Of a stretch of 64,000 bases of DNA, positions 1 through 64,000 are shown piece after piece. The stretch covers positions 16,225,792-16,289,791 of the forward strand of contig CM040765.1 of the NCBI GenBank assembly GCA_022829145.1, written 5' to 3'. This DNA comes from Albula goreensis (lineage: Eukaryota > Chordata > Actinopteri > Albuliformes > Albulidae). Position 1 is the stretch's first letter. Every line of letters starts with the position of its first letter. The translations under genes and the position numbers were made by a program. The notes below the pieces were generated by a model that was given only the letters and a program-made list of their open reading frames with translations, had not been told where the DNA came from and made no database searches.

Positions 1-2423
1 TAGGGAATAATTACACACAGGCATCCAGTATGTATCTGACACAAGTTTTAGTTCTGCTGACATTATGTCTTACAATCTGTTTTTAAAGAAATGACATGGG
101 ACAGATGTTAGTCATGGGATCATCAAAACTCTTGTTAATTTATTCAGCTTACTCAGTTTTTCAGTCATATCGATCCAGTCAGTAGGAAGAACCTGCCAAG
201 ATTTAGTTCAAATTATTAAAATCTGTACACTTGTTTTGAAATTACAATATAAATTTGCAGCCAATCTAAATGTTGCAGATTTTAATGTTAAAAAATTTCA
301 AAATCAGTCTCAATATACAGTACTTTACAAATCACGCACAGTGAAGTAGTACCACAACACACAACTGTGCATGAATACAGTGTTGAGCACTGTCCGAGTT
401 TCAATTCAGCGCAATACATTTACGCACAAATAAATTATCATCTGCCCTCACCCAAATAAATACGTTTTCACCCCTCAAATTAAACAAATAAATCCCTCTT
501 CTCATTAAAATCTTTTCCCTGCCACATACATGAATTTTATAATGTCAATATATTGTTTTATTCCTATGTATTCTATACATACAATTGAAAATACAATACA
601 TGCACCTGTAGAAGTATGTTTCAGTAAGTGCTATTATTTTCGATGTAATTGTTAAATAATGCAGGGGGTTACTGATGCTGAATCCTCACAACAAAGGGAC
701 CAGTGGTCTGCAAAGCTACACAAAATAAATCATACACACAGGATGGTTAATTCAACCCTTTGTCTTGGTTCCCTTTCACCACCCCACAGTAGATATTAAC
801 TCACCTAAAGCAGCTGAAGGATGAAGTGCAGGATCCAAAAATGTCAAAATCATTAAGTCACGTCACCAGATTCATAGGAAATTTTAATCTGAACAACAGT
901 GCAGAAAAATTTGATGTAATATATTTTTCATATTGCCTTCCTGCACGATTTCAACTCGTCTGGTTTTCCGGCTTGCTGATTAGCTTCAATGCACCACTTA
1001 ATAACAACGAAATAAAACTGAGGTAAAACAAAAACACAATTAAAAGATAGAAAGAGGGGCGAGTGAGGTTACTTTACTTCACAACAAAATAAAACACTCA
1101 AATTTGAGCTTCCCCTCCTGCTCCTATGAACAGAGTCCTATTGCAAATACATACGATTAGAAGAATTATTGGTAAAAAATAATGGCAAAAAAACTGAAAT
1201 TAACAGTGGAAAGTGCTTTGTTGGCAAAAGAAAAACCCTGCAGTCAGGACAAATATTCAATCCCAGCACAGAATAGTCTATTCTACTGTTCCACTTGGGG
1301 TGTGTTGGAAACATAATGCACTGTGCTGTAGAGGGGACTGTCACACACTCACAGAGGAGAATGGCAAAGTGGGGAAACTAGAACATCCACACATCCAGCA
1401 ATCAAGGACAGAGGGACACAGCGAGCTTACCCTCATCCAAATTATCATCAAAGAGTTTAGTCAAGGTTTTGGACAGTTACATTTTCCACAACCCTCCTAC
1501 TACCAGCAGATTATTTTTTTCCTCTAGCTGCATCTAATGTGATCCCTTTGATTTGATGACCTTTGTTGAGCATAAAAATATTTGTGCTTACAAGATAACT
1601 ACAGGTTTTTAAGTTCAAAAGAGATCTTGACAATCTGATCCGACTGGAAGGACAAGCTAACATTGTTTAATGAGGACACACCACTTGGTAATGATAAAAA
1701 GACTTGATGCGAAGTGCACAAAAGCAATGCAAATGCATTCGACACAACTCAAGAACAAGCAATCAGCAGCCCGTGGAGTTAGCCTTCTGAAATCTGGCAA
1801 GCCGGCGGACTCTGGAAAACAATTTTTGGCAGCAGTTTTCTGGCTCCTCGTCTGTGGCTCGCTGATCGGCACTGCTGCCCTTCCGCCTCAGCGGGCGGAG
1901 CCCTTCGGGCCGAATGACGGAGGAAGTCTTGGAATGAACCCTGACTGAACCGTTAGCGTTGAGGAGTCGAGCTGTGCATGGACCCTTTAGGACTGACAAG
2001 AGGTGTATGCTGTCATATGTGAATATAAAGGTTTGACAGGAAGGACAGGTAGAGGTGTTAGGAACAAGAGCTTATAGAAGAATGTCATGGGAACGTATAT
2101 GACTAACATTCCTTTAGAGGTCTGTAATGAGCAGGTGGATATATTAGACTACAGTTCTGAGAAAAGGAGGAGGTGGAGGTATTTATGTCTGGGCTTTTGA
2201 GTAGATTTTTGTAGAGTTTGGATAAGGGTAGGAGGATTTAGTCCATATCTTGACAGAAGAGGGGCAGGCCATTTTCAGTGTCTGTAGAGTTTTGAAGGGC
2301 ACATGGAAAGATCTAGGTATATCTAGAGTTTTTGAAAAGGGTAGCTGGGGGGACTGGAGCTCTACAGAGCTATCTGTCTGTCTGTAGAGCTTGAGGGGGA
2401 CAGTTGGAGGGATAGGTCTCTCT
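1..2423. other. pnpla8 3' flank / possible 3' UTR
   Basis: No gene is visible. The stretch lies downstream of the pnpla8 stop codon on the minus strand, so part of it should be that gene's 3' untranslated region. A TTTATT at 557-562 reads AATAAA on the minus strand and is one possible polyadenylation signal, but it is far from the stop and unproven. Short open frames at 1213-1527 and 1670-1948 have no recognisable protein content. The rest is AT-rich unique-looking sequence. Confidence 0.5.
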
Positions 2424-2693
2424 CTAGAGCTTAGAGAAGGGCATGCCGTCGTACATGTCGGCCTTCAACCTGAGCCACTCCGCCAGCCTCTGAATACTGG
2501 TTTTCTCCTGTAGCAGGACACTGCCGCCTTGCGCAGCTTGTCCTCGTTCCGCTCCAGGTAGCGCATGCCCTCCACCTGCAGCAGGTTCAGCCTCTCCCGG
2601 CGGCTCTCATCCAGCGGGATCTCTCGTTCAGGTACGGGTTGAAGCGGAAGTAGGTGTCCGGGGGCAGGAGCGCGTCCAGCATGGTGTGGACCT
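2424..2693 (-). CDS. pnpla8: pnpla8 terminal coding exon with two frame breaks
   Basis: Encodes the C terminus: [18 protein letters not shown], then [36 protein letters not shown], then [20 protein letters not shown] and MPFSKL stop. Each block is in a different frame from its neighbour: one base is missing near 2619-2624 (expected GAGGAGATC, seen GAGAGATC) and another near 2522-2527 (between AAGGCGGC and AGTGTCC). Restoring two bases gives a length in phase with the previous exon. The stop TAG is at 2424-2426. Confidence 0.8.
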
Positions 2694-5600
2694 CTGGGGA
2701 CATGAGGGAAATGACCGATCACAACTGTGCGGGAAAACCTGTACTCACCGAAGCCATGTACACACATACTCAGACTAACATATGCATGTTCACATATGGA
2801 TGCAGACATGTACATCTGAGCACATAAATATGCACAAGCTCGGGCACACACACGCACACACACACGCACACGCACACACACTCAGATACAAACACACGTG
2901 TGACGGCATACACACGTAGCTGACAAGCCCCAAACTAGAGGGAAAAGTCACACACAGACCCATGGAGGTCAACAGATGGGAATTCTGTTGTTCTGCTGAG
3001 CTGATTATGCATGAATTGGTTTTTGAAGGACACCGCGTGCACACTGCCAAGTGGACTCTTCCTGATTAAATCTAAGCTTTTGGCACAAAAAATAGACAAC
3101 TTTGGCATTTCGCTCTGAAAAAACAATGAAGGCCTGGACAAGAACATCCTGCAAGATTGCTGCTGTCTATTAAATAGCCCACCTAAAAATGTAAGGGAAA
3201 GCAAAAGAGGTGCAGTGATTTGTGGGTGCCAGGGACCAGTCAACTAGTTACTGCAGTAAGAGCATGGTATTATTCCAGTCAGAGAGACTCAGTGAGACTG
3301 AGAGTCTGGCTCAGGGTAAGACATGAGACTTGGAATCAATGCACAGACTCCACTTTGTTCTCTTTTTACGTGCACACAGAAAGAGTTCTTCCCTTGCCTG
3401 AGCTTTCCAGTGGCCCGTAGAGGAGGCGCGCGTTTTGCTGTCAGTCTGCGGTTTATAAATAGCGCCAGTGGCGGGATTAAACGCGGGGAGATTAATCCCA
3501 AAGTCAGGAAACCCAAATCGGGCGTGTGCGCACTCATCTGGGTCACACAGAACGGTGAGTTATTACGGGCCAGGACAATCCGTTAGCAGTCAAAGGTCCA
3601 GGGACAAAATGTCATCAACGGTTTCCATGGTAAAGACAATTTTGCGTATGCATATGAGATATATTGATAGTAACATAGGTTTGATGCTCGTTTAAACATC
3701 GAACTCAGGTGTTTTCTACCGCAGTTTTAACACCAATGTGCCACGCAGGGCTTTTTATCTGAGGAGGCTGTAAACAGGAACCCTCCCACTCCACAAAACC
3801 ATGATATTATCCATCACTAAATAGCTTGGCCCCATAGCCAGTAAGGATATCCTACAATTCTCCACCTGGCAATGTCACCTTGCCTGGAGAAAGCTACATA
3901 TGGCTGGTTACATATTGAAGCAATTAAAGCTAAAATGTCTTGCTTGAGGTGTGAGGTATGATGGCAGCACCCCCATGGGGGAATCCGCGACCTGTCACAC
4001 CCTCTACAACATCTCCCGGGGGGACCCACCTTCGGTGTCCGTGGCGCTGCTAATGACGTTTGTGAGCTTGGCCTTCAGGCTGGTGTAGGTGGCGTTGTTC
4101 TTGCCCTGGCCCTCAAAGCGGCCCGTTCCCAGGGAGACCACGCACTGCAGAGGCGTGTTGGGCCACAGGCACTTGCACTCATGCACGGCCAGTGCGGTCG
4201 GGTTATTGATCAACAGGCCGCCATCCTGCCAACAGAGAGGGAGAAGCTACGTCAGCGTTTTTATAATTACATTATTTATTATCCTTTCTGTAACTAGGTA
4301 AACCCAATCTATTTTATGAGAAACCAGGCTAAGAGGTAGCAATGTAAGCATTCACAAGTATGCACACAGGCATTCACTTCCATTACACACAAAAATGGAC
4401 AATGTTACATAACCATAGTTTCATATCATGTAAAACAACATGTTATATATGACTTTAGCATGTGCACATGCTGGAGTTATGTCAAATCTGACACTTGGGG
4501 GGGGAAAAAGGAAGGTAAAATGGCATTTACCCATGCGGCAGATACTTATGTCAAAATCAACAAACAAGTTCCTTGTGACAAACACTACAAACTAGAAGTA
4601 ACAAGAGTACACACCAGGCAAAAAAAAATTTGTTTTATCTGAACAACAGGCACAAAATATGATGTGGAAAAACTTGCAAATTTATTTTGCACCGTGTACA
4701 ATCTTAATGACTGGGTTTCTTTTTGTAATGGCTTTGATGCCAGCCAATTACCCAAGGGAAAAACAGCAGCAAATTGGCAGCATTGGGTAATCTAGCAAAA
4801 GAAGCAGCTCTATGGCAGGAGGTGACTGTGAATAAAGATGAGGCTGGTAGTTCAGAGGATCTAATTTTGTGGCTGGGTCCTCATTAAAAAGCCAGTGCCA
4901 GAGGCAGGAGAAGTGAAGATTTGGGGTGTCAGGAGACGAGCGGGGGGTCGGTTGTCTCTTCTACTGTCCTAGAACCTCCCCCCCAAAAAAAAAAAAAACA
5001 AAAAAAAAAGCTGTCACTGCCTTAAGGGTTTTTATATTGTAAAGATCAGGGTGTGTGAGAAGGTGTTGGCTAAATGACACACGGCAGAGTCAATAATGTT
5101 TCACGATAATGAAAACCCAACATCCTTAGGAAACATATGACCAGGAAGTAAGATCCCCGGTAGATGTTCTTAAAAGTACAGAGGAAAAAATGATGAATGA
5201 AGAAAGAAAACATTTCTTTAAGCACTAGCACCCCCCCCCATATATATCAGGAGATGCTCCAGCTGAGAAAAGTCATTGTCACTGCGCCTTACTGTACAAC
5301 GGAGGAGGCCGCTCTCCACACTTAGATAATGATCCCTATCAGGAGCTGTGTGATTCATAACCTCTTTAAACCGCACTGTCAGGTGCTCAATGCAACACAC
5401 ACTGGAGCGTGTCAGGAAGCTTGGAGCCACACAGCCCAGCAGTACGGAGAGCAATAGCATTCATTCCTCCACAAAACATCAGAGTAAATGCTAAGGGATA
5501 TCGGTGCATTAGACCTGACGGTCAGGATCAGAGAAGCAATGGAATACAGACTGGCCTGGATTTAAAATCTAATGGACAAACCAGGAGATGGAGCCCTGAT

Positions 5601-8600
5601 AAAAATGACCTCAGCTTTAAACCTCAGCAATTTAATATCATTAAGGGTAAGAGAAAAGATCTGTGTCAACAGTGTCAAGAACAGATGATTCCAGAGCAAG
5701 CAGAAACAACGATGACACAACTTGTCTCGATGGAGCCGCACCTGTTAGCACTGATGGGCATAATGAGTCCACTGAATCAGGCTGGGTTCTTCAGTAAATC
5801 AAGTGTCTGAACTTAGACTGAAGTGTCTCTATTCTGCAGCCATGAATTATGCAGGACCCGTCTGCGTGAGTCTTTCATGACTACAGCTGTGCCAAAACAA
5901 AACACGGCTCAAGACAGCGGTGTCGCCACACCATCCTCGGCCAGCCCACTGTGGCGGCATGATGCCAACCACTGGGGTGGCTTTTGCGCTGGCATTTTGC
6001 CATCCTGTCCTTCGGGACTTTTCATTTGGCTTTTAGGAACCATACTTGGACAGAGTCCGCCATTATCCTTCATTTCACCAGGTGACTGTATTGGACACTA
6101 ACTTGAAAATCACTTTTCCAAGTGAGACCCAGCCAGGAACACAACATAAAAGAGTGAAAAATGAAAGACAATTACATGCAGCATACACACAATGGGCCAT
6201 AACATTTTAACAAGGAATCATGCCGATTAAAGGAGCAGGAGAGTAATGTAAATAAGGGTCAAAGCTTGAGGAAACCATTGAGTTATGCTCCAGCTCTTTG
6301 CCCTTGATGGTAGATGTTTGAGTTTAAGTATTTCACTTCATGCATTCAGTGCAGTTTCAATCACGAGGCATATGTTGGTTTAAATTCCCAACGGGCAGCT
6401 GGCTTGTGCAACTGGGTACAGCCTGTGATCTCAGTGTGACTCCGGATTTGCTTAAGATGAACATGTTATCCAAATCTGAATCATTCAGGGAAAAACAGGC
6501 TAGCTTCTGGGGTTAAAAAGTCACACTACATCCCAGTAAACCAAAAGAACACATTTTTGGAAACAAAACAAACAAAAAAAAAAACTTACCATGCTGTGGT
6601 ATGCTTTACAAGAACAAAAACTATAGTGACAGGAGGAGGCAAGTCAGCCACCCTGGGATAACCATTTGAAGGGTTATAGTGCAATGTTAAGTACTTGACC
6701 TGATAAGCTGTTCCACATATAGACAACAAAAAATAAAAAGCTGTGAAAAAATCAAAAGAACTTTTAATTAATTACTTTATATTCTGTGAATTTCCCCTGC
6801 AAACTGCTGCTCTTATAGCTCATGATGCACTCTACTCCAGGCTCTTGTGACTGGCTCACAAATTAGCCCGATTCTCCTGAATTCTGACTAATCTGCGCTT
6901 TTCTGCTTTGCTAATTACACAGTAGACTGAGCTCAAGGGTCTGTGATTAAGAGAGAGAGAGAGACGACAGCAATTAAAAAACATAACACAAAAGCAGACT
7001 AAGTACTCCAGGAAAAGAGAAAAAACAACATTGCAGTGCCTAAAATACTAAACGGCCACAATTACACTCACAGAGAGAAGGTGTGGGTGAATATCCGGGC
7101 AGGGAAGCCAGTTACTGAGTTCCCATGCAGTAATTCAATCAAAGAGCATCAGATCAGCTGTTTCTTTTATCTGAGAGATTTATTTACGCAATGTTTTCTG
7201 AAGAAATTCTTATTCTTGAAAAGGAAATATAAAGGGAACATTTTGAGACAAAGACATAAGTCACACATGTAAGGCTCCACTGACCAGCGAGTTTTCAAAG
7301 GGAGCAAGTTAATTACACTCGAAAAAGCAAAAACACATTTATTATGCACTGTTTAATGCACCATCAGATTAATTCATTCATAAACAGTCCTGCTGGAAGC
7401 GGTGGAAGTCAAGCTAAGTTGTCAGGAGCCACCCGCTCGTTGGCCAATCCATTCAATGACACTGTGTCTTTTTGGTCTTGGGCGATACGCCTGCTTCTGT
7501 TAGCCGTGATAGCGGTGCCAGCCTAGCCCCACTCAGACTGGACAGAGCCCTACTTGAGAGCTTGTGCACAGGATCACAGCACAAAGGACAGAGCCGCTCG
7601 GCGTGGGCCAGAATCACAGGGGAGTAAATCTCCAGGGAGTAAATCTTAGCCTCTGTCAGGAGCCGCAGCATCAGCCAACACCCTCCCTTTCCCCCTTAAA
7701 CGTCTGGGAGGAGAGGAGCAGTCTGCCAGAGCACATATAGTCTAAACACACACCTGGGCCTATATTCATAAACCATCCCACAGAAGCACGACTGATCCAA
7801 GATCAGAGTTCCCATGTCCATAAGATAACAATGTCCCTCATGGGTAAAAGTACACACCTGATCCTGGATCAGCACTCCTGCTGTTTTGCTTTGCACTGGT
7901 TCCCTTTGCTTTGAACTTCCCTGCATCCAGGTCCTAGTTCAATTCACCTACCACTACTCTGAAGGAGGGTCATGTAGCACATTTTGCTGTGTAAATGCCA
8001 GTATACTTCTACAAATATAATCTCTAATTTAACATCACTCTTGCAGGCTACTGTTTAGCAACATGCAAACACTAGGCTTTAAGTCAGCTAATTACGATTA
8101 TTACTAAACATTACGTTCACACTTTATGATGCAAAAAACTGCTCTTGACCCTTTTTAGTGTACAGACTTAATATCTCATTTTTAGAGAATTTTGCATGAA
8201 CATTGACTGATAAACTGGATCTTCTCGTTTATTATCCAACGGCTTGTGTTACTCATGGTGCTCCCATGGCAAACATTTAATGCATATTTTTCATAATAAA
8301 TAAATCTGACAGGATCCAGAGCCGAGATGTGTGTGCAATGAATGACACGACAGCAGTGCATCAAGGCTGGTCTGCATGCTTTTTGATTCTATTAGAGCTC
8401 CAGCACTATCACCAGCAAGTGGTTCTGATCAATTAGTACATACAGTGTATACATACTGAATGATCTTACACAAAACAAATGGACATTGAATTATTTTAAG
8501 AATAAAAAAAAAAAAAAAAACAGTAAAGTGGTCATTGATAAAAAAAAAAAAAGAGGGAAAATGTATAAAATAAGAACACATTATTTCCCAGAGGCTGTTT

Positions 8601-11600
8601 TCCCATGTTCCTGTTCATCTTTGTCCAGCAAACTCAATATTTTGACACAATCACCTCCATTATCTAAAATAAAAAGGTGGTGGAGTCAAAGGTTTCCACG
8701 CCATGTTTTATGCACGATTATGCCGGCTGGTGTCCCTTCCTGACCCCTGAACCTTGACCCAGGGGTCAGAGCGGCTTAATTACATTGAAGCTGTCATTTG
8801 GACCTGGGAACAGAGACAAACGTGCTGTGTCGAGGTTCAGAAATGAGCTTGACTATCACACTCTCTATAGGATTCATTCAATAGTATCAAAGCTATACCA
8901 CAGGCAGCCCAGGGGCAGAATGAGGCCCAGGGGCTAAATAAATCCTGCCCTGGATGCTCTCTTGGCCATTTGATCATTGAGGGACATGCATTATTCAGAT
9001 GTATCAAATATTATGACAGGCCTAAATCTGCAGTGACTACATAGCTCCCACTTGTGACAGAATAATAAGCAATAGCAATGTGTATTTCAGTGATACTACT
9101 TTGCATTCACACAGACAATACACCATAGTGTAGATTATGATTGTCACAAAAGTAAATGGAACATTTTTGGCCCACCTGCATCATTTACTAAGAGCCCTTG
9201 ACCTCCTCAGAAAAAAAGGAGTACAACTTAACTTAGATGCTTTTAACACAAGCCATTATGGCAAACAGTACTTAATGCCAAAAGATAAGGACTGATTGGA
9301 ACAGACATTAAGCAGAAAGCTGACAGAGCTCAGCCAGTACTAAAGAAAGGGTAGGGCGTACGCGGCTAAGACAATGAGTCAACAAAGTTAGCTTCAACTT
9401 CATTATACTTGGAATGAATGGCCAACATGACGTCTAAATTGTGATCTCAGAAATGGCAGGGTCTTACTGTAATTCTACAACAAACTGTCTCTGATTATAC
9501 ACATACATATAACAGGTGTGCTGAATGCAGGCTACATTTTCTGGTGTACTAAATTGATTGCTTTAAGTGAGGCAGCGCTTAAGCTCAACACAGGGGTGTG
9601 AGAAGACTGCAGGATCAATACTGAAACAGGCCTGGATCAGGCCCACTACAAAGGAAAAAAAAAAACATACAAAATAACACTCCTGCTGTGTGAAAAGCAC
9701 TTAACAATTCAGAGCAAGAGCTTTGGAGTCCTGTAATGACTGACCAAAAGGACACCGTACTTGTGACTAAGACAGAAGGCATCTAAGCCTGCTTTGTTTT
9801 TGCAGCTTAGAGTGGCAGATTCTGACAGTACCAAGGTCAATGGTTAAGAGTGTCGTTTTCATCTTGTGTGATTTCAGCTTTACTTGATACTCAATTACTG
9901 CCTTTAACTCAGCTCTGCTTCTATGTTATGACCTTATAATTCCTAGGATATGTATTAATGAACTACACCACATTAACCCTGGAACTTTGAGGAGCTGTAA
10001 CGTGTCCAATTTAATCATACTAAATGAAAACACATTAACTAAACTGCTCAAATGTAATGCATAAATCAATGCATGCACAGATTAATAAAAATGAATATGG
10101 CAGGATTCCGCCATTTCCTTCCAAACCCCTACTGTGACTGTATGCTGTGAGCGTAGATGATGGTAATAATAGCTGGGCTGTGTGGCAGGGTGATGGGATC
10201 CATTCTGCTTCCCTGTCTCCCACTCTAAAAGCACCATGTTACTGTTCTCAAGACCTGGGCCCAACACGCTGTGATCTGAGAGCTCTTTCACCGCTTAAGG
10301 AGCTGGGGCAAGGACGGGCCCGATTCTTCCCGGCCGGCTCGGGCGACGCCATGGCAACCATTGTGCACCCGCCGCTCTGCATACATGCCCAGCATTCATC
10401 ATCGTCTCCCACGTTCTGGGCCAATCGGGAGGCTGGTCCCGTGAGCAAATGTACGCTATCAGCGGTGTGTGAGGGTCACAGCGGCTCGTTTTATACACAC
10501 ACAGTCCCATACTCTCTGTGCGGCGTGAGGTTAAAATACTTCAGGTGCAGCCTGATGAGTGTTTTGAGTGCAGTCACGGTAGCTAAGGGAACCCATGGAG
10601 AATCTTCCAGGAAAAAAATAAATAAGTGGTCACGTTTCTCCCTACGGCGCCTGCCTCCTTTCCCTCTGCTTCTGCTGAGCATCGAGCCAATATGTCGAAA
10701 TATGCAGTACATAAATAGTCAAAGCACAGCGGGAGTCAAGTCTTTGTGCTTGCACCGTAAACAACAAGTGACAGAGCAGAGAGTGGATTGGAAAGGAAAG
10801 TTAGAGGACTGAGTAAATCTTCTAAGGAACTGTGATGTTCTCTTCGATTGCAAAGAGCACACAGCTTCTGACCATAAGCTATGACTTCCTAACTGAATAC
10901 AATTAAACAGCAAAATATAATGCCATTACCCAGGCTGAGTGAACATTCAGCAGCTACAACATCATTTCAAAGTCACATTCCTATTTTACACTACTACAGG
11001 CTAACGTGTCACCAAGGCGTGGCCACCCACAATCTGGTCTACCCCGCAGCACTGGTTCACAACCTTTAAATCTGCATGACATCTGAGAGCCGCCCGATTT
11101 GTGACCAAAAATGCAAATTTCTTTTACCCTCAAAGCAAAAACATGTCGATGCAACAGCTATTGACCAACGGTGTACAGTTCAGAGCCATCTCAGTTTTTA
11201 TTTTTATTAATTAACACGACAATAAGCGGGCTTTATTATTTATTATAACCTTCACCCTATGGGCTGAGCAAGGCTAATGTGCAATATTTCCATGGAAACT
11301 GACTTCCTTCATTAAAGCTTTACATGTTAATTCAAGCATTCAATCTAGAAGATATAATACCACTCTATGGAAACAAAGAGCACAGTGCAGGGAGCTATGA
11401 ATTAATGGAATTCAGCTTGGTAGTTACTGGTAAAGCGCAGACTAAGAATGTCGCACTAATGTCAGAAAAAAAAATGTAAATTTCCACAAGTAGAAAAAGA
11501 CCTGACTGTACAGCAAAAATAATACGGGTAGCGCTGCATGTGTGTGTCTGTGCGTTAGACTGGCAGGCGTTGTGTGCTTTCATCAGGCAGTCTCTTTCAT

Positions 11601-14600
11601 TGAGCGCACGGCTATGGTTAACTATGCAAACCCCAATGTTTAGACCCCATTGTCTGAGTGTCCCGGGACCTCATAGAGCAAGACTTTCCGCCTCCTGTCA
11701 TCATCACACAAATTTCAGATGCCGATCTGGAGGAACCATGACAACCGGAGACAGAAGAAGCCCCTGGATCGAAGACTCAAAATAAGACTAAACACCGTAA
11801 ATAAATTATCAACACAAGTCGCTCCAGAGAGGAAAGTCTATTGTATGCTATGAATAATGTAATGAATACAATGCAGAAATGTAGAAATGAAAAACATTGG
11901 GGAATGGACTGGCTAGATTAGCATTTGGTTGCAAGAGTCTTTGAATGTATTTGCTGCTCACAGGGAACCATGCTTACAACCTAGCTGAACCTGCCCATTG
12001 TTCAGTAATGCAAAAAAGAGGTTACATGTCAGTAACATTTTCAGAATTTGCACAAGTACACAAGTAATAAAGCACACCATATTTTCTAGGCACCACTATA
12101 TTAGCTTATGAAATGAACATGAATGACTATTCACAAAGACAAATTCTTTTTAACCGACATACTAAACTTTAGCTCTAAGAGCAAAACAACAATGTTCCTA
12201 GTGACTTAAAAAATATTCTTCAATGAGCATCCAAGTGTCTGGGCAAATGTTTACCCTCAGATTCTGGTAACTGCTCAGGGAATCGGGAAATTGTTTTCTG
12301 GGGTTTCAACCTGTCAGATTAAGCCTTTCGGAGGCAGACTTTGAAGAGCCATTCTCAGAGACAGACAGTGGAATGTGCTGTGCTGTAAAGAGGCTGTCAG
12401 GAAGTGAGTGGATTCAGTGGAGTATGTCTCACTACGTGAGGACTCGTCAATCATGTACCTGTCTGAGCGCCCACTTCCTGTAAGGCCTGATGGGAAACCT
12501 GGCTCACAGAAAGCTGCACAGCAGACGGATGTCTCAACGAACTCTTAAGCTCTCAAACGCTCAGAAGCAGAGCTGGCGCTACTTCAGCTACTTCACAAAC
12601 TCACATATGCACCCATTAACCCCATTAAAAGTCCACTAGACTCATCCTGATATCTTTCAGCTGTAAGTCACTTTCTGACTTCTGACAATAATGTTGCACA
12701 ATGTCCAAAAACTTGACATCAGTGAAAGTGAGAGTATTTTGCCCCTAAAAGTCAATATTCCAACATCCTCCTTGAAGGATTTATTACATGTTGTGATAAT
12801 ACATATGATGTCGCTTTCCTGTACATAAAGTCACCAAGCAAATGGTAGTAGTTTTTCAAAGCGAAATCAGGTTGTCTGGCTGGACTTAACCTTATAGGGA
12901 CTCATTATGAGAGTAATATATTTAAAGGTAGACGTTACATAGGACCATCATTTTCTAGATGAAGAGCAGTTATAAACTGGGTAATAACCACAGACAGCTA
13001 ACAGCGCCAGGAAAACACAGGAATAATACTGAAAAACAGATTTTAAAGCCAAAGACTTAAAATCTCAAACTGTGTTGGAGACAACCTTTCTGGAGCCAAG
13101 GCACATTAAAAACTGGACAGGGGGAGTGGAGACCTCTTAGGAAACCACAAGTGCTCAGAAGCCCCTCATTGACTCCAGCTTAACCCTAATTAAAACTCCC
13201 AGCATTCCCAGGGGAGCGAGGCTGGCTGGCTGGCATGATGCCTGGCCTTACCTGGTGCAGGTCATTCCCCAGCACAAACTCCTGGAAGTACCCCGGGGCG
13301 GCAGATGAGGCCCGGATGGCCTGCCACAGCTTGTGATGGCAGCCGCCCAGGTAGTGGGAGCGGACCCCTGGCTGCAGGTTGTAGTTCCTGAAGACGTAGG
13401 CCTTCAAGGGGGTCCCTCTGTTTACTAAGGTGCTCACTGCTGCCACCTGGTGGAAACAAACACAAAGGCACATTTTCTTTCCGATTTCAAGCACCAGATA
13501 TGAATACCTACCTAAACGCTGAAATACAGGAAACTAAAATCCACTTTGAAAACCTTACAGGAATATAATATCAGAATCAATTAAAAACTCCAATTAATGC
13601 AGGCCAGGATAACATCTATCTCTATCAATCTTTCATCTAAGAATCTAACCAGTGCATGCTGAAGAGATTATATTAGGGAGCTCAGCTTCAAAACACAACT
13701 TGGAATTCTGAATGGGGAGAAAAAGGGTTAAAGGTTCGGCACATCACCACACCGGCAATTACAGTGCTGGGTACAAGAAGGAGTAATTGACATATACAGT
13801 CCGTGAGACATCAGACCGCCCTTTGATCTTACAGCAGTGATTATGGGTGACAGTTTTATCATATCAGTCAGCCCAACACCATTAGAAAAGCATGAGTCAG
13901 GTCTCACAAAAGCACTCACCTTTGGACATTTGGGGTTTCTTGACGTTTCAACCATGAGCTCAGACCCCACTCTTTCTCTGTTGCAGACAGAAAGGGGGAT
14001 TTCATAAACTTACTAAATCAATGTATATAAAAATATTTACAGACCTTGATTTGGTGTTTTGTTGCATGCTGCTGAACCAAATGTCTTGCTTTCAAAACAT
14101 AAGAGCTATGTTAGACTGTTTTTAACTTTTCTTTGAAAATTTCACTTCATTTTACCCAGTAACTCATATAAAGGTTACTGTCTTGGGAGGACAAAGGTCA
14201 GGAATACAAGCTATTGTTAAGGTAATCAGACATTGTGGCGAAACTTTTAAGTGGTAAGATACACAGCCGGTTATCTGCGAATTTGACCCACTGGACACTG
14301 GAGTCAACTCGCCCACTGTTTTAAACCGGGCGAGGTGGTCGCAGCACAGGTGACTATGATGAAAGAGCAGTCGGGGGGCGGAGCCTACTTGAGGATGTTC
14401 TCCCAGGCCTCGCTGTCGTAGAAGGCGTGGCTCCAGCCCATCTTCACTGTGCCCACGATGACGTTCTGCTTGAAGACGTCAGAGCCCAGCTTCCTGTACA
14501 TCTCCTCACACTCAGCCAGGGGGATCTGGTACACCCCCAGCATGAAGGCCAATATGGCCCCTGAGAGACAAAGACAGAGAGAGACAGTCTTTATTGGTAC

Positions 14601-17600
14601 TCATAATTGGTGATATAGCACAGGAATCTCCAGTTATCAACCGGAGCCTCCAAGTGCTGTGGTCCTGGATGCATGCACTGTGGCTTGTGCTGGTTTTTGT
14701 TGTTACACAGCACTTAGACCATCTGTTTATGATAAAAAAAAAATGCGAAGGACCACAGAAGCTGCCCTTCGGGTTATTATGGAGAATCTGTGGTGTTCTT
14801 CAGAGTAATCATGCTTCTGTCTTCCAGACGTGCCCCTGAAATACCACTCACCTACTGAAGGGATTAAACCCTTTCTGCCAAAACAAAGGTCACATGCTGA
14901 CGCACAGATACACTTTGCTGATAAAAAACACTAAGATTAAAAACTTAAAAAGAGAGTGATGGGATCAGGAAGAAAAAGGACAGATTCTCTGATTGCGCTG
15001 GCAACTGTTGCATTGTGTCCATCCCCACAGATAGTATCTGCATAGACCAATACCAACGCGCTTTGGTGTAAAGAAAAGAGTCAGATAAGTCAAACACCGA
15101 ACAGCGCCTTCTTGTGGTGAACTTACAGCAATAACATAATGCAGGGGGAGCAAAGCTGGATGATGCAATAAAGCGCTTGTTTGGTAACAGAAAGTTAGTG
15201 AGCAGATATTTAACCCTGCTGCTGGTGGTGGTGAGCAGGGCCGAAACGCTCACCTGTGCTGACGCCACAAATGTAATCAAATAGCTGGTAGATGGGTTTG
15301 CCTGTCAGGTCCTCCAGTCGGTGCAACGTCTGCAGAGCAACCAGTCCTCTGGAAACACACACACACACACACCAGTTACATATGGCTGTGTTTCCATGGT
15401 GCATGTTTTTTCTCTTGCGCCCCAAGATCACAGCAATAAAGGTTTGCATATGTGCTGCGGGCCCTCTGGAGGGCGGGTTCCAACATCCTGGGGTTGCTGG
15501 ATTTTCCTGTCTATTTGCCCCAATGCTGCCAGCCTCCTTTTCAGTTTTGTTTGCCAAATACAAATTTCTATTTTTTTTATATGGATTGTTTTGGGACAGG
15601 AAGCATTAAGTTTGATTTTCTGCAATATTTTGGATAAGGAGGAAAGACCAGAGCAAGGAAGCTAGTTTCTTGTTGGTTGGTGTTTTGTTTTTTGTTTAAG
15701 AAATTTAAATTTAACAGCAGATGTTTTTGTGTACCCTCGGCCTACTTACTTGGCCAAGTCTTGGGCTCCAATGCACACGCTCCGTAAGTGCTTCATGAAA
15801 GCACTCTTGCCCATCACTAGCACATAGTCCAACAGAACACTGTTGCTAATACTGAAGTGAGCAAAAGAGACAATGTCCCTGAAGCATACTGTGGATGTGG
15901 CAGTGTTACCTGGTCCCTCCTCCGTCTATGGACAGGACGCGTATTCCTCGGCCTTTAACGGGATCGGTGTACCCCACCAGCGTCAGAGCCTCCCGCACGG
16001 CCGCCTGCAGAGTGGGGTCACCCGCCTGTCTGAGCCGCAGCAGGCAGGGGATCACCTTCTCCTGAGGAGGCCGGAGGGGTCACAGTTACTGCCTTACACA
16101 CAGGCACTCACACTCACACTCAGACACACACACACAGGCACTCACACTCACACTCAGACACACACACACAGGCACTCACACTCAGACACACACACACAGG
16201 CACTCACACTCACACTCAGACACACACACACACACATGCACGCTCGCTCAGGTAAACCTTCCATCAACAGATATCCCAAAACTCAGGCCACAATCAATAG
16301 ATTATCTTCTGAAAAGGCTGTAAAACCTCCTCACCAGCTGATGGCTTTTTAATCTGATCTGAAAGTAAGCTGAGTCATTGGAGACATTTTAATACCCCTG
16401 AAAACTTTGACAGGGAACAATATTCAAGAAAATCCAGGTCTGAATAAAAATCATCTTACATGGTGAGTCTCAGGCCACTGTAGCACAGGCACAAACACTA
16501 CACTGGTGACCTTCGGGGTCACGAGTTTGAATTCAGCACTACGGCTTTGAGCAAGGTACCAGTCCTTGACCTGAATTACGCAATATACGTTGTCATATAA
16601 GCTGGTAATGTGTCACATAATCCTATGAAAACCAACCAAGCAGGGAGAACAAAAACAAGAGACTGCTGCACTGACCAGACTCCACTATCCCAATCCCCTG
16701 TTGCCACAGCACACATGACATTTGAGCTCACAATCTAAAGAACGGAAGAGCACATGTGTGACTGCATATCGTCACAACATTTTTTAGAAATCATTCCAGC
16801 AATTATTATGAAATGGTGGTGGTGGTAAAGAGCTGAAAGTCTCACCCATACTATCGTGAACGTTACACACCTAAAAAAACTATTACAGATATTTAGGAAA
16901 AACTCATCACCATATTTTATTATTACTAGTTAGCCGTTTCAGATTGGGAATAAAAACTGATAGGTAATGTTTGACACTGGTTTCGGTCACACCCACCTTC
17001 ACTGCCACACCCCGGGTCTCAGGGAACTCAAGTAGATGGTAGCTGAGATCCTCCACTCTTTTGATGTAGAGCTTGACATCGGACGCTCTGTACAGGGCCT
17101 GGACCAAGGCTCGGGTTCGGTTGTCTACACTCACCCTGGCAATGATCTGGGATCAGCCCACAGAGATAAGGTTCACTCATCAATTAGTTTAATCAGTGTC
17201 TTATTGTCCAACAATCAATCAGCCAGAGTCAACATGAACACGACAGTATGTGTGCTCGCCCTATGTCAAATCATCAAACACTCTTGAATAGTCATCGCCA
17301 TGTGTTTGTGCATGTGTGCGTGTTGGAGATCACTGTAACCCTCCTCCCCCCCATGTATCAAGACAATTGCGGCCTTCAAAAAAAAAAAAAAATTCCAGAG
17401 GAATCTTATCTGCAGGAACTATGACCATTTGACAGACATAGCTCCCACAAGCTAGTGGATGCTAATACTGCAATGAGATGGAAAGTTCTTGAAAGTTCTA
17501 TCTGAAGTATTGTACGCTTTACTTATCTAGGACACCGCGCTGCCGGTGCTTCTCGTAGGGTCAGGTGGGGCTATTTTTGAAAGGGGATTCAGGGAATTTT

Positions 17601-19362
17601 TACCCTGGATGCTTGCCCAAATGTAACATGAGGTCTGCACGCACCGTTCCCTGGCAGGACATATACTTTGGAACGTTTCCAAAATATACCTTCCATTACG
17701 TCCATGGTGTGGGAACACAAGTCAATCATACAGCTGCGCACTACTACCTATCCAAACTTTCACTCACAGCTTAAATCTGGATTCACATGTACAAATCTTT
17801 GACTTCTGTCTTGTTTCATCTTTGCGCATTAAAGCTGAAGGAGGATGTGGCCTCATAAAATGATTTACTTACACATGTAGCAGTTGGCCAGGCTGCCTTT
17901 GCAATAATCAAGATTACAGAGTGTCACAAAAGCTTTCGAAAACATGTTATATTTTCCCCAAAGGGAGAATGTGGCCTGGTGCCAGCATTGTGCAAGGCAA
18001 CATTACAATAAAATGTGATTCATTATATAAATATACCTTCTACATATACACCCATGTATCATCATCTGAGCTCTTAGACTTTTTTTGTTAAAACTACAAA
18101 TTTTGTTATTTGGCTATGGGTATGCGAACAGCCGGACTCCCTCTGTACCTTCTCCCTCTGCTGTAGCAGGCGTTTGGCCCGGTCCTCGGCCGCCTTCTGC
18201 TCCTTACTCTCCGCAGTCTCTGCAGGGACTTCCACCACCGGAGGCGTCTTTTCCTTCTCTGCCATGACACTTTTGGGGTCTGACCGAAATTTGGGAACTA
18301 AAGGGGCAATGTAGCTGCCAACAAATGCCTGCACGCTAGGGCCAGGGTTGGGCAGGTAATGCCCAATCCCTTTCTTTGGAGAGGTAGGGGGGCTGGGACA
18401 GGGGTGGTCGGAACAGGGGCAACTGGAGCAGGAGCTGCAGAGTTAGGATCAACAACTGGAGCTGGTTCTGCTGACACCTTAGCAGATACAGGCATGGGAA
18501 TGGGGACAGTGCTCCCTGTGCTTTCGCGAGGCTTTCCTGGCTCTACTGCAGAAGATTTGGCACTGTTGCTCATGTCTTCTACCTTTTTCTCATCCATTTT
18601 TGTCGCTGTCCCAAAATAGGCATTCACGTGGTGAGCCAGGTAATTGTACGTTTCGCCCAGGTTGACGCTGAAGTAGCTGGGATGGAAAAGGTCAGAGGTC
18701 TGCCTGGTAACTGTGGTGACCGTGCTTGATGCGCTGGCCGTGCCACCTGGCAGTTGGGCATGGGAGGCCACCAGGCTCCCGTTGGGTTTGGCAGGCACCT
18801 CGATAATTGGTGGCCCCTCTTCTCTAGGGGGCGGTGCTGCAGACACAGGAGGGGGTGGAGTTTCAGTGGATGGGGGTGGAGGCAGGGCCGGGGGCTCAGC
18901 TGTGGCCTCCAGTGTGGGCCCCGACTCCCCACTGCTCACAGGTACAGCACTGGGCTTCAGGCGCGCAATTTTGGACAAGAGGTCAGTGTGGGTCCCACTC
19001 ACGGCCTTCGTCACTGAGTCCAGGGTGCTCCTGATCCGCGACATGTGGTGGCTTAGACTGCTCGACCCTCGCGGCGATGAGATGCTGGCATGGGCTACGC
19101 TTGCGTACAGACCGAGCTTATGCCGCAGCTGGCTGGCCCGGCACAGCCACCCATTCAATCCCCTCCGTTTGGTACTCTGGATCTGCTTCCAGTTGAGATA
19201 GCCAGCTTTGTGGCTAAGCTGCCTTCTGATGTAGAGCCTGGAAGGTAGATGATGAACAGCTGCCAGGTGTAACCACACCTGCTTCTGGCCTTGAGTTTGC
19301 CACAGGTTACCTAGCCAACTCAGGGTAAAGGTGTAGGTGTCTAAAACCCATCGGACAGTCAT
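2424..19362 (-). CDS. pnpla8: Calcium-independent phospholipase A2 gamma (patatin-like phospholipase 8)
   Basis: A membrane-associated lipase of mitochondria and peroxisomes that hydrolyses phospholipid acyl chains. Coding exons, 5' to 3': 18149-19362, 16997-17146, 15910-16061, 15254-15348, 14389-14560, 13920-13977, 13252-13446, 4030-4225, 2424-2693; all join in phase with GT-AG borders. The patatin domain shows the loop SIDGGGTRG (split over 15910-16061 and 15254-15348), the nucleophile motif GVSTG (15254-15348 into 14389-14560) and the catalytic Asp in DGGLL (start of 4030-4225). The C terminus ends SKL, a peroxisomal targeting signal. The N-terminal exon is Pro-rich and low-complexity but keeps the family pattern near [15 protein letters not shown] (Met107), a conserved internal start region. 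Corrected length would be about 834 residues (human 782). Odd: three single-base frame breaks, near 18387-18392, 2619-2624 and 2522-2527. The first ATG at 19362 matches the family N terminus. Confidence 0.93.
2839..2884. repeat. Imperfect (CA)n microsatellite
   Basis: CA dinucleotides interrupted by CG steps, in the last pnpla8 intron about 150 bp upstream of the terminal exon. Confidence 0.85.
4226..13251 (-). other. pnpla8: Large pnpla8 intron (9.0 kb)
   Basis: Lies between the exon ending NDLHQ (13252) and the exon beginning DGGLL (4225). It carries no convincing gene. Longer open frames at 5409-5810 and 10147-10812 lack family resemblance; the second opens at GTG, its first ATG being at 10351. 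It holds a fish interspersed repeat near 7755-7882, poly-A tracts near 4987-5009 and 8503-8521, and a GA run near 6950-6963. Confidence 0.6.
7755..7882. repeat. Fish interspersed repeat with GATCC-type palindromes
   Basis: Contains the left-end text GGGCCTATATTCATAAA and the self-complementary CTGATCCTGGATCAG near its right end. This combination recurs across teleost genomes as a dispersed short element. A degraded relative may sit at about 45950-46015 (CTTGGATCAGG ... AAGATCAGCATTC). Class (MITE or SINE part) is not determined. Confidence 0.5.
15750..15851 (-). CDS. pnpla8: Candidate 102-nt cassette exon inside the pnpla8 lipase domain
   Basis: Between the exons at 15910-16061 and 15254-15348 there is an unused exon-like segment. 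On the minus strand it has a good pyrimidine tract and CACTTCAG acceptor, an open frame of 34 codons and a GTAAGT donor. Its phase (2 in, 2 out) fits the flanking exons exactly. The peptide would begin [16 protein letters not shown] and end DLAK. Inclusion would replace the Arg of the GGGTRG loop with a 34-residue net insertion and probably kill catalysis. Against it: the upstream intron would be only 58 nt, the human gene has nothing here, and I recognise no homologue. It may be chance. Confidence 0.3.
16101..16236. repeat. 34-bp minisatellite, about four copies
   Basis: Units begin at 16101, 16135, 16169 and 16197, each starting CAGGCACTCACACTCA and ending in a CA run; the third unit is 6 bp shorter. 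It lies in the pnpla8 intron, about 40 bp upstream (transcript sense) of the exon at 15910-16061. Confidence 0.85.
16500..16615 (+). repeat. Degraded SINE, V-SINE/DeuSINE-like tail
   Basis: Reads GGGGTCACGAGTTTGAATTC, a box-B-like segment, followed by GCTTTGAGCAAGGTACC and TTGACCTGAATT, the usual central and tail words of fish tRNA-derived SINEs. It is short and diverged, within a pnpla8 intron. Confidence 0.5.
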
Positions 19363-19440
19363 TCCTTTTCATTGGTTTTAGGCCGAATCTCTCTTAAATC
19401 CCCTCTTGGGATAATTCTTTACTTACTTCCAACAGGACGT
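18149..19440 (-). CDS. pnpla8: pnpla8 exon 2: 5' UTR end, start codon and N-terminal half
   Basis: The acceptor CTTCAG ends at 19441 and the start codon is at 19362-19360. The exon encodes a basic, probably mitochondrial-targeting N terminus followed by Pro/Ala/Thr-rich linker and the conserved [15 protein letters not shown] block. The reading frame starting at 19362 runs into the wrong frame at a run of six C (plus-strand G run 18387-18392); the family sequence [20 protein letters not shown] resumes in the next frame. Adding one base makes the exon 405 codons and joins the next exon in phase 0 at QREK/IIARV, exactly as in the human protein. Confidence 0.85.
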
Positions 19441-20463
19441 CTGAAGACAAAGAAAACGTGGTGATGTTATGGATATGACAGCTATCAGCATTTTCAACTG
19501 AAGAAAAAAAATCTATGGATGTCCATATTTGGTGAATTAATGCAAATTGTTCGATCTTCTATATTTGGCATAACATTCAATCAGAGAGAATACTAGTGAG
19601 AATATGTGTATTTTGAAGTTAATTACTCGCTAGGCAGATGTCCTCTGAAATACAATATGGAAATGTTTACATTCCAAAAATAGGCGAACAACAGGACATG
19701 CTGATCAAGAGAACTGCTAAAACAAAAAGGTTTGCCAACACAGGTCATAATGAAATGTTGTGCCAGGATCTAATGTTACGGTCTTTAATAATACATTTAG
19801 CTTGTGAGCTAGCTAGGTAGCTAGATTGCAAAGTTAATTCAAACACAGCTTGGTAGCTACTGCAAATCACTTTTCAGCAGCGGAAACGTGATGTCTTAGC
19901 TAAATACATTTAACAAATTAGACCATGTTTGCGGAGCTACCTAAAATAACTAGCGACCGTTTTAAGTACCAATACAAAACAATGTCAGGCCTCAGCTAGG
20001 ACACAAAAGTTGTTTAGCTAGCTAGTCATTGACAACATACCCAAGCAGCTAGCTAACTCACTTACGTATTTTTATGATATCACGTAAACTAGACACTCAT
20101 TTCTATAACGTTAGAAACCCAACCAGACAAGGATAACCCTAATATGAAGGTCGCTAACAGTACCCAGATAGCTGTCCCTTGTCATAGTTCCACAATTCAT
20201 TCCTTCTAAACCTAGCTACATGGCGCTGTACTGATCTGAATGTCAGATAGAAGTGGTCTACCGACACATTAAGTTCGTTAAATTAAATTCAATGATATCT
20301 GACATTAGAATTGTTTTCAAAGCAGCGAACAAACCACTGAAAAGCACAGCTCGCTAGCTAGCTCTCATGCTTAGGATAACTATCGCTAGCTACCAAAATA
20401 CTTTCACCAACAACATACTCTGCTTCTTAACCTATCGACTTAATAATGAAGGGAGAAACATAC

Positions 20464-20700
20464 CAATGTCCATTTTAGGCTATTCAAAATTACTCCATGG
20501 CTCTGTTTGCCTGTGATGACACATAAATATGGGACAGCCTTTTTAGCTAGCTAGCTAGCCGGCAGAATTCCCGAAAGGGGTAAAGCTGACAGCGCTTTCC
20601 CAACAGTTAGTGGTAGTTCTTCTGCTAATGTTAGCTCAAGCTAACTGCGCTTAGGGTGGGGAAACAGGGGCGGAAGGCAAAATAATTGTCACGTGACTTT
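20464..20700 (-). promoter_or_regulatory. pnpla8: pnpla8 first (non-coding) exon and promoter region
   Basis: A GTATGT donor at 20463-20458 (minus strand) pairs in principle with the acceptor at 19441, giving a non-coding exon 1 whose 3' end is at 20464. The start of transcription is not visible; no clear TATA box is seen. The neighbourhood is rich in the palindromic tetramer AGCT/CTAG (for example 20543-20560) and is the likely promoter by position. Confidence 0.5.
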
Positions 20701-23584
20701 CGTAAAGCCTTTGATAGGCTGGTTATTTTTCATCGTTGACTTGTGCTGGCGATTGGGTGAAAATAACAGACCACTTGCATTTCTGTACGTTTTGTACGCA
20801 GGGTGGACGACTGTTACTTATCACATTCAAATAACATCCTGAGCCATAGAATTAAGGTCGGATATAACGTTGAAATCATGTTTTCTCAAAGATAATTTGT
20901 TTTGGTCTTCTGTGTCAAAGAGGAAGCAAGTGTTAAACAGATTATCAATTAAATACTACTGATATCATTCAAAAGTTAGCATTTTAAGTACACCTTAAAA
21001 TTCAACTAAATACTTTAAATTAAAACACTTTAACTTGAATTTCACTAATAATTTAATTACTGAAAGCATTTAAACATTGGTTAGAAAGAAAACTGCTAAG
21101 CTAAACAGTTAAAATTTACTTACGCTACAGGTCCAAACTTGTGACATGCATACCATTCACACAGATTTGTATGATCAACTGTGGGGCGGTAGGAAGGCTT
21201 ACTATCTGGAAGCAGCACTGGTACTGAAGGACTGATGCAATGCAGAATTGTAAACACTAGGTGGCGGCAAGACTTAACAGAATTTATCAATAAAGGCCAT
21301 TCACATACCCCGCTAAAATTCACAACAGTGAGAATGTTTTACTGTGCCATTTGATCTTTGCAGTGACGTTGAGGCATAGTTTTGCTGAAGAAGATTCCTT
21401 TCAGATGAGATGTGAGGATGAGGTGCTACCTCACTGTGATCAACATGTCCCATGGTACAATGCAAAAACTTTCCTGATGTTGTGACAAAAATAATAACCT
21501 GACTGGTCAGCCACCAACCCCATTTGAGTGGGATTAACAGATCACTAATTCTCCATGGTAGATTTTGAGTTTGGCTGCTGTCACACAAGCAGGTGAGGCT
21601 GGAGATTGATATAAAAACACCAGTCCTTAATTGGAAACTTATGACTCATATTTCTTAGCACTACAATTATACTACATTGCAGTGAGTTATGCAACACTGT
21701 CAAATAAAGATACAACCCCCTCTAAATAAATACCCTTTTCATCAGAACTAGCTAGTTGAAAATGTTTGAAAAAAAAAAAAAAAACATTAGGACACAGAAA
21801 CAAGAAACAAAGCAGCAGTTGTGAACTACCCAATGGCATCACTGAAGACATCAGACCTGACAGAGAGTAACTATTAGACTGTCATTAAATGATGCACTCC
21901 GCTAGGACTTTCACTTGAATTCCAACTAGCCCTGTGGAGAGTAATCATACTGTTGTGCATTGGTTTGTATATCCAAAAAGTTTGAGGTTTCAGCACCATG
22001 GAGAGTTCTTCAGGTTCTTTCCTTAGATGGGAACCCCTGTCACCTGTCTGTCCCTGCTGCAGTACTATAAGGTAAAAATACTTAGATAACAAAGCTGTCA
22101 ATATAAAGTCCCGAAGGTGCTGTATGTGCCATCCCCTCATTCATTACATCCTGAGCCCTGCTGTTACGTATATTACATTAGCACAATAGGTCACAGTTAT
22201 GACACTGTCAAATGAATGACTTATTTATAGCATCTAGGTCTGTGTTCAAGGTGTGATTGATTTTGTCTGTGTGTAGGTGTGTCTGTGAATGCACAATGAA
22301 ATAGTCATGAATTAAATTACTGCTGATTTTGGGTGTAAGAAAACGCATATCAAATTTAGTGTCTATGGGCTCAAGGTTTTGTGATGGTTCATTTAAATGG
22401 TTCAAAAGATATTCAGAGTTCTTGCAGAGAAATGGCTCCTGAATTTCATCTGAGTTCGTAGTGAAAAAATAATTATTTTTACCTAATTGAAATAGAAATG
22501 AATGTTGATTTATTCAGGTTTTTATTCAGGAAAATTAAATTCAGTGTTGTAATGCCACCAAGCACCAGATCTGGTATTACAGTAAGTCTCCTGTGCCCTG
22601 AGAAATTTCATATTTGGGAAAATGTACAGGATGTGCTGTCTTCCAATTACAGTAAATGTATGCATTTTCAGTCCACATTACTTTCTATTTGCATCCAATT
22701 AAGATTGTGAATGACACTCCAAAAATCCTACCTGCCATAGTTTAAGGACATGTGTCATGGAGATATTGGTTGATGAGAATGTAACGATTGATGCATTTTT
22801 AAATGTATGCAAATGTGTCAATGATTCATGTTAGAAGAGTGGTAATATGGATTGGTTTGTTCAGTGCTGAATGTGTTATTGGTGACATTCAACAACTCTG
22901 AGGCTCCTTCATTCACCAAAAGGCACAGGGCCTGCATATAAACCAAGTCCATGAGTGCACTAATGACGTAATGAAGTTGAGACTCTGGAAAAGGCACTGC
23001 CGTTGGAACCATTGAAAGAGACGCAAGATTAATGGAGCAGTTTCCATGGCTTCGGAAAGGAGAAATCCCTGAGGGGAATTAGACACGGGTCATCTAATCC
23101 TGACCACAGTTTCCGATTAGACCCTTGTCATCAGCGGTAATGTGAAAACATGGTCAGCCTGATAATGATCAAGCGTACACCAAACTCAGAGCTGAAGGTG
23201 AGCTCTTCCTGGAGGAGATGTTGTGATGGGCCCTCAGGACCAGAGGCTTGGTTTAGGAAAGGGTTAATAACTGAAGATTCCATAACAGAACTGTGGGCTC
23301 ATCTGATTCCGCCACCCCCATCAGCCTTCTCACTGCTGGGCACATATTTATGAATGGTTCAATTACCTACCCATAAAACAAACCCACAAACCAACTCTTC
23401 ATCCATGCACTATATCCTACAAGACATTGCATAGACATCATGCTTTCATTATTATTATTATTATTATGCTATATAAGTAATATCATTATCATTAATTGTA
23501 GTAATGCAGTATCATCACTGTTTGGCTGCAGTGTTTTCTGAACATCCATCCCTCTCTTCTCTATTACAGTTTAGAGCGACATCA

Positions 23585-23615
<31 letters not shown>

Positions 23616-26600
23616 GTGAAGTAACCATGTGATGGCCCCTACAGGAATGACCAGTTTCAGGTCACTTTTTGCATGCATTAGAGTCCCTGTCTGACTGGAA
23701 ACTCAATTAATATGGCAGCGGTTTCTTTTTGCAAGCTCTGATAATGGGCTCTGCATAGGTCCCTATTGCCCAATCAGTTTGCACTCAGTCACTGGGTGGA
23801 GCTGATAGAACCTATTAATTCTGTTTCATTTTCCTTGGGGATCCAGCATACACCATGAAAATTAACCTGAAGTTGATTGAACGCCATCAGTGTGGCATTA
23901 CATTTTTTGTCAAGTTAAAAAGTTATTGTTCCATGCCTCATAACCATAGCAACAAGGTATAGCATGGTGTTGTTTTATTCTTTGTTGAAAACATAAATGT
24001 GAGCATAAACACAAGAAATAAATTACACTTTTTTTCCAGGAAATCAACATGCTGGCATTGGGCACAAATGATTAATGCAGCTCTTCTTGTGGAATTGAAA
24101 GCCAAGATGCTCATGGAAATCCCAATAAAACATGCAAATTGATGAGAGTAGTTTTTAATGAGACTACCCTCCCTGCATTTTCATGGTTGGATTAAAATGT
24201 TTTGAGTTAAAATTTTAAATGTGTTCATCCAATTTTCAGATCTACCTCAAGAATATGACACGATGTACTTCATTCACAGACTAGTTTCCTATTCCTAATG
24301 TGCTCATATACATTATGGTGTGATTTTGGGGGAAATTACATGTGCCAAGCAATGGACCCTTTTTTTCCACTTGTCATCATACAGAAAATTAATTCTTATG
24401 AAACCACAAGAATGACACTTGAACCAGATTAACTTTGTCTCTTCAAAGGTGCTTGGTATTCACACTCACAGCTCCCAGATCAGACTTGACCACCCCTAAT
24501 CTTTCATCTTTCATGATAATAAACATATTTGGCACCATATGTCCATCTCTGTCATTCTAATGCAGTTGGGTTAAAAGCAAAGTGCCTTCATTCATCTTGA
24601 ACTCAAACCTGAAGATAACAGTAGATTTCTATTTTTTTTAAATCATGTTTTTTTCTCTGTGCTATAAGACAAAAACTAAATGGTGGACAGGAACGAAGCA
24701 CTGTGTACCATTCGATCATTAACAATTTGCATAGATAATATCTGCAAAACCACAGTTATTAATTACGATGCAGAAGGCAAAACGAAAGAGACGTGCTGCA
24801 AGATGGATTCAACATGCCTCTCCACATGTCTGGTGTGACTCACACAAGGGCCAGCAGTTTTGCTCTCATACAAAACATCAGTGGTACTAATTACAGAGCT
24901 GGCTATGGTGGCTCTTATTTGATGTTGCTGCAAAATGTCAATCTCTTTGTGCCATGCTGTGTATCTTAAATATAAGAAGATAGTACCAGTGTCCTCAAAG
25001 GTTATACCTCAGTCGTTTGTTAATAACGCTGCCACGTTGATGTCATACCACATTTACCTCTTGTATACATTTTCAGGTTAAGGGAGCACATCTTTCCTCT
25101 CTCCTTCAGCGTACATAATTATGCGAAAAGGTATACCTCATACAATTTCCAGAATCAAATTCGTAAAATAAACATTGACAGAGACAATCGTCCTCAGATG
25201 TTATGTTATTTCACATACACCCCCAGATATCTTTCTAACATGACTTATCTTTGATTCCAGTTTTCAAATGCAGAGTAATTTGGCTTAGTCCTTTGTTCTT
25301 TTTTTTTTTGGTAAACTTGAGTGCAGTTAGCTGTTCATTCAGGCACTATAAACAGAGTGAACCATGCCACAGCAGAGTGGAAACTGACAGCCTTGCTGCA
25401 GTGCTGCCACAGTGGACATAGGATCCATGGCCAGAGGGTGTTCTCAAGCCAGAGCAGCCCTTGGTTTCAATACAGAATGCAATCCTCTAGAGTTATTGGA
25501 AAAATTATTCTTTATAAAGCCTGGCAGATGGGGAAGGTGTGAGAAACAAATATGTTTGTAGGAAATGCAGAATGGTTTCCACATGTAAAGAAAGGATTGC
25601 TGACAACAATTGTTTGACTCATTTTTTTTTTTCACTTTCGACAGTAAAGATTGTGGTTTTCAGTGCCATGCTCCATTTCTCTTTCACATCAGTAGCGTTC
25701 AGTACAGGGTATGAAACTGCAACAATCTGCTTCACAAGAGGGACAGACTGAACAGAGGTAACCTGGAGCGGTGGTGGGTGGTGATTTGGGGATGTTATAC
25801 ATTGTACAGCCTCACTGTCCCATGGAAATGACAGCTTTTCTTTCATTTAACTCAAGAGAAAAGGAAGCTCAGATGAGATGCAAGATATCCCACTGAGTAT
25901 AAGCAGTTTTGTCTTGAAAAGTACTTCACCTCTCTCCTTTGAGACATAACTGCAGTTTGATGAGTTCAGACAATGGCAATGCTTGTGTGACGAACCAACT
26001 GGATCAGGGGATGTGCCCAAGGTTATATATTGTACATTATGTATGAATTATTCCATTTGATATAATGGGATATGAGGCCAATCGGTAAAGCATGAGTGTG
26101 GCAACACATTGCATGAATAATTTAAGTACAGCGCATCAGAGGAAACATGGTAATGAGGTGGCCTTCTTTGGACACATCAAAGTGACCAACAAGCTGAAAC
26201 TTACATAATGAGATAATAAATATCAGTGCCAGAACGGGTTTCAGAAAATAAATTGGAGCGTAAGATTTCTCACTGCACCTACCAGTCACTGATCAAATCA
26301 GTGTTATTAAGAGATATTGACACTGCTGGAACATCAGCAATTATTATGCGGGCACGTGACAGAGGTGACATTTCTAGAAGTGATGAATGAGGGAAAGTAG
26401 ACTAATTGTTATCAATAGAAAAATAACTATCCTTGTACTGTGTGAGGAATCACATACATAATATATGGAGCGGAAACGAATTAAATGTGACTCAGCCCCT
26501 TGACGAAAATGTTCCTGTAGCGCAACGTCTGAGGAAAAAAAGTACCTGTTGTTGTCATCGCATTAACCGTGCGCATTGACTGAACACCAAAGCTACAAGG

Positions 26601-26680
26601 CAGTCTTCATAAATTGGTGTTCAAATTCGTCTCGGATGATGAAACCAGACACCATAATCACCAAAACATATGTATTTATT
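20701..26680. other. Intergenic, pnpla8 to vasotocin receptor
   Basis: About 6 kb between two divergently transcribed genes. I see no exon of a known family here; the THAP5 gene that sits near PNPLA8 in human is not recognisable. The sequence is AT-rich with short TA-type repeats (23450-23468) and the poly-A run at 23588. Regulatory elements are possible but cannot be assigned by eye. Confidence 0.5.
23588..23615. repeat. Poly-A tract, 28 nt
   Basis: An uninterrupted A run in the intergenic region. No element body is recognised upstream, so it could be a retrocopy tail or simple slippage. Confidence 0.8.
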
Positions 26681-26681
26681 G

Positions 26682-26689
26682 TATATAAA
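26682..26689 (+). promoter_or_regulatory. TATA-like box upstream of the vasotocin receptor
   Basis: TATATAAA lies 44 bp before the receptor ATG. If used, the 5' untranslated region would be very short, so the real promoter may be further upstream with another leader exon. Confidence 0.3.
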
Positions 26690-26732
26690 GCGTATAATGC
26701 TTGTATGCAAATAAATTATTTCATAGGACAAA

Positions 26733-28271
26733 ATGAATGTCCCGCTCAACTGTAGCAATAGGAGTACAGAACCAAAACAATTTGAAAATCTGGAACGTCA
26801 AGATATGGAGGAACACGTTGCGTTCGTTAAAGTAGGAGTTCTAGGATCTATCTTCGTTGCCGCCGCCTGTGGAAATTTAATTCTGCTGTATGTACTTTGG
26901 AGGAAACGTAAAAGAAATTCAAGGTCGCAGCTGTTTCTTCTTCACTTGTGCTTTGCGGACCTAGTGGTCGCTTTCTTCCAAGTTCTTCCTCAGCTCTCCA
27001 TGGAAATAACTTATCGTTTCAAGGGCTCCGATATTGCTTGCAGAGCCGTGAAATACCTTCAAGTGGTCGGGATGTTTGCTTCCACGTACATGATAGTTGC
27101 CATGACTATCGACCGCTATAATGCGGTTTGTAGACCCATGGTGTCTTTTTTCAGAGGTTCTTTCCGTAGGTATCTAGCCATAGGAGCGGCTTGGTTGATA
27201 TCGCTGGTTTTTAGCACTCCTCAGTTGTTTATTTTTTCACTGCAAGAAGTTGAGGAGCACGTTTACGACTGTTGGGCAACATTTATCGAACCATGGGGAA
27301 GTAAGGTGTACATAACCTGGATTACTTTGTCGGTCTTTGTTTTTCCGGCAATTATTCTTACTTTTTGCCAGCTCAAAATATGTTCTGGAATTTATATAAA
27401 CATGAAGAGAAAAGCAGTGCAGTCAGCAAACGAGGGAAGGGTGTCAAATAAGGGCATATCAAGTGCCATGCTGAAGACTGTTAAAATGACTTTTGTTATC
27501 ATTGTTGTTTATACGATATGCTGGAGTCCATTTTTCGTGGTGCAGTTATGGTCCGTTTGGAGTCCCAATACAGCGCCAACTAAAGGTATGTGGAGAACCT
27601 GCACTACAGTACAGTGGTGCGCAGATTCGCTCCTCCGCCTCTCCAAAATGAGAATAAATGTCATATATTCTCATTCTACGAACTGTAAAGAGTAGGATCA
27701 GCTGATGTCTCCATTTCTATAATGGTAAAATACGTTGAAGGAAAAACAGACAGATCTTCAATATGTTTTTGGAATTTACCCACTAAACGTGTACCCCACT
27801 CCTATACTTAATAAATTACAGTAATCCAATGAGATGCCCAAACATTTCAGTCTACTAGCATTACAACTAAAACATGCCAAAGTACAACAAACAAACCAAC
27901 ATGTGTTTTTGACAACTTCAGAATTTTTAAATCGATGACTAAAGCAATCCACCAAATTTAAGTTGTATTTCAGTGTTATTTCTATTAGAGGGATTGTTAC
28001 ATCAGATAAGATTTAAAAATAAACAAAAAATAACCATACATGCATACTTTGACACTACTAATTGTATAGATTAAAAACTATCACAAAATGTATATGGCAT
28101 TCCCTCTGATCAAAGCAAATTATGCTGGTGGAAGCATTGCCTCTGTGCCTGCATGTTGTGTATCAGTGTATTCCTGTGTCTCTCTCTACAGGTCCAGCAT
28201 TTGTCACAATCATGCTGCTGGCTGGACTCAACAGCTGCACAAACCCCTGGATCTACCTTTACTATAGTTAA
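26733..28271 (+). CDS. V2-type arginine vasotocin (vasopressin) receptor, truncated after TM7
   Basis: A class A G-protein-coupled receptor for vasotocin-type nonapeptides, expected to signal through Gs/cAMP as V2 receptors do. Two coding exons: 26733-27585 and 28192-28271, phase 1, with the intron after TM6 as is usual in the oxytocin/vasopressin receptor family. Visible: N-glycosylation sites NCS and NRS (6-11); TM1 about 33-56; Cys103 and Cys180 for the extracellular disulfide; CRAVKYLQVVGMFAS in TM3; DRY at 128-130; CWSPFF in TM6 (263-268); NSCTNPWIY in TM7 (298-306). TM3 and the DRYNAVCRPM stretch resemble V2 more than V1 or oxytocin receptors. The frame stops at 28269-28271 after only 310 residues, so helix 8 and the tail are missing. 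Open frames continue just downstream, so an indel is likely. Confidence 0.85.
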
Positions 28272-28420
28272 CTGCTCCCAGGAAGAGGATGTGGCCCAGG
28301 GCATGTGCTAGCAAACTGAGTATGACTGCTGTGGGTTACCAGCAGCAGAGAAAGGTTTGATCAGACCATCGGCTTCACAAGCAGACTGCTATAGCCAAGG
28401 CAGGAGGTCCAGCCCATATT
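28272..28420 (+). pseudogene. Probable out-of-frame remnant of the receptor C-terminal tail
   Basis: Straight after the stop, another frame reads a basic stretch (RKRMWPRACASKLSMTAV) that looks like a helix-8/palmitoylation-type tail with Cys. It is not in frame with NPWIYLYYS. A one- or two-base loss near 28266-28285, real or an assembly artefact, would explain this. The assignment is inference from composition and position. Confidence 0.35.
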
Positions 28421-31400
28421 CAAACAGAAACGTCCAGATGGATATTATCCACCTGTTGGCCATGTAAGTTGCAATGAGTAATGTTGCCTACGACTACTAC
28501 TATTACTAAAAGAAAAAATGAATAATGATAACAACTATTTTTCAGAGCACCTTAAGAGCCATCACCTACTTGAAAACTGCAGAACAAAAATACATTGGAA
28601 TTAAAATATTGAAACAGATGTTCTGTTGTATATTTGTTGATGGTCGGCAACCTTATCTCATTGTAAAGTTGTCATTTTTGTACAGCTATTTTTGTGAATT
28701 TCAGTGATATTGTTGTTTAGTTGTGAAAGGTTAGTGTGGGTGTTACTGTAATTCATATTACACATTTGAGAATCAGTCCACTGTCTGGTTAACATTTGAA
28801 TATTGTAGGCCACTGTTTTTGGTTGCCATGTATAAATATATACATATATGAACTGGATTTTGTAACGTCAGACACTAATGGTATATGAATATTACCATTT
28901 TGGGAGCCTCCCTGTCTTTCCTGCAGCATTCATGAATGTTTGAAATGCATTTCAAAGCACATCAAATGTCCAGAGACCATCCAGAATGTGTGTTTTTAGA
29001 GCTTATATTAAAATATGTGAAAATATAACTGAGGTGATCTACAGACCAAATTATACACTGCAGACACTGCTAACCTCAAAAATATCCTGGCAATGGGATA
29101 GCAGAGATGATTACATGCTTATAAAGCAAAACAGTTGTGATGAGACACTTGCATAATTAATCTCAAATAGCTGCCAGCTATATAAATAAGATCCCACTGC
29201 TTGTAATAGCAATGTCTTTTCTGTAACTCTTGCTCTTCACCCAGCAGATTGACTCTGGAATTGAAGCACCCAATTTTGTCTAGAACAAGAAATGACTTTA
29301 TTAGCATTCAAGCTTCAGCCTCAACAAGAATTCCAGCATCATTTCAAATGGATCTCACTTGACCGCAGCTCAAAAGGTAGTGAAAGCTGATACATTTTGG
29401 CAGTCAGCTACACTGTGATCTTGGCAGAGCTTCTTAATAATATGTATATTTCAGGACCTTTCCTTTGATAATTTTATCTCATAACCAGTTGAAACTGGAA
29501 ATTTGGACAGAATGTACAAACAGAAAATTGTTTGGATGCTATAATGTTTGCATTTCGGCAGCTGTCAACATAATTCTGTGTTGGAAATGACAAGATGGCT
29601 TCAGGAAATGGATTGGGGTGCCTTAATATGTACTCCACAGTAGGACATAATGCTGATGCTTCGGCTTGCTCATGATTGCATATAATTATTGTGTCCTGAT
29701 TTCTATAACTGACACTGACATACTGCTGGTCTTTAGATGGAGCCCAGTGGGTACAAATGAATGAATTTCAGGATGGCAATCATAACTTTACAAAGGGATG
29801 CCCACTTTAGGCCAAAATGTTGTGTCATCCATTGTCTTGATCTGTCATTTGGATTCATTATAACATACTGAGTGCTTTTACCTTGCAAAAAAGAAAGAAA
29901 GAAAGAAAAACATAAATGAAAATGCTTCATTTGAATTCTTCAGGGTATGGTGTCTTGCTGGGGGATTAGAGAAAAGCAGCTCACTGTGGTTCCCATGGTG
30001 ATGTTACTTTGTCTTTGTTGGCATTCCATGACAGGTAATTTGGTGCAATTTGCAGAAGATCTGTTAATCCACATCTGCACTGATACAAAATGTATTTGAT
30101 ATGTTTGAATTAAGGCTGTTGTGGTTGACATTTCAATCACAGTTTTACAAAATATTTATATTTGACCTTTGATATTTTTTTCTCAATTGTTTTCGTCAGA
30201 AAGTTTTGTCAGCTTACAAACCACCAACTTTTACTTTCATCCTTTGACTCAAGCATCAGGAATGAAGGAAAACTGATCAAACCTGATGTAAAAACATCCC
30301 TGATTTGAAAATGTAATTTGGTAAAATCATATAATAAAATCTGGAATTGTGTTTTTGAGACACTTTTAATTCAGTCCTTACAACAATTTTCTCATAATGT
30401 ACAAGCAAATATACATCTAATACAAGACTAATACTTAAAACCTATTCAAGTTTTGAGTTCATGTGGGTTTTTATAAAAACACATTTGCTTTAGAAGGGAA
30501 ACTCCACAAGAGCCCAATACTATGTACATCTTATACAGTTTTTGTATATTTTTCTAATTGATTGTGGTACAATGTGTACAATAATGTTTATGGATATCTT
30601 TTTTAATGTTTAGTGAAGTTTGTTGTTTTTTTCAGTTTGGTTTGGCAAGTCAAATAGAGGTTAATTTTTAGTAGTTTTTGGTGAAGACTCATTAAACTGT
30701 GGAAGAGTATGTACAGTTCTTCAGTAAAACAGTAAAAACACATGCAGGTCAAATTTTATGGAAATGTCCGGTAAAACTTGATGGTAAAATATATCAGAAC
30801 TTGTCAAGAAAGAGTGGAGAGCTCATTATTATTATTATACATGAATAATGACTGTAATATTAAATTATTCAATATTCTACATCTTTGTATAAAACACAGC
30901 CTATTAATGGCTGCACAAGATAAGATAAAGTGCTTTCAAATTACTTTTCATTATCCCCATCAAAGCCTCTATCAGAGAAAATTATTTTTTTTCTCAAGGT
31001 TTGAGAAGAGAACCCAAACTCATGTCATTGTGCTTCATTTTATTGTGCTGCTACTTATTTTCACTGCCTCTTAGTGTTGCTTCCTATAGTTAAGGTACCT
31101 TGGTTACATTCTATGTAATTTGGCACTTACCTTGCCCTTGCTTTGAGGATTTGTTTGATGTATATGTTGTTTGATGTGTCTGCTCCATTGGATTAAAGGG
31201 AGAGCATGATACAACACTATTTCATGTAACTTCAATTACATCATCGGCTAAAACCATAAGCATGCACACAGTTCTCACGTAAATTATTCAGAACTCACAA
31301 CTATGTGCTTTGTTGGTAAATGAAAAAGAAATTTCCTGATGATTCCATTGTTTGGAGAGACTGAAGGTTGGAGTCAGAGGGTACAATATTTATAATGGAC

Positions 31401-34400
31401 CAATTTTCTGACAGCTGCATATGAAATCAACCACTGTGAAGAAGTGAACTGATTGCATACATTCATCCTTTCACTAAATAGCTTTGAGAATTTTTGACAC
31501 TTTCACTTTTAGTAAGACAAGTGCTAATCAGTAACCCTTGCATTTATATTATGGTTATAATTATATATGAACTGGCTTTACAAAGCAAGGTAGGCTGTAC
31601 GACTATTGTCTTCACAATGCTCTCTGACGTAACTAATTGGAGTTCAATGAAATAGAAAATTTCATTGGCCACACAACATGGTTGAACACGTAAAACCTGA
31701 AAAAAACATTTGCTTACGTAAGGCAATGTGATCAGCTTGTTACAGCTGTTCTCAAATATGTACACAATGTTCAACTGCCTTTGCTCACAATGTACATTTA
31801 TTTTCCGCTATGGCTTCAAGTGAGGCTGCAGTCTCCGTTCCGTGAGCTTGTGTAAATTCATTATTGTGAGGGATATTTTTCAGCTGACACACCCAAACAT
31901 CCATGGTTTAACTCGCTCTTTTGTTCTCCCTGCGCTCAGCTTTGTGCCTAATGTCATGGAGCCCAGGGCAGTTGAGATAGTGGTCTGAAATGGGATTAGA
32001 GAGTGGGACAGAGCTAAGTCTGCTCCGGAAACCGATTCATCGCTCGGGGCCATGCACAGCACAAAGCTCATGTCTAAAATGCTAAAATACAAAATATGGT
32101 TACATAGTAACAGGAAGCAGGAACCGGACTGTTTTTAATCATTGCAGTAAAAAATTAAAAAAAAAACCAGATGCAACAAAATGAAAGTGATAACAAAAGA
32201 ATAGCAGTGGTGAGGTAACAGAATCTGACTTATGTCACTGAGTAAATGAGAAAATCTATCCACCACTAGCAGTCTTGAATAATTCTCAGGTGGTAACTCA
32301 AACCAGAAACAAAAATCTGTATATGTAGTGAAACACAAGCAGAAATATTTGATATCGTCACACCAATATGTAAAATATTAAATATGTAGAACGTCTTGCA
32401 AAACCTGTGGTAAAATCTCATCAAGGCAGTTATGATGAACAAAAAAATCATTACCATTTTATTTTAAGTGCACTTACCAGTGTTTCTGATGATAGTAGAG
32501 GCACTTACTGTGACAGCTACACATTTCCTCATGAAGTAATTCATATTGTAAAAAGGCAGAGTTTATAATTCCTTTTAGAATAATATAAAACTGCAAATGA
32601 CTGTTTACTTTAGTGGACTGAAGTAAAAGGTCCATCATACTGCCATAATTTGTTAATTAATTTGCCTAATTGCTTTTACCATAATTTGAGTGTTATTATT
32701 TGTGAGCACAATTACATTACTTATGATACTTTCATTCAATGCTTGCACGCTGCCTAAGAGCTTCTTGGAATGCTTAAATAGTGTATAATTTTCAAACATT
32801 GCAAGATTTATATAAATCACAAACCATCACTAAAGTTTGTCAACTGCTGACTGAGTCCAGCAAACAGATTCACTGTATTATTTTCTTAACTGTTCCATGT
32901 AAAATGTGCAGTCATGCAGCTCTGTTCGAATGGCAAACATTAATACAGCATTTACTGCACGACTGGTTCGTTGTGACTTTGCAGAAAAGAATATATCCAA
33001 CATCCTTGCTTTTCCACGTCAGAGCCCAGGACACACCCAATCTCCTCTGCTCGAATAAACCCGGTCTGACTGAACTCTCCAACAGGCCGGTCCTTGGAGA
33101 CAAGGAAACTGATCTCACCTAAGGCAACCAATAGGCTACTGAAATAAACACCAGCGACAAACGCTCAGCCAATGGAATGATGGGTCTCTAAGAGCGCATC
33201 ACCCAAGAGGCAACTGATGGATATTACTTGGCCCTTTGATAAACAGACATCAAGGATGATTTGAAACACATCAATCAGCTTATAGATTATTTATTTATTT
33301 ATTTTTGCCAATTGAAAAATCATTCTAGTTTTGTCATTGGGTTTGACATTGGTATGTGTTTGGCTAATTGTTAATAAAATCAATCGCATATTATTGATTG
33401 AACTACCTATTGGCCGCAACAAATTAAAAGACAAACAGCGAACACATGTAAACCTCTGTCCTAACCATAAATACGTAGTTTTCACATTACTACAGATTAT
33501 TAATTGAATACTACACTTGATATGCATATAATTTTAACATGCAAAATCTTTCATCATGCAAAATATGATGCATCTGTTTTTGTAATAGTGGCCATGCAGT
33601 CAATGGAATGAGGCCAGTGATACTTGGTTCATGGGCTACCAAATGTCAGGGACTGCTGAGTCAGGCCCATGACTGGGTTGGGGTCTAAACTGAAAAAGAC
33701 CTTGGAGATGCTGGGACATTCTCAGAAACTGCTATAAGACTTGATTGCGGTTTGAAGGTAGGGCTCAAAAATCAATTCATCTGAAGACTCCCAGAGCTGC
33801 ACTTCTGTGGCTCTGTCTCAGTAAAATGGTAGCCACCTTTTTCTAAGCTGCATTATGGGATGCCATGCAATGCCTTTCTAATGATCGAGTATCGGGGCTC
33901 TCATCCCCAGCCCTGGGGACCCACTGTACATGCTGGTTTTAGTTACAGCCAGTCTCTTTTAAGGGTCATTACAAAGTGCAAATAGGTAAATTACTTCTGC
34001 CTAAGGGGAAGATCCAAACTCCAAAACAGCTGAAAATCCCCCATCAAATTGTAGTTAAAATGCTTTACATGTCCAGATTATAACTTTTTCATTCTTGCTG
34101 CTTCAGTGAAACACTGCCATCTTGAGGAGTGAGACATCACATGACAAAAAGATCAGATTTTTCAACCTCTGCCCATAGATCTGGGTGCTATGGAGACTTC
34201 TAGGGACATTCTGCAGGGCTGCCTGTACACTTTTATATTCTGTACATATATGTAAATCTTAAGCACATACAGTAAATTCATAGCTGTTGTCTAAAGACTG
34301 TTGTTTCTACTGTGACTTCAATAGGACTACCTACTGTAAACCACGTAAAGTGCATTTTTGACGATACTTTTACATTATAAGATGTTTTATTTTATAATAA

Positions 34401-34560
34401 CATTTTTTTTAAAACATTTGACTTTAGTTATTGAGCAAAATAACCACTTGTTTATGATAACCACGTGCTTTGTAAAATCCTGTAGTTCGCGGGTAGAAAA
34501 TCCCCCACAGCCAGGAGTTAAATATCTGGTTGAACTAAAATGTACAGCAATGGCAACAGT
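28421..34560. other. Intergenic, receptor to dnajb9
   Basis: Six kilobases of AT-rich sequence. No convincing coding exon; short frames such as 30778-31074 and 32781-33122 have no recognisable family content. A copy of a common fish dispersed repeat appears near 33890-33960. The first part may be receptor 3' UTR. Confidence 0.5.
33890..33965. repeat. Short dispersed fish repeat fragment
   Basis: Contains CCCTGGGGACCCACTGTACA followed by a GCTGGTTTTAGTT segment, a wording common in dispersed teleost repeats. Similar wording appears at about 45515-45600 and, inverted, at about 54293-54340. The family name is not determined. Confidence 0.35.
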
Positions 34561-34573
34561 GGCACATGCTAGA

Positions 34574-34615
34574 CCACGTGGTACATAAAGACACCAATGA
34601 AGTTAAGCTTCGTGG
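34574..34615 (+). promoter_or_regulatory. dnajb9: Candidate ER-stress-type promoter motifs of dnajb9
   Basis: CCACGTGG (34574-34581) contains the ACGTG core bound by XBP1/ATF6-type bZIP factors, CCAAT is at 34594-34598 and CGTGG at 34611-34615. DNAJB9 is a classic unfolded-protein-response gene driven by CCAAT-N9-CCACG elements in mammals. The spacing here (12 nt to CGTGG in the opposite sense) is not a perfect element, so this is suggestive only. A likely non-coding first exon follows, with a GTAAGT donor at about 34708. Confidence 0.35.
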
Positions 34616-35522
34616 TGCTTCCGTTCAGGAATGCGGCGAGAGCGGTTGTCACCAGCAATCAAAGATCATCTGTCATCAGCAGCAGAAGTGAGTGTTCGCT
34701 AAGTAAGGTAAGTGAAGATTATTTTTTATAATGTTAACATTTGCTAACTACACCACAAAAACATTTGCAGTATGTGTCGTAGTAAAGATAATGTTAGCCT
34801 TCAAGCTTCTCTGAAGCTGTATCGCTAACTAGTTTGCTAACGTTAGGTAGTGAACCCTGTATTAGCACCAAACATGACACGTTAGGATAGATAGATAGCT
34901 TGGTCAATCCGATTGCAACTTTTATAGTGGCTCACAGCTAGGATCTGGACGAAATCCAACAAATTAAGTTTGCTCTGATAATAATGAACTCATAATACGA
35001 CTATTAGAGTGAATCAACAGCCATCAGATGAAGACATGAAACCTAACTTTCCTGCACAAGCTAGGAGCGTTGGCTAATGTTAGCTGATAACTGAGCTTTT
35101 GCTCGCATTATTACCCACCAATCCAACCAACCTGCCGTGCATGCTCGCTCTTAAGGTTTTAAGCCTGTACAAGAAGTACAGCATTGCCACAACCAAATGC
35201 CAACGCTGTAATGAATGTTTGAGTTATTTGTACTTAGTCCAGTCTGTCAGTCAAAGCTCATTACAGTAGTTGGATTGTTCCGGGTAGCAAACTGAATTTT
35301 TTTGTTTTTGGCGAAATGTGATGAAGCCAGCTGTCTGATGCGGCTTGTAGTTTTGTTGTTAACAATTACTGCTCATAACAATTCAGGACAGTTATTGAAC
35401 CCCAGGACTATGATAACTTTAGATCTTTTTACCCTTTCAAATGAAGTTCTGTTTTCAACCTGTTTTTTTTGTCCAAAATGTTAATGTTCGTTTTCCTCCC
35501 CAAACTCAGGACAATCACCATA

Positions 35523-36571
35523 ATGCCAACTACGCAATCAGCCTTCACATTTGCATTGTACATTTTGATGATAACGGAAATGATACTTGCAAAAAAAGAC
35601 TACTACGACATTCTGGGTGTGTCGAAAGATGCTACTGAACGTCAGATTAAGAAGGCGTTTCACAAGTTAGCAATGCAGTATCACCCGGACAAGAACAAGA
35701 GCCCGGACGCGGAGGCAAAGTTTAGGGAGGTCGCAGAGGGTGAGTTCTGCTCCAGCGAGCATTGCTTGTTCTTTCAGGTTTCAGTGCTCACACTAGTGAT
35801 GGGAAAATAAGGTAATATCACACTATTATGGGTGATACTACAGTATGCCATTAGCCCACTGATTTGGACGAATCGCTGTTTTGTTTTGAAGAAAAAAACC
35901 TTTTGATTGGTTAAAAGAAGTCAGATATTGAGATTCTGTGTGTTATGACACCTCATTATCTTATCACTGTTGTGAATCACTGAATCACCATTAGCTATCC
36001 ATATGAGAAAAATCCTTATATTAGCAAAATCTGCATCAAGCATTTTTATGACATGAGGCCTTGACAACTTTGATATTGACGTTGAATGCCTCACTGTTTA
36101 ATGCATCACCCCATTTGACAATTAAAGCTCAATTTCTGCTTTTTTGCAGCATATGAAACGTTGTCAGATGAGAAGAGGAGGCGGGAATATGATCAGTTTG
36201 GCCACGGCACTTTCCCGAACGAGGGAGCAAGGGGTGGACCCCACCAACACTTCCACCAGCCCTTCAACTTTAACTTTGACAAATTTTTCAAAGACTTTGA
36301 TGTTTTTGAGCAGAACTGGCATGCCCATCAGAACAAGCACTTTGAAAACCACTTCCAGCAGCACCAGGAGGCCCACAGCCACCACCAGGACCCTTTCGGC
36401 AGCCGTATCTTTGACGACATGTTCAGTGACATGGAGAAGATGTTCACATTCAATAGTCGCACAGTAAGGACTGAGAGCCGGTTCCAGAGCTCCACCAAAC
36501 AGCACTGCCGGACAGTGACACAGCGGAGGGGAAACATGGTGAACACTTTCATTGACTGCTCTGCTTCCTGA
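35523..36571 (+). CDS. dnajb9: DnaJ homologue subfamily B member 9 (ERdj4)
   Basis: An ER-lumenal Hsp40 co-chaperone that stimulates BiP and helps dispose of misfolded proteins; it also restrains IRE1 in mammals. Coding exons are 35523-35739 and 36150-36571, joined in codon 73 (G/CA, Ala) with clean GTGAGT and TTTTGCAG borders, giving 212 residues (human 223). Residues 1-23 form a hydrophobic signal/anchor segment. The J domain spans about 26-91 with HPD at 54-56. The Phe-rich middle ([15 protein letters not shown]) and the C-terminal [13 protein letters not shown] block match the family. The start at 35523 was preferred to the upstream in-frame ATG at 35469 because it gives the conserved [20 protein letters not shown] terminus. 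No frame break is seen. A 5' non-coding exon near 34620-34710 is likely. Confidence 0.95.
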
Positions 36572-53660
<17,089 letters not shown>

Positions 53661-54427
53661 ATCACCTCCCTCCCCTCCTCCTGAGACCCGGGACCCACGT
53701 GAGATGTGGAGGACCTCCGCTCGGCCAACTTGAATTTGCACTGTTGTGAATTGTTGTGTATCGAATATAATTTTAATCACTGTACAGAGGCAATACAATT
53801 GCTACTGCATATCACTCTGCACCCATGTAACACACTTCCTTATTCCCCCTGTATTAAATCTAGTGTAAGTAATGAACCTATCAGACTCATAGAGCAGCTT
53901 ACTGCGGAATGTGCACTTCTGATAGAGCTTAAATTAAACCTGTAAATACAAAACTTGTCAGGAAACCCTGGCCTTGGTTGGTTGTAAATGTGTAAGCACG
54001 TCTGTTCGGCTGTTCCAGTCTTTCCAACTGGAGGAATTGGGATTAAAGGAAATTGCAGTTTTGTAATCCTTAAATGTTTCTGTTTGTATCATTTTTGAGA
54101 CTACTTCTCACAGTATCCAGGTATGCAGCTGATCTATAAATATTTACCATTTTAATGGGAAAAAACTCACTCTTGGCTCCCAATTACTTTAACCCTGATT
54201 TCATTCATTATCTCACCTTGTTGGCAAGGAGGTCAATTATTCAGCAAAATCAAATGGTGTAGTGTGACTGAAGTAAATACCTGCATACACTGCAACCCTC
54301 AGGACCTGGAGTTGAGGAGCACTGGTTTGGCCGTATTCCAGTGCTCAAAATCCCACATACTGCTCCTTTAAATGTGTCAAACTATGTTAACAGAGAGATC
54401 AGGCAGTTCAGCCAAGCCAGAGATTCA
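53661..54427. other. Tail-to-tail spacer between dnm1l and troponin T
   Basis: Contains the dnm1l 3' UTR on the plus strand; AT-rich ATTAAA words near 53852 and 53934 could serve as poly-A signals. The stops of the two genes are only 891 bp apart. A dispersed repeat fragment lies at about 54293-54340. Confidence 0.5.
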
Positions 54428-54433
54428 TTTATT
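54428..54433 (-). terminator. Troponin T polyadenylation signal
   Basis: TTTATT on the plus strand reads AATAAA on the minus strand, about 120 nt downstream of the troponin T stop codon; position and sequence fit a normal poly-A signal. Confidence 0.6.
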
Positions 54434-54551
54434 GTTTGAACAAACAACGCACCAAATAGATCCTGCATCCTCCCGTCACATCGGCATCTAACTACACAAA
54501 CATGCTTTTGCCTTCTTCCAGAGCCCTCGTCTGCCGCCTGCAGCCGTCTCT

Positions 54552-57500
54552 TTACCTCAGCCGGCCGGCCACCTTGCCTTTGCCACGACCTTTGGCACTG
54601 AAAAAAATAAAAAACCAAAAAAGAGGTTAAATTGTGTTGCATAAGTATAAATGATATGTACCTGTCTTGCCACTAGATGTCGCTATGTTGGTTTGTGTTA
54701 GCACTTGGAACAGACTTTCAGGGTTTTCGCTATCGAGTTGTGTTGAATGACACCCCAGCTTTTTTCCCTGAACCATTTTGAAAACTTTAAAACACTATCA
54801 TTTAATGATTATAATGTATTCAGTCTGTGCTTTGGATCCGAGCTCCTCTGTCGAATTGAGCCTAATGAGATGTGCATTGGACCACTTACAGAGTGAGTGG
54901 GGTGTGTCCCGGAGGTGGGAGGCAGGGAGTCCTGCCCCCCTGATTGTGTCATGCAAGTGCAGCATGATGGTAACACGGCAACCCAAGCACAGAACAGACA
55001 CTGGTGCGATGGTGGACGGTGGATGATGGAAGATGGATGAGGCCATTAGAAAGAATGGGAACAGGGAGTTGAAATAGGGATGACCATGTCCGCCTCTTTC
55101 ATTTGCTGCCATTTGCCTTTTTACCATGTTCTCCACATAACATTGCTACTAATGAAGTTAATCTGTATTTAAGAGAGTTCTGATCCACATTATAATTGTG
55201 GATAAGTTTGGGAGGTGATTTACAGGTAGGCTCCAAAGGAAATGCAGTGGAGAGTTTAAAGAGTGAACAGCCACTCCTGTTCAACAACTTAATGTTTTTT
55301 GCCCTCTAATTCAGACCATGGTCATCCCAACAGTAGGGGGCAATGTTGTAGATGAAATGGAGAGGGAGAGGCCACTGGGTGTACCGGCTGGATTAGGATG
55401 CTCTGGTGGCATCCTAATTGTTTTCCGCTGTCTGATCGTCTACTCATTGGAGCAGACATGATCACATGATCTCAGCACACCCTACAGGAGGTCATGTGAA
55501 GTTAAAGGGCCTGGATCGGGGCTGTGGACATGTCCTGAGGGTATGACAGACAAAACCTGTCCAATGAACAGTGCACTTACAAAACCCCTTCTACTGACAG
55601 GAATATGATGAGTCCCTAAATTTTACAGTTGCTTTAACTGGCTAATTGTGTTGAAAATATGCCATGAAACATGTTTCTTATGTTCTGCTATGAAGCATGC
55701 ACAAACAACACTAGTGATTTAACGGAAATAAGTAGTTCAATCATTAATGGACGTTTTATGTATTTAAAATGGTTTCTTTGGTGCCTATATGTGATAAAGC
55801 CTGCTGTTCTGTAGGAAATACCTGTTCAGCCCCCCAAGAGCAGAGTTATCCACCCTTATTCTACATTATAAAGGAATTAAAAATATAGCACAGAGATATC
55901 ATCTGTGAGATATCATCTAAAAGTCCTGTTTATTTTGGAGTCTGGTGGGTAGGAAATGCACAACTCTCAACAGGGGTAATCTGCTTCAAGGAGCAAACTG
56001 GTTTGCTGTGCACCCAAGCCCAGCCCAGCCCAGTCCAGCCCAGTCCAGGCCCTTTAGTCCAGCAGAAACAGCCATTGTGGCTCTGAGTACTTACCTCTGG
56101 TGATCGTTGACCCGAGCAAGGAGCTGAGTGATCTGTAAAGGACACACACATGGATTGCTTTCCTGAGGGCTGAACCAACACTGACCCGACCAGCCGAATC
56201 CTGTCCAGTCCTGGGACGATCCCACCGAGTACCTGTCACCTGTGACCCGTTCCCCCCTCCCCTGCAGCACCTGCCGACCGAGACCGAGACCGTGACCGTG
56301 ACTTTGACCATGACCTGCGACCACCCTGGCCCACAGCGCCCATAATGCGCTTTCTCGACACAGCGACCGACAGCACTGACACAACAGAGAACCATGTTAC
56401 TTACAACTTCTGTTGCTCATTGATTCGGGTTTGGAGCACATTCATCTGTAAGCCAAGTCAAGAGTTTTAGACACGTTCTTCCCAGAGTCACCTGTCCACA
56501 TGGACAGTAACTGGATGCATGGAGTAGTGCTGGAATTTGACTGGTGTTGTGCTGTTTCATACAGTATCACTTCTATTTTTTACACAGATGCAACTTCAAT
56601 GCCACTCTAAAATATACATTTCTAAGACCGTCTGCAATAAAGTGAAAATAATTTATAAACATAGTTCAAAAATCCCTGGGCCTGAAAAAAGATGCAAGAG
56701 CAACATCCAAGAAAAAGTAAAGCTTAGACTTAATTAAATTAACCACATACTGTACGAATAAATTTGTTCTTTTACAGTCATGTTCTTATACTGTGGCTTG
56801 TGTCATTAATTAAATTGTAAGAGAAAGCTGTGAGGATTGTAGGAGGTGATTAATTTAATTAAACTCTGCTTTAACTGTTGAGTCTAGTTTCTTACATTTC
56901 TTATGGATTCATTTGAAATTCATGACAGGAGGACAAACCAGTACAACAGAAGCGGTGGTTCTGTATGAGGTAACCATGGCAACAGGCTGGCACTTCTGCA
57001 CGCTCATACTTACATCATATTTCTGCCGCTTCAGTTTTTCAGTGAGGTCAAACTTCTCTGCCTCAAGTGCCATCATCCATTGCCACAGCTCACTGGCCTT
57101 CTCCCTGTGGGGGGGTGGTCACATGATCAAACTACCTCCTGCCTGCATCCCTGTATTGATCTTTGATCTTTATTTTCCACCATAAAGATTCTACATACAC
57201 ATTTTGAACAACCGTTCAGAATAATTTCAATTGCCTTTATCACCGCTGTTTGACTTAAGTGGTGGATTGATTCTTGACACCATAACTGATCTTGTAGAAC
57301 AAATATCCGGAATGTAGATTCTGAAAACCACATACTTCAGTTTGTCCTCATTCAGGTGATCGACACTAAGCGGCTTCCGTCTCTCAGCCAGGATCTTCTT
57401 CTTCTTCTCTCTCTCTGTTTGCTTCTTGCCCCCTTTACGACCCTCACCCTGTCAATTGATGAACCGCACAGAGAAGTCAGAGTCACTGAACAGCACATAA

Positions 57501-60500
57501 CCTCGCAAAAATACACCCAAAATGAATGATGGGGATCATGGCTTTCATTAACTCTGCAGTGTGTTAATCAAAAATTTGCCACAGATTACTGTCTTGCTCG
57601 AACCAATTAAAAGATTTTTCTCTCCACCATGGAAAAACAACCATTGGCTCAGTGATTTACTGACAGTTCCACCCATTCTTGCTTCATGAGGTCTTATTCC
57701 CCATTGCTACCCAAGCCTATGCAGATTAAATAGCTGTATTAAACTGGCGTTCTGTGGCTCTGTGCTTTATATGAGTTCTTGAAGGTTTTAGTCACAATAA
57801 CATAATGGAGAATTTGGATCCCCATGTTGAGGTAATGATGAGCCAATGGGTGAGTAGATGTTAACCTCTGGACTCAGTCATACAGGAGGATCATCTGCCA
57901 GACCCCACCATCCTGGCAGGTTATAGCAGGGACTTGGTATGATTTTACCAACTGCTATTTTCCATTATACTGGTGGGTTGGGCCACTGTGTGTTAGATGT
58001 AATGTACTGGGTCCAGCGGTGCTGGTGGATCAAAGCGGATCAAGGATCAGATGTGGTCAGACCTTCTGCTGGATCCCGCCGTACTGGTGAGTCATGTTGG
58101 TCAGGACTTTCTTCTTCTTAGCATCTTCATCCTGCTTCTTACGCTGCTCCTCCTGCTCCTTTCTCTCCTTTTCCTCCTATCAGACACAAAACAGGGCCAC
58201 CGTTCAAACTGGGAAACTTAGTTCTATTAATATTAATGTATCATTAATAGCTTATATTAATAGTTTGGCTATATCAGTATTAGCATACTATGGCTAGGTG
58301 ACTGTTAGCCAACCTTGGCTTAGTGTTATTATTTTAAGCTCAGTGAGTTGCAGTATCATAGCTTGGATCTCAATAATGTATCATGGCTAGGTGAATGTAA
58401 GTGTATCTTGGTTACATGACTTACCGCAAGCCTGGCCTGCCTCTCCTTCTCTCTCTCCGCACGGATCCTCTGCTGCTCGGCCCTTTCCGCTCTGCGTTTC
58501 TCCTGCAAACACCCACATCACAAGCACCTTCAAACTCCTGCTGCTAGCCTAGCAGCTAATTTCCAAGAAAGGGTTCCTACTTTCAGTAGCATATCGTTAT
58601 CATCTCCTCCATCCTAGCTGAACACCCTTAGCCCTAAGTTGCTCTAAGTAAGAGCATCCACAAATTAAATAAACTGTAAAATGTACTTCTTCCCACAATG
58701 CAGCATTCCCTTTCATGAGGAATCATGGGGGACTTACAATCCTGCTGACGAGAGCCAGGAGCTCTTCTTCGTCTTTCTTCCTCTGGATGAAATGAGCCTC
58801 GATCAGGGACTGCAGCTCCTGCAGGTCCTTCTCCTGTCGTTTCCTGTGGATGTCCTAACATGCCACAAAAAGGAAACAAACATTACACTTTATTATCATG
58901 CATAGATATCATGCATAAACCCTTCAACCATACTGCTATAAGCCAAAAATATCATCAGTGAATGTTTCTCATTGCCAGGATATCACAAGCACCAGCAACA
59001 TTCCTCACACACTGCATGCCTCCATTAAAATGAGATGTCACACATGAAACATGTTCATTATAAAGTCCCTATATTACTTGTGAGGGTCCTTCACCAAGAT
59101 CACAAGTCTCAGACATAGATCAGATGTCCATGTGTGAGCATGTGCACATTTACAAAACAACGTAACAAGCAAAAGTGGATATTTAGAGGAAAAATGTGTT
59201 CTAACTCACATCAAAATCCACTTTCTCCCCTTCAGGGATTTTTGGTGCAGCAATATTTTGCATAAACATCCTGTGAAGTAGAAGTGGTGTTATTACATGT
59301 GTTTTGCCAAAATAGCTCCTCATATCTATCCAAATCACCAGCTGAAACAAATTCATAAAAGTAACTGTTTCTTCATAGGATAAATATAGCTTGTATATAT
59401 TGCAAACAAAACTGTGCTTATAAGAAAAATTACCATTGTATGATGCAACCATTTTTAGAACTAAACATTGTTCATCAGTACAATAAAATTAATACAAACT
59501 TACTTTGGTTTTGGCCTGGATTCATCTGTTAAGACAAAAAAAAATGTAATTAGTTTCAAAGCTGTATCAAATTATAAAAAAATTATGAACAATACTGTTT
59601 TAAATCTCATTGAAAACTCACCTTCTGTCTGTTCTGCAATTCAAGGGTTGAAAAAGAAAGATCATCTGAGTGAAATTCAGTTTTAATTATTGTACACTGA
59701 ATGATAATGGTAATTCAAATTACATTATCACTTATGATGAACATTTACCTGTCGGTTCGTCTCCAGCTGGAGCTATTGTTTAAAGAAAAAATAAAAGAGA
59801 TGGAAAAAGATTATTGAACAAGATAAAAAGGAAAACACGTACTTCAGACATGACCGGATGATTTTAAACCTGCAAGAAAAGCTGCACATATTTTTTTAGT
59901 TTAGCAGAACCACAAAATTTGAAATGAAAGTAAAAAGTGACATTTCAGTCAGATGATAGTTTTTTGGAGACAGATTTTGGTATAGATACAAAATATGCTT
60001 ATTATGAATGGTTAAGGCAAGACAATTTTTGAAGCAGAAGCTGTTGTTGAGTGAAAAACCAGAGAATTATGAGAGCAAATGTGCAGTCAGCCAGAAGCAG
60101 TCAATTCATTATCAATAACTGTAGCATGGGCAAATTGGCCTACAAATAACGTGATTCAATGGAGACAGCGATTCTCAGCCATATTTGATAATAGGCCATA
60201 GAATCTGACAACAGTCCTGTAGATGGTGTTGTGTGGTGTTGATCAGTTTGTATGGGTGTAATCATTGGGTTTGTGAAACCAGCCTTCTGTAATGGAGGGT
60301 CAGTCAAAGCAAAATACTGCAGTGGTACAGAAAAAAACAGGAATAGCAAATAATACTGTACCACTCAATTATCATACAGGTTCAATAACAATGCTGTCCA
60401 CACCCACTTACACTGGTTCATGTTTCCTATTGGTACAATTGAGTTTCTATTATTAACATACTGATGTCAAAATTATATCTAAAACAAAATAGCATGTTGA

Positions 60501-63500
60501 TAAACTTTTGCAGGCATAACACTTTAAGGTAACACTGTATTTATGCTATATTTGTTTACATGTAGGCTAATAGCCTAAAGCAGCATGTTTGTATAAAAAG
60601 GTAATTAAATTGTCAAACCTCTATTTTCAAAATGTCAGAGCAGCAAAGCAATAGAGATTACCTTTTGCTTCAGGCACTGCATGTGAAAAAAAGGCAGCGT
60701 TGTGATGCAAGAGACAGTGAGAGAGTTATTGTTTCTCTGTGGTTGACAAGCCATAAACTCTTTGCAATACCAGAAATTGATCTCTGGTGAATTCAACAGA
60801 AGTGTTCATCTCACCTGTCACGGTGTTGTACTACTGCCAGAAAAAACCTTTCATCCTTAGAGACCATTACAATCTGTTATTCCTGAAATTTAGTCTACAC
60901 AAATACAACATTTCATACATTTTATACTGATAAACTACCTTCAGTTGTGACAAGCAATTAAAATTGAATAATATCAAAACTACTGGCAGCTAACAACACT
61001 GTGCAGGGTAAGAGTGAATGACACCCCTTGATGGGTAACAGAATATTAGTGTCATACAAATGTTAAACAGGAAAACACATGCATAAAAAGTATATTTATT
61101 TATGGAATCCAACAACTGAGAAAAAAAACAACTGCAAAGTACCTTAGCATGGTTATACACACATGATCATGTTCAAAAACAGATACAGAACTAATAAATA
61201 ATTTCAGAGCCTCCCTGAATGTTTGTTCAGTGACCTGTCTGTGTTAGCCATGCCATCTGGCGCCCTCTTGTGTTCATGCCTCAGCACAGCAGCAAAAGCA
61301 ATGCATTTCTGTTGTTATTGATTTCATGATTTCCCCGAAAATCATACTTCACTGACTTTAATAATAAACTGTAATATATAACCCAAAATAACTGTAAGAT
61401 GGAAACATAAATCAGTGGTAAATGTATAGTACATTCATTGTAAAATACAGTGAAATAATGGCATGCAGATTACAGCTTTCACATTAATTCATTTTCACCA
61501 CAGTTACCTTCCTCCACTGGTGGTGCAACCTCTAATATAAACATGAGATGAATTAGTGAACAAATTAGACATTAGTAAAAGCACTTATTTACAACCTCCA
61601 GATAAAATGTGATGTGTGTGTTCGTGTGTGTGTGCGCGCATGTGTGTGTGTGTGCACGTGTGTTTGGTACATATATGTAATGTAATATCATGCACATTAG
61701 ACCCTTTACACATTCAAATTGACCCAAAGTTTTACCTTCCTCTGCAGGGGCAGCCTCTATGTGAAGATGTGATGCAGTTAGTTAACAAATAATATATGGT
61801 CATAAGTAAAAGCTATCTTTTTTAAACTATAAATGAATATATGTATACAAATCTTGCTATCATATATTGTGGTACAGCAATTTTGTATGAAACAGTATCT
61901 TGAAATGTAAAATTCTGTAGCTGACTATTGAAGGAAGATGAATACTTTGACACAAACTTTACCTTCCTCCTTTGCAGGGGCTACCTCTAAGATGAATAAG
62001 ATGAATTAGTTAGCAGATTTATTCATAAGGTACAGCTTTTTGTATTAGTTGAAGTTATAACAATGCACATTATAAATAGTGAATTTTGAATGAAAGCTTT
62101 TACAAAATATTTAGAGCTTTACCTTCTTCCTCTGCAGGGGCTACCTCTAAGATGAATAAGATGAATTAGTTAGCAACTTTAGCCATTAGTTATAGCTTTT
62201 TGTATTAGTTATGGTTATAGCAATGCATATTATAAATGGTGAATCTTGAATGAAAGCTTTATAAAAATATAACAAGAACTTTACCTTCTTCCTCTGCAGG
62301 GGCTGTGTGGACATAAAAATAATTAGCAAATAAAATAATTGCTAATATCTCTTTGCATGTATAAATGAGTCATATTCAGCAGGTTTGCACTCCAACTGTT
62401 TTACATTACAGTATGTACCGTTAGGGAATACTGAAATATAACATTGTTTTTGTATTTGAAGATGAACTATTATCTTAACAGTATAAGGTTGTAGGGTCTG
62501 GTGATATAAACAGTATATATGAGAGCATAACATATTCCTTATATAATCATGCATACTGTGTATTGAACAGTACAACAAAAAAGCGTGTAGCATAAAAATG
62601 AACATTTGGATAGCTGAATGACCTTTACCTTGTTCTTCCGCTGGGGCCTCCTCTAACAAGTGGATATAAAATGAATTAGTTAGCAAATACAGCCATTAGT
62701 GAAAAGCTCTTTGTATTTGAAAATGAATCATAAACTATCTTAGAATAATTAAAAAGATAGTTTATCCAAATACAAATCTCTTATGACACAAATGCTTGAT
62801 GTGTAAAGGTAATTGCATACAACATAACAATTCAAACTTTGACACAAATTCAGATCTATGAGAATATTACCTGGTTCCTCTGTTGGGGTCTCCTCTAATA
62901 TGTGAACATAAGAGTGAATTAGTACATGTGGCCGTTAGTAATTGCTTTTTCTGGAAATTAACCGTACAAAATCATGTTGCCATTTTATTATTTTATTACT
63001 TAGCATGTATAGTACATTGTATGCATGTACATGTATATATAAATATATACATAAACACTTACACATAATACAATGTAGCAGCATGCAGCATAAATATCTA
63101 TGAGATCTTTACCTGGTTTTTCTGCGGGAGCAGCTACTAATGAGTGAACATAAGATTAATTAGTTATATAATGTATATTATATATAATTAATCTTACATA
63201 TATACATGTAATGTATACATGTATATAGTCTTATCATACTAACACTTTCACATCATACACACAATATTTCATCCAGCCAAAGCTTTACTTTCTACAGCAT
63301 CCTATAGCACTAGCTGGTGAATGAAAAATTTCCAAGTTCTTCAACCTTAGTTTCAGTTCCAATCACATACATTATACACATTATACAGAATAATGTATGT
63401 AGTGAACACAACAGTCATTAGTTTAATACTTAATCTGCAAATACCAAACATACATCATATACCGTATGCAATGTACTGTATATAATGTAATGGCACACAC

Positions 63501-63979
63501 ATAGCACCTTTCATACAAGTTCATATCTGACTTTACCTTCCTCTTCAGCGGGAGCTTCATCTATATGAATATGAGAACAATAATTCAATAATACAGCATA
63601 TCAAAACACTAATACATTCATCGATTTGTTATATATATATATAAAAAAATGTAGCAGCATGCAAATGAAGGGCTTTCACACAGCTTCACGTCTACACAAA
63701 GTTACCTTCTACTGCAGGGGCCACCTCTACTGCTAGCATGTGAACAAAGGATTAATTAGTTCACCGCCATTAGTTTCAGTTCAGTTAAAACACATACATT
63801 ATAAACATTATAATGTATGAGGTAAACAGTAAACATGTACGTACATTATAAACAGAAGTCTTACCTTCTATAATACATTTAATATTTACAGTTTATAATG
63901 TAGCAACATGCAAAACTACACGCCTTCACACGTATTCATATTCACAAAAAAGGTTTACCTTCCTCTGTAGGAGCCACCA
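54552..63979 (-). CDS. Troponin T (muscle thin-filament regulator), 5' end outside window
   Basis: The tropomyosin-binding subunit of troponin, tethering troponin C and I to the thin filament. Main exons, 5' to 3': 59504-59525, 59210-59270, 58738-58854, 58425-58502, 58063-58176, 57336-57448, 57014-57104, 56095-56132, 54552-54597; upstream are fourteen micro-exons, listed separately. Conserved text: [33 protein letters not shown] (tropomyosin-binding region), [38 protein letters not shown] (IT arm) and [15 protein letters not shown]. All phases fit with no frame break. The sequence mixes features of cardiac (TNNT2), slow (TNNT1) and fast (TNNT3) types; VDFDDIHRKR and QYGGIQQK favour a TNNT2-like fish paralogue, but the paralogue is not certain. 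Odd: the C terminus ends GKVAGRLR where the family normally ends GGRWK, and the donor after QQK is GTCTGA. Confidence 0.9.
56021..56049. repeat. Short (CAGCC/CAGTC)n repeat
   Basis: About six pentamer units in a troponin T intron, 46 bp downstream (transcript sense) of the exon at 56095-56132. Confidence 0.75.
59622..59633 (-). CDS. Troponin T micro-exon 1 (12 nt)
   Basis: AACAGACAGAAG; encodes E-Q-T-E and the first base of the next Asp. Acceptor TTGCAG, donor GTGAGT. It links the acidic array to ESRPKPK. Confidence 0.75.
59749..59772 (-). CDS. Troponin T micro-exon 2 (24 nt)
   Basis: Encodes A-P-A-G-D-E-P-T. Acceptor CAATAG, donor GTAAAT; phase 1-1. Confidence 0.75.
60662..60676 (-). CDS. 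Troponin T micro-exon 3 (15 nt)
   Basis: TGCCTGAAGCAAAAG; encodes V-P-E-A-K. Acceptor CATGCAG, donor GTAATC; phase 1-1. Least like the repeat unit. Confidence 0.65.
61508..61531 (-). CDS. Troponin T micro-exon 4 (24 nt)
   Basis: Encodes E-V-A-P-P-V-E-E. Acceptor ATATTAG, donor GTAACT; phase 1-1. Confidence 0.75.
61618..61664. repeat. Imperfect (TG)n microsatellite
   Basis: TG/CG-type run in the intron between troponin T micro-exons 4 and 5. Confidence 0.8.
61736..61756 (-). CDS. Troponin T micro-exon 5 (21 nt)
   Basis: Encodes E-A-A-P-A-E-E. Acceptor ACATAG, donor GTAAAA; phase 1-1. Confidence 0.75.
61963..61986 (-). CDS. Troponin T micro-exon 6 (24 nt)
   Basis: Encodes E-V-A-P-A-K-E-E. 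Acceptor CTTAG, donor GTAAAG; phase 1-1. Flanking intron nearly identical to that of micro-exon 7. Confidence 0.78.
62123..62146 (-). CDS. Troponin T micro-exon 7 (24 nt)
   Basis: Encodes E-V-A-P-A-E-E-E, the consensus unit. Acceptor CTTAG, donor GTAAAG; phase 1-1. Confidence 0.78.
62285..62302 (-). CDS. Troponin T micro-exon 8 (18 nt)
   Basis: Encodes A-P-A-E-E-E. The acceptor has moved to CACACAG, shortening the unit by two codons while keeping phase 1-1. Confidence 0.75.
62629..62652 (-). CDS. Troponin T micro-exon 9 (24 nt)
   Basis: Encodes E-E-A-P-A-E-E-Q. Acceptor TGTTAG, donor GTAAAG; phase 1-1. Confidence 0.75.
62871..62894 (-). CDS. Troponin T micro-exon 10 (24 nt)
   Basis: Encodes E-E-T-P-T-E-E-P. 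Acceptor ATATTAG, donor GTAATA; phase 1-1. Confidence 0.73.
63113..63136 (-). CDS. Troponin T micro-exon 11 (24 nt)
   Basis: Encodes V-A-A-P-A-E-K-P. Two adjacent AGs (ATTAG and TAG 3 nt later) allow a 24- or 21-nt exon, both in frame. Donor GTAAAG. Confidence 0.7.
63287..63310 (-). pseudogene. Decayed troponin T micro-exon
   Basis: Between micro-exons 11 and 12, spaced like a unit. It keeps a CTAG acceptor and a GTAAAG donor, but the exon text in the shared phase carries an in-frame TAG and has lost the A-P-A-E core. Confidence 0.5.
63537..63560 (-). CDS. Troponin T micro-exon 12 (24 nt)
   Basis: Encodes D-E-A-P-A-E-E-E. Acceptor ATATAG, donor GTAAAG; phase 1-1. Confidence 0.75.
63706..63726 (-). 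CDS. Troponin T micro-exon 13 (21 nt)
   Basis: Encodes E-V-A-P-A-V-E. Acceptor CAGTAG, donor GTAACT; phase 1-1. Confidence 0.73.
63862..63872 (-). pseudogene. Remnant donor of a lost troponin T micro-exon
   Basis: AGAAG followed by GTAAGA on the minus strand, between micro-exons 13 and 14, looks like the 3' end of a unit whose 5' part has been replaced by AT-rich sequence. Confidence 0.3.
63959..63979 (-). CDS. Troponin T micro-exon 14 (21 nt)
   Basis: Encodes V-V-A-P-T-E-E. Acceptor TGCTAG, donor GTAAAC; phase 1-1. It is the most 5' copy in the window. Confidence 0.73.
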
Positions 63980-64000
63980 CTAGCATGTGAACATGAGATG

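Follow-up and report, generated by a model that had tools for sequence, protein, structure and literature searches.

A tandem array of in-frame micro-exons in the 5' variable region of a bonefish troponin T gene

Results

Layout and extent of the array

The window analysed here, a 64,000-nucleotide stretch of the Albula goreensis genome, carries a troponin T gene on its minus strand (Table 1), in which 14 micro-exons of 12-24 nt lie between 59622 and 63979, all of them multiples of three that are entered and left in phase 1. Eleven of these (u1-u11; 18, 21 or 24 nt) are copies of a single E-V-A-P-A-E-E-E unit, and the other three (v, w and x) are non-repeat exons. A sequence-only reading had described fourteen such exons with eleven variants of the unit, all of which we located, but its view that the array leaves the window edge was wrong. 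Just past position 64000 the contig shows an 8-nt exon and then the ATG exon, which rules out an open-ended array and makes eleven live units the full count. There is in addition one decayed unit inside the array, which aligns to the u2 cassette with a local score of 42 (best among 1000 single-base shuffles, 33). Given its strong donor, exon x is probably constitutive, which leaves 13 likely cassettes among the 14 exons. Elsewhere in the gene, c8 and the 38-nt alternative C-terminal exon are a likely mutually exclusive pair, the frame being broken if both are used.

Table 1. Exons and UGCAUG motifs of the troponin T gene, in window coordinates (above 64000, contig beyond the window)
Feature	Position	Strand	Length (nt)	Peptide	Donor	Remark
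ATG exon	64234-64300	-				contig sequence past window
8-nt exon	64070-64077	-	8			phase 2-to-1; contig sequence past window
u1	63959..63979	-	21	VVAPTEE	gtaaac
u2	63706..63729	-	24	VEVAPAVE	gtaact	27 nt via NAGNAG acceptor; pattern also in Anguilla and Conger models
u3	63537..63560	-	24	DEAPAEEE	gtaaag	pattern also in Anguilla and Conger models
decayed unit	63289..63309	-				in-phase stop; aligns to u2 cassette
u4	63113..63133	-	21	AAPAEKP	gtaaag	24 nt via NAGNAG acceptor
u5	62871..62894	-	24	EETPTEEP	gtaata
u6	62629..62652	-	24	EEAPAEEQ	gtaaag
u7	62285..62302	-	18	APAEEE	gtaaag
u8	62123..62146	-	24	EVAPAEEE	gtaaag	~160-bp tandem duplicate of u9
u9	61963..61986	-	24	EVAPAKEE	gtaaag
u10	61736..61756	-	21	EAAPAEE	gtaaaa
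u11	61508..61531	-	24	EVAPPVEE	gtaact
v	60662..60676	-	15	VPEAK	gtaatc
w	59749..59772	-	24	APAGDEPT	gtaaat
x	59622..59633	-	12	EQTE	gtgagt	strong donor; probably constitutive
c1	59504..59525	-				constitutive-type
c2	59210..59270	-				constitutive-type
c3	58738..58854	-				constitutive-type
c4	58425..58502	-				constitutive-type
c5	58063..58176	-				constitutive-type
c6	57336..57448	-				constitutive-type
c7	57014..57104	-				constitutive-type
c8	56405..56445	-	41			C-terminal exon
alternative C-terminal exon	56095..56132	-	38
c9	54550..54597	-				last coding exon, with stop codon
UGCAUG (RBFOX-like)	63907..63912	-				47 nt past u1 donor
UGCAUG	63658..63663	-				43 nt past u2 donor
UGCAUG	63082..63087	-				26 nt past u4 donor
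UGCAUG	62548..62553	-				76 nt past u6 donor
UGCAUG	61689..61694	-				42 nt past u10 donor
UGCAUG	61462..61467	-				41 nt past u11 donor

A micro-exon scan of the whole 64 kb on both strands, using splice-consensus weights, found 20 open candidates for the minus strand. Fourteen of these are acidic rows that between them account for 12 of the 14 exons, with u1 and u10 below the cut and u2 and u4 each listed twice through alternative acceptors. The plus strand gave five candidates, one of them acidic, and the array is thus beyond chance.

Identity of the gene

The encoded protein matches the Pfam troponin family (PF00992, E 6.1e-30) and human cardiac TnT (E 4.8e-87, covering residues 19-244 of the core query), which upholds the earlier assignment to troponin T. 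With all units included the product is 345 aa, and the coding gene is complete with splice sites and stop and is probably functional. It belongs with the tnnt2/TNNT4 kind of troponin T, probably the tnnt2e/tnnt2d pair in NCBI naming, and its sister copy on C23 (P0061) carries the name T2e in the database; in a tree of tnnt2d/tnnt2e with 29 rows, 16 of the 26 inner branches were open and the window gene fell inside no starred set. An adjoining caldesmon gene (locus IV) is given as the marker of the TNNT4 class in passages of PMC9825255. In the extended contig, at 79.2-82.8 kb, lie three open frames on the minus strand that hit Pfam Caldesmon (PF02029) with E values of 1.4e-12 (47.6 bits, below the cut-off of 50), 3.1e-25 and 4.1e-18. 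If a caldesmon-family neighbour is the guide, the gene is probably of the TNNT4 class, with the caveat that PF02029 may also take in LSP1, which adjoins TNNT3.

At the other seven intron-bearing troponin T loci, where it covered 10 kb ahead of exon c3 (arrays farther out would escape), the same scan returned 0-3 rows each. At the window locus it returned 20 rows, nested alternatives included, which take in 13 of the 14 exons, all but u1. Within that range, a shared array at the other loci is ruled out.

Duplication, reading frame and coding constraint

The array is the product of tandem duplication of one exon-plus-intron cassette, so that the single duplicated unit claimed earlier proves to be a whole cassette. 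The longest pair reported by the repeat search is 88% alike across 154 nt, and mean flank identity drops to 0.24-0.36 past the splice sites. When the cassette was searched against its own genome, by a DNA search that skips very common words and whose counts are hence lower bounds, it matched its own place and one further array unit, which rules out a dispersed repeat.

It had also been proposed that any subset of these exons could be skipped without loss of frame, giving a very large set of N-terminal lengths and charges. This holds for the 13 weak-donor exons, whose 8,192 subsets are open without exception (8,192/8,192), so that a single gene could offer up to that number of in-frame N-termini, of 26-122 residues and with a computed charge of -12 to -46. 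Because every array exon ends in G, the junction codons are GNN and never a stop; in the 196 junction pairs tested the codon stood for E, V, A or D. Among the seven 24-nt units pairwise identity was 0.75, 0.72 and 0.435 at codon positions 1, 2 and 3, whilst the flanking introns of the same set had identities of 0.35 and 0.29. Third codon positions are the most divergent (permutation p = 0.004), and the units therefore look translated.

Donor strength and splicing motifs

None of the 13 array exons (u1-u11, v, w) has a G at donor position +5, and all of the 11 others do (x, c1-c8, the 8-nt exon and the ATG exon), counts which, like the motif counts that follow, are non-independent events given that the units are duplicates. 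This all-or-none difference would predict which exons vary. Over the final 70 nt of the introns that precede units, ACUAAY, a QKI- or branch-point-like motif, was counted 16 times and in nine of the 11 introns (shuffles: mean 1.4, maximum 7). One of the 10 acceptors elsewhere, those of c1-c9 and of the 8-nt exon, has it too, and it is absent from that interval for two of the 11 units and for v, w and x. Six of the 11 units have UGCAUG no more than 90 nt past the donor, where shuffles give a mean of 1.4 introns and at most 5, and none of the 11 other donors has it; it is absent nearby for the remaining five units and for v and w. We take ACUAAY to be linked to QKI and UGCAUG to RBFOX. In such short introns, an ACUAAY ahead of a given unit also lies behind its predecessor; the motif stands at the branch-point location and may be nothing more than a branch point. 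The motifs and position rules of both factors are set out in parts of PMC12064062, and those of QKI also in parts of PMC10202634, the former including a muscle microexon turned constitutive by a stronger donor.

Related fish

The protein search was considered through the best 120 of 2,681 matches, clustered at 90% identity, from which isoform numbers are not countable. Among these, the highest-scoring relatives were Anguilla and Conger troponin T models, which contain repeated units; a troponin T model fused to reverse transcriptase (P0021) was top-scoring and was set aside. VEVAPA(V/L/M)E and DEAP(A/V)EEE are common to Albula, Anguilla and Conger. The NCBI models of Anguilla anguilla and of Conger conger, the latter labelled T2e, resemble the bonefish gene in their units but differ in unit number and remaining unit sequence, the eels being compared as protein models only. 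Of the Anguilla models, X7 contains VPEAK (exon v) but X3 and X48 do not, and models of Anguilla, Conger and Megalops have EPTE, EHTE or EQTE as the counterpart of exon x. NCBI models with X numbers are based on transcript alignments.

When residues 1-125 of an Anguilla model served as query, four proteins came back, all from Anguilla or Conger and one of them the query itself. The array was not found in the retrieved Megalops, Aldrovandia and Synaphobranchus models, which may be of the sister paralogue or miss micro-exons. For N-terminal comparison the rows were hand-picked (T2e n=61, with P0004 separate; T2d n=15) and measurable in 57 of 61 and 15 of 15, the model lengths being rough as they come from mixed annotations.

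Discussion

We consider it likely that, in the 5' variable region of this troponin T gene, eleven tandem cassettes are each used alternatively, in frame, under weak donors. A whole splicing cassette was duplicated in tandem up to eleven live units, its parts being an ACUAAY branch-point region, a weak acceptor, a phase-1/1 exon of ~24 nt and a donor without +5G, with a downstream UGCAUG as an additional part in about half of the copies. In the mechanism that we propose, the weak donors would mean that no unit is included without help from muscle splicing factors, with QKI bound at the upstream ACUAAY hindering inclusion and RBFOX bound at the downstream UGCAUG favouring it. The balance of factors within a fibre would set the number of acidic units on the N-terminus, whose length and charge may in turn tune the calcium response of the thin filament. 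We infer from the sequence that the array is spliced in vivo, isoform use included, and that QKI and RBFOX are the acting factors, and we infer likewise a physiological effect of unit number on the calcium response. In passages of PMC11016001 more acidic TnT N-termini go with higher calcium sensitivity, and the significance of N-terminal splice variants is described there as yet to be determined.

Were the units real but mostly all included, they would simply have lengthened a fixed acidic N-terminus, with variation arising between species rather than by splicing within an animal. The long unit run within one 344-aa protein, Anguilla X3, would fit this, and the coding constraint is compatible with any translated use, but the lack of +5G in all 13 array donors versus its presence in all 11 others, together with three Anguilla models (one numbered X48) that differ by entire in-frame segments, makes such constitutive use improbable. 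A largely dead array, of intronic tandem duplicates whose splice-like sites are kept by common descent and rarely used, seems very unlikely given eleven open units, third-position divergence and the repeated units of eel protein models, even though one unit has decayed and TNNT4 transcripts are, according to parts of PMC9825255, seldom detected in other fishes. We see hardly any chance that the repeats are an assembly artefact; tandem repeats are prone to mis-assembly, but the copies differ, even the longest pair and the flanks showing the divergence given above, and comparable repeats occur in eel models.

Alternative use of the cassettes, the reading that we favour, could be carried further into a graded splicing rheostat of elopomorphs, in which every copy of the cassette brings QKI-like and RBFOX-like sites with it and so extends the rheostat by one step that obeys a common control. 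How many units are spliced in would then change from one fibre type to another or as leptocephali metamorphose, setting the thin-filament calcium response. This is speculative and we would give it only a small chance. The array offers a tractable case in which to follow the retention or loss of common splicing control after exon duplication, and falls in the probable TNNT4 class, the site of whose expression was left open by the authors in the relevant part of PMC9825255.

Tandem P exons are known in TNNT3, for which Miyazaki 1999 is reportedly the reference. Chicken TNNT3 has seven of them (PMC11016001), and such exons, the Tx segment, are described in Galliformes and Craciformes in sections of PMC11016001 and PMC8990283. 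As portrayed there, they resemble the bonefish array as tandem exons by which a short peptide is repeated within the variable N-terminal part of TnT, but belong to another paralogue class and encode a His-rich metal-binding motif in seven units rather than E-V-A-P-A-E-E-E in eleven. They are alternatively spliced, as is predicted for the bonefish exons, to which the numbering of the eel models points indirectly. The repeated H(E/A)EAH peptide of the Tx segment was not found in the 122-residue bonefish N-terminus, which contains no histidine, and this excludes identity with the chicken P exons themselves. The two arrays presumably had separate origins, and by analogy the bonefish array may be regarded as a fish counterpart to the smaller chicken one. 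Its novelty, as claimed earlier for fish, stands in so far as a literature search that covers few subscription journals found no fish paper on such an array, and is tempered by the chicken exons and by eel models that already contain repeated units. Small in-frame 5' exons also alter N-terminal length and charge in mammalian and fish TNNT3 and in cardiac TNNT2 (in parts of PMC11016001 and PMC1919359), where they are few and diverse, whereas the bonefish array is homogeneous.

Gene structure and identity

The window covers 16225792-16289791 of contig C25. The gene examined here lies on the minus strand and encodes a troponin T, as the sequence-only reading had called it. With all exons in, the protein has 345 aa, of which 122 precede the conserved PKPKMFM stretch with a net charge of -46. 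The two alternative C-terminal exons would shift the frame if used together, and their use is therefore probably mutually exclusive.

Features of the troponin T gene and other segments of the window (positions above 64000 continue the numbering along the same contig)
Feature	Position	Strand	Remark
ATG exon	64234-64300	minus	just past the window edge
8-nt exon	64070-64077	minus	after the ATG exon
Repeat units u1-u11	63979 down to 61508	minus	eleven; followed by micro-exons v, w and x
Possible 3-nt exon	63865-63867		AAG flanked by tatag and gtaaga, within the u1-u2 intron
u2	63706-63732	minus	NAGNAG acceptor; one extra residue possible
Decayed unit copy	63289-63309
u4	63113-63136	minus	NAGNAG acceptor; one extra residue possible
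Tandem of period 160	61955-62304
C-terminal exon, 41 nt	56405-56445	minus	one of two alternatives
C-terminal exon, 38 nt	56095-56132	minus	other of two alternatives
Last of nine further exons after x	54550-54597	minus	contains the stop
Coding segments, DnaJ-domain and dynamin-family	35445-35807 and 45133-45417
Rhodopsin-family receptor match	26727-27692		322-aa open frame; PF00001, E 2.3e-41

Albula goreensis is a bonefish, an elopomorph, and among the best 120 of 2,681 matches the closest by score were Anguilla and Conger models, followed by many rows named troponin T2e. That name is also borne by the sister copy on contig C23, and tnnt2d and tnnt2e were not resolved from each other in our tree. 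Upstream of the gene, on the same strand, the extended contig has three open frames (79.2-82.8 kb) with matches to the Pfam caldesmon family; one of the three scores below the curated cut-off. This family may also take in LSP1. Passages of PMC9825255 place caldesmon beside the TNNT4 class and LSP1 beside TNNT3, and because the match could thus reflect TNNT3's neighbour, assignment to the TNNT4 class is only probable.

A tandem array of duplicated micro-exons

Fourteen micro-exons had been claimed, eleven of them sharing an E-V-A-P-A-E-E-E pattern, in an array leaving the window. All fourteen are present and the pattern is common to the eleven, but the array ends at 63979, beyond which come the 8-nt and ATG exons. 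Scanning the 64 kb for open phase-1/1 micro-exons returned 20 candidates on the minus strand (14 acidic) and 5 on the plus strand (1 acidic); the acidic minus-strand candidates cover 12 of the 14 array micro-exons, u1 and u10 being missed. The array is beyond chance. A common cassette is visible when all eleven units are aligned, and the array holds a tandem of period 160 (87% matches) and a 154-nt repeat pair (88% alike), so the units are copies made together with their introns. A whole-genome search with 421 bases of the cassette found its own place and one further array unit, counts that are lower bounds. The additional decayed copy carries an in-phase stop, and the array therefore both gains and loses units.

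Among the seven 24-nt units, identity is 0.75, 0.72 and 0.435 at codon positions 1, 2 and 3 (p = 0.004, position labels of the 24 columns permuted), and it is 0.35 upstream and 0.29 downstream in the flanking introns. The array is real and probably functional, with splicing in vivo predicted.

Splicing signals and predicted consequences

Every exon from the 8-nt exon through w ends in G, so that all junction codons are GNN, and in each of the 196 junction pairs tested the residue is E, V, A or D. Skipping of any subset without frame loss, as had been proposed, holds for u1-u11, v and w: each of their 8,192 subsets stays open and yields an N-terminus of its own, with 26-122 residues and a charge of -12 to -46. 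The donors split perfectly: G at position +5 is found in 11/11 of the ATG exon, 8-nt exon, x and c1-c8 (the first eight exons after x), and in 0/13 of u1-u11, v and w. Micro-exon x, which had been counted in the array, is placed by its donor on the constitutive side; a similar peptide is kept in Anguilla, Conger and Megalops models.

Over the last 70 nt ahead of units, the QKI- or branch-point-like motif ACUAAY has 16 occurrences, in 9/11 introns (shuffle mean 1.4, maximum 7), and it is found at 1/10 other acceptors. The RBFOX-like UGCAUG is located no more than 90 nt from the donor in 6/11 units (shuffle mean 1.4, maximum 5) and near 0/11 other donors. These motif and donor counts are not independent, because the units share ancestry. 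Neither motif was found near v or w. ACUAAY ahead of the units may simply be the branch point. In the short introns, one ACUAAY both follows a unit and precedes its downstream neighbour. In muscle, QKI and RBFOX are repressive when upstream and activating when downstream according to parts of PMC12064062, and so is QKI in an excerpt of PMC10202634. PMC12064062 also describes one muscle microexon turned constitutive by a stronger donor. The array exons would then be weak cassettes whose inclusion depends on splicing factors.

Passages of PMC11016001 link more acidic troponin T N-termini to raised calcium sensitivity, whilst calling the significance of N-terminal variants undetermined, and in part of PMC4012202 cardiac troponin T without this region binds TnI and tropomyosin largely unchanged. 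Taken together, tuning of the calcium response would therefore be the likeliest effect of the variable N-terminus.

Distribution and precedent

The genome holds eight intron-bearing troponin T loci. The micro-exon scan gave 20 rows at the window locus vs 0-3 at each of the other seven, where no array was found in the 10 kb upstream of exon c3. All 239 residues of the Albula model P0061 lie on C23 in nine exact consecutive pieces. One further copy is intronless and keeps an intact frame of 317 aa (L032:1158-2111, minus, C1 near 67.80 Mb); it is of an already known kind, tabulated for two fishes in an excerpt of PMC1919359.

Whole in-frame segments (EEAPVDDQ, EMPPADEETPAQEE and VPEAK) and an insertion, AAYTLTDCSRVHI, distinguish three Anguilla models from one another; one of these models carries isoform number X48. 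The Conger model has units similar to the bonefish array, and VEVAPA(V/L/M)E and DEAP(A/V)EEE recur across the three genera, so that two units or more would be old and common to them. The number of E, P, A, V and D residues ahead of the conserved core is 110 for the window gene, 111 for Conger P0004, and 104, 101 and 82 for Anguilla P0002, P0001 and P0005. Among the best 120 of 2,681 matches, T2e-named models have a median of 37 and maximum of 61 (57/61 measured), T2d-named models 14 and 39 (15/15), and the top other rows are P0094 (75), P0065 (66) and P0113 (65). This ranking leaves out P0021 (Hemibagrus guttatus), a chimera of reverse transcriptase and troponin T with PEAEVEE-like repeats in its N-terminus.

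Megalops, Aldrovandia and Synaphobranchus models lack the array; they may represent the sister paralogue, or micro-exons may have been missed in them. The Synaphobranchus model groups with the C23 copy (support 82/75). An elopomorph-wide reach of the array would go beyond this evidence.

Tandem, alternatively spliced small exons in the troponin T N-terminus are described for the fowl TNNT3 P exons in parts of PMC11016001 and PMC8990283. The bonefish array, its splicing predicted, is similar in kind but larger, in another gene class and of another peptide. It had been thought undescribed in fish, and our literature search found no paper on such a fish troponin T array; eel models with such repeats are already public, undescribed as far as we found. 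A "Troponin T2e" SNP locus appears in Atlantic eel selection-scan panels; in one eel its allele frequencies are variable, and in the other sample shown the locus is fixed (excerpts of PMC4069275 and PMC4535825).
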